Origin: Halorhabdus amylolytica
GTDB lineage: Archaea; Halobacteriota; Halobacteria; Halobacteriales; Haloarculaceae
Assembly (NCBI RefSeq): GCF_004944975.1
Contig: NZ_SPQG01000001.1
Location: 367,116-431,115 of the forward strand
Length of the DNA: 64,000 nucleotides
Reading direction: 5' to 3'
Positions 1-64,000 of this stretch are shown here, in pieces. Positions within the stretch are counted from its first letter, which is position 1, and each line of letters begins with the position of its first letter. The notes beneath the pieces are model-generated. The model worked only from the letters and a program-made list of their open reading frames with translations, had not been told where the DNA came from and ran no database searches. A program made the translations under genes and the position numbers.

Positions 1-72
1 TAAACACACATCAATCTGGCGACTTTCCGGGCGCATCCCGAAGGATTCTACCGGGAGGGCGTCGAATCCCCA

Positions 73-960
73 GTGATGACCGACGAGGCGACGGCGTTCG
101 TCCCGGGCCACGTCACGGGCTTTTTCACCGTCGATCGAACCGACGACCCGACGACGACGGGGTCCCGTGGCGGTGGCCTGACACTCACCGACGGAGTGCG
201 GGTGACGGTCCGACCGGCCGAGGAGACGACAGTCGTCTTAGAGGATGTCGGCGTCGAGATCGATGCCGTCGATCGGGTGCTTGACGCCCTCGGCGTGGAG
301 GCGACGGTGATCGGCGAGACCGATCTGCCGATCGGGGCCGGCTTCGGCGTCTCGGGGGCGATGGCCCTGGGAACGGCGCTCGGGGCGAACGCGGTCTTCG
401 AGGGAGAGCTCTCGACGAGCGAACTCGTGACGATCGCTCACGGCGCGGAGGTACAGGCGGGCACCGGGCTCGGTGACGTGGTCGCCCAGGCTCGCGGGGG
501 AATAGTACTTCGACTGGAGGCCGGCGGACCGGGGACGAACGATCTGGACGGGATTCCGGCCCGACCCCCGATCGAGTATCTCACGCTCGACGAACTGGAC
601 ACGGCCGACGTGATCGGCAGCGACACCGACCGGCTCTCGGCTGCGGGTGCCGACGCCCTCTCGCGAGTGGTGAACGAACCGACTGTCGAGCAGTTCATGT
701 ACGCTTCCCGGCGGTTCGCCCGTGAGGCCGACCTGTTGACGGCCGAGGTCCGGAACGTGATAGAGGATGTGACGGCTGCCGGGGGTGAAGCATCGATGGC
801 GATGCTCGGCGAGACGGTGTTCGCGGTCGGTACCGGCCTCTCCGAGGCCGGATACGACCCCGACGTCTGTCGGGTCGATCCGACCGGCGGGACGCTGGAA
901 GTCGAGAACGGCGAGGAGCAGGGCGAACTGCTAGACGATCCTGACGGGAACGAACAGTAG
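73..960 (+). CDS. Pantoate kinase (archaeal CoA pathway)
   Basis: GHMP-family kinase of the archaeal coenzyme A route. It phosphorylates pantoate to 4-phosphopantoate, the step that replaces bacterial pantothenate kinase chemistry. The 295-residue product has the GHMP glycine-rich loop (PIGAGFGVSGAMALGTALG, about residues 86-104), an N-terminal substrate strand with VPGHVTGFF, and a late glycine-rich motif (AAGGEASMAMLG). A GTG at 73 is followed directly by ATG at 76, so the true start may be one codon later. Phosphopantothenate synthetase follows 35 bp downstream on the same strand, which supports the assignment and suggests co-transcription. The 72 bp before it hold no recognisable gene. 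Confidence 0.9.
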   Translation: MMTDEATAFVPGHVTGFFTVDRTDDPTTTGSRGGGLTLTDGVRVTVRPAEETTVVLEDVGVEIDAVDRVLDALGVEATVIGETDLPIGAGFGVSGAMALGTALGANAVFEGELSTSELVTIAHGAEVQAGTGLGDVVAQARGGIVLRLEAGGPGTNDLDGIPARPPIEYLTLDELDTADVIGSDTDRLSAAGADALSRVVNEPTVEQFMYASRRFAREADLLTAEVRNVIEDVTAAGGEASMAMLGETVFAVGTGLSEAGYDPDVCRVDPTGGTLEVENGEEQGELLDDPDGNEQ

Positions 961-995
961 CGACGTTTTTCACCCCCGAACTCCGATCAGGATCC

Positions 996-1757
996 ATGAG
1001 CGAGGTCGACGTTCCGGACAGTCACCCGCGTTACGAGTCGCTGTTGACCCGGCACCGAATCGAGGAAGGCGTCGAGAAGGGCATCACCAGCCGACAGGGG
1101 CTGATCGCCCAGGGTCGCGGGGAGGCCTTCGACTATCTGCTCGGCGAGCGGACGATCGACAGCGCCGAGGGAGCCGAGCGCGCCGCGGCTGCCCACCTCC
1201 TGCTGGCCGATCACCCCGTCCTCTCGGTGAACGGCAACGTCGCGGCACTGGTCCCGGCGGAAATCGTCGAACTCGCCGAAGTGACGGACGCCGACCTGGA
1301 GGTGAACTTGTTCAATCGGACGGAAGAACGGATCGAAGCGATCGCTGAGCATCTCCGCGAGCACGGAGCGGGCGAAGTGAAGGGACTGACTGCCGACGGC
1401 CGGATCCCGGGACTCGATCACGAACGCGCGAAGGTCGACGCCGACGGGATCGGCGACGCGGACGTGGTCGTGGTGCCGCTGGAGGACGGCGATCGAGCCG
1501 AAGCCTTGGGAGAGATGGGCAAAACCGAGATCGTCGTCGACCTGAACCCGCTGTCGCGGTCCGCACAGGTTGGGACCGTCCCGATCGTCGACAACGTGAT
1601 CCGGGCGGTCCCAAACATAACGGCCCACGCCCGCGAATTGCAGGGGCAGCCGGAGACCGAACTCCGGACGATTGTCGACGAGTTTGACCCGGACACCGCT
1701 CTCGAAGCCGCCGAACGGGCGATCCGGGATGGCGACGTCGACATCGGCGAACAATAG
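996..1757 (+). CDS. 4-phosphopantoate--beta-alanine ligase (phosphopantothenate synthetase)
   Basis: Cytosolic ligase that joins 4-phosphopantoate and beta-alanine with ATP to give 4'-phosphopantothenate. It acts directly after the pantoate kinase encoded just upstream. The 253-residue protein matches the archaeal family over its length: N-terminal HPRYESLLTRHRIEEG, the SVNGNVAAL nucleotide-pocket segment (about residues 73-81), the LEVNLFNRTEER segment, and the C-terminal DLNPLSRSAQ...VDNVIRAVPN signature. Length is usual for the family. The ATG at 996 is the first in-frame start and sits 35 bp after the kinase stop. No bacterial-type CoaBC fusion is present here. Confidence 0.92.
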   Translation: MSEVDVPDSHPRYESLLTRHRIEEGVEKGITSRQGLIAQGRGEAFDYLLGERTIDSAEGAERAAAAHLLLADHPVLSVNGNVAALVPAEIVELAEVTDADLEVNLFNRTEERIEAIAEHLREHGAGEVKGLTADGRIPGLDHERAKVDADGIGDADVVVVPLEDGDRAEALGEMGKTEIVVDLNPLSRSAQVGTVPIVDNVIRAVPNITAHARELQGQPETELRTIVDEFDPDTALEAAERAIRDGDVDIGEQ

Positions 1758-1830
1758 CGTCCAGTCCGAGCCGGCATCGGGTCGGCGCGACGGCCGGTGT
1801 GTTTAGGTGGACGCGTGCGGAAGGGGACGT

Positions 1831-2487
1831 ATGAGTCTGGAAGTCGACGTGCGGAAGCTGGACCTCTTCAACAAGATCGCCAGAGAGGGATCCGAAACCG
1901 TCTCGGACCACCTCGATCAGATGGCCGGCGTCGAGACCGAGATCGCCGTCTCGAAGATCAACTTCCTCGATATCGAGGACGTCCGGACTCACATGGGCGA
2001 CGGCAAACGCGTGGGCATTTACGTCGAACTCACCGAACCGCCATACGGGTACGTCCTTTTCATGCTCGGCCCGACAGAGGCCAAACAGCTGGCAGGGATG
2101 CTCGTCGGCGACGTCGGCGACGAGGGGAGCGAGGGAGAGGGATTCACCGACATGGAGCGCTCTGCAATCCAGGAAGTCGGCAACATCATGACGAGTGGAT
2201 ACATCGACGGCTGGGCGAATGTACTGGATACCACGATCGGCATGTCAACGCCGTCGTTCGCATACGGGCCGGCCGGTGGCATCGTAGACAAGATGGGCGG
2301 GTGGCCGGACGAAGACATCGCATTCGTGATCGACTCGAAGCTCACTGCCAGCCAGGGTGACGTCGCGCTGACGATCTACACGTTCCCGAAGCTGGTCGAA
2401 CTGGTCGACCTCATTCAGGACATCGACGTCTCGACAGTCGTCGGGGAGGACACGACCCCTTCCTCGGACATCGCCGACAACGCGTGA
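1831..2487 (+). CDS. cheC: CheC-family chemotaxis phosphatase
   Basis: CheC-like protein of 218 residues, expected to dephosphorylate CheY-P or bind CheD in archaeal taxis. The ATG at 1831 is preferred over an upstream GTG at 1807 because the protein then begins with the normal first helix (MSLEVDVRKLDLFNKIAREG). One phosphatase motif is intact (SAIQEVGNIM, Glu and Asn in register, about residues 112-121). The equivalent N-terminal repeat (SETVSDHLDQM) lacks the Glu/Asn pair, so only one of the two CheC active sites looks functional. No other che genes are adjacent. The fold is well supported; the actual partner is inferred. Confidence 0.85.
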   Translation: MSLEVDVRKLDLFNKIAREGSETVSDHLDQMAGVETEIAVSKINFLDIEDVRTHMGDGKRVGIYVELTEPPYGYVLFMLGPTEAKQLAGMLVGDVGDEGSEGEGFTDMERSAIQEVGNIMTSGYIDGWANVLDTTIGMSTPSFAYGPAGGIVDKMGGWPDEDIAFVIDSKLTASQGDVALTIYTFPKLVELVDLIQDIDVSTVVGEDTTPSSDIADNA

Positions 2488-2559
2488 GAGGATCTGTAAT
2501 TCGTCCGACCGGATTCGAAACCGACAACCGGATCGTCACCCTAGGGCTGTCAGTCCCCG

Positions 2560-2793
2560 ATGCCCCCTACCCGTAGCGATTCCGAGACCTGTCCCGTCTG
2601 CGGCGAACCCTACGACCAGCGGATCGTCGTCGCCCGCGGCGATCAGTGGGGTGACCTCTACGCCGGACCCCCGCTCTCGTTCTTCCGGAAGTACCGCCGG
2701 CGGTGTACAGCCCGCGAGGACGTCGAAACCGGCGAGACACTCGCCGAGAGGGAACGTGCCGTCTACTTTCACGGCAAACGACACAGCTACTGA
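2560..2793 (+). CDS. Small zinc-finger protein, haloarchaeal hypothetical
   Basis: A 77-residue basic and acidic mixed protein with a CPVCGEPY knuckle near the N terminus (residues 11-18) and a further Cys-containing segment (YRRRCTARED), the typical pattern of small haloarchaeal zinc-binding proteins. Function unknown. The ATG at 2560 follows a 72-bp gap after cheC on the same strand. Its TGA stop codon is the first part of a three-copy 26-bp tandem repeat, so the repeat abuts the coding end exactly. Confidence 0.7.
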   Translation: MPPTRSDSETCPVCGEPYDQRIVVARGDQWGDLYAGPPLSFFRKYRRRCTAREDVETGETLAERERAVYFHGKRHSY

Positions 2794-2868
2794 CGACCGC
2801 GACCGTCAGCAGCCGATGACGACCGCGACCGTCAGCAGCCGATGACGACCGCGACCGTCAGCAGCCGA
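2791..2868. repeat. Three perfect 26-bp tandem repeats
   Basis: Three identical 26-bp units lie head to tail at 2791-2816, 2817-2842 and 2843-2868. Each begins TGACGACCGCGACCGTCAGC. The first three bases are the stop codon of the upstream zinc-finger gene. The array occupies most of the gap to the next gene. Perfect identity points to recent expansion. Confidence 0.95.
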
Positions 2869-2908
2869 AGCGGAGCCTTCAATGGGGCCGCCTCCCTGGG
2901 CATAGGCA

Positions 2909-4605
<1,697 letters not shown>

Positions 4606-4681
4606 CGCGATCAAGTGCCCTCCGTACGGCTCCGCCCGCAGTCGCGGCGAGCAACGACGTTAACACGGCCCCGGACGAGCA

Positions 4682-5572
4682 ATGGACATGAACGTCCTCG
4701 TCACCGGCGCGACGGGTGGCATCGGAAGCTGGGTCCTCGACAGTCTCGCGGCCGACGGCCACGCTGTCGTCGGCGTGGACCTGCGTCGGCCATCAGGCGA
4801 GCGTACCAACGCGCGCTTTCTCGCGGCCGATCTGACCGATCACGGCCAGGCACGCGAATTGATCCAGACGACCCGGCCGGATGCAGTGGTCCACTGTGCG
4901 GGCATCCCCAGAATGGGTGAGCGCCCGGGAACGGAGACGTTCCGCGTGAACGCGATGGCCGCTTACAACGTGTTCGTGGCCGCTGGGACCGTCGACGCCG
5001 ACGTAGTCTACACCTCGAGTGAGAGTCTCTACGGGATGCCCTACGCCGACCCGCCGTTCCTGCCGGACTATCTGCCCATCGACGAAGCGCACCCGAAGCG
5101 CCCGGAAGACCCGTATGGCATCTCGAAGTTCGTGAGCGAACACCTCGCTCGCATGGCCGTCCGGAAATACGATATCTCGGTCGCCTCGCTGCGGCCGTCG
5201 TGGGTGAACTACCCCGGCGACTACGACCTGACAGCAGTCCGTGACGGGTTCGACCCAAAGACGGCAGACCGATCTGGCAACTTCTGGTCGTATATCGATA
5301 TCCGTGACGTCGTCTCGCTCGTCGAGGCGGCGCTTGAAGCCGATATCGACGGCCACGAGGCCTACCTCGCCGTGGCGGCGGAGAACTACCTCGGTCGACC
5401 GACGACCGAAACCATCGAGACAGTGTTCGGTGACCTGCCGGACCGCTGTGCGCTGGAGGGCGAGGAAGCCGCGTTCTCGACCGCGAAGGCCCGGACGGAT
5501 CTGGGCTGGGAACCCGCTCACTCCTGGCGTGAGGCCGAGGACCAAGAGCCCATCGGTCCGGCGTTCGTCTGA
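4682..5572 (+). CDS. NAD(P)-dependent extended SDR (epimerase/dehydratase family)
   Basis: A 296-residue extended short-chain dehydrogenase/reductase. It shows the nucleotide-binding glycine motif VTGATGGIGSW at the N terminus, an acidic residue after strand 2 (VDLRRPSG) suggesting NAD preference, the conserved VHCAGIP region and a YGISK catalytic Tyr/Lys pair with upstream TSSES. Substrate cannot be told; sugar-nucleotide or aldehyde substrates are usual. Two ATGs (4682, 4688) lie close together and either could serve. It stands alone, 76 bp after thi4. Confidence 0.8.
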   Translation: MDMNVLVTGATGGIGSWVLDSLAADGHAVVGVDLRRPSGERTNARFLAADLTDHGQARELIQTTRPDAVVHCAGIPRMGERPGTETFRVNAMAAYNVFVAAGTVDADVVYTSSESLYGMPYADPPFLPDYLPIDEAHPKRPEDPYGISKFVSEHLARMAVRKYDISVASLRPSWVNYPGDYDLTAVRDGFDPKTADRSGNFWSYIDIRDVVSLVEAALEADIDGHEAYLAVAAENYLGRPTTETIETVFGDLPDRCALEGEEAAFSTAKARTDLGWEPAHSWREAEDQEPIGPAFV

Positions 5573-5690
5573 CAGGAGCAGTCGTCGGTTCCGGACCGAA
5601 ACGACGCAACCACCCCGCCACGACGGACCGTCGGATCGAATCGATCGCGTCACGCGCCCCTGAGAGAAATGATGGCCGGTCCGCAACTCG

Positions 5691-5717
5691 TTTTACCGAG
5701 TGGTACCACCTTTAAAT
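5691..5717 (+). promoter_or_regulatory. Promoter with GTGGTACCAC palindrome, same as at thi4
   Basis: TTTTACC at 5691 lies 27 nt before the ATG at 5718 and can serve as TATA element of a leaderless promoter. The 10-bp palindrome GTGGTACCAC (5700-5709) sits between them, the same geometry as at thi4. Another A/T stretch (TTTAAATA) touches the start codon. Confidence 0.55.
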
Positions 5718-6497
5718 ATGGTCGAAGAGGTCACCTTATATCGGGCACCGACGACGGAAGCGGATGCCGATTCGATCGCCGAGTGGCTGGCCGAACGGGT
5801 CGATGCCAGCGTCAGCGTCCGGGACCGATTCCTCTCGCGATTTGCCGACGACGCCCTCCCAAAGGCGTTCGCGGCGGCCAGGGTGCTCGACCCATACGAT
5901 CCCGAGACGGGTAACACGATGCTCGGGATCGTCCGCTACGAGCAGCGCGTACTCGAACATCCCGAGCGGGCTGGGGGCGTCCTCTACGACGGTCTGGCTG
6001 TTCAGCAGGCACTGTGGGGCCGGCTCCCAGCCGAGGAACGCAGTCTCGACCATCTCCACGTCCCGTTGGTCGATCGCGTCCTCGGAACGTGGGGCGATCA
6101 CGATGGGCGCTGGCACAAGCGCGTGAACGTCCTCGGGCAGCCGGCACTGGTGTCAGTCCCCGGGCTCTACGAGGCCCCAGCAAAACCCGAATACTACTAC
6201 AAGGAACAGCAGAAACACGCCATGCTATCGGGAGATACGCCGCCACGGGAAGTACTGGAGAACGAAGTCGAGGGCGAATTCCTGGTCGCGGACGATCCCC
6301 GGACGACCGAGGCACTGTGTGGGTACGCCCTCCAGGCCTACCACTACCTCGAAACGGGTGAAGAATTCTGTGAGGAACCCGGTTGTCGGCTCTCGAACCC
6401 GCATCGTCAGCCGGACGTTATCGAGGCACAGCTCCGCGATCCGCCCTTCTGTGACCGTCACGCCGAACGCTATGCCGTCGGAACGGCCCACCCCTGA
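5718..6497 (+). CDS. Putative metallopeptidase-like protein (DUF6775-like), candidate thiamine-regulon member
   Basis: A 259-residue soluble protein resembling an archaeal family I recall as DUF6775 (putative metallopeptidase). Visible hallmarks: N-terminal EEVTLYRAP, a central segment DRVLGTWGDHDGRWHKRVNV, the motif GLYEAPAKPEYYYKEQ (about residues 155-170), and a C-terminal Cys/His cluster (EFCEEPGCRLSNPH ... PPFCDRH) that could bind zinc. No HEXXH is present, so peptidase activity is unproven. ATG 5718 is chosen over the GTG at 5700 because homologues start close to the first strand and the GTG lies inside the operator. The shared palindrome with thi4 suggests thiamine-dependent control. 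Confidence 0.6.
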   Translation: MVEEVTLYRAPTTEADADSIAEWLAERVDASVSVRDRFLSRFADDALPKAFAAARVLDPYDPETGNTMLGIVRYEQRVLEHPERAGGVLYDGLAVQQALWGRLPAEERSLDHLHVPLVDRVLGTWGDHDGRWHKRVNVLGQPALVSVPGLYEAPAKPEYYYKEQQKHAMLSGDTPPREVLENEVEGEFLVADDPRTTEALCGYALQAYHYLETGEEFCEEPGCRLSNPHRQPDVIEAQLRDPPFCDRHAERYAVGTAHP

Positions 6498-6559
6498 GAC
6501 GACAGTCACCCCGATAGGGCGGACAAGCGTTCCACTCCGTCGCTTCCGAAGACCGGCAG

Positions 6560-7225
6560 TTACGCGAGTCGCCCGGCGGTCAGACGGAGAAAGCCGAACC
6601 CGAACGCCACCCGGTTCGACTCTTTGGCGAGTCGCTCCACCTCGCTGTGTGCTGTTCGGACCCGCCGCCCGAGTTCGATCGCAGGAGAGGCCGGTGTGGT
6701 CCGGCTTGCTGGCGCAGTCAGGCGCGTGAACGCCCGAAATACAGCGTTCAAAGGTATCGCTGCCGGTCGATCGCTCGGCCCGGCGTCCAGCAGCGCGATC
6801 CGACCAGCCCCTCCAAGCAGTCGGAGCCATTCTTCGACGACCGCATCCGGGTCGTCGAACATGCCCACGACGAACGACGCGAAGACGGCGTCGACGTCGC
6901 CGTCGATCGGCGGGGCTGTTGCGTCGCCGTGAACGAGGTGGACGTTCTCCCATCCACCACGCTCGATCCGCTCGCGGGCGTAATCGAGCATTCCCGACGT
7001 CAAATCCAGACCGATCACCTGACCCGAAGGTCCGACGCGTTCACGGAGCAACGGCAGGTTCGCGCCGGTCCCACACCCCATCTCGACGACTGTCTCGCCG
7101 CCCGCGAGATCAAGGGCGTCGACCGCCCGGCGACGCCACCCACGGACGGGCGGCGCATTCCCAATCAGATCGTACGGACCCGCCCAGCGATCGTAAAACC
7201 GCTGGATCGGCCCGACGTCGGTCAT
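6560..7225 (-). CDS. Class I SAM-dependent methyltransferase
   Basis: A 221-residue methyltransferase of the UbiE/MenG-like type. It begins MTDVGPIQRFYDRWAGPYDL, has SAM motif I VVEMGCGTGANLP (about residues 43-55), motif II with acidic VIGLDLTSGML, and motif IV DAVFASFVVGMFDDPD. Substrate unknown. The chosen start at 7225 precedes the stop of the upstream HTH-ThiN regulator by only a few bases (stop codon 7227-7229), so the two are almost certainly translated from one mRNA. Whether methylation is linked to thiamine is not known. Confidence 0.8.
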   Translation of the reverse strand: MTDVGPIQRFYDRWAGPYDLIGNAPPVRGWRRRAVDALDLAGGETVVEMGCGTGANLPLLRERVGPSGQVIGLDLTSGMLDYARERIERGGWENVHLVHGDATAPPIDGDVDAVFASFVVGMFDDPDAVVEEWLRLLGGAGRIALLDAGPSDRPAAIPLNAVFRAFTRLTAPASRTTPASPAIELGRRVRTAHSEVERLAKESNRVAFGFGFLRLTAGRLA

Positions 7226-7226
7226 G

Positions 7227-8120
7227 TCAGACGAGGTCCCGCGCACGCGAGGCGACCGTCGGCGCGTCGGGACCCAACAGGTAGACGATCGGTTCGACGC
7301 CGAACCCGCCGGTCTGGTAGAGGACATCCGCCTCGGTCACGCCATCCGCGTCAGTGAGGGCAGTTCCAAGAGCCGCATCAGCGTCGAATTCGACGGTCGC
7401 GTATCCCGCCTCGTCCAGCCTCTCGATCAGTTCGGGCTCGTAAGCGACGTTCAGCATCGCCCGGGCGTCGTTGCCCTGCTCGCGTGCGGCCAGCAACATG
7501 CCCGCGACGTGTTCGCTGACACCGAACTCCGGGTCGCCAGGAACCGACGCGCGTCCTTTCACGTCGAGGATCCGACCCGGAACGGCCGCCACGTCGTCGA
7601 TTCCCGCTGCCTCGGGGAGACACTCGACGAGGTTCGCGCCGACCGCAGGGATCAGCCCGGCGAACCCGCTGGTATTCTCCAGTATTCCCAGTCCACGGCG
7701 GACCGACGAACGGACTCGCTCGGACTGGCGGACCCGACTCTCGGGGTCGTGGATCGCGATCGGTCCCCCATGTTCCGCAAGTGGGGGGAACGCTTCTTCG
7801 TGAAGTTGGGCGAGCAGATCTCCCTCCTCTAGCTGGCGAACGAACACTTCCGCCTCCGCGAGCGCCTGGGTGCGACTGATCTCGCCGTCGGCCAGCCCGT
7901 CGGCCAGTCGGCCGACCAATTCCTCGAGGCGCTGGTCGGCCAGCAGTTCCTCGTTGCGCTCGACCTCGCCGTGGGCGTACTTCGAGACAGCGCTCTGGCT
8001 GATCCCCAGCAAGTCGGCGACCTCACGCTGAGTGAGGCCCCGATCTCTGAGACGCTCGGCGAGCAGCGAGCGGAAGGTCGGCAGGAACTCCTCGACGACG
8101 ATCTCCTCGATGAACTTCAT
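7227..8120 (-). CDS. HTH-ThiN domain transcriptional regulator (ThiR type), copy 1
   Basis: A 297-residue two-domain protein. Residues about 29-49 form a Cro/XRE-like helix-turn-helix (LTQREVADLLGISQSAVSKY). The C-terminal half (about 130-290) is a ThiN thiamine-phosphate synthase-like domain with VGANLVECLPEA, AAVPGRI, DPEFGVSEHVAG and a terminal GVEPIVYLLG. HTH-ThiN proteins named ThiR were predicted by comparative genomics to control thiamine genes in Halobacteria; that name is applied here by architecture. The VPGR arginine and the SEHV histidine of the enzyme family are still present. ATG 8120 is chosen because it starts at the conserved MKFIEEIVV; longer readings run into a duplicated fragment of dcd. 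A methyltransferase overlaps its end. Confidence 0.8.
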   Translation of the reverse strand: MKFIEEIVVEEFLPTFRSLLAERLRDRGLTQREVADLLGISQSAVSKYAHGEVERNEELLADQRLEELVGRLADGLADGEISRTQALAEAEVFVRQLEEGDLLAQLHEEAFPPLAEHGGPIAIHDPESRVRQSERVRSSVRRGLGILENTSGFAGLIPAVGANLVECLPEAAGIDDVAAVPGRILDVKGRASVPGDPEFGVSEHVAGMLLAAREQGNDARAMLNVAYEPELIERLDEAGYATVEFDADAALGTALTDADGVTEADVLYQTGGFGVEPIVYLLGPDAPTVASRARDLV

Positions 8121-8164
8121 CGTCCACCCCCGACGGTGTCGACGCGTCCCGTCGTGACCCGCCC

Positions 8165-8188
8165 CGTCATTGCTCGCCTCCGAACTCG
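8165..8188 (-). repeat. Duplicated fragment of the dcd 3' end
   Basis: 24 bp at 8165-8188 match the end of dcd at 8227-8250 with one mismatch, including the last codons and stop. The copies are 62 bp apart. It looks like a short tandem duplication in the dcd-regulator gap. Confidence 0.75.
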
Positions 8189-8228
8189 TACTCGTTTCTC
8201 GCCGACTGTCTGTCGACAATGAACGTCG

Positions 8229-8816
8229 TCATTGTTCGCCTCCGAACTCGTTGTCTCCCTGTATCTTCGAAGCCTGTGGCCCGGTCTGGTCCTGATACTT
8301 CGAACCGCGGTCGACGCCGTAGGGGCGTTGGGCCGGCGAGGTAAGCCGCGTAAAGATGACCTGAGAGATGCGCATGTCCGGCGTCAACGAGACCGGGGCG
8401 GTTCCGAGGTTCGAGAGTTCGAGCGTGATTTGCCCGCGGTATCCCGGGTCGATGATCCCAGCTGTCGCGTGAATGACAACTGCAAGTCGGCCCATAGAAG
8501 ATCGACCTTGAACGTGGGCGATGAGATCGGGTGGGATCTCGACGCGTTCCTTGGTTGTCCCGAGTACGAAGTCGCCGGGATGGAGAATGAACTCGCCGCC
8601 CTCTTCGACGACAGTCTCTTCGACGTACTCGTCGACCTCCTGTTCGCTGTTGGGGTGGATGCAGGGAATGTTCGTCCGCTGGAATTCCAAGAACTCACGG
8701 CCGAGTCGCAGATCGATACTCGCAGGCTGGACCTGCAAGTCGGGATCGTCCAACGGCTCGACGACGAGATCGCCCGCCTCCAGACGCGCCAGGATGTCCC
8801 GATCGGAAAGGATCAT
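8229..8816 (-). CDS. dcd: dCTP deaminase
   Basis: Trimeric/hexameric nucleotide enzyme of 195 residues that converts dCTP to dUTP (bifunctional archaeal members also hydrolyse it to dUMP). It starts [21 protein letters not shown] at ATG 8816; the 12 extra upstream codons seen in frame are not conserved. Key features are PASIDLRLG, the [13 protein letters not shown] segment, [17 protein letters not shown] with the catalytic HATAG motif, and [13 protein letters not shown]. Lies upstream of the HTH-ThiN regulator on the same strand with a 108-bp gap. Confidence 0.93.
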
Positions 8817-8944
8817 ATCGACCTCTGAGTCCGGGCGCGAATAAAACACCACGGTTATTCCCAGCCGATCGACGCCCCGCGAGGCTCGAAACGTCGATTC
8901 GGAGGATAGAAAGGTAGTTACAGACGCCCCCCGTCCGGGGATCT

Positions 8945-9283
8945 ATGAAACAGGCGATCGTCGCGCGGGCCGACCTGAACATGGGCGCAGGCAAGCTCGC
9001 CGCCCAGGTCGCCCACGCCTCGCTTTCGGCCTACGAGGACGCCGATCGACGGGATCAAAGCGAGTGGAAAGGAGAAGGCCAGAAGAAGATCGTCCTCCAG
9101 GCGGACGGCGAGTCACAGCTGTTCGAACTGGCCGACGTCGCCGAGCGCGAGGGGATCGCCCACGCGATCGTCCGGGACGCCGGTCACACTGAACTCGAAC
9201 CGGGCACCGTCTCCGCGCTGGCGATCGGGCCTGCGCGCGACGATCTGATCGACCGCGTAACCGGCGACCTCCCGCTGTACTGA
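8945..9283 (+). CDS. pth2: Peptidyl-tRNA hydrolase, archaeal type (Pth2)
   Basis: A 112-residue Pth2 enzyme that releases tRNA from stalled or dropped-off peptidyl-tRNA. It begins [27 protein letters not shown], with the conserved [10 protein letters not shown] motif (catalytic Lys and Gln-His region) and C-terminal [16 protein letters not shown]. Length is that expected for the archaeal type. Divergent from dcd with 128 bp between starts. Confidence 0.95.
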
Positions 9284-9377
9284 CCGCATCGGCTCGACCG
9301 CTTTCAATCCCCCTACTTATCTCTTACTGAAGCCTTTATGTAGCACGTGCCCTAACTCGCAGTGAACGCACGAGACT

Positions 9378-10115
9378 ATGCAAGGAAACCAGCAACAACA
9401 GGCCTACGATCGCGGAATCACGATCTTCTCGCCGGACGGTCGGCTCTACCAGGTCGAGTACGCACGCGAGGCCGTCAAGCGCGGCAGCGCGAGCGTCGGC
9501 GTTCGGACCGAGGAGGGTGTCGTCCTGGCGGCGGATCGACAGACTCGTTCACCCCTGATCGAGCGCGATAGTATCGAGAAGACGCACAAGATCGACGACC
9601 ACATCGCCATTGCCAGTGCCGGTCACGTCGCCGACGCGCGCAAGCTCATCGACTTCGCGCGCCGACGCGCCCAGGTCGAGCGCCTGCGATACGACCAGCC
9701 GATGGGCGTCGAACCGTTGACGAAGGCTATCACCGACACGATTCAGGATTTCACCCAGACCGGCGGCGCACGCCCGTTCGGCGTCGCGCTGATCGTCGGC
9801 GGCATGGAGGACGGCGAGCCCCGTCTCTTCGAGACTGATCCCTCGGGAACGCCCTATGAGTGGCAGGCGCTGGCGGTCGGCGGCGGCCGCGAGGAGATCC
9901 AGACGTACTTCGAGGACAACTACGAGGACGGACTGACCTTAGAGCAGGGCGTTGGCCTCGCGCTGGAGGGCCTCGCCGAACCCGACGACGGTGGGCTCAA
10001 CCCCGACGGTGTCGACCTCCAGACTGTCGACGAAGAGGGCGTCCTGGGCGTGAGCCAGGACGTAATCGAGGACCACCTCGAAGAGCGCGACTTGCTCGGA
10101 GGTGACGACGAATGA
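9378..10115 (+). CDS. psmA: Proteasome subunit alpha
   Basis: Alpha subunit of the 20S core particle (245 residues). It forms the outer rings and gates entry of substrates. It has the N-terminal gate sequence and H0 helix (AYDRGITIFSPDGRLYQVEYA), the RxxGxxSVG strand region, and an acidic C terminus. The ATG at 9378 lies 80 nt after a TATA-like stretch near 9314-9338, so it may have a short leader. Stop overlaps the psmB start (ATGA at 10112), indicating translational coupling and balanced subunit supply. Confidence 0.96.
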   Translation: MQGNQQQQAYDRGITIFSPDGRLYQVEYAREAVKRGSASVGVRTEEGVVLAADRQTRSPLIERDSIEKTHKIDDHIAIASAGHVADARKLIDFARRRAQVERLRYDQPMGVEPLTKAITDTIQDFTQTGGARPFGVALIVGGMEDGEPRLFETDPSGTPYEWQALAVGGGREEIQTYFEDNYEDGLTLEQGVGLALEGLAEPDDGGLNPDGVDLQTVDEEGVLGVSQDVIEDHLEERDLLGGDDE

Positions 10116-10816
10116 ACCCCGACCTGAACATGAACCCCCACGACGACGGAAGAACCGATCCCTACTCACCGGAACTCGGCGAAATCACAACCGAAGAGAG
10201 CGACAGCGAGAACGTGACGAAGACCGGCACGACGACCGTCGGTCTCGCCACGGACGAGGGCGTCGTGATCGCGACCGATCGCCGGGCGAGTCTCGGCGGT
10301 CGGTTCGTCTCGAACAAGAACGTCGTCAAAGTCGAGGAGATTCACCCGACGGCGGCCATGACGCTCGTGGGCTCGGTCGGCGGCGCCCAGTCGTTCATCC
10401 GGACGCTACGCTCGGAGGCTAGTCTCTACGAGACGCGCCGGGACGAACCCATGAGCATCAATGCCCTGGCGACGCTTGCGGGCAACTTCGCCCGCGGTGG
10501 CCCGTTCTTCGCGATCCACCCAGTCCTCGGCGGCGTCGACGACGAGGGCACCCACGTCTACACGATCGATCCCGCTGGCGGCGTCATGGAAGACGACTAT
10601 GCCGTCACTGGCAGCGGAATGCAGGTCGCCTACGGGACCATCGAGGGCGAATACGATCCGGACATGTCTGTCGAGGATGCACGCGAACTCGCAACGAAAG
10701 CGGTCCAGGCCGCAAGCGAGCGCGACACCGGCTCCGGCAACGGTCTCGTGATCGCCGAGATCACCGACGAGGGCATCGAGATCGAGGAGTTCGACGCGCT
10801 TGAGGACGCGCTATAA
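10112..10816 (+). CDS. psmB: Proteasome subunit beta
   Basis: Catalytic beta subunit (234 residues, T1 peptidase family). A 39-residue propeptide ends at KTG; autocleavage would expose Thr40 (TTTVGLATDEG) as the N-terminal nucleophile. Downstream are the catalytic Asp/Lys region (ATDRRASLGGRFVSNKNVVKV) and the SGMQVAYG segment. It overlaps psmA by 4 bp, and together they encode a complete core particle. A second in-frame ATG lies six codons in. Confidence 0.96.
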   Translation: MNPDLNMNPHDDGRTDPYSPELGEITTEESDSENVTKTGTTTVGLATDEGVVIATDRRASLGGRFVSNKNVVKVEEIHPTAAMTLVGSVGGAQSFIRTLRSEASLYETRRDEPMSINALATLAGNFARGGPFFAIHPVLGGVDDEGTHVYTIDPAGGVMEDDYAVTGSGMQVAYGTIEGEYDPDMSVEDARELATKAVQAASERDTGSGNGLVIAEITDEGIEIEEFDALEDAL

Positions 10817-10882
10817 CGCGACGAGATCCGGTTCCGTTTCTGTCGACACGGACTGTGGCCCGCCGAAGTGGCTCTGTGCGGA

Positions 10883-12440
10883 TCACGTTCGTTCGTTGCG
10901 CAACCACCGCGTGAGACGTGAGACGAGTCCCAGGTTCCGTTTCGCCATGATGACTGTACTCTCGGCGCCCCGACCGACAGTCTCCGGGATCGCGCCGAAG
11001 ACGAGCTGTGAGAGCAAGCTCTCGCGGGACGAGCCGATCACTGTCAGGTCGTGGTCGGCCGTCCGCTCGACGATCGCCTCGGCGACGGCGTCCGATCCGA
11101 CGACTGTCGTCGAGACGACCAGCTCGCCATCGTCGATCACTGCCCGGGCGCTCTCGAGGCGGGTCTCGGCATCCCCTTCATCGTCGTCAGGTGACCGGAC
11201 ATAGAGCAACTCGATCGCGGCGCCGGTCTCGCGGGCGATCGCGGCCGCGACCTCGGCCGCGAAGGCGGCGTGTGGTCCGCCGGCGGTTGGAACAAGGATC
11301 GAGTCGATCTCGCCGGCGGGGCCGATCCGCTCGACGAGGACGTCACAGTGGCCGTTGAGAACGACGTCGTCGACGTTACTCCCGAGGACGTAATCCGTCC
11401 GCCGGCCGCGGCTCCGCCACCCCATGACGACGAGGTCGACGGCGTGTTGCTCGATCGTGTTGTGGATGGCCCGGGAGACGTCGTGGCCGATCCGGATCGT
11501 CCCGTTGACCGGCAGGTCCGGCGCTGTCCGCTCGACGTAGTCGACCGCGTCGTCGATCAACCCGCGCTGCTCGTCGACGAACGCCCGCCCCTCCGAGAGC
11601 GGGGTCTGGTGGGGGACGGTGACGACGGTCATCACTTCGAGTTCGGCCTCGCGGTCGCGAGCCATGTCGATCCCGGTCCGGAGGAGCTGGGTTGCGTTGT
11701 CCGGGTTGGCGATCGGGACGAGGACGCGCTCCTCGCGCTCGACCGGCGCGCGCTCTTCGAGAACCGTGGGCGTCTCCGCTTCGCGTTTCTCGGCCTCTTT
11801 CGGCCGGGAGTAAGCGTAATAGACGACCAGTCCGAGCGTCATCCAGACGGCGGTCGCACCCAGCGCGAAGAGGCCGTGATTGCTCGTCCCGATTCCGAAG
11901 GCCTCCAGCCCAAGCGCGTAGACGAGAAACGGCAACAGGAGCACCTGCAGTCCGATCCCGATGAGGGGCGGCCACGGCAGGTACGGGACTTCGTAGGTGC
12001 GTGGCAGGTCCGGGTGGGTCTTGCGCATCCTGATGAGCGTCCAGTTGACCTGGACGAACAGCAGGATGAACATGATGTCCGCCGATGCGGCGACGGCCTC
12101 GATCGGCAACGCGACGGCCATGACGGCGATGAACACGGCAGACAACAGGATGGCCCAATGGGGCGTCCGCCGTTCGGCGTGGATCCGCTGGAAGATCCGC
12201 GGGAGTGCGCGATCCCGCCCCATGGCGAAGGACACCCGCGAGGAGGAGTAGACTGTCGCGTTGAGCGCGCTCATCGTCGCCGTCAGCCCGGCGAACAGCA
12301 ACAGGACGACGCCGTAGGGGACGAACTGGCCGGCGGCCTCGATGATCCCGAGTTCACCGAGTCCGCCCAACAGTTCCCAGGTCGGGACGGTTGCCGGCGT
12401 TCCCGTGACGCCGGTCGCGCGCTCGACCAGATGGGTCGTC
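10883..12440 (-). pseudogene. C-terminal fragment of an APC permease-UspA fusion (split gene)
   Basis: Carries the last membrane helices of an amino acid/polyamine/cation permease (FAGLTATMSALNATVYSSSR, then AVALPIEAVAAS) followed by two UspA-type domains ending in SLVSRLTRWLRNER. The intact paralogue at 14965-17388 is 807 residues, so about 300 N-terminal residues are missing. The reading frame stays open upstream to about 12440 (CIEPTTHLVERATGV), where it meets the truncated end of trkA. The missing N terminus lies at about 17800-18208 on the same strand. A TTG at 12370 could start a residual protein, but without the first half of the permease transport is unlikely; the soluble UspA part might still be made. 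Confidence 0.8.
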
Positions 12441-12826
12441 GGCTCGATACAGATACTCGGCGATCAGTTGCTGGGGATTCTCCATGGTATTGACGCCGAT
12501 TTGCTTGAATAGATCCATGTGGTTGGGGTTATGTACAACCGACAAAATCGCGGGGATCTCAAACTCTTGGGCTAGCAGGCAAACCATCACGTTCGTCGCA
12601 TCTTGATCGGTGGTCGAAATAATAGCGTCAGCTTGCTCTGCTCCGGCGTCCTCGAAGGTGTTTTTGACTGTGGCGTCAGCCGTGAGCACCATACAATCAA
12701 ACTCGACCGCGATCTCGTCGGCCTTCTCTGAGTCCTTTTCTATCAGACAACTTCGTTTCCTGAGCGAGTTGCGATGTCGATCAGAGGTGTTCCGATATCG
12801 CCTGCGCCGACGATGATGATATACAT
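12440..12826 (-). pseudogene. trkA: trkA pseudogene (K+ uptake NAD-binding protein), frameshifted and truncated
   Basis: Starts at ATG 12826 with a Rossmann motif (IIIVGAGDIGTPLIDIATR). An in-frame TGA at 12743-12745 follows a one-base loss; in the next frame homology resumes as IEKDSEKADEIAVEFDCMVL and runs through DAIISTTDQDATNVM and TMENPQQLIAEYLYR. It stops there against the permease fragment at about 12440, so the C-terminal part of the TrkA_N domain and any TrkA_C domain are lost. Two independent lesions show it is not functional. Confidence 0.82.
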
Positions 12827-12840
12827 GTTGCTGACTGGTT

Positions 12841-13092
12841 CTAAGAGGATCGACTGCCGGTATTGGAGTCTACTACTGACTGTTCGACGGGTCCGAGGAA
12901 CTCCCAATGAAGAGATTCAGAGCCGCCCACGTGGTTCTCAATCGTCACATTGTAGAGGGTGGGTTGGTTCGAATCTGGTAGTTCTTGGACGACGAGAAAT
13001 CCATCATAATGTGGGTCAAGACGGACAATTTTACCGGGAGATTCTTCTCGGATACGATCTGCTGTCTCCTGTTGATCCTCAGTTAATTCCAT
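12841..13092 (-). CDS. Small acidic hypothetical protein
   Basis: An 83-residue protein (MELTEDQQETADRIRE start) with no motif I recognise. It is predicted to be soluble with alpha then beta content (IVRLDPHYDGFLVV, YNVTIENHV). A GGAGGT Shine-Dalgarno sequence lies 7 nt upstream of ATG 13092, which decides the start. Lies in the AT-richer inserted DNA between the two permease fragments. Confidence 0.55.
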   Translation of the reverse strand: MELTEDQQETADRIREESPGKIVRLDPHYDGFLVVQELPDSNQPTLYNVTIENHVGGSESLHWEFLGPVEQSVVDSNTGSRSS

Positions 13093-13199
13093 GATGACCT
13101 CCAAGTGTGTACACTCTACCTTCAGCACGTGAGAGCGGGCCAGCAACACTGTCCGGTCCTGGTTGATTGGAAATATCTATCGTCGGCCGGTAACCAGTC

Positions 13200-13316
13200 C
13201 TAGCTTCCATGCAATTTCTCCCACTGTTCGACACATTCTTCGCATAGGTACCCCGTGAATCCATCAACCTCGTACCGCTCCGTCGGTTTATCAGCCCCAC
13301 ATCGTTCACATTTCAT
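13200..13316 (-). CDS. 38-residue double-CxxC zinc-finger peptide
   Basis: A short open frame (38 codons plus TAG) begins MKCERCGAD at ATG 13316 and has a second knuckle LCEECVEQW, giving two CxxC pairs 18 residues apart, the layout of a one-zinc ribbon. No function can be assigned. Coding nature rests on the two well-spaced knuckles. Part of the inserted segment. Confidence 0.6.
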   Translation of the reverse strand: MKCERCGADKPTERYEVDGFTGYLCEECVEQWEKLHGS

Positions 13317-13426
13317 GGGTTATCGGTTATGGACAGGGCGTTTCCCAACCCTGGACACCAACGCCCAGTGATAGCAACGATCTGTATCGTGTGTGGCTGT
13401 TTGGGCACTCTTCATCGTATCCGACA

Positions 13427-13861
13427 TTACGCTTCATCTCCCGTGGAGAATGCCACAACAGGATGGTGACTTTCCGTGACCAGTCGGTACGAGGTATTTT
13501 CGGTCAAAAGCTGGTGGAGGCGGTTTTTCGGGCGAGGGGAGAACCCGATTGCCGATACCTCAAGTTCGTCAGCGGCGGCGACGATCTCTTCGATCGTATC
13601 GGACCCATAGCGGAGTTCACGTCTGATTTCGGGACCATCTTCGAAGTAGTCCTCGACATAGTCGAACAACTCTTGGGCTTCTTGTTCGAGGGCTTCGGGA
13701 GAGGCTGGGTCCAAATATCCATCTGTCTGTACAATAACGTGGACGATCGTGATCGTCTCGACCCCAGAATCGAGGTACTGATCTAGAGCGTCACACGTCT
13801 GTTCCGCATCATCCACGTTTGCAACAGGAACAAGGAGGTGAGTGAAGTCTGGTTGGCTCAT
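13427..13861 (-). CDS. Universal stress protein (UspA) family protein
   Basis: A single UspA-domain protein of 144 residues. N-terminal strand HLLVPVANVDDAEQ, a helix-rich middle and C-terminal TSYRLVTESHHPVVAFS match the family. The ATP-binding G-x2-G-x9-G signature is not evident, so it is likely of the non-ATP-binding class. Its position beside a UspA-fused permease suggests a role in controlling transport. Confidence 0.72.
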   Translation of the reverse strand: MSQPDFTHLLVPVANVDDAEQTCDALDQYLDSGVETITIVHVIVQTDGYLDPASPEALEQEAQELFDYVEDYFEDGPEIRRELRYGSDTIEEIVAAADELEVSAIGFSPRPKNRLHQLLTENTSYRLVTESHHPVVAFSTGDEA

Positions 13862-14081
13862 TGGTGATCAACAACTGGTATCGTCGTTCTTGGTGTACCC
13901 ATACACTCGAATCAAAAATATATTTGGGTAATTCGATTGGTTCCGTTATATTAGGGTGAAGAGATTACGATTCGTTTAACCACGTGATCTTGGACCCTTC
14001 TCCGCTAAGACGGGCATTGCCTGACCAAAACTGGCCATCCCACCGTGTGGATTGACTGCCAGAGAGCGGAAACTGGAATCC

Positions 14082-14090
14082 AAATATAAA
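14082..14090 (+). promoter_or_regulatory. TATA element for the Lrp-RCK_C regulator
   Basis: AAATATAAA centred about 37 nt before ATG 14123 in an AT-rich 230-bp divergent region (13862-14122). It implies a short leader of about 10 nt. The same region must also hold the promoter of the leftward uspA gene; a run AAATATATT lies at about 13916-13924. Confidence 0.5.
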
Positions 14091-14122
14091 CCTAAATGGC
14101 GTTCCGCTGGCACGGTATAAAT

Positions 14123-14866
14123 ATGGGAATTGGGATCGATTCAATCGATAAACGAATCCTGTACCACCTGGCCAGGGAAGCCCGACACACGTCCGCTCCG
14201 GATATTGCGCAAGACGTGGATTTATCGGCACCTGCTGTCCGCAACCGGATCAGTCGTCTCGAAGACGCTGGAGCTATCCAAGGGTATCATGCTCACATTG
14301 ATTACGGGAAGGTCGAAAGCCGACTGACGAACCTGTTCATGTGTAGTACCGCCGCCACAGATCGACAGCGGTTCGCTCAACGCGTCCTCGGTGTTCCCGG
14401 TGTCGTCCACGTGCGTGAAGTCATGACCGGGCGCGGTGATCTTCGAGTCAAAGCGGTCGGGTCCGATCAGGACGACCTCATGCGGATCGCACAGGATATC
14501 ACCGCATTGGGCGTCGAAATTGACGACGAGGATCTCATCCACCGCGAGTACTTTCGTCCGTACGCGCAGTTCGGCCCCGAGGAACGAGACGATGTTTCAC
14601 CAGTGACTGGCGTTGCGGATCTCGCCGGCGACGCGGACGTCGTCGAGATCGCCGTCGGAGAGAACGCGCCGGTCGCTGGACTTACCCTCAAGGAGGCCGG
14701 AGACGAAGGACTGCTGACGACAGATGTGCTGGTCGTGACTATAGAGCGCGGCGACCGAGCCATTACTCCGAAGGGCGAGACGACAATAGAGAGTGGCGAT
14801 TTCGTGACAGTTCTATCGAGAACCGGCTTCTCTGACGAGACGCTGACGATGTTCACTGGCAAGTGA
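14123..14866 (+). CDS. Lrp/AsnC-type regulator fused to an RCK_C (TrkA_C) domain
   Basis: A 247-residue regulator. Residues about 1-60 hold the AsnC winged helix (IDKRILYHLAREARHTSAPD ... SAPAVRNRISRLEDAGAI), the middle is an Lrp-like RAM region (VPGVVHVREVMTGRGDLRVKAVG), and the last 80 residues form an RCK_C domain (VVEIAVGENAPVAGLTLKEAG ... ESGDFVTVLSR). RCK_C domains bind small ligands and occur in K+ channels and transporters. ATG 14123 is preferred over 14096 since the TATA element AAATATAAA (14082-14090) is too close to the latter. It lies between a UspA gene and the APC permease operon, both on the opposite strand, so it may control them. Confidence 0.8.
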   Translation: MGIGIDSIDKRILYHLAREARHTSAPDIAQDVDLSAPAVRNRISRLEDAGAIQGYHAHIDYGKVESRLTNLFMCSTAATDRQRFAQRVLGVPGVVHVREVMTGRGDLRVKAVGSDQDDLMRIAQDITALGVEIDDEDLIHREYFRPYAQFGPEERDDVSPVTGVADLAGDADVVEIAVGENAPVAGLTLKEAGDEGLLTTDVLVVTIERGDRAITPKGETTIESGDFVTVLSRTGFSDETLTMFTGK

Positions 14867-14964
14867 TTCGCCCTCGAACAATGACAGAGTTCGGTGGCGA
14901 AATGAGACTATTGGCGATTGATCAGCCGGTGTATCCACCAGTTCTGCACGTGATCGACCGGTAA

Positions 14965-17388
14965 TCAGCTATCTAAACCCGTCGCACGTGCTCCCTTCCC
15001 GATCCACTTGCGGAGAAACTCTTTGATCGCTGACGCTACTGGCCGGTGTTTCCGGACCATGAGCACCTCGCCATCGAAACCCTCCCCGATCGTTTCAGGA
15101 ATGTCTCCGAACAGAGCACGCCGAAGAATTCCCTCTCCTGCAGCACCGATGATGATCGAATCATAGTCCTCCTCGCCAGCGTAGTCAAGTATGGACTGGA
15201 CAACGTTCGATCTCGTTTCGACGGCGAGGTCGACAGCAATACCGGCGTCAGCCAGCGTTTCCTGTCTCCGTTCGAGGGACTCATACGCTTGTTCAGTGTC
15301 GCCTTCAGTTGCAACGTGGAAGAGCGTCACATCGGCGCCGTCTTCCGCATACGCCGTCGCGATGGCCGTCGCGAGATCCTCGTTCGGACCACCAGCAGTC
15401 GGAACAAGGACCCGTTCGGACTCCGTCGTGCCGTCGGTCTTCATGACGGCGACATCGCATTCAGCGTTCTCGACGACCGTGTCGATGGTCGAACCCAGCG
15501 CGTAGTCGGATACGCGCTTGCGCTGGCCCCGCCACCCGAGCAAAACGAGATCGCTGTCGCGCTGATAGGCGATGTTGTTGATACTCTTTGCGACGTCGTG
15601 GCCGATGGTGACGGTCTGGTGAACTGGAATATCGTCGGGCGCGTATTGCATTGCCTCTGCAAGCAGGTCGCGCTGTTCGTCCGCGTATTCTCTCCCCTCC
15701 GAGAGAGGCGTTTGGTCGGGGACGGTTGCAACACTGGTCAGCAGCACCTCACCGTCCTCGTGGCGAGCAATAGCGCTCGCTACGCGGATCAGTTGTTCCG
15801 CGTTTTCGGGATTCGCTATCGGAACCAACACCTGGTAGCCGCGATCTTCGGGCGCGCGTTCTTCGGCTATCAGACGGGTCTCCTCCTCGGCTTCGGTCTC
15901 CCGAACGCGACGTTGTGAGTACAGGAAGAAGATCCCAATGCCGACGAGGATCCACGCGATGGCTCCGTACCAGGCCAGCGGGCTGTAGTTGAAGAGGTAG
16001 ACCGCAAGGGCGAGCTTCGTCAGGATTCCAATAATAGGGACGTACGGGAAGTACGGCATCACGTATCCGTAGTCGATCTGATCTCCCCACTTGCGCCGGA
16101 TGACGATCGCGGCGTAGTTCACCTGGAGGAACAAGAGGAGAAACATCACGTCAGTCGCAGCCGCGACGGCTTCGATCGGGAGTGCGACAGCCATGAAAAT
16201 AATGAGGCCACCAGACAGTGCGGTCGCGATATACGGAGTCTGTTTCTCCGGATGGACCTCGCTGAACGCGTCCGGGAGGACGTGATCTCGGCCCATCGCG
16301 AACGAGACACGTGTCGAGGAGTACGTCGTCGCGTTCAGTGCGGACAGCGTCGAGAACACACCAGCGACGAGAATGACAAGCGTCCCGAAGGGCATGATCT
16401 GGCCGGCTGCCCGCGCAAGCCCGAGTTCACCGAGATGGCCGAGGAGCTCCCAGACGGCGGCGTCTTCGATGCTTCCCGGGATCGGTGGGAGATTTGTCGC
16501 ACCATGAGCTCCGCTGGCTGCCCCCTCCTGGGCCATCCCGAAGAGTTCAGGCGTCACTTCGACTGCGCCGATGAGAACGATCGCCACGAGCATGTAGATC
16601 GTGACGACCACCGACATCGAGTAGAACACCGCCTTCGGAACTGACTTCTTGGGATTGACGACCTCTTCACCCGACTGGACGATGATCTCGTAGCCCTCGA
16701 ACGCGATGAAGGTCAACCCCATCGCGATGAACACGCCGCCGAAGTCACGCGGCAGAAACGGCCTGAATCGGTCGGTTGCCTCCGCCGGGTGCCCGAAGAT
16801 ATAGCCGAAGCCGAACGCGATGAGGACGATAATGACGGTTACCTTCACCATCGTCACGATGTTGCCGGCGAGGCCGGTCTCTTTGGCTCCACGATAGTTG
16901 ATGTACGCGAAGAGCGCGCCCGCGAAGACGGCAAAGAGTTTCTCCGGGCCGAACGAGACAAAGAGGAGATCTACCGGTTCGAAGAGGTGGATGCCGAAAT
17001 AGTCCGTCAGCAGCAGGTGGACGAATGCGCCGAACCCAAGCGTGTACAGCGATCCGGCGACTGCGTGAGCGAACCAGGACATCCACCCCGCGAGGAACGC
17101 CTGTGAACGACCCAGCGCTTCGCGCACCCAGAGATAGCCACCGCCAGCCTCCGGGATTGCGGAGCCCAACTCCGCATAGACCATCCCGGTGAAGATCGTG
17201 ATGAAGCCGTTGAACGCGAAGGCTATCACGAGCCCCGGCCCGGCCTGTCCGGCAGCAAGCCCAGTCAAAACGAAAATCCCGGCACCGATCATGGCGCCGA
17301 TACCGATCATTGTGATATCGAACAGCGAAAGATCCCGGGCCAGTTCGTCACCGTGGTCGTGTCCCGGGAGCCCACTCTCTTCACTCAT
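14965..17388 (-). CDS. APC-superfamily amino acid permease with C-terminal UspA domains
   Basis: An intact 807-residue transporter. The N-terminal 470 residues form about 12 membrane helices of the APC superfamily, with the signature GIGAMIGAGIFVLTGLAAG in helix 1 and the YSSTRVSFAMGRD segment. Two tandem UspA domains follow (YQVLVPIANPENAEQLIRVA and a second with LVPTAGGPNEDLA). Family members carry amino acids or polyamines; the UspA modules are thought to sense nucleotides. The start overlaps the stop of the small membrane gene upstream by 8 bp, indicating co-translation. It is a paralogue of the broken permease on either side of it. Confidence 0.88.
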   Translation of the reverse strand: MSEESGLPGHDHGDELARDLSLFDITMIGIGAMIGAGIFVLTGLAAGQAGPGLVIAFAFNGFITIFTGMVYAELGSAIPEAGGGYLWVREALGRSQAFLAGWMSWFAHAVAGSLYTLGFGAFVHLLLTDYFGIHLFEPVDLLFVSFGPEKLFAVFAGALFAYINYRGAKETGLAGNIVTMVKVTVIIVLIAFGFGYIFGHPAEATDRFRPFLPRDFGGVFIAMGLTFIAFEGYEIIVQSGEEVVNPKKSVPKAVFYSMSVVVTIYMLVAIVLIGAVEVTPELFGMAQEGAASGAHGATNLPPIPGSIEDAAVWELLGHLGELGLARAAGQIMPFGTLVILVAGVFSTLSALNATTYSSTRVSFAMGRDHVLPDAFSEVHPEKQTPYIATALSGGLIIFMAVALPIEAVAAATDVMFLLLFLQVNYAAIVIRRKWGDQIDYGYVMPYFPYVPIIGILTKLALAVYLFNYSPLAWYGAIAWILVGIGIFFLYSQRRVRETEAEEETRLIAEERAPEDRGYQVLVPIANPENAEQLIRVASAIARHEDGEVLLTSVATVPDQTPLSEGREYADEQRDLLAEAMQYAPDDIPVHQTVTIGHDVAKSINNIAYQRDSDLVLLGWRGQRKRVSDYALGSTIDTVVENAECDVAVMKTDGTTESERVLVPTAGGPNEDLATAIATAYAEDGADVTLFHVATEGDTEQAYESLERRQETLADAGIAVDLAVETRSNVVQSILDYAGEEDYDSIIIGAAGEGILRRALFGDIPETIGEGFDGEVLMVRKHRPVASAIKEFLRKWIGKGARATGLDS

Positions 17389-17542
17389 CTGAATCCCTCC
17401 CGCTTTGGTCAGCTAGAGGTCCCTTGTTGTACGTTCCATCTGCGATGTGATCCACGACGTATTTCCCATGTATGACGGTGACTTGGAGGGCGACCCACGC
17501 AAGAAGGGTCAAGATTGCCCCCAGTACCAACGTGGACACCAT
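17381..17542 (-). CDS. Small single-helix membrane protein coupled to the permease
   Basis: A 53-residue protein with one strong membrane helix (MVSTLVLGAILTLLAWVALQ) and a charged C-terminal tail. The start at ATG 17542 gives the helix at the N terminus; a longer reading to 17581 is possible. Its stop lies inside the start region of the APC permease (8-bp overlap), which suggests a small partner subunit, inferred from coupling only. Confidence 0.65.
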   Translation of the reverse strand: MVSTLVLGAILTLLAWVALQVTVIHGKYVVDHIADGTYNKGPLADQSGRDSDE

Positions 17543-17581
17543 GTCTATTCGTTTCCCCAAGCAGGTATTAAAAATTGCCAT

Positions 17582-17800
17582 CTGAATAAGAAACTAGCTA
17601 TTTAAAGTAGGTAGTTATTGTGGACTATCCTTCGGAAAACATTCTGTGAGGAAATGAGAAATCGCAGTGGTCAACAAGCTGCTGTGATGCACAACAGTCC
17701 AAAAACATCTGAAACCGTCAAATCTCATCGGTCAATGTGCACACGCGCTGAACGGCTGATTCGCCTTTCGCTGTATGAAAGAAAGGCACGCATGGAAATC
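17582..17800. other. AT-rich junction segment without recognised gene
   Basis: About 220 bp of clearly AT-richer DNA between the small membrane gene and the permease N-terminal fragment. I see promoter-like A/T runs (CTATTTAAAGTAGG) that could drive the leftward permease operon, but no convincing open frame, inverted terminal repeats or transposase remnant. Confidence 0.5.
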
Positions 17801-18208
17801 ATCCTCCGAAGTTGTGGTAACGTAAACGAGCAGTTCCGTCAGGAAGACGCCGAACGTGACGGCGTACAGCGAGCAAGCGACTGCGTGGGCAAACCAGCTC
17901 ATCCAGCCGGCGAAAAAGCCGTTGGGGTCGACCAATGCCTCCTTGACCCAGAGATACCCGCCGCCGGCCTCGGGAAAGGCAGCCCCGAGTTCGGCGTAGG
18001 AGACGGCGGTGAACAGGGCGACGATCCCGTTGAGGACGAACGCGATCGTGAGTGCGGGACCGGCCATCCCGGCTGCAAAGCCCGTCAGCGCGAAGACGCC
18101 CGCGCCGACCATCGCGCCGACGCCGATGAACGTGATGTCAAAAAGGCCCATGTCCCGCGACAGCTCCGTTTCGACTGCCCCGGAGCTGTCTCCGGCATCG
18201 TGTGCCAT
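17800..18208 (-). pseudogene. N-terminal fragment of the split APC permease
   Basis: Begins at ATG 18208 ([20 protein letters not shown]) and contains the APC helix 1 signature [19 protein letters not shown], then FPEAGGGYLWVKEALVDP and SWFAHAVACSLYAVTFGVF. Homology to the intact paralogue ends near TELLVYV, around 17800-17825, and an unrelated frame runs on to a stop at 17732. Together with the fragment at 10883-12440 it accounts for both ends of one gene; about 190 middle residues are absent from both pieces. Confidence 0.8.
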
Positions 18209-18317
18209 ACCGTCGAGGGTCGTCCGGCGGGACGAAAAAGCCACGGGTGGTCGCCGGTCCTCAGGACGGCGATCAGCACGTTCATGGTCGGCGACCGAAT
18301 ACGAAAGGCAACGTCGC

Positions 18318-19676
18318 ATGCGCGAGGCACACCCTGTCGAACAAGCTGTCGGGATGGCATATTACGTCAGCGACAGCGACGGCGTCGGCGGGCAGCTCCG
18401 CCGCGAGCCGGCGGCCTTCGGCGTCCGTGAGATCGAGGCCTTCGACGTCGAGCCGATCGACGCCGAGCGCGGCGCGTACCCGCACGTCGTCTTCCGCGCC
18501 ACGCTCGCGGGCTGGGACACCAACGACTTCGCGAACGTCCTCTCCGATCAGCTGGGAATTAGCCGCGAACGCGTCTCCTGGGCCGGGACGAAAGACAAAC
18601 ACGCCCGGACGACCCAGCTGTTCTCCGTCGCGAAGGTCGATCCCGCTGGTCTCGAAGCCATCGATCTCTCAGACGTCGAGATCGATATCCTGGGTCGGAG
18701 CGGCCGGCCGATCCTCTTCGGCGACCTGGCCGGCAACGCCTTCGAGATCGAGATCAGCGATCCCGACGCGCCCGGCAATCTCGATGCCGTCCTCGGCGGT
18801 CTCGCCGCGTTCGCCGGCAGCGCGTCCGGCAGTGGCGAGGACGACAGCTCGACCCGCATCGGCGTGCCCAACTACTTCGGCCAGCAACGCTTCGGCAGCC
18901 AGCGCCCGGTCACCCACGAGGTCGGCCTCGCGATCGCCTGCGGCGACTGGAAGGATGCCGTCCTCGCCTACGTCGGGAATCAACACGAACGCGAGCGCGA
19001 GGACACACGCGAGTCCCGGGCGTACGTTACGGAAACAGAGGACTGGCAGGGTGCACTCGATCGACTGCCCAAGCGCCTGGGCTACGAGCGGTCGATGTGC
19101 CATCGCCTCGCCGAGAACGGGGCCGAGGAGCCCGAAGACTTCCGGGCGGCCCTAGAGACCGTGCCGACGAACCTCCAGCAGTTGTTCGTCAACGCCGCAC
19201 AGTCCTACGCCTTCAACCGGATCCTCTCGGCCCGACTGGAACGTGGGCTGCCCTTCGACGAGCCAGTCGCTGGCGACGTGGTCTGTTTCGCCGACAACGA
19301 CGCCCCCGACGGCCTCGAACTGCCAGACACCGACCGGGTCCAGCGCGTGACTGCCGAGAACGTCGGGACGATCCGTCGCCACTGCGAGCGCGGGCGGGCG
19401 TTCGTGACCGCGCCGCTGCTCGGAACGGAAAGCGAACTCGCTGATGGTGAGCCGGGCGAGATCGAGCGGGCAGTCTTCGACGATCTGGGGATCAGTCCGA
19501 CCGACTTCGACCTCCCCGGAGAGTTCCACTCTGAGGGGACGCGACGGGCGATCCTGTTACGGACGGAGCTCTCCGTCGAGCGTGAGCCGCTGACCCTCTC
19601 GTTTGCACTCCCGAAGGGCTCGTACGCGACGGTTGTCCTCCGGGAGATCACCAAGAGCGATCCGGCGGACCTCTGA
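18318..19676 (+). CDS. truD: tRNA pseudouridine(13) synthase TruD
   Basis: A 452-residue TruD-family enzyme that isomerises U13 (archaeal homologues may also act at U35 of tRNA-Tyr). It has the catalytic motif [17 protein letters not shown] (Asp in GTKDKHA, about residue 96), the [19 protein letters not shown] signature, and the C-terminal [11 protein letters not shown]. The start at ATG 18318 ([13 protein letters not shown]) matches the family; upstream in-frame sequence is antisense to the permease fragment and unlikely to be coding. Confidence 0.93.
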
Positions 19677-19770
19677 GCGGTCACTTACCGTTCTCTGACA
19701 TCTTTCTTCGCTCTATAGCGATTCGTAATTGAGCGAAACGCTCTTAAACGAATCAGTTGAAGAATACGAC

Positions 19771-20172
19771 ATGGGGGAACAACCGAGCGATCTCGAAACC
19801 GTCCGCAGTCGGCTCAACGTCGTCACTCAGGAGACGCGGTTCTCGTTGCTGCAGGACATTTTGGGCCATCCCAACGGGTTGCCGACGCTGAAAGAACTCG
19901 ACTACGTCAATCCCTCGAAGAGCCGGACGACGATCCGTCAGCACCTCGAGGAACTTGTCGACGCCGGGATCGTCGAGGAGGTACTTCTTCCCGAGGACCG
20001 CCGACGCAACGACCGCCCCTACAAGTTCTACGGTCTCAGCGAGGAGGGACGAGCGTTCTTAGAGGAGCACAAACTGCTTCGGGCCGAAGACACGCTGCGG
20101 GAGATCTACAATCGCGTCGAGAAGACCGACGAGATCGAACGGTACGAGGGCGCGCCGCGACCCGAGTGGTGA
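19771..20172 (+). CDS. Winged-helix transcriptional regulator (ArsR-like)
   Basis: A 133-residue DNA-binding protein with a winged helix at about residues 10-80 (TQETRFSLLQDILGHPNG ... SRTTIRQHLEELVDAGIVEE) and a C-terminal helix. The family is common in haloarchaea and usually lacks a defined ligand. ATG 19771 is preferred to a TTG at 19729 because CTCTTAAAC at 19741 lies 30 nt before it, giving a leaderless transcript. A transporter follows 76 bp downstream on the same strand. Confidence 0.75.
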   Translation: MGEQPSDLETVRSRLNVVTQETRFSLLQDILGHPNGLPTLKELDYVNPSKSRTTIRQHLEELVDAGIVEEVLLPEDRRRNDRPYKFYGLSEEGRAFLEEHKLLRAEDTLREIYNRVEKTDEIERYEGAPRPEW

Positions 20173-20248
20173 GCGATTACATCCCGGATTCGACGTTCGA
20201 CCCGGCGACACTGGCAAGTGGTTTTTACTTGTGGCCGTCGACACCCCC

Positions 20249-21625
20249 ATGATGCCGGACGAGCAGGCCGAAGCGGCAGGCCCGATCGACGCGTTCCGAT
20301 CCTTCTTCGCACTCCGACGGGATGTCCTCGTCCTCTCGCTGGCAATGTTCGCGTTCAGCCTGGGCTTTCAGATGACCAGTCGGTATCTCCCGGAATACAT
20401 GACTGCACTCGGAGCATCGGGATTCGTCGTCGGGCTCTACGGCACGTTCGGGAACGTCATCTCGGCGGTGTTCCCCTATCCCGGCGGCGCGATTTCCGAC
20501 CGGATCGGGTCGCGATATGCGCTGACGCTGTTCGGCGCTCTCTCGACGCTCGGGTTCGCCGTCTGGCTGGTCGCCGGGCAGTTCGACGCGGTCGTCGTCG
20601 GTGGGCTGACAATCGAACCCTGGATGTGGATCTTCGTCGGCCTGGTCTTCGCCCAAGCCTGGAAATCGTTCGGCCTCGGTGCTTCCTTCGCCGTCGTCAA
20701 GCAGGCGACCGAGCCCTCGCGGCTGGCGGCCGGGTTCGCGAGCACAGAGACCTTCCGCCGGGTGGCCTTTCTCGTCGGCCCGGTGCTCGCGGCTATCCTG
20801 ATCGACCTCCAGTGGAATGTCCCCGTCCTCTCGCCGATTCTCGGACAGATGGGCGACTCGTTCGCGACGAACTTCCAGTACGTCCTGCTGGTCGGGGTTA
20901 TCTTCGGCGCGCTCGGCACGCTCATCCAGCACTGGCTGTACGACGCGAGCGAGGACACGATCGGCGGTTCGTTTGCCGGCGTCGAGCAGATCCGGGCGGA
21001 CCTCCGGGCGATGCCCGCCGAGTTGCGACCGCTGCTGGTCGGCGACACGCTGGTCCGGTTCGCCAACGGCATGGTGTACGTCTTCTTCGTGCTCGTGGTC
21101 ACGCAGTTCCTCGAAGTCGGCTTCGACGCCTCGGTCGCTCTCTTTGGAACGTCCTACAGCGTCACCCTCTCGCCAGCGGCCTTCTTCGGGTTCCTGCTCG
21201 GTGTCGAGATGCTGGTCGCGTTGCTCGTGATGGCTCCCGCGGCGAAGGCTGCCGAGTACGTCGGCCTCAAACCTGTCGTCGCGCTCGGCTTTGCGGTATA
21301 CGCGATCTTCCCGGTCGTGCTCATCTATGCGCCTGCCACGTCACCCGCGATGATCGCCGTCTTCGCGTTCTCGGGACTACGCTTCGCGGGGCTGCCCTCC
21401 CACAAGGCGCTGATCGTCGGGCCGGCCGAGGCCGACGCCGGCGGCCGGGTCACTGGGACGTACTACCTGCTGCGGAACACGATCGTCATCCCGAGCGCGG
21501 CCATCGGCGGCTACCTCTGGGATTACGTCAGTCCGGAGATCGCGTTCACGCTTGCGGCGGCGATCGGTGTCCTCGGCACGGGATACTTCCTCGTCTTCGG
21601 CGAGGAATTCAAAGCGTATCGATAG
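20249..21625 (+). CDS. MFS transporter
   Basis: A 458-residue major facilitator with about 12 predicted membrane helices. Seen are a helix 2-3 loop with GGAISDRIGSRYALTLFGAL (MFS motif A form G-x3-D-R-x-G-x-R) and a second half beginning near LVGDTLVRFANGMVYVFF. Substrate unknown. ATG 20249 is chosen because TTTTTACTT (20222-20230) sits about 26 nt upstream; the GTG at 20231 would be too close. Confidence 0.8.
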   Translation: MMPDEQAEAAGPIDAFRSFFALRRDVLVLSLAMFAFSLGFQMTSRYLPEYMTALGASGFVVGLYGTFGNVISAVFPYPGGAISDRIGSRYALTLFGALSTLGFAVWLVAGQFDAVVVGGLTIEPWMWIFVGLVFAQAWKSFGLGASFAVVKQATEPSRLAAGFASTETFRRVAFLVGPVLAAILIDLQWNVPVLSPILGQMGDSFATNFQYVLLVGVIFGALGTLIQHWLYDASEDTIGGSFAGVEQIRADLRAMPAELRPLLVGDTLVRFANGMVYVFFVLVVTQFLEVGFDASVALFGTSYSVTLSPAAFFGFLLGVEMLVALLVMAPAAKAAEYVGLKPVVALGFAVYAIFPVVLIYAPATSPAMIAVFAFSGLRFAGLPSHKALIVGPAEADAGGRVTGTYYLLRNTIVIPSAAIGGYLWDYVSPEIAFTLAAAIGVLGTGYFLVFGEEFKAYR

Positions 21626-21688
21626 CCGTCCTCCCTCGACCGCACCCGCGGATCGTCCCGCTTATTCGGCGCGAGCCCCGACCCGAGG

Positions 21689-22411
21689 ATGATGCAGTGC
21701 CGGCAGTGTGCCGCCGAACTCGACCGCCCCGGCGACTACTGTCTGGTGTGTCACACCGCGAACGCGGACGTGGTCGTCCTCGACCTCGACCGGGAACGCG
21801 CACGGGTGACGACGATCGACGACGACGCGGTGCTCGGAACGCGCGTGGTCACCACCACGCCGGAGGAGGGAGAGCTGACCCGCATGGAAGTCCGGAACTT
21901 CGCCGGTCAGATCGTCGACGAGGTCCACCGCAAGCGGCCCGAAGAAGTCTACGTCACCGGGGATCGAACAATCATCGACGCCGTCCGGGCCCAACTCCAC
22001 TACGAGTGTTACCGCGTCGAAGGCGACGATCCCGTCGAACGCGTCATCGAGCGTCGTGGTGAGCCTGCCCTCGAAGTCGTCGAGGCCAGTACGGCCGAGA
22101 AGATCGGCGGCACCCACTCGACGCTGATCGGCGACCGCGACGGCAAGCGCGCCATCGAGACGGTCGCCGACCACCCCCACGTCAAGAAGATCATCCCGGG
22201 GCCGATCGACGCCAGCGGGTCGAGCGCCCGCGGCGGCGTCCGGGCGAAGGCGACCCGGGCAGATCAGGGCGGCAACGTCCGACTCCTCATCCGGGACGGC
22301 TCCAGCGTCCAGGAGAACCGCGTCGTCACGACCGCCGGCGATCGGGAGCTCGGCGAGCACGTCCGGGCGGATCTCAACGAGGCCTTGCGGGAGGCCGACC
22401 TGGCGGAGTGA
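21689..22411 (+). CDS. DUF2103 putative metal-binding protein
   Basis: A 240-residue protein with an N-terminal zinc ribbon ([18 protein letters not shown]) and the DUF2103 core, recognised by [24 protein letters not shown] and the [18 protein letters not shown] segment. Function unknown. It has two adjacent ATGs (21689, 21692). It lies just before ribosomal and polymerase genes, a neighbourhood that suggests an RNA-related role, but this is inference. Confidence 0.8.
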
Positions 22412-22480
22412 CGTCAAAGCGAGATCGGAGACGACCGACTCAACAGGTTTATTTGCGCGCTCGCGTGACAGGATAGTACT

Positions 22481-22765
22481 ATGGCCGAACGAGGAGAGAC
22501 CGGCAGCGCCGGCCGGTTCGGCGCGCGCTACGGGCGGGTTGCCCGACGTCGCGTCGCCGAGATCGAGGAGGACATGCGCGACGAACACGAGTGTCCCGAG
22601 TGCGGGCGCGAACGCGTCTCGCGGCAGGGAACCGGCGTCTGGGAGTGTGGCTACTGTGGCTACACGTTCACGGGCGGTGCCTACAGCCCCCAGACTCCGG
22701 GCGGTCGGACCGCCGAGCGGTCGATCCGCGCGGCGCTCGCCGAGACCGCGGACGAGGAGGAGTGA
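22481..22765 (+). CDS. rpl37ae: 50S ribosomal protein L37Ae
   Basis: A 94-residue zinc-ribbon ribosomal protein (L43e). [19 protein letters not shown] is followed by the four-cysteine zinc site [23 protein letters not shown] split across the ribbon and by TFTGGAYSP. Immediately upstream of rpoP, with one base between stop and the rpoP ATG, as in many archaea. Confidence 0.95.
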
Positions 22766-22766
22766 T

Positions 22767-22901
22767 ATGGCATACAAGTGCTCGCGTTGCAAACGGGACG
22801 TCGAACTCGACGAGTACGGCGGCGTCCGCTGTCCCTACTGCGGGCACCGGGTCCTGCTGAAGGAGCGCTCCCGGGACGTCAAAGAGATCGACGTCGAGTA
22901 A
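22767..22901 (+). CDS. rpoP: DNA-directed RNA polymerase subunit P
   Basis: A 44-residue zinc-binding subunit of archaeal RNA polymerase (Rpb12 homologue). It has the [11 protein letters not shown] knuckle, [10 protein letters not shown] second knuckle and the basic C-terminal [14 protein letters not shown]. It starts one base after the rpl37ae stop and ends 18 bp before pcc1, so the three are one operon. Confidence 0.96.
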
Positions 22902-22919
22902 CCGACCGGTTTCGATCGG

Positions 22920-23180
22920 ATGGATCACGAGGCCGTTCTCGCGTTCGATTACGTCGACCCCGACAGCGCCCGTCTCGTCGAACGCAGTGTCGCCCGGGAG
23001 GTCGGCGAGATCGGCGGCGACCGGACGCGGACCCGACTCGACCGGACGGACGCCACGCTGACGCTGACTGTCGAGGCGTCGGACTTGGTCGCCCTTCGCG
23101 CCGGGCTGAACACCTGGTCCGGACTCGTCGCCGTCGCCGAAGAGTGTGGCGGTGTACTGTCCGATCCCCCCGATCACTGA
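22920..23180 (+). CDS. pcc1: KEOPS complex subunit Pcc1
   Basis: An 86-residue dimeric subunit of the KEOPS complex, which makes N6-threonylcarbamoyl-adenosine in tRNA. It shows the Pcc1 beta-alpha-beta pattern with YVDPDSARLVERSVAREVGE and the helix DLVALRAGLNTWSGLV. ATG 22920 closely follows rpoP. Its TGA stop shares its last base with the first base of an 82-bp inverted-repeat element. Confidence 0.9.
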   Translation: MDHEAVLAFDYVDPDSARLVERSVAREVGEIGGDRTRTRLDRTDATLTLTVEASDLVALRAGLNTWSGLVAVAEECGGVLSDPPDH

Positions 23181-23261
23181 TACGGACTGCTGTAACTGTT
23201 TACCGGTACGACCGCCCGCACTCGGGGGGTCGATATCGAAATGACTTACAGCAGTCCGTAT
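23180..23261. repeat. 82-bp inverted-repeat element, copy A
   Basis: Perfect 16-bp terminal inverted repeats: ATACGGACTGCTGTAA (23180-23195) and TTACAGCAGTCCGTAT (23246-23261). Shared internal sequence with copy B includes TAACTGTTTACCG, GACCGCCCG and a GGTCGAT...GAAATGACTTA block. It begins on the last base of the pcc1 stop codon. It could fold as one long hairpin and may act as a transcription end or be a non-autonomous mobile repeat. Confidence 0.85.
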
Positions 23262-23344
23262 GAGCGACCGCCGGCATTCCGTCGTCCAGTCACGGCTTCC
23301 CGGGCGGCAGTTTTATACACTAATTAGACCATTCCGGTGATACG

Positions 23345-23977
23345 ATGGCGGGACAACGACGGACCACGTGGAACCTGTCCTGGACAGTCACCGCGGGGTT
23401 CGTCGGAGGGGTGATCGCGTACCTGGCCGGGTTCGCAGTGATCTACCTGCGCAAGGCTGGAACGTTGCCCGACGACGGGCTCGGGACGATCGGCGAACTC
23501 AGCGGGATCGGCGCGATGATCGACCTACCCAGCACCTGGCAGGTCGTGGGGTGGCTCTACTACGCCGCCCACAACGTCGACATCGTGATGGCGGTGTCAG
23601 GACTGGGCCGATCCGGGATGGGGACACTTCCACTTACGGAAGGCATCCTCTGGGAACGGTGGTTCGCGCTCCTGCCGGTCGTGACGCTACTGACGGTGGG
23701 ATTCTCACTCGCGTTCCTCGCGTCAGTCCCGGACGTGTGGCGCGGCTTTCTCTCCGGGAGTTCGATCGCGCTGGGGTACGCCCCGATCGCCGTCGCGGGC
23801 GTGATCGTGACGACGTGGAATCTCTCGATAAGCTACGGCGGCCTGTCCGCAAACGGGGCGATCAGGCCGGATCCCTTCGGAAGTGTCCTCCTGGTTGGTG
23901 TCCTGTATCCGGTCGTCCTCGGCGGGGTCGGTGGGGCCATCGCGAGTGTGATCGACGGCAGGAGGGACATTGATTGA
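23345..23977 (+). CDS. Haloarchaeal multi-pass membrane protein, unknown
   Basis: A 210-residue protein with about five hydrophobic helices: VTAGFVGGVIAYLAGFAVIY, a middle loop with DLPSTWQVVGWLYYAAHN, LLPVVTLLTVGFSLAFLA, LGYAPIAVAGVIVTTW and LLVGVLYPVVLGGVGGAIAS. No function recognised. TTTTATACAC at 23311-23320 lies 30 nt before ATG 23345, a good leaderless promoter. It sits between pcc1 and the prefoldin gene, which are often neighbours in haloarchaea, so it may be a later insertion. Confidence 0.7.
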   Translation: MAGQRRTTWNLSWTVTAGFVGGVIAYLAGFAVIYLRKAGTLPDDGLGTIGELSGIGAMIDLPSTWQVVGWLYYAAHNVDIVMAVSGLGRSGMGTLPLTEGILWERWFALLPVVTLLTVGFSLAFLASVPDVWRGFLSGSSIALGYAPIAVAGVIVTTWNLSISYGGLSANGAIRPDPFGSVLLVGVLYPVVLGGVGGAIASVIDGRRDID

Positions 23978-24049
23978 GGCCGGGCGGAAAACAGTGATCC
24001 CGTAGCAACCAAAGGGTGGGTTTTTCAGTACGGATCACGAGTTTCGGAT

Positions 24050-24451
24050 ATGCAGGGAAATCTGCCACCTGAAGCACAGGAGAAGCTCGAAGAGTTGCAG
24101 GACCTCCAGGAGACGGCCCAGCAGGTCGCCCAGCAGAAACAGCAGGCCGAGACCCAGCTGACCGAGGCCCAGAACGCCCTCGAAACGCTCGAGGACGTCG
24201 ATCCCGACACCGGGATGTACCGAGAAATCGGCGAACTCCTCGTCGAGACCGACTACGACGAGGCCGAGGCCGACCTTTCGGAAAAGGTCGACAACCTCGA
24301 GGTGCGCGTCGAGACGCTCGAGAAACAGCAACAGCGCGTCGAAGAGCAGTTCGAGGAACTCCAGGAGGAACTCCAGGAGATGCTCGGCGGCGGTGGCGGT
24401 GGCGCACTCGGCGGCGGTCCCGATGTCGGTCCGGGCGCCGGCGGGGCATGA
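24050..24451 (+). CDS. pfdB: Prefoldin subunit beta
   Basis: A 133-residue coiled-coil chaperone subunit; four beta and two alpha subunits form the jellyfish-shaped prefoldin that holds unfolded proteins for the thermosome. N-terminal helix [20 protein letters not shown], beta-hairpin with [17 protein letters not shown]-terminal helix and a glycine-rich tail. Overlaps the DUF3194 gene by ATGA. Confidence 0.94.
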
Positions 24452-24705
24452 GCGAGGACGCGAGCACCGAGCCGAGCGACGAGACCGTCGTCCAGACCGC
24501 CGCGGAGGCCGCAGAGGATGTCGTCTTCTCTCGGTTCGACCGTTCGGAAGTCGACGATCTGGACGTGACGGTGACCTTCGAGGACGGCACACTCGAAGTA
24601 GATGTCTATCTCGATGCGCCGGACGGACGGGCGGATACGGAACGGATCGCCGACGATGCCGCGCTGGCCGCTCGCTCAGCGGTCGACGACCTCTTTCGCG
24701 AGTGA
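24448..24705 (+). CDS. DUF3194 family protein
   Basis: An 85-residue acidic protein that begins inside the prefoldin beta stop (4-bp overlap). It has the [20 protein letters not shown] strand pair and a helical C terminus ([19 protein letters not shown]). DUF3194 regularly follows prefoldin beta in haloarchaea; the role is unknown but the coupling suggests a link to chaperone function. Confidence 0.8.
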
Positions 24706-24772
24706 CCCGGCGGTTGTCGACGATCTCTTTTCCGAATGAGTCAGTGGCGAGCGTCGCTCCTTTCTGTGGAGA

Positions 24773-25015
24773 TCAACGATCGTCGACCGGCGCGGCGCGA
24801 TCCTCGGCGCGGTCGTCGATGAACCCCGTCCGGAAGCCGATCCAGGCCAGGACACTGATGAACAGGATGGGCGGGAGGATCATGAACCCCCACAGCGGGT
24901 CGAGTCCCCAGAACAGGAGCAACAGGAGGTCCGCGAGGCCGAGCGCGAGAAACGGGGCCACCGCTTTCAGCGCCTGGGCGCGGTCGTACTCGCGCTCCGG
25001 AACGGGATCGCTCAT
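24773..25015 (-). CDS. Two-helix membrane protein, hypothetical
   Basis: An 80-residue protein with two hydrophobic helices (APFLALGLADLLLLLFWGL and GFMILPPILFISVLAWIGF) and a charged tail with DDRAEDRAAP. The start at ATG 25015 gives MSDPVPEREYDRAQAL; longer frames run upstream through the divergent region. Convergent to DUF3194 and divergent from the nuclease-like gene. Confidence 0.65.
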   Translation of the reverse strand: MSDPVPEREYDRAQALKAVAPFLALGLADLLLLLFWGLDPLWGFMILPPILFISVLAWIGFRTGFIDDRAEDRAAPVDDR

Positions 25016-25174
25016 CGGGTCAAGTTGGCGACCTGGAGCCAAAAGGACGACGACAGCGGAAAACGGGAGGGCGGATCGTCGAACAAATCCGTCGTCACGA
25101 GGGAGACAGCGTCTTCCTGGCGACGACGCGTCGTCGGGGGAGTACTTTTCACCTCGCACGTCCAACATCACGGT

Positions 25175-25711
25175 ATGGAACACGAAGCGACGATAGAGGG
25201 GGTCGGCGTGGGTGTCGGTGAGGACGGCTCGGGGGCGCCAGTGGTCCTGCTACGTGCCCGCGAGCAACTCGTCCCTATCTTCGTGAGCGGCGATCAGGCG
25301 CAGTCGATGCAACTCGCCATCGAGAACGAGCCTTTCGAACGGCCCCTGACTCACGATCTGTTGATCGAGATGATCTCCGAGTTCGGTGCCGCGATCGACC
25401 GGGTCCGGATCGACGACCTCTCGGACGGTACGTTCTACGCGAAAATCGACGCCGAGCAGTACGTCGAGGGATCACGAAAGAATGCCGTCTTCGACGCCCG
25501 CCCCAGCGACGGGATCGCGATCGCCCTCCGGGAGGACTGCCCGGTCGTCGTCAGTGACGAGGTGATCGATCAAGCCGGACGACCACCCGAGGCGTTCGAA
25601 CCCGACGACGAACGGGAACTCGATGTCGACGACCCCGACGCCCTCGACCCATCCGACCTCCGAGCCGACGACCCAGAAGAATCGGACGATCCCGACGAAT
25701 TCGATTTTTGA
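25175..25711 (+). CDS. Bifunctional nuclease family (DUF151) protein
   Basis: A 178-residue protein whose first 130 residues form the BFN/DUF151 domain: VVLLRAREQLVPIFVSGDQAQSM... (split here), RPLTHDLLIEMISEFG and the family signature VFDARPSDGIAIALRED. The last 40 residues are very acidic (DDPDALDPSD, ESDDPDEFDF). Plant and bacterial members have DNase/RNase activity; others are unproven. ATG 25175 lies 30 nt after AGTACTTTTC, so a leaderless start is likely. Confidence 0.82.
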   Translation: MEHEATIEGVGVGVGEDGSGAPVVLLRAREQLVPIFVSGDQAQSMQLAIENEPFERPLTHDLLIEMISEFGAAIDRVRIDDLSDGTFYAKIDAEQYVEGSRKNAVFDARPSDGIAIALREDCPVVVSDEVIDQAGRPPEAFEPDDERELDVDDPDALDPSDLRADDPEESDDPDEFDF

Positions 25712-25734
25712 AGGGGTGGCTGGCAACGGAAATC

Positions 25735-25912
25735 ACGGCGGCCCGTCGCGGGCCGAACGTGACAGTACCACGACACACTCCAAACAGAGTCAATCAGAGC
25801 AGATGACGCTCGGTGATTTCGGGTTGAAACCCACTCGCAGTGATTAGCTGGCATTCTCACGCAGGGAAGCCTCGCCGTGAATGGCGCGGAGGACGTCACT
25901 TCCGTCCGCCAC
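25735..25912 (+). mobile_element. Possible remnant of an IS200/IS605-type right end
   Basis: The stretch AAGCCTCGCCGTGAATGGCG with following GGAGGACGTCAC resembles the conserved right-end hairpin of haloarchaeal IS200/IS605-like units. Stem 25870-25876 with 25883-25889 has one mismatch. Upstream a short open tail ends SEQMTLGDFGLKPTRSD at 25847. No transposase core is present. The rest of the 300-bp gap before the permease holds only the next promoter. Confidence 0.35.
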
Positions 25913-25986
25913 TGTTTCCTACCGACGGACAACGCACACTGTTTTGATCGTATTTGAAACCGCCAGAAATATATCCTGATTTGTTC

Positions 25987-26014
25987 TAATTATATTTGAA
26001 ATGGTGGTCGCACA
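25987..26014 (+). promoter_or_regulatory. Promoter of the metalloid-type operon
   Basis: AATTATATTTG at 25987-25997 centres about 24 nt before the GTG at 26015, a leaderless arrangement. The string TATTTGAAA occurs here and again about 40 bp upstream (25953), a direct repeat that could be an ArsR site; this is inference. Confidence 0.45.
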
Positions 26015-27172
26015 GTGACGCCAGTCGAACTCCTCGTCGAAGTGCTTCGAGCAGGGATCGACGAGACGCTGTCGTACCTGACATTGCACGTCATCACATG
26101 CCTGGTGCCGGCGTTTTTCATCGCCGGTGGGATCTCGGCCGTGTTGTCGGACCACTTCGTGACGAAGTACCTGAGTGCGGACGCGCCGAAACTGCACGCC
26201 TACTCGATCGCGTCGGTCTCTGGCGTGGCGCTTGCGGTGTGTAGTTGCACGATCCTGCCGATGTTCGCCGGCCTCTACAGGAAGGGCGCGGGGATCGGTC
26301 CCGCGACGGCCTTTCTGTTCTCGGGCCCGGCGATCAACGTCCTGGCCGTGGTGTTCACCGCGAGTGCGCTGAGCCTCCCGCTCGGTGGGGCACGTGCATT
26401 CTTCGCCGTGTCGATGGCCGCTGCCATCGGCCTGACAATGGCCTTCGTCTTCGGGAGTAACGACGGGAACGAAAGTGTCGAAACAAATCCGGCGATGACC
26501 GACGGCGGACACGTCACCGACCGTCGCCCGACATGGGTGACCGCCGGCTTCTTCGGCACACAGGTCGCGATCCTGCTGATCGCCGCGACGGGGCTGCTGA
26601 CCTGGGCGATCAAAGCGCCGTTGCTCGGCCCGCTGTTCGCCGTGCTCGGTTATTTGCTGTGGACCAAATTCGATCGTAGCGAGATCGACGAGTGGCTCCA
26701 GGAGACGTGGTTCTTCACGCGGACGATCTTCCCGCTGTTGCTCGCCGGGACCTTCGTTATCGGCATCATCGGCGCGGTCGCAGCCATCGCCCAGGGGATG
26801 GGGCCCTTAGAGACGATCACGAGGGGTGGCGAGACGTTCGTCGCCCACCAGGTCGCACCGGGCTTGCTCACCCAGGGCATCTTCGGCGAGACGACCGTGC
26901 TGTCAGCCGGTCTCGGGTCGGTCATCGGCGCAATGCTGTACATGCCGACGCTGCTGGAGGTGCCGATCGTCGGCTCGCTGTTCGGATACACCAACGGCCT
27001 GATGGCCGACGGCCCGGCACTGGCGCTGCTGTTGGCCGGTCCGTCGCTGTCGCTGCCGAACATGCTGGTGATCTGGAAGACCATCGGCACGAAGCGAACG
27101 GCGTTGTACGTCGGTCTCGTCGCCGTCTCGGCCACCATCGCGGGCCTGATCTGGGGCCTGCTGATCGTCTGA
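26015..27172 (+). CDS. DUF318/ArsP-type permease
   Basis: A 385-residue membrane permease of the PF03773 family (YraQ/ArsP). It has about ten helices, with the two characteristic family segments in each half: AVCSCTILPMFAGLYRKGAG (CSCT motif, about residues 75-95) and FLFSGPAINVLA, then GLGSVIGAMLYMPTLLEVP and AGPSLSLPNMLV. ArsP exports organoarsenicals; other members handle different ligands, so the substrate is open. The GTG start at 26015 fits the TATA element. A CPRC thioredoxin and an ArsR follow. Confidence 0.82.
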   Translation: MTPVELLVEVLRAGIDETLSYLTLHVITCLVPAFFIAGGISAVLSDHFVTKYLSADAPKLHAYSIASVSGVALAVCSCTILPMFAGLYRKGAGIGPATAFLFSGPAINVLAVVFTASALSLPLGGARAFFAVSMAAAIGLTMAFVFGSNDGNESVETNPAMTDGGHVTDRRPTWVTAGFFGTQVAILLIAATGLLTWAIKAPLLGPLFAVLGYLLWTKFDRSEIDEWLQETWFFTRTIFPLLLAGTFVIGIIGAVAAIAQGMGPLETITRGGETFVAHQVAPGLLTQGIFGETTVLSAGLGSVIGAMLYMPTLLEVPIVGSLFGYTNGLMADGPALALLLAGPSLSLPNMLVIWKTIGTKRTALYVGLVAVSATIAGLIWGLLIV

Positions 27173-27215
27173 TGTATCGAGACCGAACCACAACAAAAGC
27201 CAATCCACACTACCC

Positions 27216-27455
27216 ATGAAAATCGAAGTCATCGGCCCTGGCTGTCCCAGGTGCCAGCAGACCGCACAGAACGTCGAAGACGCACTCGAAACCATCGACG
27301 GCGTCGATGCGACCGTCGAGAAGGTCGAAGCACAGATGGAGATCATCGACCGCGGCGTGATGCACACGCCCGCCGTCGCTGTCGACGGCGAGATCGAAAC
27401 CGAGGGGGACATCCCGGATGTCGACCAGCTGGTCGATATTCTCCGGTCGGCGTGA
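27216..27455 (+). CDS. Small thioredoxin-fold redox protein (CPRC)
   Basis: A 79-residue thioredoxin-like protein of the MTH895 type. MKIEVIGPGCPRCQQTAQNV holds the CxxC pair at residues 10-13, and the cis-proline region is VMHTPAVAVDGE. It is often encoded beside DUF318 permeases and ArsR, where it may reduce or hand over the metalloid ligand. 43 bp after the permease on the same strand. Confidence 0.85.
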   Translation: MKIEVIGPGCPRCQQTAQNVEDALETIDGVDATVEKVEAQMEIIDRGVMHTPAVAVDGEIETEGDIPDVDQLVDILRSA

Positions 27456-27533
27456 CGTGGCCGTCGGAAGAGGCTCGTCAGGCGAAGCTGCAGATACTGA
27501 TTTGTGTCTGGGTCCCGTTCGTCCGGCAAACAA

Positions 27534-27869
27534 ATGTCCTCAGGAGCGAACGATTACCGGGTCGACCCCGGAATGATGGCCGATCTGGAATCGATCGTCG
27601 CGGAGAGTGACCTCGAGGCAGCCCTGGACATCTTCGAGGCGCTCTCCGACGAGCGTCGCGTCCTCGTCATGCGATTGCTCGACGAGTCCGAGCTATGTGT
27701 CTGTGATCTCGTCGCCATCTTCGACATCGAGTATTCGAAGCTCTCCTATCACCTCAAGGTACTCAAAGAGGCAGGACTGGTGACTGCGGATCGGGACGGC
27801 AATTATGTGACCTATCGGCCGACCGAGTGCGGCGAGGACGTCGTCGACGTGATCCGGCAATTCCTCTGA
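27534..27869 (+). CDS. arsR: ArsR-family metalloregulator
   Basis: A 111-residue winged-helix repressor. DIFEALSDERRVLVMRLLDE is followed by ELCVCDLVAIF, the ELCVCDL As(III)/Sb(III)-binding motif at the start of the recognition region, and KLSYHLKVLKEAGLVTADRDG. ATG 27534 is preferred to a GTG at 27504. It probably controls the upstream permease and thioredoxin and is released when arsenite binds the cysteine pair. Confidence 0.87.
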   Translation: MSSGANDYRVDPGMMADLESIVAESDLEAALDIFEALSDERRVLVMRLLDESELCVCDLVAIFDIEYSKLSYHLKVLKEAGLVTADRDGNYVTYRPTECGEDVVDVIRQFL

Positions 27870-27915
27870 TAGATCCGTTCGGATCGGCGGCACACACGGT
27901 ATCCCGCCGCGTTTC

Positions 27916-28155
27916 TCAGTACGTCTGGACGGCGTCATCAGGTTCTCGGTGCTGTTCGGATCGGCCAGCGAGATCGTCGATCGGAACGGGAAAGGTGAAC
28001 TCGACGCCGACGTGACCGCCAACCGCCCGGCGTTCGAGGACCGTCGAGAGGTCGCCGACACTCAGCAACGTCACGAGTGCCGGGACCACGAGCAACGCGG
28101 GAAGCTGTTTGAGTCGCTCAAGCCCTTCCCCGAGTGCCCCACCGATGTCAGTCAC
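27916..28155 (-). pseudogene. Probable truncated membrane protein remnant
   Basis: A frame of 79 codons from a GTG at 28155 reads MTDIGGALGEGLERLKQLPA followed by a hydrophobic stretch (LLVVPALVTLLSVGD) and VGVEFTFPVPIDDL, then decays into a polar tail. It looks like the first helix and following loop of a longer multi-pass haloarchaeal protein. I do not recognise the family firmly. The remaining DNA to 28302 holds nothing evident. Confidence 0.35.
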
Positions 28156-28302
28156 GACTCGACCCCCGGGTTCGTCTTCGAATAGTGCGAGCGTCGGTGT
28201 CGACCTTTGGAGGGCATCGTCGCAAGCGGCACACGCCACCGAGGAATATCTTTCCACTTCGAGAACGTTATCCGACCACCGGCTCGACACCGAGGGAACT
28301 GC

Positions 28303-28728
28303 CTAGTCGGCAGCCCCGAACAGTTCTTCGAACAACTCGTGGACGTTTTCCTCGACCTGCTCGCGGATGTCACGAACAGTCTCGGGATCCTGCCCGTCGG
28401 GATCGGGAAGCGCCCAGTCGCGAACCTCGACATCGGCGTCGAGTTCGAGCGTCGAACAGCCCATCGTTGCCACAATGTCACAAGCGTTGAGTTCGTCCGT
28501 CGAGATCGACCGTGGCTCCCGGTCTGCGAGGTCGATCCCGACCTCGTCCATCGTTTCAATCACCTCGTCGTGGACTGCCTCGGCCGGGTGGGTCCCGCCG
28601 GTGACGATTGCTACCGCGTCTTCGAGCCCGCGATGCTCCCGCTCGCGCTCGGCGAAGGCCGTCGACATCTGGCTGCGGCCGGCGTTCTGGACGCAAACGA
28701 AGCCCAGTCTCGTGACGTCTTCCGTCAT
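28303..28728 (-). CDS. Low-molecular-weight phosphatase-like arsenate reductase (ArsC type)
   Basis: A 141-residue protein of the LMW protein tyrosine phosphatase/ArsC fold. The P-loop is CVQNAGRSQMS (Cys12 as nucleophile), and the general acid loop is WALPDPDGQDPE. A Cys in ATMGCSTLELD could serve as a resolving residue as in thioredoxin-linked ArsC. Location near ArsR, the DUF318 permease and a CPRC thioredoxin supports a role in arsenate reduction. It reads leftward, convergent with the arsR unit. Confidence 0.82.
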   Translation of the reverse strand: MTEDVTRLGFVCVQNAGRSQMSTAFAEREREHRGLEDAVAIVTGGTHPAEAVHDEVIETMDEVGIDLADREPRSISTDELNACDIVATMGCSTLELDADVEVRDWALPDPDGQDPETVRDIREQVEENVHELFEELFGAAD

Positions 28729-28815
28729 CGAGTAGTGACAGTGCCCCGTCCAAGGAGTAGATTACTATGTCCGTTATATACTGCTCCATAGCGTCGCCTG
28801 ATTGGAGCCGACTGC

Positions 28816-29331
28816 TCACTCATAGGTGACAGCCGGCGCCCCGAACGGTTCTCCAAGCACCGAGGAGAGTGTCTCGGCGGCCCCCACGAGCGGCGACTCC
28901 GTGGGCGCCGAGAGCGGATCGGCGCTACTCCAGGCGTACCGAATCATCCAGTCGGAATCGACGACGAAGACCGCCCGCTTCGGGACGCCCGCGTGTCCGC
29001 GGAAGTCGTCGTGGACGACGTCGTAGGCGTCGGCGATCGTGGCGTGCAGGTCCGACAAAAGCGGGATCTCGATACCGTGGGTTTCGGCGTACTCTTCGTG
29101 AGCGAAGAGACTGTCCGAGGAGATGCCCCACACCACTAGATCGTCGCGATCGAGCCACTCGCTGGCGGCGACCAGATCCGGCGTGATCGTCGGCACGAAA
29201 TCGACTGGATACCACAGCAGTAGCGCCGCACGCCCCCCTCCCAGGGGGTCCATCAGGTTGTAGTAGTCCGGCTGGCCGTCGACGATTCCCGGCAGGGAAA
29301 AGTCCGGAGCCGTCGAACCGTCTTCGATCAT
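28816..29331 (-). CDS. Peroxiredoxin-fold protein without cysteines
   Basis: A 171-residue AhpC/TSA-fold protein: IEDGSTAPDFSLPGIVDG start, the WYPVDFVPTITPDL segment where FxxVCT normally lies, WGISSDSLFAHEEYAETHGI and PLLSDLHATIADAYDV. The peroxidatic cysteine position is isoleucine or threonine, and the whole protein has no cysteine, so classical thiol peroxidase activity is excluded. C-terminal VPKRAVFVVDSDWMIRYAW is normal. ATG 29331 fixes the usual N terminus. Function unknown; a structural or binding role is possible. Confidence 0.78.
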   Translation of the reverse strand: MIEDGSTAPDFSLPGIVDGQPDYYNLMDPLGGGRAALLLWYPVDFVPTITPDLVAASEWLDRDDLVVWGISSDSLFAHEEYAETHGIEIPLLSDLHATIADAYDVVHDDFRGHAGVPKRAVFVVDSDWMIRYAWSSADPLSAPTESPLVGAAETLSSVLGEPFGAPAVTYE

Positions 29332-29450
29332 AGAACCTACTCGGAAGAGCGTTCCCAAGAGCCTGCCGTCCGGGCGCAACCGTTGTCGATCGACCACGAC
29401 GGGTCCGCCGCGACCGGAACGTTCTCCGCGACCGAGCCGTACGTTCGGAT

Positions 29451-30125
29451 ATGTACGAGGCCGTCGTCTTCGACAACGACGGCGTACTGGTGGAGTTGAC
29501 GGAGCTAGACCTGCACCGGCGCGCCGCCCGCGACGCGTTCCAGCGCGTCGGGGTGTCCGATCCCGACGACGAACACGTCGAGGCAATGAGCATCGGCGTC
29601 ACCGTGCCGAAACTCGAAGTCGTCTGTGATTACTACAGTCTCGATCCCGACCAGTTCTGGCGCGAACGCGACAGTCTGATGGCCCGCCGCCAGCAGGACG
29701 CTATCCGCCGCGGTGAGAAGGGTGTCTACGAGGACGTCGGGACGCTGGACGCGCTGGATCGACCCATGGGGATCGTGAGTTCCAACCAGCAGGCGACCGT
29801 CGAGTTCGGCCTGCGGACCTTCGACCTCGCCGGGCACTTCGAGACGATTCACGGCCGAGGGCCCGCCGTCGAGAGCCTCCGACGCAAGAAACCCGACCCC
29901 TATTACCTCCGGCAGGCACTGGCGGATCTCGGAACGACGGATGCGCTGTACGTCGGCGACAGCGAGACAGACGTCCAAGCGGCCCACGCAGCCGGGATCG
30001 ATGCGGCGTTCGTCCGCCGACCCCACCGCGCGGACGAGGAACTATCGGTCGAACCCGAGTACGAGATCGACGATCTCACGGACCTCCCAGCTATTCTCGA
30101 CGGCGAGCGGCCGGCGAGTGACTGA
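29451..30125 (+). CDS. HAD-superfamily hydrolase (phosphatase-like)
   Basis: A 224-residue HAD hydrolase. Motif I is VVFDNDGVLVEL (Asp nucleophile; Asn replaces the first residue after it but the second Asp is kept), motif II VSSNQQ, motif III Lys in RRKKPDPYYL, and motif IV YVGDSETDVQAA. Cap type C1 (four-helix insert after motif I). Substrate unknown; phosphoglycolate-like phosphatases are closest in layout. Its 3' side reaches copy B of the 82-bp element. Confidence 0.85.
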   Translation: MYEAVVFDNDGVLVELTELDLHRRAARDAFQRVGVSDPDDEHVEAMSIGVTVPKLEVVCDYYSLDPDQFWRERDSLMARRQQDAIRRGEKGVYEDVGTLDALDRPMGIVSSNQQATVEFGLRTFDLAGHFETIHGRGPAVESLRRKKPDPYYLRQALADLGTTDALYVGDSETDVQAAHAAGIDAAFVRRPHRADEELSVEPEYEIDDLTDLPAILDGERPASD

Positions 30126-30153
30126 GCGCACGACGGACCGGACAGCGCGTCTC

Positions 30154-30235
30154 ATACGGATTACTCTAACTGTTTACCGCTGCGACCGCCCGAAAGAGGA
30201 CGGTCGATGCGGAAATGACTTAGAGTAATCCGTAT
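30154..30235. repeat. 82-bp inverted-repeat element, copy B
   Basis: Perfect 16-bp terminal inverted repeats ATACGGATTACTCTAA (30154-30169) and TTAGAGTAATCCGTAT (30220-30235). Same length as copy A at 23180-23261. Six central stem bases differ from copy A on both arms in a compensating way. The right end shares one base with the stop codon of the leftward sugE gene, and it lies between two convergent genes. Confidence 0.87.
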
Positions 30236-30558
30236 CAGGAGCCGCCGGAGACGAGGTGCAGGCCGACGATGCCGACGACGATCGTTCCGATGAAGAAGAT
30301 CCGCGCGAGGGTGGCCGGTTCGTCGAAGAGGACGATCCCGAGGGAGGCGGTCCCGACGGCCCCGATTCCGGTCCAGACCGCGTAGGCGGTCCCCACGGGG
30401 AGTTCCTTGACAGCCTGGGCCAGCAGGACCATGCTGATTACGAGTGCGACGGCGGTCCCGAGCGTCGGTAACGGCTTCGAGAGCCCGTCGGAGTATTCCA
30501 GTCCGATCGCCCAACCGATCTCGAACAGTCCGGCCACAAACAGGATCCACCAGGACAT
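30235..30558 (-). CDS. sugE: SMR-family exporter (SugE/Gdx type)
   Basis: A 107-residue four-helix small multidrug resistance protein. The helix 1 signature WILFVAGLFEIGWAIGLEYS has the essential membrane glutamate at position 13 and the GWAIGLEYS form typical of SugE/Gdx, many of which are guanidinium exporters. TAYAVWTGIGAVGTASLGIV is the conserved helix 3. ATG 30558 gives the standard length; an in-frame ATG nine codons upstream is less usual. Confidence 0.85.
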   Translation of the reverse strand: MSWWILFVAGLFEIGWAIGLEYSDGLSKPLPTLGTAVALVISMVLLAQAVKELPVGTAYAVWTGIGAVGTASLGIVLFDEPATLARIFFIGTIVVGIVGLHLVSGGS

Positions 30559-30575
30559 CACCTCCCGGCTAGTCC

Positions 30576-30643
30576 GGTCCAGCATCTAAACACAGTGATC
30601 CATTCCAAAGGTCCAGCAGCTGAACACAGTGATCCATGCCGAA
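30576..30643. repeat. 34-bp imperfect tandem repeat upstream of sugE
   Basis: Units at 30576-30609 and 30610-30643 share 31 of 34 bases; each contains ACACAGTGATCCAT. They cover the probable promoter/leader of sugE. The remaining bases to 30835 show no gene. Confidence 0.75.
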
Positions 30644-30835
30644 AACATTCATTTGGTCAGTCGTTCGTTCAGAAGACAAGCGCTAAGGACTGCCACAACG
30701 ATATCTTTGCGTGCAACGATTGAGGAGTCGAGTAGCGTCACGACAATGAAGACAGGTAGCCCCTCAGGTCTTCTGGCGATCAGTCGGCCTGGATCTTGCT
30801 GAGGAACGAACGAGCACGCCAGACAGGTGCCTCTC

Positions 30836-32887
30836 ATGCAGGAACTCCGCGTCACGGTCGCGTTTGCTGCTGCCAGCATCTCGCTTCTGCTGGCGATCTA
30901 CGCGTTCGTCGTCCGCTGGCATCGGCGTCCGAGCAAGACGCTCGCGGCGTTCGGCGTACTGATGCTCGGAACGACAGGATGGGCACTCACCACGGGATTG
31001 GGTGACGTCGCACCGACCGCCGACGGGATGAAACTGTGGCTCCATCTCGAACAGGTCGCCATCGTCCTCGTCCCCGGCGCGTGGTTCGCGCTCGCACTGT
31101 CGTATACGGGCCGCGAACAGTGGCTCACCCGCGAGACAGTCTCTCTTCTCGCCGTCGAGCCGATCGTGACGTTGCTGGTGACGGCGAGTGATCCGTGGCA
31201 CGGCCTCATGTGGGCCGAGACGACCGTGGCGACGACCGGAGCCGGAGTGCGATATCTCGAATACACCTTCGGCGCGTATCACTACGTCCATCTCTTGTAT
31301 TCCTACACCCTGATCCTGGCGAGTGTCGGTCTGTTCATGTGGATGGTGTTGACCTCCGATCGACTCTATCGCCGCCAGTCGGTCGCGCTGACGATCGGCG
31401 TACTCGCCCCGCTCGCGACGAACGTCCTCGGCGGCAGTGGGCAACCGTGGGACGTGCTGTTCACGATGCCGACTGGATTGACGATCGCGGGATTGGCACT
31501 TGGGTATGCTATCTTCCGCTTTCGACTGTTGGACGTCGTTCCGGTCGGTCGCGCGACCGTCATCGAGAACATGCGTGACGGGTTCGTCGTCCTCGACGAG
31601 GACGGTCGAATCGTCGATCTGAATCCAGCCGCACGCACGCTGGCTGGTGACGACGCGATCGGCAGACACGCGAGGACGGCACTCCCCGAGATGGCACAGC
31701 TGTTCGAAACCACCGGCCCTGAGGGTCGGACTCACGACGACATCGTCGTCGAGACCGACGAGGGACAGCGCTTCTTTACCGCTCATCTCTCCCCGCTCCG
31801 GGACGATGACCACCTCGGACGACTACTGACGATCCGTGACGTCACGGACAATCGACGTATCGAGAAACGGTACCAGGCACTCATCGAGAACGCATCCGAC
31901 ATCATCACGGTCGTCGATCACGAGAGCACGCTCGAATACGTCAGCCCGTCGATCGACCGTGTTCTCGGGTACGATCCGGAGACACTCCTCGGACAGTCAC
32001 TGCTCACGTACGTTCACTCGGACGACCGCGACCGAGTCGGAAACGCGCTGGAAACGATTGGCGTCGATAACAGTACCGTTCGATTCGAATATCGGGTCGA
32101 AGACGCGACCGGTTCCGTCCGGGTCGTCGAGTCGGTCGGGCAAGACCTCACCGAGAACCCGTTCGTCCAGGGGATCGTCGTTCATACCCGTGACGTGACC
32201 GAGCGACATCGACGGGAACAGGAACTCGAACGGGCCAACGAACACCTCGAAACGTTCGCGAGTGCGATCAGCCACGATCTCCGAAACCCACTCAACGTCG
32301 CAGCGGGGAACCTCGAACTCGCGCGGCTGGAAGGGGACGAAGAATACTTCGAGAGCGTCGAGAGCGCCCACGAACGGATGGAGACACTCATTCGGGATCT
32401 ACTCACGCTCGCGAAGCAGGGCCAGACCGTCGCCGAGACGGACACACTTGACCTCGGGGCGGTCGCAACCGACGCCTGGGAAACTGTCGAGACGGCCCGA
32501 GCGACACTCGACGTTCGGGAAACAGCCACCATCGACGCCGATCGAAACCGGCTCAGGCAGTTGTTCGAGAACCTCTATCGGAACGCGATCGATCACGCCG
32601 GTGAGGACGTAAAGATTCGCGTCGGGACGTTCGAAGACGGGTTCTTCGTCGAAGACGACGGTCCGGGAATCCCGGACGAACACCGCGAAGACGTATTTCA
32701 AAGCGGGTACACCACCAGCGACGATGGAACCGGGTTCGGCCTCGCAATCGTCCAGAACATCGTCGACGCTCATGGCTGGTCGATCCGGGCGACCGAAAGC
32801 GGATCCGGCGGAGCCCGCTTCGAAATCGAACAGGTCGAACCTCACTCGTTGTCGACCGAACCAGCGGAGTCCTCACAACGGGAGTGA
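30836..32887 (+). CDS. 7TM sensor histidine kinase with two PAS domains
   Basis: A 683-residue membrane kinase. About seven N-terminal helices (residues 5-230) form a HisKA_7TM-like sensor region. Two PAS domains follow (ENMRDGFVVLDEDGRIVDLN; ENASDIITVVDHESTLEYVS), then a HisKA dimerisation helix with H-box FASAISHDLRNPL and an HATPase with N-box QLFENLYRNAIDHA, G1 EDDGPGIPDEH and G2 GTGFGLAIVQNI. All catalytic motifs are intact. No response regulator is adjacent, as is common in haloarchaea. ATG 30836 is chosen over a GTG three codons upstream. Confidence 0.88.
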   Translation: MQELRVTVAFAAASISLLLAIYAFVVRWHRRPSKTLAAFGVLMLGTTGWALTTGLGDVAPTADGMKLWLHLEQVAIVLVPGAWFALALSYTGREQWLTRETVSLLAVEPIVTLLVTASDPWHGLMWAETTVATTGAGVRYLEYTFGAYHYVHLLYSYTLILASVGLFMWMVLTSDRLYRRQSVALTIGVLAPLATNVLGGSGQPWDVLFTMPTGLTIAGLALGYAIFRFRLLDVVPVGRATVIENMRDGFVVLDEDGRIVDLNPAARTLAGDDAIGRHARTALPEMAQLFETTGPEGRTHDDIVVETDEGQRFFTAHLSPLRDDDHLGRLLTIRDVTDNRRIEKRYQALIENASDIITVVDHESTLEYVSPSIDRVLGYDPETLLGQSLLTYVHSDDRDRVGNALETIGVDNSTVRFEYRVEDATGSVRVVESVGQDLTENPFVQGIVVHTRDVTERHRREQELERANEHLETFASAISHDLRNPLNVAAGNLELARLEGDEEYFESVESAHERMETLIRDLLTLAKQGQTVAETDTLDLGAVATDAWETVETARATLDVRETATIDADRNRLRQLFENLYRNAIDHAGEDVKIRVGTFEDGFFVEDDGPGIPDEHREDVFQSGYTTSDDGTGFGLAIVQNIVDAHGWSIRATESGSGGARFEIEQVEPHSLSTEPAESSQRE

Positions 32888-32959
32888 CCGATCGTTGGAC
32901 CCGTATCGCTGCAGGATTATCTGCTGGTGTGAAGTCCGTGTGCAGAGCGCCGCGTTTCA

Positions 32960-33191
32960 CTCCGCGTGACCGGACGGAACGGAGCGATGGTTTTTGTCCA
33001 CCGGTGAGACGGGGCTCCACGGACACTGCGAGCGGGCGGCGAGGCGGTTGACAGTCGCCTCGAATTCACGGCGCGACGCGTAGTGTTTGACTGCTGGCGA
33101 AGCCGGTGGCTGAGCCAGCAGGTGTTTTTGGTCCAGATTTTTGCAAGCGGGGGTCGCCAGCGGCGACCCCCCGCAGTAAAAAGGTGGTCTC
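32960..33191 (-). other. Hairpin-bearing noncoding segment downstream of the IPMS/citramalate gene
   Basis: The 304-bp gap between the kinase and the synthase gene has no convincing gene. On the minus strand, just after the synthase stop, lies GGGGGTCGCC-AGC-GGCGACCCCC (33149-33171), a perfect 10-bp stem with 3-nt loop, followed by CTTGCAAAAATCTGGACCAA and T-rich flanks. I recall similar strings after genes in other haloarchaea, so this may be a conserved 3' element or small RNA; that is memory, not proof. Confidence 0.45.
33149..33171 (-). terminator. Strong GC hairpin after the IPMS/citramalate synthase gene
   Basis: Ten perfectly paired bases with a three-base loop, 21 bp beyond the stop codon. 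Flanked by A/T runs (TTTTTACTG before and AAAAATC after on the minus strand). Archaeal termination relies mainly on T-runs, so the hairpin may act in 3'-end processing instead. Confidence 0.4.
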
Positions 33192-34730
33192 TCAGTCGTC
33201 AGCGACCAGCGGCTCAGTTTCCGTCTCGACCAGGCGGTCGATGGCCTCGACCATGGCCTCGACGGAGGCCCGGGTGATGTCGGCGTCGCTGCGGGCGACT
33301 GTGACCGAGCGGTCGCCGCGGGACATCTCGACTTCGACGGTGACGACGGCATCAGTCTGGCCGGTGATGGCGTCGACGTGATAGGAGTCGAGACTCCAGT
33401 CGACGGCGTGACCGAGGGCGGCCTCGACGGCGTTCATCGCGGCGTCGACGGGGCCATCGCCGACCGAGGCCTCGGTGCGTTCCGCACCGTCGATGACGAT
33501 CGTGACGCTCGCGGTCGGCGTCCCGCTACCAGCGACGGTCTTCAGGTCGAGGAGTTCGATCCGGCGCTCGCGGTCGCGGTCCTGGACATCCTCAGCGATC
33601 GCGAGCAGGTCGGCGTCGGTGACGCGCTTGTCGCGTTCGCCGAGTTCCTTGACGCGCTCGAAGACGGCGTCGAGTTCCGCGTCGGAGACCTCGACGTCGT
33701 GTTCCTCGAGGGCGGCGGCGACCCCGGCTCGACCGGCGTGTTTGCCCAGCGCGAGGCGGCGTTCCCGACCCACCTTCTCGGGCGGGTAGGGCTCGTACAT
33801 CGCCTCGTCCTTGAGCGTCCCGTCAGTGTGGATGCCACTCTCGTGGGTGAAGGCGTTCTCGCCGACGACAGCCTTGTTTGGGGCCAGCGGGATGCCCGTC
33901 CTGTTGGCGATCAACTGGGCGAGGTCGTAGGCCTGCGTGAGGTCCATCGTCTCGACGCCATAGCCGTGATCGAGGGCGATGGCAACCTCCTCTAAGGCGA
34001 CGTTGCCGGCCCGTTCGCCGATGCCGTTGATCGTCCCGTGGACCAGGTCCGCACCGGCAGCCAGCGAGACCAGGGCGTTGGTCACCGCCAGCCCGAGGTC
34101 GTCGTGGGTGTGGGTACTCGTCGGTCCGAGGTCGGCAAGCCGGGAGACGGCGTCCAGCGTCCGGTCGGGCGTAGCGTGGCCGACCGTGTCGGCGTAACAG
34201 ACCCGATCAGCACCAGCGTCGAGGGCTTCGGCCATGAGTTCCTCGAGAAAGTCCAGATCGGCGCGAGAGCCGTCCTCGCCGATCACCTCGACCCAGAGGT
34301 CGTGATCGGTCGCGTACTCCACGAGCGCAGCGGTGTCGGCAACGACATCCGTGCGGGTCGTACCGATCTTGTCCTCGATGTGGCGGTCGCTGGCCGGGAC
34401 GACGAGGTGAACGCCGTCGACGCCCGTCTCCATCGCGAGATCGACGTCACTCTCGACGTTGCGGGCGAAACTAGTGACCGTCGCGTCCAGATCCAGATCC
34501 GCCACGCGACTGATCGTCTCGCGCTCGCCCGGTCCGGTGACGGCACTGCCGGCCTCGATCACGTCGATGCCGGCGGCGTCGAGTTCGCGGGCGATGTGCG
34601 CTTTCTCCTCGGGGGACAACGACACCCCGGGTGCCTGTTCACCGTCTCGAAGCGTCGTATCGAGCAAACCGACGTTCGTCAGCGACTCGAGTGGCTGGGT
34701 CGCCGGGTGCTCGCCGAACAGTCCTGACAA
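33192..34730 (-). CDS. 2-isopropylmalate synthase / (R)-citramalate synthase family
   Basis: A 512-residue acetyl-CoA-dependent condensing enzyme at the entry of leucine or of citramalate-dependent isoleucine synthesis. The catalytic TIM barrel shows LLDTTLRDGEQAPGVSLS, the metal-ligand motif THTHDDLGLAVTNAL, GTINGIGERAGNVALEEV and NAFTHESGIHTDG. A C-terminal LeuA-dimer regulatory domain (about residues 385-505) is present, so feedback control by the end product is expected. Haloarchaea encode several paralogues, and I cannot separate LeuA from CimA by eye. It stands alone, convergent to nothing. Confidence 0.85.
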   Translation of the reverse strand: MSGLFGEHPATQPLESLTNVGLLDTTLRDGEQAPGVSLSPEEKAHIARELDAAGIDVIEAGSAVTGPGERETISRVADLDLDATVTSFARNVESDVDLAMETGVDGVHLVVPASDRHIEDKIGTTRTDVVADTAALVEYATDHDLWVEVIGEDGSRADLDFLEELMAEALDAGADRVCYADTVGHATPDRTLDAVSRLADLGPTSTHTHDDLGLAVTNALVSLAAGADLVHGTINGIGERAGNVALEEVAIALDHGYGVETMDLTQAYDLAQLIANRTGIPLAPNKAVVGENAFTHESGIHTDGTLKDEAMYEPYPPEKVGRERRLALGKHAGRAGVAAALEEHDVEVSDAELDAVFERVKELGERDKRVTDADLLAIAEDVQDRDRERRIELLDLKTVAGSGTPTASVTIVIDGAERTEASVGDGPVDAAMNAVEAALGHAVDWSLDSYHVDAITGQTDAVVTVEVEMSRGDRSVTVARSDADITRASVEAMVEAIDRLVETETEPLVADD

Positions 34731-34898
34731 AATTCGGTCCTCGCTACGTGAGGAGAATTTCGCGCCCAGCCGCCTTGCGGCGACTTCCTCTATCCTCGCT
34801 CGTCGGGTATTCCGACATTGTACCCGGAGAAATGTTCTCGACGTTCATGAAGATATTGGTCCCGGCGGAGCGTGACGGCGTCCCACAGGCGGTCGGAG

Positions 34899-35273
34899 TC
34901 ACTTGACCTCGTCCTCGAGGAAAACCCGATCGCCCGTCGAGACGTTACGGGCGACTCCCGGCGGTAACTCGATCACACAATCGGCCTTCGCCAGGCCGAA
35001 ACCGAGCCACGAGCGGAGCGTCTCGACTCGCTTGACGTGCCCATCAACCAGCCAGAGCACGTCGATCGACGTCCGGACGAACAGCATGTCGATGTCCCGG
35101 CGGCCGACCCCCTCGAAGGGAAACACGAGCGCGAACCCCTCCGGGAGCGACGATCGAAACCGGAGTCCGCGGAGCTTTGCCAGGGCGCCCTCGGCGACCG
35201 CAACGTCGGTCGCCAGAACCTTCCGGTCGTCTCTGTCCTCACCGTTATCCCCCGACTCGTGGACGACACGCAT
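34899..35273 (-). CDS. DUF192 family protein
   Basis: A 124-residue member of the DUF192 family: VAVAEGALAKLRGLRFRSSL, ALVFPFEGVGRRDIDMLFV and the VIELPPGVA C-terminal motif are characteristic. Bacterial DUF192 proteins are often exported; here no signal peptide is seen, so it is probably cytosolic. Function unknown. The 168 bp between it and the synthase gene hold a short minus-strand frame (24 codons from about 34817) of doubtful meaning. Confidence 0.82.
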   Translation of the reverse strand: MRVVHESGDNGEDRDDRKVLATDVAVAEGALAKLRGLRFRSSLPEGFALVFPFEGVGRRDIDMLFVRTSIDVLWLVDGHVKRVETLRSWLGFGLAKADCVIELPPGVARNVSTGDRVFLEDEVK

Positions 35274-35354
35274 GTCGGGTCGTACAGCGGGTACGGACTA
35301 ACCCCTTTGGGACGCCGGTGTACTTTTGGCGGGGCTTGTCCTAGGCAGATTTGC

Positions 35355-35945
35355 ATGGAGAAGACGGACGCGGGGACGACCGTCGGCGTCGAGGATCCCG
35401 ACGCGTACGTCGAGCGGTGTGACCACTGCACCGACGAAGGTCGGTGTCGGTTCGCGGTCGAGCACGGCGATCGCGATCGGGACTTTGCGGACAAATTGAG
35501 CGCAACGGATTTCCGCTGTCCCGTCGTCGGCGACCCGGAAGAGACGGGATTGACAGGGCCGTGGGACTGGGTGGATTGTCCGCACATGCGGGCGCGAAAC
35601 CGCCAGCGAAAGTGTGTCCGGTGTGGACTCGAAGAACGGCGTTCCGCCCATACCGACGACCGACCGCTGCTGGAGGAACACCACCTCTCCTATGCCGACG
35701 ACGAACCCGATCACGCCGACGGTCCGACCCCGACCGCGAGTGACGGGACGGACACGCAGGTGAGCCACGAGATCACGGTCTATCTCTGTCGGTGGTGCCA
35801 CGCCAAGGTCCACGACTCCTGGGCGTCCCTCGACGACCCCGCATCCCCGGATCCCGAAGCGCTGGCCGCCAAAGAGCGACGTCGGAGTCGGGAACAGGCC
35901 GAACTTGACTTCGAGTCGGCGGCGGAACGGCACGAAAACGGGTAA
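35355..35945 (+). CDS. HNH-like zinc protein, haloarchaeal (DUF7097-like)
   Basis: A 196-residue soluble protein. The first 80 residues carry Cys clusters (RCDHCTDEGRCRF, FRCPVVG, DCPHM). The second part has an HNH-endonuclease-like layout: CVRCGLEERRSAH, LLEEHHLSYAD and YLCRWCHAKVHDSW. I recall this family as DUF7097, without known activity. If catalytic, it would be a nuclease; the double His-His and CxxCH motifs support metal binding. ATG 35355 is preceded by a TACTTTTGG promoter-like box. Confidence 0.65.
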   Translation: MEKTDAGTTVGVEDPDAYVERCDHCTDEGRCRFAVEHGDRDRDFADKLSATDFRCPVVGDPEETGLTGPWDWVDCPHMRARNRQRKCVRCGLEERRSAHTDDRPLLEEHHLSYADDEPDHADGPTPTASDGTDTQVSHEITVYLCRWCHAKVHDSWASLDDPASPDPEALAAKERRRSREQAELDFESAAERHENG

Positions 35946-36070
35946 CCGACGTGTTCGAGGCGTATACGGGACAGGGAGTGGCAGGCGTTCCGATCGACGG
36001 AGTTTTCAAACGAGATAATCAGGTGCGTATCCCTAAGTGACACGTCGGCGAATCCGTCAAGTTGTAGAGG

Positions 36071-37186
36071 ATGTACGCGACCAAGCGGGCACTCGGGATC
36101 AATTACGTGACTGGGACGGGCGTCGTCTTGAGTGTCCTTTTCGTCCCGGCCCTGACCCGCGGGACGTCCGCCGCGACGACGAGCGTGGCGGTACTTGGGC
36201 TGGTCGCAGCGATCGGTCTGACCGCTACCGGTGTCTGGCTTCGGGCCTGTCGGTTGCAAGGTGAACAAGTGTGGCGGGTCGCAGCACACGTGGGGCTCGG
36301 TATCGGGATATTGACGGTGACTGACTTCCTCTTCGTGGGGTTCGGAGCCGTCGCAGATCACGAGTCGACAGGGTCGGCACTCCTCGCCAGTTCGATCGTC
36401 ATCGGAGGTGCCGGCGGGGCCCTCCTGGGGATCGCCCGGGAGTTCGAGCGGTCGACGCGGACGCTCACCCAGAGCACCGAAGTGCTCTCCCGAGCGCTGC
36501 GACACAACCTCCGAAACGATCTGACCGTAATTCTCGGGCAACTCGACGAACTCGAATCGGAGGTCTCGGGAACGACGCGCGAGCACGTCATATCGATCCG
36601 TCGAAAAGTAGACGAGATCGCGGAACTGTCCGAACAGGCCCAGCAGATCGAGGTCGCCGTCACCGGCGAGGGGCGTCGTCGCCATCCGGTCGACGCGGTC
36701 GAGATCGTCGAGCGCCGCGTGCGAGCCACCAGGGCGGCCAATCCCGGAGTCCGTTTCGAGACCGATCTCCCAGAGACGGCGTGGGTTAGCGCCGACTGGA
36801 TGCTCGAAACCGCGATCGAAAACGTCCTTGAGACGGCCATCGCCAACGGCGGGAGCGAGACGGTCCTGCGGATCGACGTCGAACACCTCGGTCCCAGATC
36901 GACGGTCGTCCGAATCGTCGACGCAGGCGGCCATCTCCCCGCCGCCGAGATCGAACCCCTCAACTCGGGGACCGAAACGCCACTCCAGCACAGCGAGGGA
37001 CTCGGTCTGTGGCTCGTCAACTGGATCGTCGAGGGATTCGGCGGGACCCTCGAACTCGACCAGTTCGAGGACGTCTGTGTCGTGACTCTGCGTTTGCATC
37101 GGGCCATCCCGACTCGACAGCAACGGGGCGAAGTCAGTAGCGAACGGAAAGACAGGCCGGAGAGAAACACACAGGAAGACGAGTGA
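36071..37186 (+). CDS. Membrane histidine kinase with degenerate ATPase motifs
   Basis: A 371-residue sensor with about four N-terminal helices, an H-box LSRALRHNLRNDLTVILG (His about 146) and an HATPase-like domain. The N-box reads ENVLETAIANGG, where the usual second Asn is Thr. The G1 box is DAGGHLPAAE instead of DDGPGIP, while G2 GLGLWLVNWI is kept. Phosphotransfer from this domain may be weak or lost. The C terminus runs into a purine-rich tandem repeat. Confidence 0.75.
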   Translation: MYATKRALGINYVTGTGVVLSVLFVPALTRGTSAATTSVAVLGLVAAIGLTATGVWLRACRLQGEQVWRVAAHVGLGIGILTVTDFLFVGFGAVADHESTGSALLASSIVIGGAGGALLGIAREFERSTRTLTQSTEVLSRALRHNLRNDLTVILGQLDELESEVSGTTREHVISIRRKVDEIAELSEQAQQIEVAVTGEGRRRHPVDAVEIVERRVRATRAANPGVRFETDLPETAWVSADWMLETAIENVLETAIANGGSETVLRIDVEHLGPRSTVVRIVDAGGHLPAAEIEPLNSGTETPLQHSEGLGLWLVNWIVEGFGGTLELDQFEDVCVVTLRLHRAIPTRQQRGEVSSERKDRPERNTQEDE

Positions 37187-37275
37187 AAAGCGAACGAAGG
37201 GAAAGGAGGAAGGAAGGAGACGCACAGGAAGACGAGTGAGAAGCGAACGAGAGGAAAGGAAGGGAGGAAGAAGAC
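37170..37275. repeat. 53-bp imperfect tandem repeat, purine-rich
   Basis: Units at 37170-37222 and 37223-37275, both starting CACAGGAAGACGAGTG. The first unit covers the last codons and stop of the kinase. The surrounding 37140-37305 is almost all A and G on the plus strand. The gap to guaA ends with a TATA-like GATATTTATCC at about 37366. Confidence 0.85.
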
Positions 37276-37398
37276 GGGAGAGAAGCGAGTGGGAACAAGG
37301 AGCGTGACGGGGTGACCGCGTACGTCGGGTCCTGGCGTGTTCCGGGTTTGGCCCGGCGTTTCAGGGGATATTTATCCGGGAGGACGCTACCGCTCTCC

Positions 37399-37947
37399 AT
37401 GACCCGGATCGACGTGATCGACAACCACGGTCAGTTCACGCACCTCGAACGGCGGGCGTTGCGCGACATCGGCGTCGAGGCCGACCTCGTCGAGAACACG
37501 ACGCCCCCGTCCGAGATCGATGCCGACGGGCTGGTCCTCTCGGGCGGCCCCTCGATGGATCGGATCGGCAACTCCCCGGAATATCTCGATCTCGACGTGC
37601 CGATCCTCGGGATCTGTCTCGGGATGCAGCTCATGGCCGCGGAACTCGACGGGACGGTGGGGTCCGGCGATTACGGCGGCTACGCCGACGTGACGGTCGA
37701 GATCCTCGAAGAGACGGATCCGCTCGTCGGCTCACTGGCGCCCGAAACCCGCGTATGGGCGAGTCACGCAGACGAAGTGAAAGAGGTGCCGACGGGCTTC
37801 GAGCGGACCGCGACCTCCGACGTCTGTGCGGTCGAGGCGATGAGCGACACCGGTCGGGATCTCTACGGTGTCCAGTGGCACCCAGAAGTGGCACACACCG
37901 AGGAGGGCGAGGCCGTCTTCGAGAACTTTCGCACGGTTTGTGAGTGA
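37399..37947 (+). CDS. guaAA: GMP synthase, glutamine amidotransferase subunit
   Basis: A 182-residue class I amidotransferase that supplies ammonia to the separate archaeal GMP synthase ATPase subunit. It has the oxyanion and nucleophile motif PILGICLGMQLMA (Cys about 74) and the His/Glu pair VQWHPEVAHTEEG. ATG 37399 lies 30 nt after ATATTTATC, so a leaderless start is likely. The PP-loop subunit is not in this window. Confidence 0.9.
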   Translation: MTRIDVIDNHGQFTHLERRALRDIGVEADLVENTTPPSEIDADGLVLSGGPSMDRIGNSPEYLDLDVPILGICLGMQLMAAELDGTVGSGDYGGYADVTVEILEETDPLVGSLAPETRVWASHADEVKEVPTGFERTATSDVCAVEAMSDTGRDLYGVQWHPEVAHTEEGEAVFENFRTVCE

Positions 37948-37994
37948 GCAGCGGTGAGACAGTTTTAACCCCTTCGGGGGATCCAGTCGTAGCA

Positions 37995-39851
37995 ATGACG
38001 GCCACGCAGGGCGATCTCGCCGGACTCTCGCGATACATCTTTCGCGCGCCACGATGGTACTCCTCGATCACCTTCGCGCTGTTTATCGCCGCGCTCACCG
38101 GCCTGGCAGCGTTCGACTCGCGATACATCTTAGAGGACGCCTGGCAGGGGGTCTTCTACATCGGATTGCCGACCCTCCTCGCCGGCGTCCTCACACCTCC
38201 GATCGACCGGAAGCTGGGCGGCCAGCTGACGCCCAACCGGGCGTCGTTGCTCGCACTCGGCTGTGAGCTGCTCGTCATCGGCGTGTTGACCGGCGCGAGT
38301 GTGATCGCCGCCCTCACGCCGCTCGGTCAGATCTTCGTCTTCGACGCACTGTTGTTCGCGCTGGCGGCGATCTTCGCCTTCCGGCTGTTGATCGTCATGG
38401 CGATCTCGCGTCACAGCCTTCCCGTCGCGGCGATCCCCGCGAGCGTCCAGACCGTCGCCGCCGCCGTCCTCCTGTTCGTCTACAGCGGGACGATGCGCTA
38501 CCTCGAGATCGGCGGCCCGCTGACCCGTTCGTACCTCTCACGTCCGGACGAAGCTCCGCCGGAGTTGCTCGTCATCCTCCCCGGGGACTTCGTCCTGCTC
38601 GCCGTCCTCTGTGTCCTCTACGCCGCCACAGTCTGGCTGTTCCTGGTCGTGATCGACCGCCCCTGGCGACGCAGTCTCGGCGTCAGCGCCCTGGACTTCC
38701 TCCGGGGGTTCATCGGACACATCGCCGAAGGATCCCGCGAACTCGAGGACTTCTTCGAGGAGATCGGCGAGGAAGCGCTGGTCCCGGTAACGGTTCTGGC
38801 CTTCCGGCGCCCGGACGGCACCGAGAAGGCCCGCTTCGTCCTGCCGATGATCCATCCCGGGCCGATGGGCGAGATCGGGGGCGGCAACCTGCCCCTGCGA
38901 ATCGCCGAGGCGGCCGATGGGCTCGGCTTTCCGCCCCACGCAACCGCCGGCCACGACTTCAACCTCGTCACCGAACGTGAGGTCGAGACGATCCTCGACG
39001 CGGCCGAACGTGCCCACGACCGAATCGAGTACGGGGAGAGAGCAACCCCTGGCGAACGTCTCGAGGAAGGCGAGGCGACGCTGATCGGCCAGGCCTTCGG
39101 CGACGACGCCCTGGTGACGGTCACCTTCTCGCCCGGGTTCGCCGACGACATCGAGTACGCCGTCGGGCTCTCGGCGCGCGCCGAGGGGCACGCCGGACAC
39201 CTGGAGGACGTCCTGCTGATCGACGCCCACAACTGTAACAATGGCCTCGACGGACCCAACCTGGGACACGTCGTCCCGGGCGGCGAACGATCATTCGACC
39301 TGATCCACGGCGCCGAACGCCTCGGCGAACGCCTCGCGGACGCCGAGCAAGGGCCTGTCCGGCTCGGCATCGCAGCCGACGAAACGCCCTGGGACCCACA
39401 GGAGGGGATCGGCCCGCTCGGAATCCGGGTCGCCGTCGTCGAGGTCGACGGTCACTCGACGGCCTACGTCCTCATCGACGGCAACAACATGGAGCCGGGG
39501 CTACGTGAGCGCATCATCGACGCCGTCGAGGACGTCGATCTGCTGGAAGTGCTGACCTCGGACACCCACATCGTCAACACCGTCGAGGCCGAGAACCAGG
39601 TCGGCGGCGCCATCCCCGAGGACGATCTGGTCGCGCTGATCGACGATCTGGTCGGGGACGCACTCGACGATCTGGAGTCGGTCGAGGCCGGCATGGCCAG
39701 CGAGCAGGCCGAAGTGACGGTCTTCGGCAATGATCGAACCGAGACGCTCGCGAGTACGGCCAACGCCGTCGTCTCGATGGGCGCGGCCATGGCCGGTCTG
39801 TTCATCGCCGTCGTCGTCGCTGTCAGCCTCCTCCTGTTTCTGCTGACGTGA
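37995..39851 (+). CDS. DUF2070 family membrane protein
   Basis: A 618-residue archaeal protein. Seven or so helices occupy residues 20-240, then a large cytosolic domain contains conserved polar motifs: FVLPMIHPGPMGEIGGGNLP, ATAGHDFNLVTE, LLIDAHNCNNG and TSDTHIVN, rich in His/Asp and suggestive of a metal-dependent hydrolase. A final helix lies at the C terminus. Function is unknown. ATG 37995 follows TTTTAACCCC by about 30 nt. Confidence 0.8.
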   Translation: MTATQGDLAGLSRYIFRAPRWYSSITFALFIAALTGLAAFDSRYILEDAWQGVFYIGLPTLLAGVLTPPIDRKLGGQLTPNRASLLALGCELLVIGVLTGASVIAALTPLGQIFVFDALLFALAAIFAFRLLIVMAISRHSLPVAAIPASVQTVAAAVLLFVYSGTMRYLEIGGPLTRSYLSRPDEAPPELLVILPGDFVLLAVLCVLYAATVWLFLVVIDRPWRRSLGVSALDFLRGFIGHIAEGSRELEDFFEEIGEEALVPVTVLAFRRPDGTEKARFVLPMIHPGPMGEIGGGNLPLRIAEAADGLGFPPHATAGHDFNLVTEREVETILDAAERAHDRIEYGERATPGERLEEGEATLIGQAFGDDALVTVTFSPGFADDIEYAVGLSARAEGHAGHLEDVLLIDAHNCNNGLDGPNLGHVVPGGERSFDLIHGAERLGERLADAEQGPVRLGIAADETPWDPQEGIGPLGIRVAVVEVDGHSTAYVLIDGNNMEPGLRERIIDAVEDVDLLEVLTSDTHIVNTVEAENQVGGAIPEDDLVALIDDLVGDALDDLESVEAGMASEQAEVTVFGNDRTETLASTANAVVSMGAAMAGLFIAVVVAVSLLLFLLT

Positions 39852-39950
39852 GCCTAGAAACGGAGCGTTTCACTCGTCGTATCGTGCCGTCAGAAACACC
39901 GAGGGAGCGATGTCAACTACCCCACCCTACTTCGCTTGTTGAGGGTCCCG

Positions 39951-40149
39951 TCAGACGTGGTCTGACGACGTGCAGGCCGTGGGACTGCACTGGGGCTTGT
40001 CCATGAACTCGGCCTCGAACCCGTCCGGGTGAGCGGTAAATCCACCACTCGGCGTCACTGTTCCAGACTTCAGGGCAAGTTGACTGTTACCCGTCCGCCG
40101 AGACGACTGTTGGCCCCGACGGACGTACCGTAATCCGATGTTCTTCGCC
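39951..40149 (-). pseudogene. Detached C-terminal tail of tnpB
   Basis: In the frame after the inserted hairpins, sequence continues as AKNIGLRYVRRGQQSSRRTG, then SQLALKSGTVTPSGGFTAHP, and ends TSSDHV at 39951. This is the usual C terminus of haloarchaeal TnpB, directly following NADYNA in intact relatives. It is now out of frame. It overlaps the expected guide RNA region. Confidence 0.7.
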
Positions 40150-40200
40150 GTCGCAAAGTCACGCAGTGACTTTGCTGCCCGCCGGATGTAATCCGGCGAC
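40150..40200. repeat. 51-bp double-hairpin insertion in tnpB
   Basis: Within GTCGC (40150-40154) and GCGAC (40196-40200) lie two perfect hairpins: GCAAAGTCAC-GCA-GTGACTTTGC (40153-40175, 10-bp stem) and CGCCGGAT-GTA-ATCCGGCG (40180-40198, 8-bp stem). The insertion adds 3n+1 bases (49 or 52 depending on the breakpoint) between codons for NADYNA and AKNIG and shifts the frame. Confidence 0.8.
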
Positions 40201-41271
40201 CGCATTATAGTCCGCGTTCGCCTCCAAATCGCACTTCTGACACCGAAAGTCGCTACGGGTCTGGCGATTCTCGTCAGCCGTGAAGCCACACTCGGCACAC
40301 CGCTTGGAAGTGTATGCCGAACCAACCTGTTTTACCTCGATGCCTTCTACTTCGGCTTTGTACTCCACCTGTTCATACAACGTTCGGAACGCCCATCTAT
40401 GTCCCCACGATGCCCCAGTGTGGTCGCGGATGTGGGCTAGATCCTCGAAAGCGATTATATCGCACTCGTGGCGGAGTGCTTCATCTACAATGGCGTTTGA
40501 TGCCCGGTGGAGTACGTCACGCACGTATCGAAGTTCCCTATTACTCGACTGTTCAAGTGTTCGGTGAGCGCTCCGGGTGCCGGTTTGTTGGAGGCCAGCG
40601 CGCACCTTTTCGAACTCGCGGAGATTGTGGGTTAACTCCCGCCCGCTGAAGAAGTAGGCAGTACTTGTGACGGCGAGGTTCTCGATGCCGAGGTCAACCC
40701 CGAGGACCGTTCCGTCCTCGGCGGTGTTCCGCTCGGCATCGGTCTTGTGTCGGCGGAAGCCGATATGCAGGAAGTAGTCGCCATCACGGGCGGTGAGCGT
40801 GCTTTCCGTGACGCTCCATTCGTCCGAGTCGAGGTACTCCCGTTGGTAGCCATCATCCGATTCGGGGAGAGCAAGTTCACACCGGACACGACTTTCTGTT
40901 GTGGAGAGCGACACCGAATCGTCGTCAAACAAAGTCATCGTTCGGGCGTCGTACTTTACCGTCGGGGCGGTGAAGGATGGCTTGCTCACCTTCTTGCCGT
41001 TCAACCGGCGTTCGATACAACCGGTGATGGCCTGGGCGGCCTGGTGGGTGGCGAGAATCGCGTGCTGACTCCCGAGGTCGGTGTGTTCGCGCACGTCGTC
41101 GTAGGCAAGGGGCTGTACGTCGCGTTTTGTGTTATACTTGCCCCACGCCATGTCGGTGGCAATCTGGCAACCACGCCTCCACTCGGAGATTGTCTCTTCG
41201 AGGAGATCGCGTTGCTCGTCCGTGACTTCAAGACGTGTGATTGCCGTCCGACGCACGTAGTCGTCTGCCAC
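40159..41271 (-). CDS. tnpB: TnpB RNA-guided nuclease, C-terminally truncated by insertion
   Basis: A 370-residue protein ending in GLHPAGSKVTA encoded by the insertion. All RuvC residues remain: Asp in VLGVDLGIENLAV, Glu in IIAFEDLAHIRD, Asp in EANADYNA; the zinc knuckles CAEC and CQKC are kept. TnpB cleaves DNA next to a transposon-associated motif using reRNA. The C-terminal tail is not part of the catalytic core in characterised TnpB, so activity may persist. The GTG at 41271 is chosen because TTATAAATACTT lies just upstream (about 41285-41297), fitting a leaderless start. Confidence 0.8.
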   Translation of the reverse strand: MADDYVRRTAITRLEVTDEQRDLLEETISEWRRGCQIATDMAWGKYNTKRDVQPLAYDDVREHTDLGSQHAILATHQAAQAITGCIERRLNGKKVSKPSFTAPTVKYDARTMTLFDDDSVSLSTTESRVRCELALPESDDGYQREYLDSDEWSVTESTLTARDGDYFLHIGFRRHKTDAERNTAEDGTVLGVDLGIENLAVTSTAYFFSGRELTHNLREFEKVRAGLQQTGTRSAHRTLEQSSNRELRYVRDVLHRASNAIVDEALRHECDIIAFEDLAHIRDHTGASWGHRWAFRTLYEQVEYKAEVEGIEVKQVGSAYTSKRCAECGFTADENRQTRSDFRCQKCDLEANADYNAVAGLHPAGSKVTA

Positions 41272-41437
41272 GTATCTAATGTAGTTGCATAAGTATTTAT
41301 AAGATTTCATTCCTGACTTATCTGAACGCGCTCTTCCCTCCCTCCTCACTTGTCTCGCTCGTTCTTTTCTCGCGGGTGCAACGAAACGGTTTCACCACCT
41401 CAAAATCGCGTCGCTCCGCGCTTGGCTCGCGAGAAAC

Positions 41438-41521
41438 GCCGAGGGGGAGATTTGAACTCCCGAGTCCGTGAGGACACCTGCTCTCGAGGCAGGCGCCTTG
41501 GCCAGGCTAGGCTACCTCGGC
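41438..41521 (-). tRNA. tRNA-Ser (anticodon CGA)
   Basis: The minus strand folds as a class II tRNA: acceptor GCCGAGG pairing with CCTCGGC, D-arm region TAGCCTAGCCTGGCCAAGGC, anticodon stem CTGCC/GGCAG-like with loop CTCGAGA (anticodon CGA), an extended variable arm (TGTCCTCACGGACTC) and T-arm GGGAGTTCAAATCTCCC. 84 nt without CCA. It lies between the tnpB unit and moxR. Confidence 0.93.
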
Positions 41522-41602
41522 TCATCCGGTCATACTCCAGTGCCGTGTTTATCCGTTTCGATCTCTCGAAATGCCTAAGGACGGCCGGTGGCACCACTCC
41601 CC

Positions 41603-42550
41603 ATGGACATCACCGAGGCCAGCGAGACCTGTAATCGCCTTCTGGCGGAACTCGAGTCGGCCGTCATCACCGATCGGGAGTTCCTCGAAACCGTTCTGCT
41701 GGGCGTGCTCGGTCGCGGGCACGTCCTGCTTGAAGACGTCCCCGGGACCGGCAAGACCCTCACCGCCCGGAGTCTGGCAGCGGCACTCGGCCTCTCCTTT
41801 TCGCGGATCCAGTTCACCCCTGACCTGTTACCCGCAGACGTGACCGGGACACACATCTACAACGAACGGGATCGCTCCTTCGAGTTCAGCGAGGGACCCA
41901 TCTTCGCCAACGTCGTCCTTGCCGACGAGATCAATCGCGCGCCACCCAAGACCCAGAGCGCCCTCCTCGAAGCCATGGAGGAGACGCAAGTCACAGTCAA
42001 CGACGACACCTACGACCTGCCTGAACCGTTCTTCGTCATCGCTACCCAGAACCCCATCGAGATGGAAGGGACCTTCGAGTTGCCCGAGGCCCAGGTCGAC
42101 CGTTTCGCCGTCAAGACCGAAATGGGCTACCCCGACGAGGACGGGGAGATTGAACTCCTCCGGCGTCGACAGTCCCGCGAGGATCGCAGCCCCGCCGTCG
42201 AGGCGGTGCTCGACGCCGAGTCGGTGACCAGTCTCCGGACAGTCCCCGAACGGGTCCGTGTCGAGGAGGACGTCATGGCGTACATGGCAGCGATCACGCG
42301 GGCGACCCGCGAGCACCGGAACGTCGAGGTCGGCGTCTCGCCGCGGGGCACCCAGCGACTGTTCGAGATCTCACGAGCGCATGCGACACTCGTCGGCCGG
42401 GAATACGTCACTCCGGACGACATCAAGCGGGTCGCCCGGCCGGTACTTGCCCATCGGCTGATCCTCACGCCCGACGCGAAGGTCGACGGCGTGCCCAAAC
42501 ACTCCATCGTCGACCGCGTCCTCGATGACGTCCCGGTGCCGACGGTCTAA
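41603..42550 (+). CDS. moxR: MoxR-family AAA+ ATPase
   Basis: A 315-residue AAA+ ATPase of the MoxR/RavA class, chaperone-like proteins that assemble metalloenzymes or membrane complexes. Walker A LLEDVPGTGKTLTAR (about residues 43-57), Walker B VVLADEINRAPPK, sensor 1 FFVIATQNPIEMEGT and the C-terminal lid with VSPRGTQRL. MoxR usually acts with DUF58 and DUF4129/VWA proteins; here these lie on the opposite strand just beyond its stop, convergent. Confidence 0.9.
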   Translation: MDITEASETCNRLLAELESAVITDREFLETVLLGVLGRGHVLLEDVPGTGKTLTARSLAAALGLSFSRIQFTPDLLPADVTGTHIYNERDRSFEFSEGPIFANVVLADEINRAPPKTQSALLEAMEETQVTVNDDTYDLPEPFFVIATQNPIEMEGTFELPEAQVDRFAVKTEMGYPDEDGEIELLRRRQSREDRSPAVEAVLDAESVTSLRTVPERVRVEEDVMAYMAAITRATREHRNVEVGVSPRGTQRLFEISRAHATLVGREYVTPDDIKRVARPVLAHRLILTPDAKVDGVPKHSIVDRVLDDVPVPTV

Positions 42551-42614
42551 TCGCAGGCGATCCTCGGACGGGATCGCCAGAATAACTCCGTGTCGACAGC
42601 CCGACCACAGACGC

Positions 42615-42718
42615 AGCCGTCGGGTAGCCGGCCTATGCGTCCCGACACGGATCTTGCCCGCTCGGAGCCCGAAGCGGCCGGGACGAAGCCGTCGGGTGGC
42701 CGTCCTATGCGTCTCGAC
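42615..42718. repeat. Two ~31-bp direct repeats 72 bp apart
   Basis: Copies at about 42615-42646 and 42687-42718 share AGCCGTCGGGT, CCTATGCGTC and CGAC with three or four differences. They sit in the 183-bp convergent gap between moxR and the leftward operon, where I see no gene. Confidence 0.7.
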
Positions 42719-42733
42719 GCCGAGCGTCCGTTC

Positions 42734-43225
42734 TCAGGTGCGCATCGAAAGCAACACGATCGCGCCACCACCAAGGAACAGCACGAGTGCGAGTAGGGGT
42801 TGACCACCCGTCACCGTGAGGTACGTCACGTAGACGCCGCCGATCGCGATCGCCCCGACGAGGGTCGAAGCTGCGGCATGGACGGCGATCGGTCGTCGGG
42901 TTTGCGCCTCGGTACCGAGCTGTTCGCCGACGCCGATTGTCTGTTCGCCGATGTCCCAGGCCAGGACGGCCGCGACCAGGCCGACGAGCACCAGTCCAGC
43001 CGACAACGACGAGATCCCGGCCGCGACGACAGCCCCGAACTGGAGCAACGATCCCAGACCGAGGACGCGACGGGAGCCCAGAAGAGTACCGATCACGACC
43101 ACCACCGCCCCGACGACGGCGACGGCGAACGCGGTCGGAACCAACAGCAGGGCGAGCGCCGAGATACCGCTGGCGCTGCCGACCGTCGCAATCGCGACAC
43201 GGGGTGGAGTCGTCTCGGGAATCAT
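42734..43225 (-). CDS. Five-helix membrane protein of the DUF58 operon
   Basis: A 163-residue hydrophobic protein (IATVGSASGISALALLLVPT, AVAVVGAVVVVIGTLLGSRR, LLQFGAVVAAGISSLSAGLV, then two further helices). No named family recognised. Its start overlaps the stop of the DUF58 gene (ATGA at 43225), so it is the third gene of the operon DUF4129-DUF58-this. Confidence 0.7.
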   Translation of the reverse strand: MIPETTPPRVAIATVGSASGISALALLLVPTAFAVAVVGAVVVVIGTLLGSRRVLGLGSLLQFGAVVAAGISSLSAGLVLVGLVAAVLAWDIGEQTIGVGEQLGTEAQTRRPIAVHAAASTLVGAIAIGGVYVTYLTVTGGQPLLALVLFLGGGAIVLLSMRT

Positions 43226-45165
43226 CACGACCACCGCCTCGCCGCGTTGGTGAGCGCCAGCGCAAGGGGTTCCTCGTCGTCCCAGTCGACGACGCGGACG
43301 TTCGACTGCCGGAGGCGCGAAAGGCGCACGGACCGCTCCAGACGTTCGAGTCTTCGACCGGGCGTGCCGCCCCCAGTCGCGTCGGGACTGAGCAGTGTGA
43401 CTGGATACCCGCTGGCCTCTAGCTGGCGCACGATCTCGACGGACTCGTCGTCTGCGACCGGCGAAAACACCAGGAGTTGTGCGTCCCCGGGCAATCGTTT
43501 GCGGAGCGCGGCCAGATTGATGCGTACGTAATACGGCGTCTCGGGTGGTGATGGCGCGAACGACTCGTGGGACGCCAGAAGATCGTGTGCACGGGCCCGA
43601 TGGGTGTGACCGGCCCCCGGTTCGAGCCAGCACCGCCGCGGCGACAGCGACGCCAGTCCGACCCTGTCGTCGGAATCGAGCAGTGCCGAAACGACCTTCG
43701 CGGCCGCGAGAACGCTCCGGTCGACCGCCGAGGCCGCCTCGTCGTCGGGGGCGACATAGGCCGATCGGCGCGCGTCGATCAACACGACCACGGTCGCCGA
43801 GCGCTCCTCACGGAACTGCAGTGTGGCTAGACCCTCGCCGCGGGCCGCCCGGTTCCAGTCGATACGCGTCAGCGGATCTCCCCGCCGGTACTCTCTGACC
43901 GAGTGAAACTCGATACCGCTGCCACCCACGTCCGTCAGGACACGACCAACATGTTTCGAGGTGTGTTTGCGCAACGGCACCGACAGTTCCAGCGCCGTCG
44001 AGACGTCGTACGTGACCGTCCCGTCGCCGTCGACGTCCGGCTTCGAGACGCGTTCGAGCGTCCCCGGGAGGTTCCGGGCGACGAGCGTCGGCGTCTCGAA
44101 CTCGTGAGACCCTCGCACGGCTTCGATCGAATACGTGTAGGTCGTCGACGCACCCGGACGCAACGCTGTCCCGTGACGTGGGGTACCGTCGACGACAGTG
44201 ACCCCGGCGGGCACTCCGTCGACGAACCGGAGGTCGGACTGGAAACTCTCGCCCACGTTCTCGATTTCGACGCGAACTGTCACGGACTCTCCCGGCCTGG
44301 GTTCGGTCGGCTCGAGCGTCCGCGTGATCGACAGCTCCGGATCTGGCGAGGGCCCGGCGACGACGTAGGCCCCAAACCCGGCCAGGACGCCGCCACCGAG
44401 CAGCAACGCAGGCCGGGAGAAGACGACTCCGAACCCGATGACCGACAACGCAAGCGCCGAGAGTCCCTTCCAGCGGTCGATCACCCATTCGCCGGGCGGC
44501 GTCGGCGACTTGGTTTCGGTGTGCGTCCCGTCGGCGGCGTCTGGATCACGCTCACCGTCGACGAGTCGAAAGAGTTCGTCGATCGCACGTTCGACGCGAC
44601 GCCGGAACACCGATCTACCAGTGACGAACGAGGTAATCCGGGTTCGAATCGATAGGGATTCGTCCGCGTCGGTGAACAGCGCCGCCGCTACCGGATCGTC
44701 GGTCCAGGTTCCGTCCGCCAGTCGGTCCGCCACGTCGATGTTGTCGGTCGGTCGGTCGTCGAGAACTGCCGTGGTAACCGTCTCCACTCGCGAGCGGATC
44801 TTCGAACGTTGCTTGACGCACTCTATCGAATTACCCGTGCCACCTCGTAACATCGCGTCGAAGTCCGCCCCCGGGACCGAGACCGTCGAACGTTCCTCGA
44901 CATCCGGAAGTGTCGCCGATTCGATAGACGTGACCAACCGGTCCCTCCAGCGTGTGGCGGCGATCACGAGTAACAGACCGCCGATCACGAACACGATGAC
45001 GTACCCCGGGGAGAACCCCGCGCCCAGTTCCGGGGCGAGGATGACTGCGGTGCCTGCGAGAACCGCGAGCAGTCCCAGTCCACCGAGGACGCGATCGATG
45101 CCGATGGGAGAATCCCCGCTCTCGTCGTCCGGCCGGCGCGATCGGGTCTCGCTGACCCGACTCAT
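43225..45165 (-). CDS. DUF58 (vWA-like) membrane protein
   Basis: A 646-residue protein with two N-terminal helices, a central pair of helices (about 240-275), a CARDB-like beta region (LEPTEPRPGESVTVRVEIEN) and a C-terminal DUF58/vWA domain with the signature REYRRGDPLTRIDWNRAARG, followed by VVVLIDARRS and FSPVADDESV. DUF58 proteins are clients or partners of MoxR ATPases. Overlaps the genes on both sides by 4 bp or less, so tightly coupled. Confidence 0.85.
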   Translation of the reverse strand: MSRVSETRSRRPDDESGDSPIGIDRVLGGLGLLAVLAGTAVILAPELGAGFSPGYVIVFVIGGLLLVIAATRWRDRLVTSIESATLPDVEERSTVSVPGADFDAMLRGGTGNSIECVKQRSKIRSRVETVTTAVLDDRPTDNIDVADRLADGTWTDDPVAAALFTDADESLSIRTRITSFVTGRSVFRRRVERAIDELFRLVDGERDPDAADGTHTETKSPTPPGEWVIDRWKGLSALALSVIGFGVVFSRPALLLGGGVLAGFGAYVVAGPSPDPELSITRTLEPTEPRPGESVTVRVEIENVGESFQSDLRFVDGVPAGVTVVDGTPRHGTALRPGASTTYTYSIEAVRGSHEFETPTLVARNLPGTLERVSKPDVDGDGTVTYDVSTALELSVPLRKHTSKHVGRVLTDVGGSGIEFHSVREYRRGDPLTRIDWNRAARGEGLATLQFREERSATVVVLIDARRSAYVAPDDEAASAVDRSVLAAAKVVSALLDSDDRVGLASLSPRRCWLEPGAGHTHRARAHDLLASHESFAPSPPETPYYVRINLAALRKRLPGDAQLLVFSPVADDESVEIVRQLEASGYPVTLLSPDATGGGTPGRRLERLERSVRLSRLRQSNVRVVDWDDEEPLALALTNAARRWS

Positions 45166-46049
45166 CGTGACTCACCGGCGTACGCCGACTCGATCCGTCG
45201 CAACGCGTCTCTGGCCCGTTCGGCACGTGTCTCCGAGACCGGTTCGTCTCCATACCGGACGTCCTCGAACAGGCGCGTGAGTTCCCTGACGTCGTCGGGT
45301 GCCATGCCGGCCTCGATCGCCAGCTCGGCGAACTCCCCCGGCGTGGTCGATTCGCGCTTGGACACTTCGAGAGCGTCTGTCATCTCGATCCAGGCGCGAT
45401 AGACGGCGTTCGCTGTCGAAACATCCGAGTCCTCGATGTCATCGGCCGCACGTCCGGCGGCCTGTCCGACGGACGCGAGCTCCTCGGTGTCCGACGCTTC
45501 GGGCTCGGGTGCTTGCTCGGGAGTGTCTTCGTCCGTCGAGAGCGCGAACAGGGCGATCAACGCGAGCAGGACGACCACGCCCAGGCCACTCAGCAACATC
45601 GGCGAGACGCTCCCGTCTCCCGCGGCTGGAACGCCGCCACCGCTGGGCCCGAACGAACCATTGCTCCCGACGGCCCCGAACCCACCGCTGGAGTTCGACG
45701 GAAATGAAACAGGCCCTAACAGCAACTGCGCGAGTACGGCCCCAAGCAGCGAGATGCCGACGATCCGGGCCAGATCACGGACGTCGAGCAGGATCGCGCC
45801 GGCGACGATCCCGGCGATCATGACGACGACGAATACGACGGTCAGGGCTGTAATGACGAACTCAGGGAGCTGGCCGCCGGGCGGTTCCTGGATCTCCGCC
45901 ATACCGAACAAGCCGGAGGTATCATCCTCGACACCAATCACCCCGCTACTCGCCGCGGGGTTCGTCAGCGTCGCAGCCGCGAACGTGAGCGCGAGGGCTG
46001 CGAGTACCCCCACCACCAGGACTCCGGCCGTCCGACGATCGACTTGCAC
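45162..46049 (-). CDS. DUF4129 domain membrane protein
   Basis: A 295-residue protein with an N-terminal signal-anchor (VLVVGVLAALALTFAAATL), two more helices, a glycine/serine-rich external loop and a cytosolic C-terminal DUF4129 domain (NAVYRAWIEMTDALEVSKRE, then FEDVRYGDEPVSETRAERAR). First gene of the operon with DUF58. Starts with GTG at 46049. In many prokaryotes this trio plus MoxR forms a transglutaminase-like or cell-surface assembly module; the exact role is unknown. Confidence 0.8.
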   Translation of the reverse strand: MQVDRRTAGVLVVGVLAALALTFAAATLTNPAASSGVIGVEDDTSGLFGMAEIQEPPGGQLPEFVITALTVVFVVVMIAGIVAGAILLDVRDLARIVGISLLGAVLAQLLLGPVSFPSNSSGGFGAVGSNGSFGPSGGGVPAAGDGSVSPMLLSGLGVVVLLALIALFALSTDEDTPEQAPEPEASDTEELASVGQAAGRAADDIEDSDVSTANAVYRAWIEMTDALEVSKRESTTPGEFAELAIEAGMAPDDVRELTRLFEDVRYGDEPVSETRAERARDALRRIESAYAGESR

Positions 46050-46082
46050 AGGCCGGGACTTGGCGACCGGTGATTGTGAGTG

Positions 46083-47660
46083 TTATCCCTGCCCGTACCC
46101 GCCGCCCCCCGGTGTCAGCACAGTGACGACGGTTCCGGCAGCGAGTTCGCGTGTCGTCTTCGCCGGTACTGGATCGCCGTCGATCAGGTTTCGGCCCGTC
46201 GTCCCGTCGCCGCCACCCGCTCGACCGGCCGGAGCATACCGGCGGCGTTCGGTGAGCAACGAGACTGTCGCCTCGCTCTCCAGACGGATCGACCGCCGGA
46301 GACCGTCTCCACCCTCCTGAGCACCGTCGCCGCCGCTCCCTCGCCTGATCGCGTATTCCTCGACGGTGAGGGGATACGTTCCCTCCAGCGCCTCGACCGG
46401 CGTGTTCTGCGTGTTGGTCATCCCGACCTGGACGGCGTCCATGCCGTCGGCGCCGGCCGTCGCTCCCCCGCCGCCGCCGATCGTCTCGTAGTAGGTGAAA
46501 GTCGGCGAGCCGATCACGAGGTTGTTCATCGTCCCCTGGCCGTCGGCCGGGACACGCTCGGGCGCGACTTCACTGATCGCCGCGAATACCACATCCGCGA
46601 CTCGCTGGCTCGTCTCGACGTTGCCGCCCACGACGGCTGCCGGCGGTTCCGGGTTCAACAACGAACCAGCGGGTGCACTGACAGTAACCGGATCGTAGCA
46701 GCCCTGGTTCGGCGGCACGTCCGGATCGGTCACACACCGGACGACGAACAACACCGCACTCTTTGCGACCGATAGCGGCGCGTTGACGTTGCCGGCGACC
46801 TGTCCGGCCGTGCCTGAAAAGTCCACGTCCAGACGCTCGCCGTCGATCGTTACAGCCACCGCGATCGGGATATCCGTGTCTGTGATCCCGTCACCCTCGA
46901 GGACGTCACGCGCTTCGTAACGGCCGTCCGGCAGGGCGTCGATCTCTCCTTCGACGCGCTCACGGGAGTACTCGATCACCGCATCGAACGCCGTCAAGAG
47001 CTCCTCGCCGTGCTCGTCGAGCAACTCGTCGATCCGTTCGGCGCCGCGATCGTTGGCCGCCCGCTGGGCGCGCAGGTCCGCGCGGCGCTGTCGAGGATTG
47101 CGGACGTTCGCCAGCAGTAGATCCTCGACCTCGTCCCGTAGCTCGCCGGCGACCACGAGGCGCGTGGGCGGGATCCGCAGTCCCTCCTGGTGGACGTCAC
47201 GCGCACCGGCTGGCATGCTCCCGGGTGCCATGCCACCCACGTCGGCGTGGTGGGCTCGGGACGCGGCGTAGGCCACGATCCGTCCGTCGCGCTTGCACGG
47301 CCCACCCGATCGTTCCGAGGCCCCGGGCGCCTCGTGGGTGATCGGCGAGACCATCGTCACGTCCGGGAGATGTGTCCCGCCGGCGAACGGGTCGTTCAGG
47401 ACGAACACATCGCCGGGTTCGGGATCGCACTCGCGGACCGCCTCGACGGCATCGGGCATCGCTCCGAGGTGGACCGGGATGTGCTCGGCCTGTGCGACCA
47501 GCCGGCCATCGGCATCGAATATCGCCGTCGAACAGTCCCGGCGCTCGGCGATGTTCGGCGAATACGCCCCCCGGATCAACACGTCGCCCATCTCCTCGGC
47601 GACGCCCTCCAGTTGATTGCGGAGGATCTCCAGGTCGATCGGACCGAGGGCGTCGCTCAT
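46083..47660 (-). CDS. hyuB: Hydantoinase B/oxoprolinase family protein
   Basis: A 525-residue HyuB subunit. GPIDLEILRNQLEGVAEEMG, the metal-site-like region HADVGGMAPGSMPAGARDVH with QEGLRIPP, and DFSGTAGQVAGNVNAPLSV are diagnostic. With HyuA it forms ATP-dependent hydantoinase, 5-oxoprolinase or acetone-carboxylase-like enzymes; the substrate cannot be read from sequence. Its ATG overlaps the hyuA stop by 4 bp. Confidence 0.88.
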   Translation of the reverse strand: MSDALGPIDLEILRNQLEGVAEEMGDVLIRGAYSPNIAERRDCSTAIFDADGRLVAQAEHIPVHLGAMPDAVEAVRECDPEPGDVFVLNDPFAGGTHLPDVTMVSPITHEAPGASERSGGPCKRDGRIVAYAASRAHHADVGGMAPGSMPAGARDVHQEGLRIPPTRLVVAGELRDEVEDLLLANVRNPRQRRADLRAQRAANDRGAERIDELLDEHGEELLTAFDAVIEYSRERVEGEIDALPDGRYEARDVLEGDGITDTDIPIAVAVTIDGERLDVDFSGTAGQVAGNVNAPLSVAKSAVLFVVRCVTDPDVPPNQGCYDPVTVSAPAGSLLNPEPPAAVVGGNVETSQRVADVVFAAISEVAPERVPADGQGTMNNLVIGSPTFTYYETIGGGGGATAGADGMDAVQVGMTNTQNTPVEALEGTYPLTVEEYAIRRGSGGDGAQEGGDGLRRSIRLESEATVSLLTERRRYAPAGRAGGGDGTTGRNLIDGDPVPAKTTRELAAGTVVTVLTPGGGGYGQG

Positions 47661-49651
47661 CGGTCGATACCTCCATCGAGGATCAGCGTCCCGCGATCGT
47701 CGACCGTCGCGTTCCAGCCCGGCGCCACGACGACCGTACTCTCCCCGCCCGCGATGATCGCCGGCCCCTCGACGAACGCTCCGGTGGAGAGTCCCCCGCG
47801 ATCCAGCACCGGCGTCTCACGATACTTGCCCTCGAAGGAAACACCCCGTCTCGTCCGGCTGGCATCGCTGGACCCCGGGCCCGACAACGGCGGATCCTCG
47901 CCTGCGATCGTTGCGGTCGTCCGGAGCGTGACGAGTTCCACGGCCTCGTCGGGAAGTCGGTACCCCCTGGCGCGCTCGTGAGCGACGTGAAAGTGGTCTC
48001 TCATCGCTGCCGGATCGAACGGCTGGGTCGCCGGAACGGTCACCTCGTAGCTCTGGCCGGCGTACCGGAGATCGGCCTCGCGTTCGATCGTCGTACGTTC
48101 GGGTTCGCTCGCGTCCGTACGGACCCTCGCCACCAGGTCGTCGTAATGGTTCTCTATCGCCGTCACGTCGACCTCGTCGACGTCCGTCCGGTAGGTGCGG
48201 GCAGCGTCGTGTGTCTCGTCGGCTGCGAGCAGGCCGTACGCCGAGAGGACGCCGCTTGCCCGTGGAACGAGGACGCGCTCGATCCCGAGCCGATCGGCCA
48301 GCGCCGCGGCGTGCATCGGCCCGGCACCCCCGAAGGCGACGAGGGTAAACTCCCGTGGATCGTGACCGCGTTCGACGGTCACTGACCGGATCGTCCGTGT
48401 CATCGTCGCGTTAGTGACGCGATAGATTCCGCGGGCGGCTGCGATCGGACCGTCGAGTTCGGCCGCGTCGGCGAGGTCGGTCAGGACCGCCTCGGCGGCG
48501 TCGGCATCGAGGTCGAAATTCCCCAGCGATTCGCCACCGAGATAGCCCAGCTGGAGGGCGGCGTCCGTGACCGTGGCTTCGCTTCCCCCGCGTCCGTAGC
48601 AAGCGGGACCGGGTTCAGCTCCCGCAGATCGCGGACCGACACGCAACGCCCCGCCCTCGTCCACCCAGCCGACGCTGCCGCCACCGGCACCGACCGTCTC
48701 GACGTCGACCATCGACACGCCGACGGGTCGCTCGGCGATCCTCGCGTCGGTGGTACGCGCCACCGTCCCGTCGACGACCAGTCCCACGTCAGCCGAGGTC
48801 CCGCCCATGTCGAAGGTGACGAGCCGTTCCCCCGCAGCCACACTCGCCGCGCCGACGACCCCCGCCGCCGGTCCAGAGAGCAACGTGGTCACCGCACGCT
48901 CACGGACGGTCGCCGCGTCGGCGATCCCACCGTTGGACTGCATGACACGAGGCGTCGGAAGCCCGCGCTCGTCCGCCCGATCGATCAACCGACCCAGGTA
49001 CGTATCGACGACTGGCGTCACGTAAGCGTCCACCGCTGTCGTCGCCGTCCGCTCGTACTCCCGGAACGTGCCGAGCACCTCGTGGCTCGTCGAGACCGAC
49101 CACTCGCCTACCTCCCGGAGTATGGCCTCGACCGTGCGCTCGTTGTCGGGATGGGCATAGGCGTGGAAGAGACTTACCGCGACGCTCTCGACGTCGTCGG
49201 GGATGTCCGCGGCGAGTTCCCGCACGGCGTCAGGATCGACCGCACGCTCGATTCCCTCCGGAGTGGCACGTTCGTCGATCTCGACGCGTAACTCGGCCGG
49301 GATCAACGGTTCGGGCTTCCCCGCGTCGAGGTTGTAAAGCGACGGCCGGTTCTGGCGACCGATTTCGAGGACGTCCGCGAACCCCTCGGTCGTGACCAGC
49401 GCCGCCCTCGCTCCCTCCCCTTCGAGCATCGTGTTGACGGCCACCGTCGTCGCGTGTCTGAACCGGTCGACGGCCGCCACGTCGATTCCGGCCGACTCAC
49501 AAGCCGTCTCGATCCCCTCGATGACGCCCTCGCTTTGCTCGTCAGTCGTCGAGACCTTGGCCGTCGTGAGCGTCCCGTCGACGATCAACACAACGTCGGT
49601 GAACGTGCCGCCGACGTCGACACCGAGCCAGATCCGCCCGCCCGCGTTCAT
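47657..49651 (-). CDS. hyuA: Hydantoinase A/oxoprolinase family protein
   Basis: A 664-residue HyuA subunit with the actin-like ATPase fold: IWLGVDVGGTFTDVVLI phosphate-1 loop at the N terminus, HATTVAVNTMLEGEGA, VTFDMGGTSADVGLV phosphate-2 loop and FGGAGPMHAAALA. It activates the substrate by phosphorylation for opening by HyuB. ATG 49651 begins MNAGGRIWLGVD; the longer frame includes a non-conserved basic extension. Confidence 0.9.
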   Translation of the reverse strand: MNAGGRIWLGVDVGGTFTDVVLIVDGTLTTAKVSTTDEQSEGVIEGIETACESAGIDVAAVDRFRHATTVAVNTMLEGEGARAALVTTEGFADVLEIGRQNRPSLYNLDAGKPEPLIPAELRVEIDERATPEGIERAVDPDAVRELAADIPDDVESVAVSLFHAYAHPDNERTVEAILREVGEWSVSTSHEVLGTFREYERTATTAVDAYVTPVVDTYLGRLIDRADERGLPTPRVMQSNGGIADAATVRERAVTTLLSGPAAGVVGAASVAAGERLVTFDMGGTSADVGLVVDGTVARTTDARIAERPVGVSMVDVETVGAGGGSVGWVDEGGALRVGPRSAGAEPGPACYGRGGSEATVTDAALQLGYLGGESLGNFDLDADAAEAVLTDLADAAELDGPIAAARGIYRVTNATMTRTIRSVTVERGHDPREFTLVAFGGAGPMHAAALADRLGIERVLVPRASGVLSAYGLLAADETHDAARTYRTDVDEVDVTAIENHYDDLVARVRTDASEPERTTIEREADLRYAGQSYEVTVPATQPFDPAAMRDHFHVAHERARGYRLPDEAVELVTLRTTATIAGEDPPLSGPGSSDASRTRRGVSFEGKYRETPVLDRGGLSTGAFVEGPAIIAGGESTVVVAPGWNATVDDRGTLILDGGIDR

Positions 49652-49794
49652 GGCACCGGGTCCGAGGAGCGTCCGGTTAAACGCTTGGGCGTGAAAACGA
49701 CTGTGTACACGCGAACGTCGTCGTGAGGAAGGCAAAATAATTAACAGAGATACCTACGTGAGAAATTAAATACCAAGCTCGCGTATCGGGAACT

Positions 49795-50031
49795 ATGAGC
49801 GAACCAGGCCGCGAGACGGAGTACACTGTCGAGGACGTCACAGCAGTCTTTCGGGACCGCGAGGACTACGCCGAGCCACTGACCGCCAGTGAGGTCGCGG
49901 GGGAACTGGGTTGTTCCCGGCGGACGGCACTCAACAAGCTTCACGACCTCGCCGAGTCGACGGAGGTCACCAGCAAGAAGGTCGGCGGACGTTCGCGCGT
50001 GTGGTGGATTCCCGTCCACATCGATCAGTAA
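49795..50031 (+). CDS. Small winged-helix DNA-binding protein
   Basis: A 78-residue protein with a helix-turn-helix (EPLTASEVAGELGCSRRTALNKLHDL in two parts; recognition helix SRRTALNKLHDL) and a short wing (VGGRSRVWWIP). Likely a transcription factor of the type common in haloarchaea. TTAAATACC about 30 nt before ATG 49795 gives a leaderless promoter. Its stop lies 3 bp from the stop of the convergent ThiN-domain regulator. Confidence 0.7.
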   Translation: MSEPGRETEYTVEDVTAVFRDREDYAEPLTASEVAGELGCSRRTALNKLHDLAESTEVTSKKVGGRSRVWWIPVHIDQ

Positions 50032-50033
50032 GC

Positions 50034-50951
50034 TCACGCCTGAGCGTCTCGTACAAGTTCGATCGCCAGCCGCGTGGCGTCGACGGCATCGTTCCCGAAG
50101 ACGTAGGTGATAGGTTCGATGCCGAAGGCCCCCTCGTGGTAAATGACCCGCGGAACCTCATCGCGTTCCGCGAACGCAGTGACGAGGCGCTCGTGGCGGT
50201 CGTCGTAATCGGCGTCGAATTCGAGCGGGTCGATCCCGCGGTCACGGGCGGCCGCCAGCAACGTCTCGTCGGTCGTGAGGTTCAGCGCGGCCCGGACCGA
50301 CGGGTCGACACGTCCGGCCGCCAGGATCGTCCGGGCGACGTGCTGGGAGCCGCCGAACTCCGGGTTCGCCGGAACGTCGATCCGCCCGCGCATCGCGTGG
50401 ACGCGGCCGGGGACCGCCGCCACGTCGAGTTCGTCGTCGGCCTCGGGCAACGCCATGCCGACGTTCGTCCCGACGTTGGGGACGAACGCGACCATCGCCG
50501 TCTCGTCGGCCAGCAATCGGGTCGCCTTCCTGACGTTCGAGAGGATTGCCCGCTCGTCGGCGACCGCCTCGTCGTATCCACGCACACACAGGTCACAGCC
50601 CAGTCCCGCAAGCGCAGGGACTTCTTCCTCGTGGATCGCACAGATCGGTCCGCGATCCTCGAAGGCCCGGACCACCTCCAAAAACTCTCCCAGCGCCTCG
50701 TAAGCATCCATCGACCCATCTGCGAACCCGTCGGCGACACGGTCGACGGTCTCCTCCATTCGCGGGTTCCCGCTGAAACGCTTCTCGATGGCGACGTTGC
50801 CGCCGACGTACTTGCTCACCGCGGCCTGGGTGACACCGAGGTGTTCGGCGATCTCCTGCTGGGTGAGCCCCCGGTCGACGAGCTCTCTGGCGAGCATCGC
50901 CCGTGCCGTCGGCAAGAACCGATCGACGACGATCTCACTCGGGAATCGCAT
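50034..50951 (-). CDS. HTH-ThiN domain transcriptional regulator (ThiR type), copy 2
   Basis: A 305-residue paralogue of the regulator at 7227-8120. HTH at about residues 29-49 (LTQQEIAEHLGVTQAAVSKY), a linker with CAIHEEEVPAL and a CDLC pair, then the ThiN-like domain: VPNVGTNVGMALPEA, AAVPGRVHAMRG, NPEFGGSQHVART and FGIEPITYVFG. The Arg of VPGR and His of QHV are conserved. ATG 50951 corresponds to the conserved MRFPSEIVV start. Upstream lies the palindrome TATGGTACCATA, which suggests autoregulation. Confidence 0.8.
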   Translation of the reverse strand: MRFPSEIVVDRFLPTARAMLARELVDRGLTQQEIAEHLGVTQAAVSKYVGGNVAIEKRFSGNPRMEETVDRVADGFADGSMDAYEALGEFLEVVRAFEDRGPICAIHEEEVPALAGLGCDLCVRGYDEAVADERAILSNVRKATRLLADETAMVAFVPNVGTNVGMALPEADDELDVAAVPGRVHAMRGRIDVPANPEFGGSQHVARTILAAGRVDPSVRAALNLTTDETLLAAARDRGIDPLEFDADYDDRHERLVTAFAERDEVPRVIYHEGAFGIEPITYVFGNDAVDATRLAIELVRDAQA

Positions 50952-51020
50952 GCCGGGCGTTTCGACGCCGCCGCCTATAAGCACCCACTTCGGGATTCGA
51001 AAAGCGTGCCACGATATAAC

Positions 51021-51038
51021 ATTATATATGGTACCATA
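51021..51038 (-). promoter_or_regulatory. Promoter and palindrome of the second ThiN regulator
   Basis: ATTATATA (51021-51028) can act as TATA box on the minus strand, about 75 nt before ATG 50951, implying a leader of about 45 nt. It adjoins and partly overlaps the perfect 12-bp palindrome TATGGTACCATA (51027-51038). The core GGTACC with symmetric flanks matches the sites at thi4 and 5718 except for A/T in place of G/C. Confidence 0.5.
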
Positions 51039-51090
51039 GGATTTATGCACCGGATATCGAACGACCGGCAAAACGTGAAACGGATCGGAG

Positions 51091-51130
51091 AACGGGGAGT
51101 GGACCGGAAAAACGGGGAGTGGACCGGAAA
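51091..51130. repeat. Perfect 20-bp tandem duplication
   Basis: AACGGGGAGTGGACCGGAAA occurs twice back to back (51091-51110, 51111-51130) in the intergenic region between the aldo/keto reductase stop and the regulator promoter. No function evident. Confidence 0.9.
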
Positions 51131-51165
51131 ATAGGAAGGGAATTGGAGACCGGCGTCGACCGACC

Positions 51166-52161
51166 TCACCAGCGGTGGTGGACGTCCTCGTGGACGTATT
51201 CCTCGTAGATATCGCGGACCGCGCCGTGAATCTCATGGCTGAGGGAGTTCATCTCCGCGGCGTCGACGTTGTCGCGGATGTGTGCCGGCGAGGTCGAGCC
51301 CGGAATGACCGTCGAGACGGCGTCGTGATCGAGGATCCAGCGCAGGGCCATCTGGGCCATCGTCATCTCCTCGGGAACGTGCGGTTCAAGAGTTTCGACG
51401 GCGTCGATTCCCCTCTCGAAGGGGAGGCCGGCGAAGGTCTCCCCGCGGTCGAAGGCTTCGCCCTCGCGGTTGAAGTTCCGATGGTCGTTCTCGGGGAATT
51501 CCGTGTCGCGATCGATCGCACCGGTCAGCAGGCCTGAGGCCAGGGGCACGCGAACGATTACGCCCACGTCCTGTCGTTTGGCCTCCTCGAAGAACAGTTC
51601 CGCCGGACGCTGACGGAACATGTTAAAGATGATCTGGACCGTCTCGACGCCGGGGTATTCGATGGCCTTCAGTGCCTGCTCGACCTTCTCGACGCTGACG
51701 CCGTAATGGGCGATTTTCCCGCGGTCCTTCAGCTCCTCGAGCGCGTCGAAAACCTCGGGCTGATAGTAGACATCGTTGGGCGGGCAGTGCAACTGCAGAA
51801 GATCCAGCGTCTCGGTGCCGAGATTCTCGCGACTGCGATCGACGTACGACTCGAGGTTATCGGCGTTGTATCCCTCCGCTGTATGGGGGTCGAGTCGACG
51901 ACCCGCCTTCGTCGCGACGACGACCTCCTCGCGGTCGTAGTCGTCTTCTTCGAGGACGGTCCCGATGTGTCGTTCGCTGGTGCCGTCGCCGTAGACGTCC
52001 GCCGTGTCGAGAAAGTCGATGCCCGCATCCAGCGCGGTGCGGACGACGTCCCGACCTTCTTCCTCGGAGATGTCCCCCCAGGCCGCGCCGCCGATGTTCC
52101 AGGTCCCGAGACCGACCTCCGTGACGTCCCATCCGGTCGTACCGAGCGGTCTGCGTTGCAT
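51166..52161 (-). CDS. Aldo/keto reductase
   Basis: A 331-residue NADPH-dependent oxidoreductase of the AKR superfamily. TTGWDVTEVGLGTWNIGGAA start, catalytic Asp-Tyr region GIDFLDTADVYGDGTSE, Lys in VVATKAGRR, His in LLQLHCPPND and the cofactor segment STVIPGSTSPAHIRDNV. Substrate unknown. ATG 52161 yields the typical MQRRPLGTTG N terminus. Confidence 0.88.
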   Translation of the reverse strand: MQRRPLGTTGWDVTEVGLGTWNIGGAAWGDISEEEGRDVVRTALDAGIDFLDTADVYGDGTSERHIGTVLEEDDYDREEVVVATKAGRRLDPHTAEGYNADNLESYVDRSRENLGTETLDLLQLHCPPNDVYYQPEVFDALEELKDRGKIAHYGVSVEKVEQALKAIEYPGVETVQIIFNMFRQRPAELFFEEAKRQDVGVIVRVPLASGLLTGAIDRDTEFPENDHRNFNREGEAFDRGETFAGLPFERGIDAVETLEPHVPEEMTMAQMALRWILDHDAVSTVIPGSTSPAHIRDNVDAAEMNSLSHEIHGAVRDIYEEYVHEDVHHRW

Positions 52162-52278
52162 GTCCAAAGGAAAATTTGGATCGCCTCGTACTTGTATCGC
52201 CCGCTCTCGGTCCGCGGGCGGATCTCGGGCCAGCCGCAATCATGCGAGTCGTCGTCAGTCGACACCACCAGGATGGCG

Positions 52279-52443
52279 TCAGTGATCGTCGACCCACTTC
52301 GCGCGGCGCACGTCGTAGCTCCCACACTCCGGACAGGTGTGATACTGAACTGGATGCGGCGTCTCACAGGACAGGCAGAGATAAGGGAGCACCTCGGCCT
52401 CGTCGGCACCCGAGAAGAACGTGTCACGGTCGAAGACACCCAT
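52279..52443 (-). CDS. 54-residue zinc-ribbon protein
   Basis: A short protein with two knuckles, YLCLSCETPHP and HTCPECGSYDVRR, 14 residues apart, the rubredoxin-like zinc ribbon layout. The C terminus is RAKWVDDH. ATG 52443 gives MGVFDRDTFFSG. Function unknown; 117 bp before the aldo/keto reductase on the same strand. Confidence 0.65.
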   Translation of the reverse strand: MGVFDRDTFFSGADEAEVLPYLCLSCETPHPVQYHTCPECGSYDVRRAKWVDDH

Positions 52444-52638
52444 CGTTACCACGGGTTTACCCTCGACGTCCGGGACCAAAAAGGGAGCCGATAGTTTACG
52501 CCTCTAACCCCGCTTTCGTCTGTCGATTCGAGTTCGTTTATAAACGGGTCAACGGACCTACCATGGGACGGATACGTTGAATAGATAGCATTCCTGGTCG
52601 AACAACACGCTCATCTCTCGTGTGGCCGTACGCTGGCC

Positions 52639-53568
52639 ATGGCGGCTCTCATCACGACACTAGGCGAGCGCTCACGAGCGGACCTCGGCACGATACTGCC
52701 ACACGAGCACGTCTTCGTGGATCTGGGACCGAAAGCGGAGCACAACTGGGAAGACGCTGACCCGGACGACGTCGTCGACGTCATGGCCCCGGAGATCGAA
52801 CGCGCCCGCGAGGAAGGGGTGACGGCCCTCGTCGAGTGCACGCCCGAAGGCGTGGGCCGTCGCGTCGACGTCGATCTCGCGGTCTCGCAGGCGACGGACT
52901 TCCCGATCGTCGTCCCGACGGGTATCTATCAGGAGCCCGCCATCCCGGCGTGGGCCCGCGAGGCGAGCGAGGACGACCTCTACGAGTGGTTGCTGGCGGA
53001 ACTCACCGACGGCGTCGAAGACACCGGCGTCCGGGCCGCCTGGATCAAGGTCAGCACCGACGACGATGATCCGACCGGCCTGTCCGACGACGAGGCCAAA
53101 ATTCTGCGCGCGGCGGCCCGTGCCGGTGCCGAGACGGACGCATTGATCGGCAGTCACACACTTCACGGATCGGTCGTCCACCGACAACTCGACCTCATCG
53201 AGGATGCCGGCTACACTGCCGATCGCTTCGTCTGGATCCACGCCCAGGCCGAGTCCGATACCTCGCTGCACCGCGAGATCGCCGACCGTGGCGCCTACGT
53301 CGAGTACGACTGGATCGGCGGCGAGGATCGGAACGACGCGTACTACGTCGACCGCGTGCAAACGATGCTCGAAGACGGCTTTGACGACCGGGTCCTGTTA
53401 AGTCAGGATCGGGGCTGGTACGACCCCTCCGAACCCAGTGGCGGCGAACAGAAACCCTATACGTACCTCACCGGCGAGTTCCTCCCGAAGCTTCGGGACG
53501 CGGGCATCGACGACGCGGCCGTCCGACGGCTCACGGAAGACAACCCCTTCGAGGCGTTCGCCCGCTGA
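52639..53568 (+). CDS. Phosphotriesterase-family metal hydrolase
   Basis: A 309-residue TIM-barrel amidohydrolase of the PTE family. The N-terminal ligand pair is LPHEHVFVD (HxH). The bridging Lys is in AAWIKVST (about residue 137), His ligands follow in LIGSHTLHG and RFVWIHAQAE, and the final Asp is in LLSQDRGWYDP. Natural substrates of such archaeal proteins are often lactones. ATG 52639 begins MAALITTLGERSRADLGTIL. Confidence 0.85.
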   Translation: MAALITTLGERSRADLGTILPHEHVFVDLGPKAEHNWEDADPDDVVDVMAPEIERAREEGVTALVECTPEGVGRRVDVDLAVSQATDFPIVVPTGIYQEPAIPAWAREASEDDLYEWLLAELTDGVEDTGVRAAWIKVSTDDDDPTGLSDDEAKILRAAARAGAETDALIGSHTLHGSVVHRQLDLIEDAGYTADRFVWIHAQAESDTSLHREIADRGAYVEYDWIGGEDRNDAYYVDRVQTMLEDGFDDRVLLSQDRGWYDPSEPSGGEQKPYTYLTGEFLPKLRDAGIDDAAVRRLTEDNPFEAFAR

Positions 53569-53646
53569 TCAGTTGGTTCAAGCCGTGTCGTGGGAAACTC
53601 GATAGACGCCGCTGGCTCACCTCGTTCGCAGTCGGCAGCAACGTAG

Positions 53647-53804
53647 TCCGCCCTTCCCGATTTGAACAGATGCCAGACGTTCCAGGGTGCTCGCTTCGCT
53701 GCGCTCCCGGGGCTGCGACTGGCGTGTTCAAATCGTGTCGGGAGAGACTTGCCAGTCGACGCATTGCGTCGACAGAACAAGTCCGCCCTCCCCGATTTGA
53801 ACGC
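53647..53804 (-). repeat. Two partial tRNA-Tyr 3' ends (attachment-site-like scars)
   Basis: Fragments at 53647-53667 and 53782-53803 match the T-arm/acceptor end of the nearby tRNA-Tyr (TCCGCCCT, CCCGATTTGAAC). The starts are 135 and 134 bp apart, ending with the intact gene at 53916. Segments after each fragment share GCTCGCT(T/A)CGCTGCGC. No integrase gene lies nearby. The 348 bp from 53569 hold no other feature. Confidence 0.7.
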
Positions 53805-53915
53805 CGGAAGACGTGCTCGCTACGCTGCGCGCGACTTCCGAGCCCTCGTTCGCTCCGCTCACGAGGACGGGGGACAAGCCGAACGCAGTCGGCAACGATT
53901 CAACTGGAAAACGAG

Positions 53916-53989
53916 TCCGCCCTCCCCGATTTGAACGGGGGACAAGTCGATCTACAGTCGACTGCTCTACCAGTCTGAGCTAAGGGCGG
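53916..53989 (-). tRNA. tRNA-Tyr (anticodon GTA)
   Basis: Minus strand: acceptor CCGCCCT with AGGGCGG, D-arm GCTCAGACTGGTAGAGC, anticodon arm GTCGA-CTGTAGA-TCGAC (anticodon GTA), T-arm CCCCGTTCAAATCGGGG, discriminator A. 74 nt, no encoded CCA, no intron. Its 3' half is echoed twice immediately beyond the gene's 3' end. Confidence 0.95.
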
Positions 53990-54143
53990 GCGTACTCTCA
54001 CGTACGTTCGGTCCCGGACTTAACGGTTATCATTCACGGCGGAATCCGGGCGTCGCCAGCTGTTCGTCACGTACGCGACAGACGCACGTCAGACGTTCAC
54101 GAAGATTGAAGTAGGACCACTGTCAACCCGTATGACAGGCCGT

Positions 54144-54701
54144 ATGAGCAAGATCACGTTCCGCGCCGACGACGACCTCGTCGCGCAACTGGAGGCGTTC
54201 GATGCCTCGAAGAGCGAGGTCATGCGCGAGGCGTTGCGGACCTACCTCGAGGATCCGGACGAGACGTCCCCTGCAGGGGAGACGTCGGAGTCCACCGCGT
54301 CCACGTCCGCGCCCACCTCGGCCGAGGAGAGTCTCGACGACCTCATCGAGGAGCGCGTCGACGCCGTCCTTGCCGATCGGCTCGGAGCCGTCGGACGAAC
54401 CCGGCCCCAGGACGTCAACGTCACCCTCTCGCTCGCCGACGCCGTCGTGACACCCGAAGGGACGACCGACGCCGGAGCCGACGCACGAACCGCCACTCCC
54501 GGAGAACGGGACGCCAGCGAGGACCGGACCTGCGCGAAGTGCGGCGAGACCGTCTCGGCAGAACACGTCTACTGCCCCAACTGCGGGGAAAAAGCCTCCC
54601 ACCGTGTTTTCTGTGAGTGCGGCGATGAACTCCGGTCGGACTGGGCGTTCTGCCCGAGCTGTGGGCGTCGGACGGCTGCCGCCGACGTGCTCGATCAGTA
54701 A
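54144..54701 (+). CDS. cdrL: CdrL-like ribbon-helix-helix/zinc-ribbon regulator
   Basis: A 185-residue protein. Residues 1-35 form a ribbon-helix-helix domain (SKITFRADDDLVAQLEAFDA, KSEVMREALRTYLED). A low-complexity Ser/Thr/Glu linker follows, then a C-terminal double zinc ribbon (CAKCGETV, YCPNCGEK, FCECGDEL, FCPSCGRR). Position directly upstream of cdrS-ftsZ2 and the architecture match CdrL, a regulator of the cdrS-ftsZ2 operon in Halobacterium. ATG 54144 is preferred to 54132 because it begins at the conserved MSKITFRADDD. Confidence 0.78.
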   Translation: MSKITFRADDDLVAQLEAFDASKSEVMREALRTYLEDPDETSPAGETSESTASTSAPTSAEESLDDLIEERVDAVLADRLGAVGRTRPQDVNVTLSLADAVVTPEGTTDAGADARTATPGERDASEDRTCAKCGETVSAEHVYCPNCGEKASHRVFCECGDELRSDWAFCPSCGRRTAAADVLDQ

Positions 54702-54753
54702 TCGGCGCGTAAACGTACCTCTCCGTGGTGTTTACGCCACTTCACCCGCTAGT

Positions 54754-54910
54754 GTCTTACACTCAGGGAAAGCTTTATAATGCCTCACTCTGTGGTACGG
54801 TAATGCGTAAGACGGGATCGTCTTACACCGTGGCGCACCGGGTGCCACCGGCCGCCGTCTGGCGGTTCATCGGTGTAAGACGAGCGGGCGACCCGCCGCG
54901 TCCGTCTTAC
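54754..54910 (+). promoter_or_regulatory. cdrS-ftsZ2 promoter region with five GTCTTAC/GTAAGAC sites
   Basis: TATA element CTTTATAAT at 54773-54781. Heptamers GTCTTAC or its complement lie at 54754-54760, 54807-54813, 54820-54826, 54875-54881 and 54904-54910. The second and third form a hairpin or operator GTAAGAC-N6-GTCTTAC at the expected transcription start. Likely binding sites for CdrL or CdrS (inference). Confidence 0.7.
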
Positions 54911-54943
54911 CCAAAGGGGAACGATAAAACATGGAGCGTGTGA
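54803..54943 (+). CDS. Candidate leaderless upstream frame overlapping cdrS
   Basis: An ATG at 54803 lies 26 nt after the TATA centre, the classic leaderless distance. The frame of 46 codons ([20 protein letters not shown] start) ends at 54943, 13 nt inside cdrS in another frame. It has no motif and may be a chance frame within a structured leader; if translated it would couple to cdrS. Confidence 0.3.
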
Positions 54944-55119
54944 CACTACGGATTCCGAAGCAACAGATCGAGGAGGTCGAGCAAATGGTCGAGACGGGGG
55001 AGTACCCCAACCGGAGCGAGGCGATCCGGTCGGCCGTCCGGGAGATGCTCGCCGAACAGGACACGGGCAAGGAGCGACCGTCCGAGAAACGCAAGCGTCG
55101 CACCTGGGCGAAGGTGTAG
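54931..55119 (+). CDS. cdrS: CdrS, short ribbon-helix-helix cell-division regulator
   Basis: A 62-residue ribbon-helix-helix protein: strand RVTLRIPK, helices [15 protein letters not shown] and [16 protein letters not shown], and a basic tail ([11 protein letters not shown]). In Halobacterium the homologue controls ftsZ2 and division timing. It is separated from ftsZ2 by only 3 bp, so they share a transcript. Confidence 0.9.
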
Positions 55120-55122
55120 ACC

Positions 55123-56337
55123 ATGCAGGACATAGTCAACTCGGCCCTGAAACACGAGGAGGAGGAACAGCGCGAGATGGACGCCGACGACGACGAGTTC
55201 GGCGATCCGCGTATCGTGATCGTCGGCTGTGGCGGTGCCGGTAACAACACCGTCAATCGGCTGTACAACATCGGCGTCGAAGGCGCCGACACGATCGCGC
55301 TGAATACCGACAAGCAGCACCTCAAGATGATCGAGGCCGACACGAAGATCCTTGTCGGCAAATCCCTCACCAACGGACTCGGGGCGGGCGGCGATCCCTC
55401 GATGGGCGAGCGCGCCACCGAAATGGCCCAGGGCACGATCAAGGAAGTGCTGGGCGACGCCGACCTCGTGTTCGTGACGGCAGGCATGGGCGGCGGGACC
55501 GGGACCGGCGCGGCCCCCGTCGTCTCGAAGATCGCCAAGGAGCAGGGTGCGATCGTCGTCGGCATGGTCTCGACGCCGTTCAACGTAGAGCGGGCGCGGA
55601 CGGTCAAGGCCGAAGAGGGTCTCGAAAACCTGCGCAACGAGGCCGACTCGATCATCGTCCTGGACAACAACCGCCTGCTGGATTACGTCCCGAACCTACC
55701 GATCGGGAAAGCCTTCTCGGTGATGGACCAGATCATCGCCGAGACGGTCAAGGGGATCTCCGAGACGATCACCCAGCCGTCGCTGATCAACCTGGACTAC
55801 GCGGACATGTCCGCGATCATGAACCAGGGCGGCGTCGCGGTGATGCTCGTCGGCGAGACCCAGGACAAGAACAAGACCCAGGAGGTCGTGAGCGACGCGA
55901 TGAACCACCCGCTGCTGGACGTCGACTACCGCGGCGCAAGCGGCGGCCTAGTCCACATCACGGGCGGCCCCGACCTGACGCTCGACGAGGCCGAGGGGAT
56001 CGCGAGTAACATCACCGACCGCCTGGAGGCCAACGCCAACGTCATCTGGGGTGCCCGCATCGAGGAGGAGTACAAGGGCAAAGTCCGCGTCATGGCGATC
56101 ATGACCGGCGTCCAGTCGGCGCAGGTCCTGGGTCCGACGACCCAGAAGCAGGCCAACAAGTCCCGGGCCGCGATCGACGGCGAGGACATCGACGACAGCG
56201 CCTTCGACGCCGCCAGCAACGTGGACAGCGACTTCGGCGGGAGTTCGAGTTCCGGCGGACGGAGCTTCGGCGAGACTGACGGCGGTCGAGACGCGGTCGA
56301 GAAGAACAACGGACTCGACGTCGTTCGGACGGACTGA
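55123..56337 (+). CDS. ftsZ2: Cell division GTPase FtsZ2
   Basis: A 404-residue tubulin homologue that forms the constricting division ring in haloarchaea. N-terminal [16 protein letters not shown] is of FtsZ2 rather than FtsZ1 type. GTP-binding [17 protein letters not shown], tubulin signature [13 protein letters not shown]7 loop [11 protein letters not shown], and an acidic Ser/Gly-rich C-terminal tail. The cdrS-ftsZ2 arrangement supports the paralogue assignment. Confidence 0.94.
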
Positions 56338-56361
56338 ACGCCGTTCCGCTTTTCTTTGTCG

Positions 56362-57318
56362 TCAAGCGTCCAGCGCGTCCAGCAACTGGCACTTCCGGCA
56401 ACGACCGCCAGTCGTCGGCGCACCACAGGTGTCACAGGACGTATACGAACGGTCGCGGTCGACACTCCGAGACGCCTGGCGGGCCAATCGCTCGTACCCG
56501 GCCATGATCGAATGGCGCGTCCCCGGATGACTCTCTTCGAGTTCGTACAGCAGCGACTGAATTTTCCCCCGGAAGGACTCCGACGCATGGGGACACTCCG
56601 TGATGTGGGCCGGGAGGTCACGAAGTCGAGCGTACAGCGCGACCTCTTTCTCGGGGACGTCCCGGAGCGGCTTGGCGCGGGGGACGTGACGATCGGTCAG
56701 CGTCCGCTCGGGAAGTGGGCCGAGGCTGGCGTCGAAGTGTTTGGCCATCTGCTCGACATCGCCCTCCAGGAAGTTCATCATCGCGGTCTCGGCCTCGTCG
56801 TCGAGGTTGTGCCCGGTTAACAGGAGGTCGGCGTCGTCCTCCTCGGCGTATGCCGAGAGGAGATCACGGCGGAACACGCCACAGTAGGCACACGCAGCCA
56901 TACTCTCGGGATCGTCTTCGACGACCTCGTCCATCCGAACGTCGAACTCCTCGGCATAGCTCACCGTTTCGTGGTGGATCTCCAGATCGGACGTTAAGTC
57001 CTCGGCCGCTGCCAGACTCTCGTCACGATAGCCTTCGATCCCTTCGTGGATCGAAAGTGCGAACAGTTCGATCCGGGGGTCCTCGGCGAAGGTCTCCGCG
57101 AGGATCTGCGCGAGGGCGACACTGTCTTTCCCGCCCGACAGCCCGATCAGCCAGGTCACTGGCTTCTCGGGCGTGGCGGCCTCGGGGACGAGACCGTCCT
57201 CCCGGATGCGCCGCCGGACGCGTTTCTCGACGGACCGCCGGAAATGTGTTTCACAGAGGTGCGCCCCGGAGTAGGCCGCGTGCATGACCGCTGGCTCACC
57301 GCACCGATCGCAATCCAT
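56362..57318 (-). CDS. ncsA: tRNA 2-thiolation protein NcsA (TtuA/Ctu1 family)
   Basis: A 318-residue ATPase that adenylates U34 (or U54) of tRNA for 2-thiouridine formation, with sulfur from SAMP proteins in haloarchaea. N-terminal zinc fingers (CDRCGEPA, LCETHF), PP-loop LIGLSGGKDSVALAQ (about residues 55-69), catalytic Cys pair region ACAYCGVFRR and LLTGHNLDDEAET, and a C-terminal zinc finger (SCDTCGAP, CRKCQLL). ATG 57318 (MDCDRCGEP) is set by the first zinc finger. Confidence 0.9.
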   Translation of the reverse strand: MDCDRCGEPAVMHAAYSGAHLCETHFRRSVEKRVRRRIREDGLVPEAATPEKPVTWLIGLSGGKDSVALAQILAETFAEDPRIELFALSIHEGIEGYRDESLAAAEDLTSDLEIHHETVSYAEEFDVRMDEVVEDDPESMAACAYCGVFRRDLLSAYAEEDDADLLLTGHNLDDEAETAMMNFLEGDVEQMAKHFDASLGPLPERTLTDRHVPRAKPLRDVPEKEVALYARLRDLPAHITECPHASESFRGKIQSLLYELEESHPGTRHSIMAGYERLARQASRSVDRDRSYTSCDTCGAPTTGGRCRKCQLLDALDA

Positions 57319-57429
57319 CGACGTCCGGTAGCCGATCGAGGCGGGTATGGATTTCGCTCCCGACATCGCGTCGAGACCACTGCCGCCGGTCGGGCAACCG
57401 TTTTGTCCGTCGACCCTCAATCGACGACG

Positions 57430-58083
57430 ATGACCGAACTCGACCGCGAGACGGCGGTCGACCGGCTCGAAGAACTCGTCGAGACCGTCGATCGCGAGAC
57501 GATGCCCGTCCCCGTCAGGGAGATCTGGGTCTACGGCGACCTGGCTCTCGGAGTGGATCCCGTCGAGCGCCTAGACGTCTACCTCACGAAAGACCTCCTG
57601 TTCGGCCAGGCGACCGACGAAGCACAGACGCTCGATTCGGAACTGGGTGTCGAAGGGGTCGGCGAGACGGTCCGAACCGAGTGGGCCCGCGAGCACCCCG
57701 AATTCGTCACAGCGAACCCCAGTGGGCACGTCGCGCCCGAGAAGTGTCTCGCCGAGCACCTCCTCGCCGAGGGCGAGTCGATCCACCTCGAGGTCTGTAA
57801 CGCCTCCTTCGAGGACAACGTCACCCGCCGACTGGAGGGGTCGCTCGCGCGGGAGGACTACGAACACGTCCTCGATCCCCGCGGCGTTTGCCTGTGGATC
57901 GACGGCCGACGCTCGGCCGAGGCCTTCGAGAAACTCCGGGCGGGCGAGTATGTCTTCCCGACACTGGTCGGCGCGTTGGAACAACTCGGTGCCGACGAAA
58001 ACGAAGCCACCGCGGCGGCCGAGACGGTGAACGACCGTCGCGAGCGCCAGGATGGAACCACCGTCCGGGGTGACGTGCTCTGA
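57430..58083 (+). CDS. Haloarchaeal conserved protein (DUF7095-like)
   Basis: A 217-residue acidic soluble protein: MPVPVREIWVYGDLALGVDP, RLDVYLTKDLLFG, HVAPEKCLAEHLLAEGE, RGVCLWIDGRRSAEAFEKL. The family is restricted to halophiles as far as I recall (DUF7095) and has no known function. ATG 57430 is 112 bp from the divergent ncsA start. Confidence 0.65.
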   Translation: MTELDRETAVDRLEELVETVDRETMPVPVREIWVYGDLALGVDPVERLDVYLTKDLLFGQATDEAQTLDSELGVEGVGETVRTEWAREHPEFVTANPSGHVAPEKCLAEHLLAEGESIHLEVCNASFEDNVTRRLEGSLAREDYEHVLDPRGVCLWIDGRRSAEAFEKLRAGEYVFPTLVGALEQLGADENEATAAAETVNDRRERQDGTTVRGDVL

Positions 58084-58087
58084 GAGA

Positions 58088-58876
58088 TCACGTCCGTCCG
58101 ATCGCGACGTAGAACGGGACCGTCTCGGTTCGTTCGTAGGTACCGTCCCGCATCTGCTCGATGACGGTCCGTCCCATCTCGCGCCAGTCGGCCCGGAGGT
58201 CGTCGTAGTCGGCCGCCGAGAGCCCGCCGGCGAGCATCGTCTCCCGATCGGCAGCCAGTCCCCCGCCGCTGGCTTTCCGACGCGCGGCCTCTAAATCCGC
58301 CGTCGAATACGGCTGCGTGACTGTCCGCTCGTGATCGTACCGGGAGACATCGACCGACTGCAGGCTCGCAGCCTCCAGTAACGGTCGGAGCGACGAGCCG
58401 AGAGCGGTGTCCGTCTCGACGCCTTCGAAATAGTGGCGCCGCGCCTTCCGTGCCAGGGCCGACTCCGTGTCGACGGTCGACCGCACTGTGACATCGTCGT
58501 TGTCCGGTTCGATCACCGCGACAGCGTCGCTGGCAACGCGAGCGAACTCCTCTATGGCCGCGACCGGTTCGAGGAGGTTGACCAACAGCGCCTGACAGAC
58601 GACCAGATCGAACGTGTCATCGTCGAACGGGAGCCGATACGCGTCGCCGACGGTGATCGGCGGATCGATGTGTGCGAGGAGTTCAGGGTCGGCGTCACAG
58701 CCGACGACTGTCCCATCGGTCTCCTCGCGAAGTACGCGAGTGAGTTCGCCCGTGCCACAGCCGACATCCAGTATCTCATCGCGTCCCGGGAGGTCAAGGG
58801 CTGACAGGGCCTGTCGGGACTCCCCCCACATGCCACGGCGCGTGTGGGTGAGATACTCGGCGTCGAACCGGCGCAT
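58088..58876 (-). CDS. SAM-dependent methyltransferase
   Basis: A 262-residue class I methyltransferase. MRRFDAEYLTHTRRGMW start, motif I ILDVGCGTGELTRVL (about residues 35-49), acidic residue in VVGCDADPELL, motif IV FDLVVCQALLVNLLEP. The C-terminal half has the RRKASGGGLAADRE segment. Substrate unknown. Convergent with the upstream gene, with 4 bp between stops. Confidence 0.8.
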   Translation of the reverse strand: MRRFDAEYLTHTRRGMWGESRQALSALDLPGRDEILDVGCGTGELTRVLREETDGTVVGCDADPELLAHIDPPITVGDAYRLPFDDDTFDLVVCQALLVNLLEPVAAIEEFARVASDAVAVIEPDNDDVTVRSTVDTESALARKARRHYFEGVETDTALGSSLRPLLEAASLQSVDVSRYDHERTVTQPYSTADLEAARRKASGGGLAADRETMLAGGLSAADYDDLRADWREMGRTVIEQMRDGTYERTETVPFYVAIGRT

Positions 58877-58933
58877 ACGCCCCTGATGGTCACTTCGAGT
58901 GAAAAGGGAGTCGATCCCGGGAACGTCGTCCGG

Positions 58934-59770
58934 TCACGACCAGTCCTCACGCAGTTCTCGGGCCCGATCGACGTTCCAGGCGAACCCGCGACCGTCCTCT
59001 GTAGGCGTCTCCAGAACGAACGGCAGTTCACGGAGATTGGGGTGGTTCACGACGGCGGCAATTCCCTCCGCACCGATTTCACCCTCGCCGAGGTGTGCGT
59101 GTTCGTCCTTGTTCGTCCCGCAAGCGTGTTTCGAGTCGTTGAGATGGAGACACTCCAGGGCATCCAATCCGACCTGTTCCGCGAATTCGTCGACGGTTTC
59201 CGCAACAGCGTCCGGCGTCGAGAGGTCGTAGCCGGCGGCGAAGAGATGGGCCGTGTCCAGGCAGATCCCGATATCCTGGTCACTGCGCTCTAAAATCCCG
59301 GCCAGATGGTCGAACTCGCCGCCGAGTTTCGTCCCGCTGCCAGCGTCCGATTCGACGAGGACGGTCACGTCCTCGGGCACGTCAAGTTCGTCCAAAGCGC
59401 TCGCGGCGTTGTCGAGACCCTGCTCAACGCCCGCACCCGTGTGCGCACCGAGGTGGACGTTTACGTACTCGACGCCGAGGCGATCGGCGGCCTCGACTTC
59501 CTGTTGCATGGAGTCGATCGACTTCTCGCGGAGGTCGTCTTTGGGAGTACAGAGGTTCACCAGATACGACGAGTGGATCACCCAGGGCTCGACGTCAGCC
59601 TCGGCCGAGCGCTCGCGGAAGGCTGCCGCCTCACTCTCCTCGATCGAAGGATCCTGCCAGACCTGCGGGGAATGGGAAAAGATCTGTCCACAGTTGCCGT
59701 CGTATTCGAGTTGTTCTTCGACCGCGTTGGAGACGCCGCCCGCGATCGAGGTGTGTGCACCGATTTTCAT
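58934..59770 (-). CDS. nfo: Deoxyribonuclease IV (endonuclease IV)
   Basis: A 278-residue AP endonuclease of base-excision repair that uses three zinc ions in a TIM barrel. [20 protein letters not shown] start, HSSYLVNLC, the [12 protein letters not shown] ligand strand, [33 protein letters not shown] and [21 protein letters not shown]. All conserved His, Glu and Asp ligands are visible. ATG 59770 is unambiguous. Confidence 0.94.
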
Positions 59771-59926
59771 ACTCTCCCCCTCGGCTGGCGGCGGCAAAAT
59801 CGCTTCGACAGCGACAACCGACGCTGATCGCGATTATCGAAGTTCGATATATCGATATACACTTTAATGCCGGGATTTCACCCCGACGCGCCGGGCTTTT
59901 GACCGGGAGTCCCCTACGGAGCGGTG

Positions 59927-60829
59927 ATGGTCTCGAACGTCGCGCCGGTGCTCGCCGAGCTGGAGCCCGAGGACTTCCACCTGTTGTCCGGTATCGAGCA
60001 GGGGATGCGCTTCTCGGAGTGGGTCGCGCGCGGGAAGATCCCGGAGTACGCCCGGTTGACTTCCGAGGACGTCGACTACCGGCTGGATCGCTGCGAGGAC
60101 CGCGGGCTGATAGAGCGGAAGACGATCCAGTATACGGGCTTTCGGCTTACCTTCGAGGGGTACGATGCACTGGCGTTACATACGTTCGCCGAGCGAGACA
60201 GCATCGAGGGGGTCGGTTCGAGTCTCGGCGTCGGCAAGGAAAGCGACGTCTACGAGGTCCAGTCCTACAAACCTCTGGCGCTGAAGTACCACCGCGAGGG
60301 CTATACGAACTTCCGGGAAGTGATGCGAGAACGGGAGTACACGGCCGACCGCGAACACGTTTCCTGGCTATATACGGCCCGAAAAGCGGCGGAACGCGAG
60401 TACACCGTTCTCGAGGAGCTATACCCTGGGGTTAGCGTCCCGAGACCAGTCGATCACAACCGTCACGCGATCGTCATGGAGCGGATGGACGGGGTCGAAC
60501 TCTCCCGAACCAAACTCGAGGACGAGCAGGTGCGTCCCGTCCTAGATCTGATCCTCCGAGAAGTACAAAACGCCTACAAGGAGGGATACGTCCACGCGGA
60601 CATGAGCGAGTACAACGTCTTCGTCCACGAACAGGGGGTGACAGTCTTCGACTGGCCCCAGGCGGTCGAAACCGAACACGAGAATGCGCGGGAACTGCTC
60701 GATCGCGACATCGAGAACGTCCTCGGCTACTTCGAGCGGAAATACCCCCGTGCCGTCGACGACGTGGACAGCACCGACCTCGCCACCGTTATCGCGGACG
60801 GGGGCTTCGAGTCGATCGACGCGGTCTGA
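59927..60829 (+). CDS. rio2: Serine/threonine kinase Rio2
   Basis: A 300-residue atypical kinase/ATPase that matures the 30S subunit. N-terminal Rio2 winged helix (residues 5-85, with FTPGI-like FHLLSGIEQGMRF), ATP loop EGVGSSLGVGKESDVYEV, Lys in LALKYHREG, catalytic loop VHADMSEYNVFV and metal loop VFDWPQAVET. GTG 59924 immediately precedes ATG 59927. The 150-bp region before it carries TATATCGATATACACTTTAA. Confidence 0.92.
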   Translation: MVSNVAPVLAELEPEDFHLLSGIEQGMRFSEWVARGKIPEYARLTSEDVDYRLDRCEDRGLIERKTIQYTGFRLTFEGYDALALHTFAERDSIEGVGSSLGVGKESDVYEVQSYKPLALKYHREGYTNFREVMREREYTADREHVSWLYTARKAAEREYTVLEELYPGVSVPRPVDHNRHAIVMERMDGVELSRTKLEDEQVRPVLDLILREVQNAYKEGYVHADMSEYNVFVHEQGVTVFDWPQAVETEHENARELLDRDIENVLGYFERKYPRAVDDVDSTDLATVIADGGFESIDAV

Positions 60830-60967
60830 AGGAGTGAGCTCCCGTTTTCTCATACCCGCGAGAGATATCGACGAACGAATCGTGTGTGCCGAATCTATAA
60901 ACCAATAATCGCTATAATAAATTAGTAGGCGGCGTGATTTGGTGTGGATCGACCGGGACAGAACCAC

Positions 60968-61560
60968 AGAGAGTTAATTGCGGGCGTGCTCGATCCACCC
61001 TCGAAGTTCAGCCGGGCAACAGTCGGTCGATCCCGGCCCCTCCATGTCGACGATGATGTCGCCCTCGTCTCGAACTACCGTCAGTATATTTGATAGGATA
61101 GGGACACTGCTCCCGAGTTCGTGAATCACAGGAGCTATTCGAGGCGTCGGGCGTGATGCGACGAGCCTGGATGTCTTCGAGTTGGGCGCCCCAGTCGCCG
61201 ACCGTCCGTCGTCCAGAGGAACATCGACGCTTGCCCGGAGAGTTCAGTCAACATCGGCTGACGGTTGTGTGGCGTCTGTCCAGAGTACACGACTTCGAGC
61301 AGACCGGAGATCGTTCGTACCTCGCCGGAAGCGTGTCGATCCCTTCGACTGTCAAGGAGACGATCATCCCGCCCCACCAGAGAGGATAGATGTCACGGAT
61401 GAACTCTTCGAAACAGACGTATACCAGTGGATACCGCTGGGGCTTCCGGTCGGTTCCCAGACGGACCACAGGCAGGTCTGGCAGTACAACTGGAACAGAA
61501 GGGAGATGGCCGGACGTCCTCTCCGAAGCGAGTTCGAATTCCTTAAGAGGACAAACGAAG
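60968..61560 (-). pseudogene. Probable pseudogene spread over three frames
   Basis: On the minus strand three protein-like segments follow each other in different frames: YPLVYVCFEEFIRDIYPLWW plus GGMIVSLTVEGIDTLPA; ISGLLEVVYSGQTPHNRQPM and LTELSGQASMFLWTTDG; and VIHELGSSVPILSNILTVVR with DEGDIIVDMEGPGSTDCCPA, ending ELRGWIEHARN and a stop near 60974. Segment order is consistent with one decayed gene. Family not recognised. Flanking 60830-60967 shows nothing. Confidence 0.45.
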
Positions 61561-61574
61561 TAGATTGAATGACT

Positions 61575-61638
61575 CGCTGGTCGGCGGGCAACCAGCGGGC
61601 ACCTGCCCACGCAGGTCGGGATGTGGCCGCTCGGCGGC
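61575..61638 (+). promoter_or_regulatory. Three consecutive hairpins in the rpl15e leader
   Basis: CGCTGGT/ACCAGCG (61575-61581, 61591-61597), ACCTGC/GCAGGT (61601-61606, 61611-61616) and GCCGC/GCGGC (61626-61630, 61634-61638). All stems are perfect. They precede the L15e ATG by 28 nt. May be an autoregulatory rRNA mimic or a small structured RNA. Confidence 0.5.
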
Positions 61639-61666
61639 TGAACCACTCAACGCCCGCGGTGAAATC

Positions 61667-62257
61667 ATGGCACGGAGCTTCTACTCACACATCCGAGACG
61701 CCTGGAAGGACCCGGACGACGGCAAACTCGCCGAACTCCAGTGGCAACGCATGCAGGAGTGGCGCGAACAGGGCGCCATCGAGCGCGTCGAGCGACCGAC
61801 CCGCCTCGACCGCGCCCGATCGCTGGGCTATAAAGCCAAACAGGGAATCGTCGTTGCGCGCGCAAGCGTCCGCAAGGGCAGCGCGCGCAAGCGGCGACAC
61901 AAGGCCGGCCGGCGCTCGAAGCGACAGGGCGTGACCCGGATCACTCGCCGGAAGAACCTCCAACGGGTGGCCGAGGAACGCGTCACCAAGAAGTACGCCA
62001 ACCTCCGTGTACTCAACTCCTACTGGGTCGGCGAGGACGGCAGCCAGAAGTGGTTCGAAGTGATCCTCGTGGATCCGAACCACCCCGCGATCGAGAACGA
62101 CGACGACCTCAACTGGATCTGCGACGACGACCACGCCGAACGGGCGCTTCGCGGCCTGACGAGCGCGGGCAAGCGCAACCGCGGCCTCGACGTCCGTGGA
62201 AAGGGTGCCGAACACACTCGTCCGAGCAACAGTAGCGATCGCAACCGCGCGAAGTAA
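61667..62257 (+). CDS. rpl15e: 50S ribosomal protein L15e
   Basis: A 196-residue ribosomal protein. MARSFYSHIRDAWKDPDDG start, basic body with SLGYKAKQGIVVARASVRKG and RHKAGRRSKRQGV, LRVLNSYWVGEDG and the tail RGLTSAGKRNRGL. A GGTGA Shine-Dalgarno-like element lies 6-8 nt before ATG 61667; the longer frame upstream is the structured leader. Confidence 0.95.
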   Translation: MARSFYSHIRDAWKDPDDGKLAELQWQRMQEWREQGAIERVERPTRLDRARSLGYKAKQGIVVARASVRKGSARKRRHKAGRRSKRQGVTRITRRKNLQRVAEERVTKKYANLRVLNSYWVGEDGSQKWFEVILVDPNHPAIENDDDLNWICDDDHAERALRGLTSAGKRNRGLDVRGKGAEHTRPSNSSDRNRAK

Positions 62258-62386
62258 TCCGACGGTTTTCGCGGATCGGTTTCGAAACTCCCGATAGCGA
62301 CTGGTGATTGCACTGTCGGTAAATCAGTGAGTGTTGGAACTCGGAACGAAGATCGAATCAAAACGACGAAAACAGCGAGACAACAG

Positions 62387-62995
62387 TTATCGCGCGGCGG
62401 CCGCGACGCGTTCTTTCTCCTCTTTCTGGTTGACGGCGTAGGTAGAGACGTCGTTGTTAGCGGCGCCAATCAGTTGCCCGGCGAGGGCCTCCTCGGCGTC
62501 GGTCGGCGTCTTGAAGGAGTCGTTGTAGACGCCTTCCGCGAGGAACTTCAGTGCCTGGTCGACGCGCCGTTGCGGGGAGATGTCGACGGCCTTGGGGACG
62601 GAGATCCCACCATACTTGAGTCGGACAGTCTCCTCGCGGGGAGCGCTGTTCTCGATCGCACGGACGAGCACCTGGATCGGATTCTCGTCGGTACGCTCGT
62701 GGACGATCTCGAAGGCCTCCCGGACCATTCGGGTGGTTTGCTGTTTCTTGCCCGTGTTCTCGTCGGTCTGCATGAGACGGTTGATCAACCGCTCGACGAT
62801 GGAGATCTCGGATTTCTGGAACTGTTTGGTGGCGTGACGACCCATCGTGTGGGCGATGGGCGTGATCGTGACGTACCGTTCGGTCGAAGGATCCTGGAAC
62901 TCGATGTCGTCGGTCGACCAGCGACCGAACAGTTTCGCACCAGTCGCGCCCCCATCGCCGTCGGATTCGGACTCTGAGTCTGTCTCGGCACTCAT
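62387..62995 (-). CDS. rps7: 30S ribosomal protein S7
   Basis: A 202-residue primary 16S rRNA-binding protein. An acidic N-terminal extension (SAETDSESESDGDGG) typical of halophiles precedes the conserved core LFGRWSTDDIEF, TPIAHTMGRHATKQF, VERLINRLMQT and SPQRRVDQALKFL. It starts 2 bp after the rps12 stop, as in the archaeal str operon. Confidence 0.96.
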   Translation of the reverse strand: MSAETDSESESDGDGGATGAKLFGRWSTDDIEFQDPSTERYVTITPIAHTMGRHATKQFQKSEISIVERLINRLMQTDENTGKKQQTTRMVREAFEIVHERTDENPIQVLVRAIENSAPREETVRLKYGGISVPKAVDISPQRRVDQALKFLAEGVYNDSFKTPTDAEEALAGQLIGAANNDVSTYAVNQKEEKERVAAAAR

Positions 62996-62997
62996 GG

Positions 62998-63426
62998 TTA
63001 TCGCACCGGTTTCTCGGCGTTGCCGCGGACGAGTTCGATCATCGAGACACCGTTGACCTTCTCGACCTTGTAGTTGACCCCGGAGAGGTCACCCATCGCG
63101 CGACCCTTCGCGCCGCCGATACCCGCGATGGTCACCTCGTCGTGCTCGTCGATGAACGAGATAGCACCGTCGCCGGGACAGAACGCCGTGACCTGTTTAC
63201 CGTTCTTGATCAACTGGACCCGGACACACTTCCGGATCGCCGAGTTGGGCTGTTTGGCCTCGATGCCGACCTTCTCTAAGACGATGCCGCGACCCTGGGG
63301 GGCACCCTCGAGAGGATCGGACTTTGCCCCGAGCCCGCGCTCCCGTCGGGCGTACTTCGAGTCGGACCACCGGTGTTGCTGGCGGTCCTTCTTGAGTTTG
63401 CGTGCGGCGTACTTGCCGTTTGCCAT
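62998..63426 (-). CDS. rps12: 30S ribosomal protein S12
   Basis: A 142-residue decoding-site protein. [20 protein letters not shown], the universally conserved [20 protein letters not shown], and the hydroxylation-region motif [17 protein letters not shown] with [18 protein letters not shown]. The lysines whose mutation gives streptomycin resistance in bacteria lie in the QPNSA loop region. First gene of the str-type operon within this window. Confidence 0.97.
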
Positions 63427-63606
63427 AGTGACCGTGGATACCCCGTGAAGCTACTTAAGCGTCTTCTTTTCGACGCCAGACCAGAGGACATCGCAGTCTC
63501 GAGGAAACGACGGCAGCGACAACTGTCGACATCAAATTATCTTGTTTGATACTGCTGGGATAATCTTTACGCGAGTACCTGAAAGATACTGTGACAGAGA
63601 TCATTG

Positions 63607-64000
63607 ATGGGAAAGTTCGGCGCTGCCTGGCGGACAATCGAACGACGGTTGCCGAACAGGATTCGAAAGCGGTACGTGCGAAAGTTTCTTGTCGTGGCCG
63701 TAATCGTCTCGATTCTGGTGCTCACGCTGGGTGTGTACACCCAGATGACCGTCTCGGCAGAACTCACCGAGAACCGCAACGAGCAGTTACGGGCTGCGGC
63801 GGAAATGACGGCGGACAACGTCGAGCAATGGCTGGCACAGAAGAGCGGGCAAGCCCGATCGCTCTCGAAGAATCCGTCGATCGCGGACAGTGATTCGACG
63901 TCGCAGTCGGTCGAAATCGCCTTACAACAGGAAAATCTCTCCACCAGCGATAGTCTCCTTGCCATCCACTATATCAATCCCACAACCGAGAAGATCCTCC
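63607..64000 (+). CDS. Chemoreceptor- or sensor-like membrane protein (partial, runs off the window)
   Basis: An open frame from ATG 63607 to the window end gives 131 codons: a basic cytosolic start (GKFGAAWRTIERRLPNR), a membrane helix FLVVAVIVSILVLTLGVYTQ, and an extracytosolic helix ENRNEQLRAAAEMTADNVEQ with WLAQKSGQARSLSKNPSI. This is the beginning of a dCache-type ligand domain as in haloarchaeal transducers (Htr) or histidine kinases. The output domain lies beyond the window, so the type cannot be decided. Divergent from rps12 with about 180 bp between. Confidence 0.7.
   Translation, partial: MGKFGAAWRTIERRLPNRIRKRYVRKFLVVAVIVSILVLTLGVYTQMTVSAELTENRNEQLRAAAEMTADNVEQWLAQKSGQARSLSKNPSIADSDSTSQSVEIALQQENLSTSDSLLAIHYINPTTEKIL

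Follow-up and report, generated by a model that had tools for sequence, protein, structure and literature searches.

A split APC-UspA permease gene between psmB and truD in Halorhabdus amylolytica, with a transposon right end and a trkA/permease joint at the edges of the intervening DNA

The closest described systems are APC-superfamily permeases with C-terminal UspA domains (TIGR00909-like, PF13520/PF00324 + PF00582), haloarchaeal clusters of the order permease, Lrp/RCK_C, UspA and trkA (for example on Haladaptatus halobius plasmid NZ_CP085339.1), and transposons of the ISH3 family (NF033541). We compared these with a locus of Halorhabdus amylolytica that lies in a stretch of 64,000 nucleotides, here called the window (assembly GCF_004944975.1, contig NZ_SPQG01000001.1, positions 367,116 to 431,115). 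Both permeases of the window have the domain order of the first group and haloarchaeal orthologues, but one of them, which we call the resident copy, is split and about 142 residues short. The kinds of genes between its two pieces, and their order, are those of the Haladaptatus halobius-type cluster, whereas in the window the cluster sits inside another permease gene and its trkA is broken. The third system resembles a group of elements of which the window holds the right end only: the DDE transposase of complete copies in other genomes is closest to ISH3 and the haloarchaeal distribution is alike, but the score is far under the family cut-off and the complete copies, of 3.6-5.2 kb, carry passenger genes. 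At the level of titles and abstracts, we found no literature on a permease locus between psmB and truD or on such passenger-carrying elements.

That two pieces of an APC-UspA permease flank foreign-looking DNA carrying its own paralogue, as an earlier note on these letters had proposed, is confirmed, and a single split gene is the likely reading. The N-terminal piece (17817..18208, minus strand) comprises residues 1-129 and shows 86-93% identity with intact orthologues across 115 columns, and the C-terminal piece (10883..12448, minus strand) comprises the last transmembrane helices and two Usp domains and is 54-69% identical to intact haloarchaeal orthologues. Both pieces are open frames, lie in the right order on one strand and represent complementary parts of one permease, the first matching positions 1-102 of the Pfam AA_permease model and the second positions 279-467, followed by the two Usp domains. 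The open frame of the N-terminal piece runs on for 29 residues past residue 129, all of them non-permease, while the C-terminal piece begins at about 12448, 78 bp beyond the start of its listed ORF. Alignment to intact homologues puts the missing middle of the protein at about 142 residues (140-148), fewer than the roughly 190 first estimated. A strong match to the C-terminal piece was present in 39 of 392 genomes of the order, counting the window's own. Without the middle transmembrane helices, the split permease most likely no longer works as a transporter.

The DNA between the pieces, hereafter the island, has a GC content of 44-60% vs 65-67% in the two permease pieces and a GC3 of 57-73% vs 83-87%, so that the pieces, unlike the island, resemble host DNA; the island was thus rightly described before as AT-richer, and its composition is uneven. 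Its gene content was also as described. This trkA fragment (TrkA_N; 12442..12826, minus strand) has one frameshift, loses its 3' end at the joint with the permease and shares up to 80% identity with its counterparts in other haloarchaea. Towards higher coordinates it is followed by a small hypothetical protein without family match (12841..13149, minus strand), a UspA domain protein (PF00582; 13427..13861, minus strand), a regulator that joins an Lrp/AsnC-type HTH to a TrkA_C (RCK_C) domain (Pfam HTH_24, HTH_AsnC-type and TrkA_C; 14096..14866, plus strand), and an intact paralogous APC-UspA permease of 807 aa (14965..17388, minus strand), recognized by Pfam and 76-86% identical to its orthologues in nine haloarchaeal genomes. 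A small protein (sm; 17381..17581, minus strand) is encoded immediately upstream of it, with 55-71% identity to proteins in the same position in the nine genomes. The gene order of small protein, permease, opposite-strand lrp, Usp and trkA recurs in L154, L161 and L162 and characterizes a transport cluster common in haloarchaea. A congener has, at another locus, a permease 86% identical to the island permease, and relatives of the latter are carried on haloarchaeal plasmids. Judged by their domains, the two permeases probably transport amino acids and have their UspA domains in the cytoplasm. The divergent island permease is probably under the control of the Lrp-RCK_C protein, and this intact gene, with that regulator, most likely represents the functional copy.

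At the N-side break (17816/17817), a transposon right end (17757..17816, plus strand) abuts codon 130-131 of the resident permease, its interior facing the island towards lower coordinates. A 41-bp match of the window to a different place in a congener supplied the search pattern for this end; the core pattern matched in 24 of 392 haloarchaeal genomes, and a reversed control pattern in 0. Among 27 aligned copies, conservation is strong up to GTTGTG and random beyond; information content drops from 2.0 bits to 0.2 where the permease sequence sets in. The conserved terminus measures 34 bp (17783-17816), and further inward lies a weaker conserved stretch (ATTC, TGAAA) that the window copy has in common with the others. 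These alignments show the N-side edge to be the remnant of a passenger-carrying ISH3-like DDE transposon, present by its right end only; neither the left end nor a transposase was found in the window. In L197 a tyrosine recombinase gene (L197:6718-7842) lies directly beside a copy of the right end.

Complete elements of this family, 3.6-5.2 kb long, were found in L192 (2841-12376), L194, L195 and L200. Their left end is CACAGTTTCGGAGGATGG, and the reverse complement of the right end starts CACAACCTCGGAGGATGG. Short target duplications accompany them (for example AAGTTG in L195, TCTACT in L200 and TGAAGAAA in L194). Most encode a DDE transposase of ~540 aa (PF01609; the frame in L194 is shorter) with a best match to ISH3 that fails the cut-off of that family (95 bits vs 225), and their passenger genes include those for a putative secreted protein and a FilR1/HVO_A0261-type regulator. 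Complete elements are sometimes inserted head to tail beside each other. The 34-bp core was at first suspected of being an att or dif-like site, since its left and right flanks occur in free combination across genomes; this was discarded given complete elements with both ends, a transposase and short target duplications. The core had no Rfam match as an RNA family, no tRNA that might serve as an integration site lies nearby, and no meaningful terminal or other flanking repeats of the island were detected.

The C-side joint lies within trkA and is of a different kind. At 12440..12448 (minus strand), ATCGAGCCG fits both parents: the alignment of trkA orthologues continues through TAYCGRGCCG, with homology in several genomes reaching 12442-12440, and permease homology runs from ATC GAG CCG, beginning at about 12448, which leaves ~9 nt of microhomology. 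This arrangement suggests an end-joining deletion at the ~9 shared bases. Microhomology end joining is reported to make deletions in Haloferax volcanii (PMC7521656).

The history that we propose, and consider probable with considerable room for doubt, would begin with the gain of a complete, GC-rich APC-UspA amino-acid permease gene in the gap between psmB and truD. A passenger-carrying ISH3-like transposon would then have inserted at about codon 131 of this gene, and the sm-permease-lrp-uspA-trkA cluster would have reached the inner side of its right end, whether carried in as cargo or brought there by some later rearrangement. Since the left end is absent from the window and the trkA/permease joint has microhomology, we infer a last step in which a deletion from inside trkA to about permease codon 272, its ends joined at ~9 shared bases, removed the left end, the transposase and about 142 permease residues. 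No genome with an intermediate state was found. If correct, this would be a readable case in which a haloarchaeal transporter gene was lost and a paralogue gained at one site; it also draws attention to a family of passenger-carrying haloarchaeal transposons whose ends can now be recognized by sequence. It is otherwise an ordinary scar of genome decay, its cause partly readable, and leaves the general picture unchanged.

This history presupposes that both pieces come from one parent gene. As a single-parent test, 33 intact orthologues were compared in every pairing and C-part identity was regressed on N-part identity (slope 1.29, residual sd 4.2); the window pieces gave a mean residual of -0.2 where intact taxa ranged from -2.5 to +3.4. 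The two pieces thus diverge from the 33 orthologues as the two ends of one gene should, and a single parent is likely, the power of the test being limited by an N-terminal piece that is short and very conserved. In trees each piece is a lone branch near the base of the same clade, with nearest rows common to both and the N tree weakly resolved; we saw no sign of the pieces aligning to different parents, the outcome that the earlier note had set against its own reading. An origin from two resident-type copies, one preceding the island permease, the arrangement of Haladaptatus halobius, and one downstream of trkA, each truncated separately, must nevertheless be weighed. Gene order in L161 is collinear with that of the window (intact permease, sm, island permease, lrp, Usp, trkA); the intact resident-type permease there stands directly upstream of the island-type one, so that the N-terminal piece could have travelled with the island, which counts against the history we favour. 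Moreover, trkA of L035 is the immediate upstream neighbour of a resident-type permease on the same strand. We regard such an origin as distinctly unlikely, as it requires two copies and two independent truncations that happened to leave complementary parts, whereas the divergence of both pieces fits one gene and both have the host-like GC3 that the island lacks. A false join of unrelated reads is hardly credible: the assembly is a draft (26 contigs, 3.46 Mb), but the whole region lies within one 505-kb contig, and neither the permease pieces nor the joint region were found a second time in the genome.

How the island came to lie in the gene admits other answers as well. Entry by homologous recombination at a related permease, with the island replacing the middle of the gene, was the mechanism first put forward, and the two permease types do share ~70% identity in their N-terminal DNA; neither joint, however, falls in sequence that is shared with the island permease, one being the transposon right end and the other lying in trkA, and we hold this mechanism very improbable. 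A real, though lesser, possibility is a sub-version of the transposon-and-deletion history that differs in how the cluster came: a solo transposon would have broken the permease, and the cluster would have followed on a plasmid or other DNA, with illegitimate recombination deleting the body of the transposon along with the central part of the permease. Haloarchaeal plasmids do carry such permeases, the cluster is found elsewhere without a transposon end, and the uneven composition of the island agrees with it, at the price of one event more than cargo and deletion would need. The stronger proposal that the whole transport cluster (permease, regulator, UspA and trkA) is cargo of a passenger-carrying ISH3-like family that shuttles genes for transport and secreted proteins among haloarchaea seems unlikely to us; ten other genomes with this permease cluster have no transposon ends near it.

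For the opening step of the transposon-and-deletion history, the relatives are informative. In five of the six congeners psmB and truD are adjacent with ~130 bp between them, and in the sixth the gap holds an unrelated 2.6-kb insert encoding putative secreted proteins (L086:10464-13078), so that the uninterrupted permease expected between truD and psmB in relatives is absent from all six and a long residence of the gene at this place finds no support. Among the orthologues fetched, none of the intact ones has psmB or truD as a neighbour, and L031 has only distant proteasome paralogues. The simplest course is a gain of the permease in the Halorhabdus amylolytica lineage with a break at a later time; repeated losses among the six congeners would be a less simple account. 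The motif GAYCAGCACG upstream of truD is retained in the window, which places the permease cleanly between psmB and truD. Within the genus, DNA has thus entered the psmB-truD gap on at least two occasions. A small HTH gene beside truD (window 19729-20172) has an 86% identical homologue in G055 (L115:7718-8071) that stands beside an intact resident-type permease, without truD.
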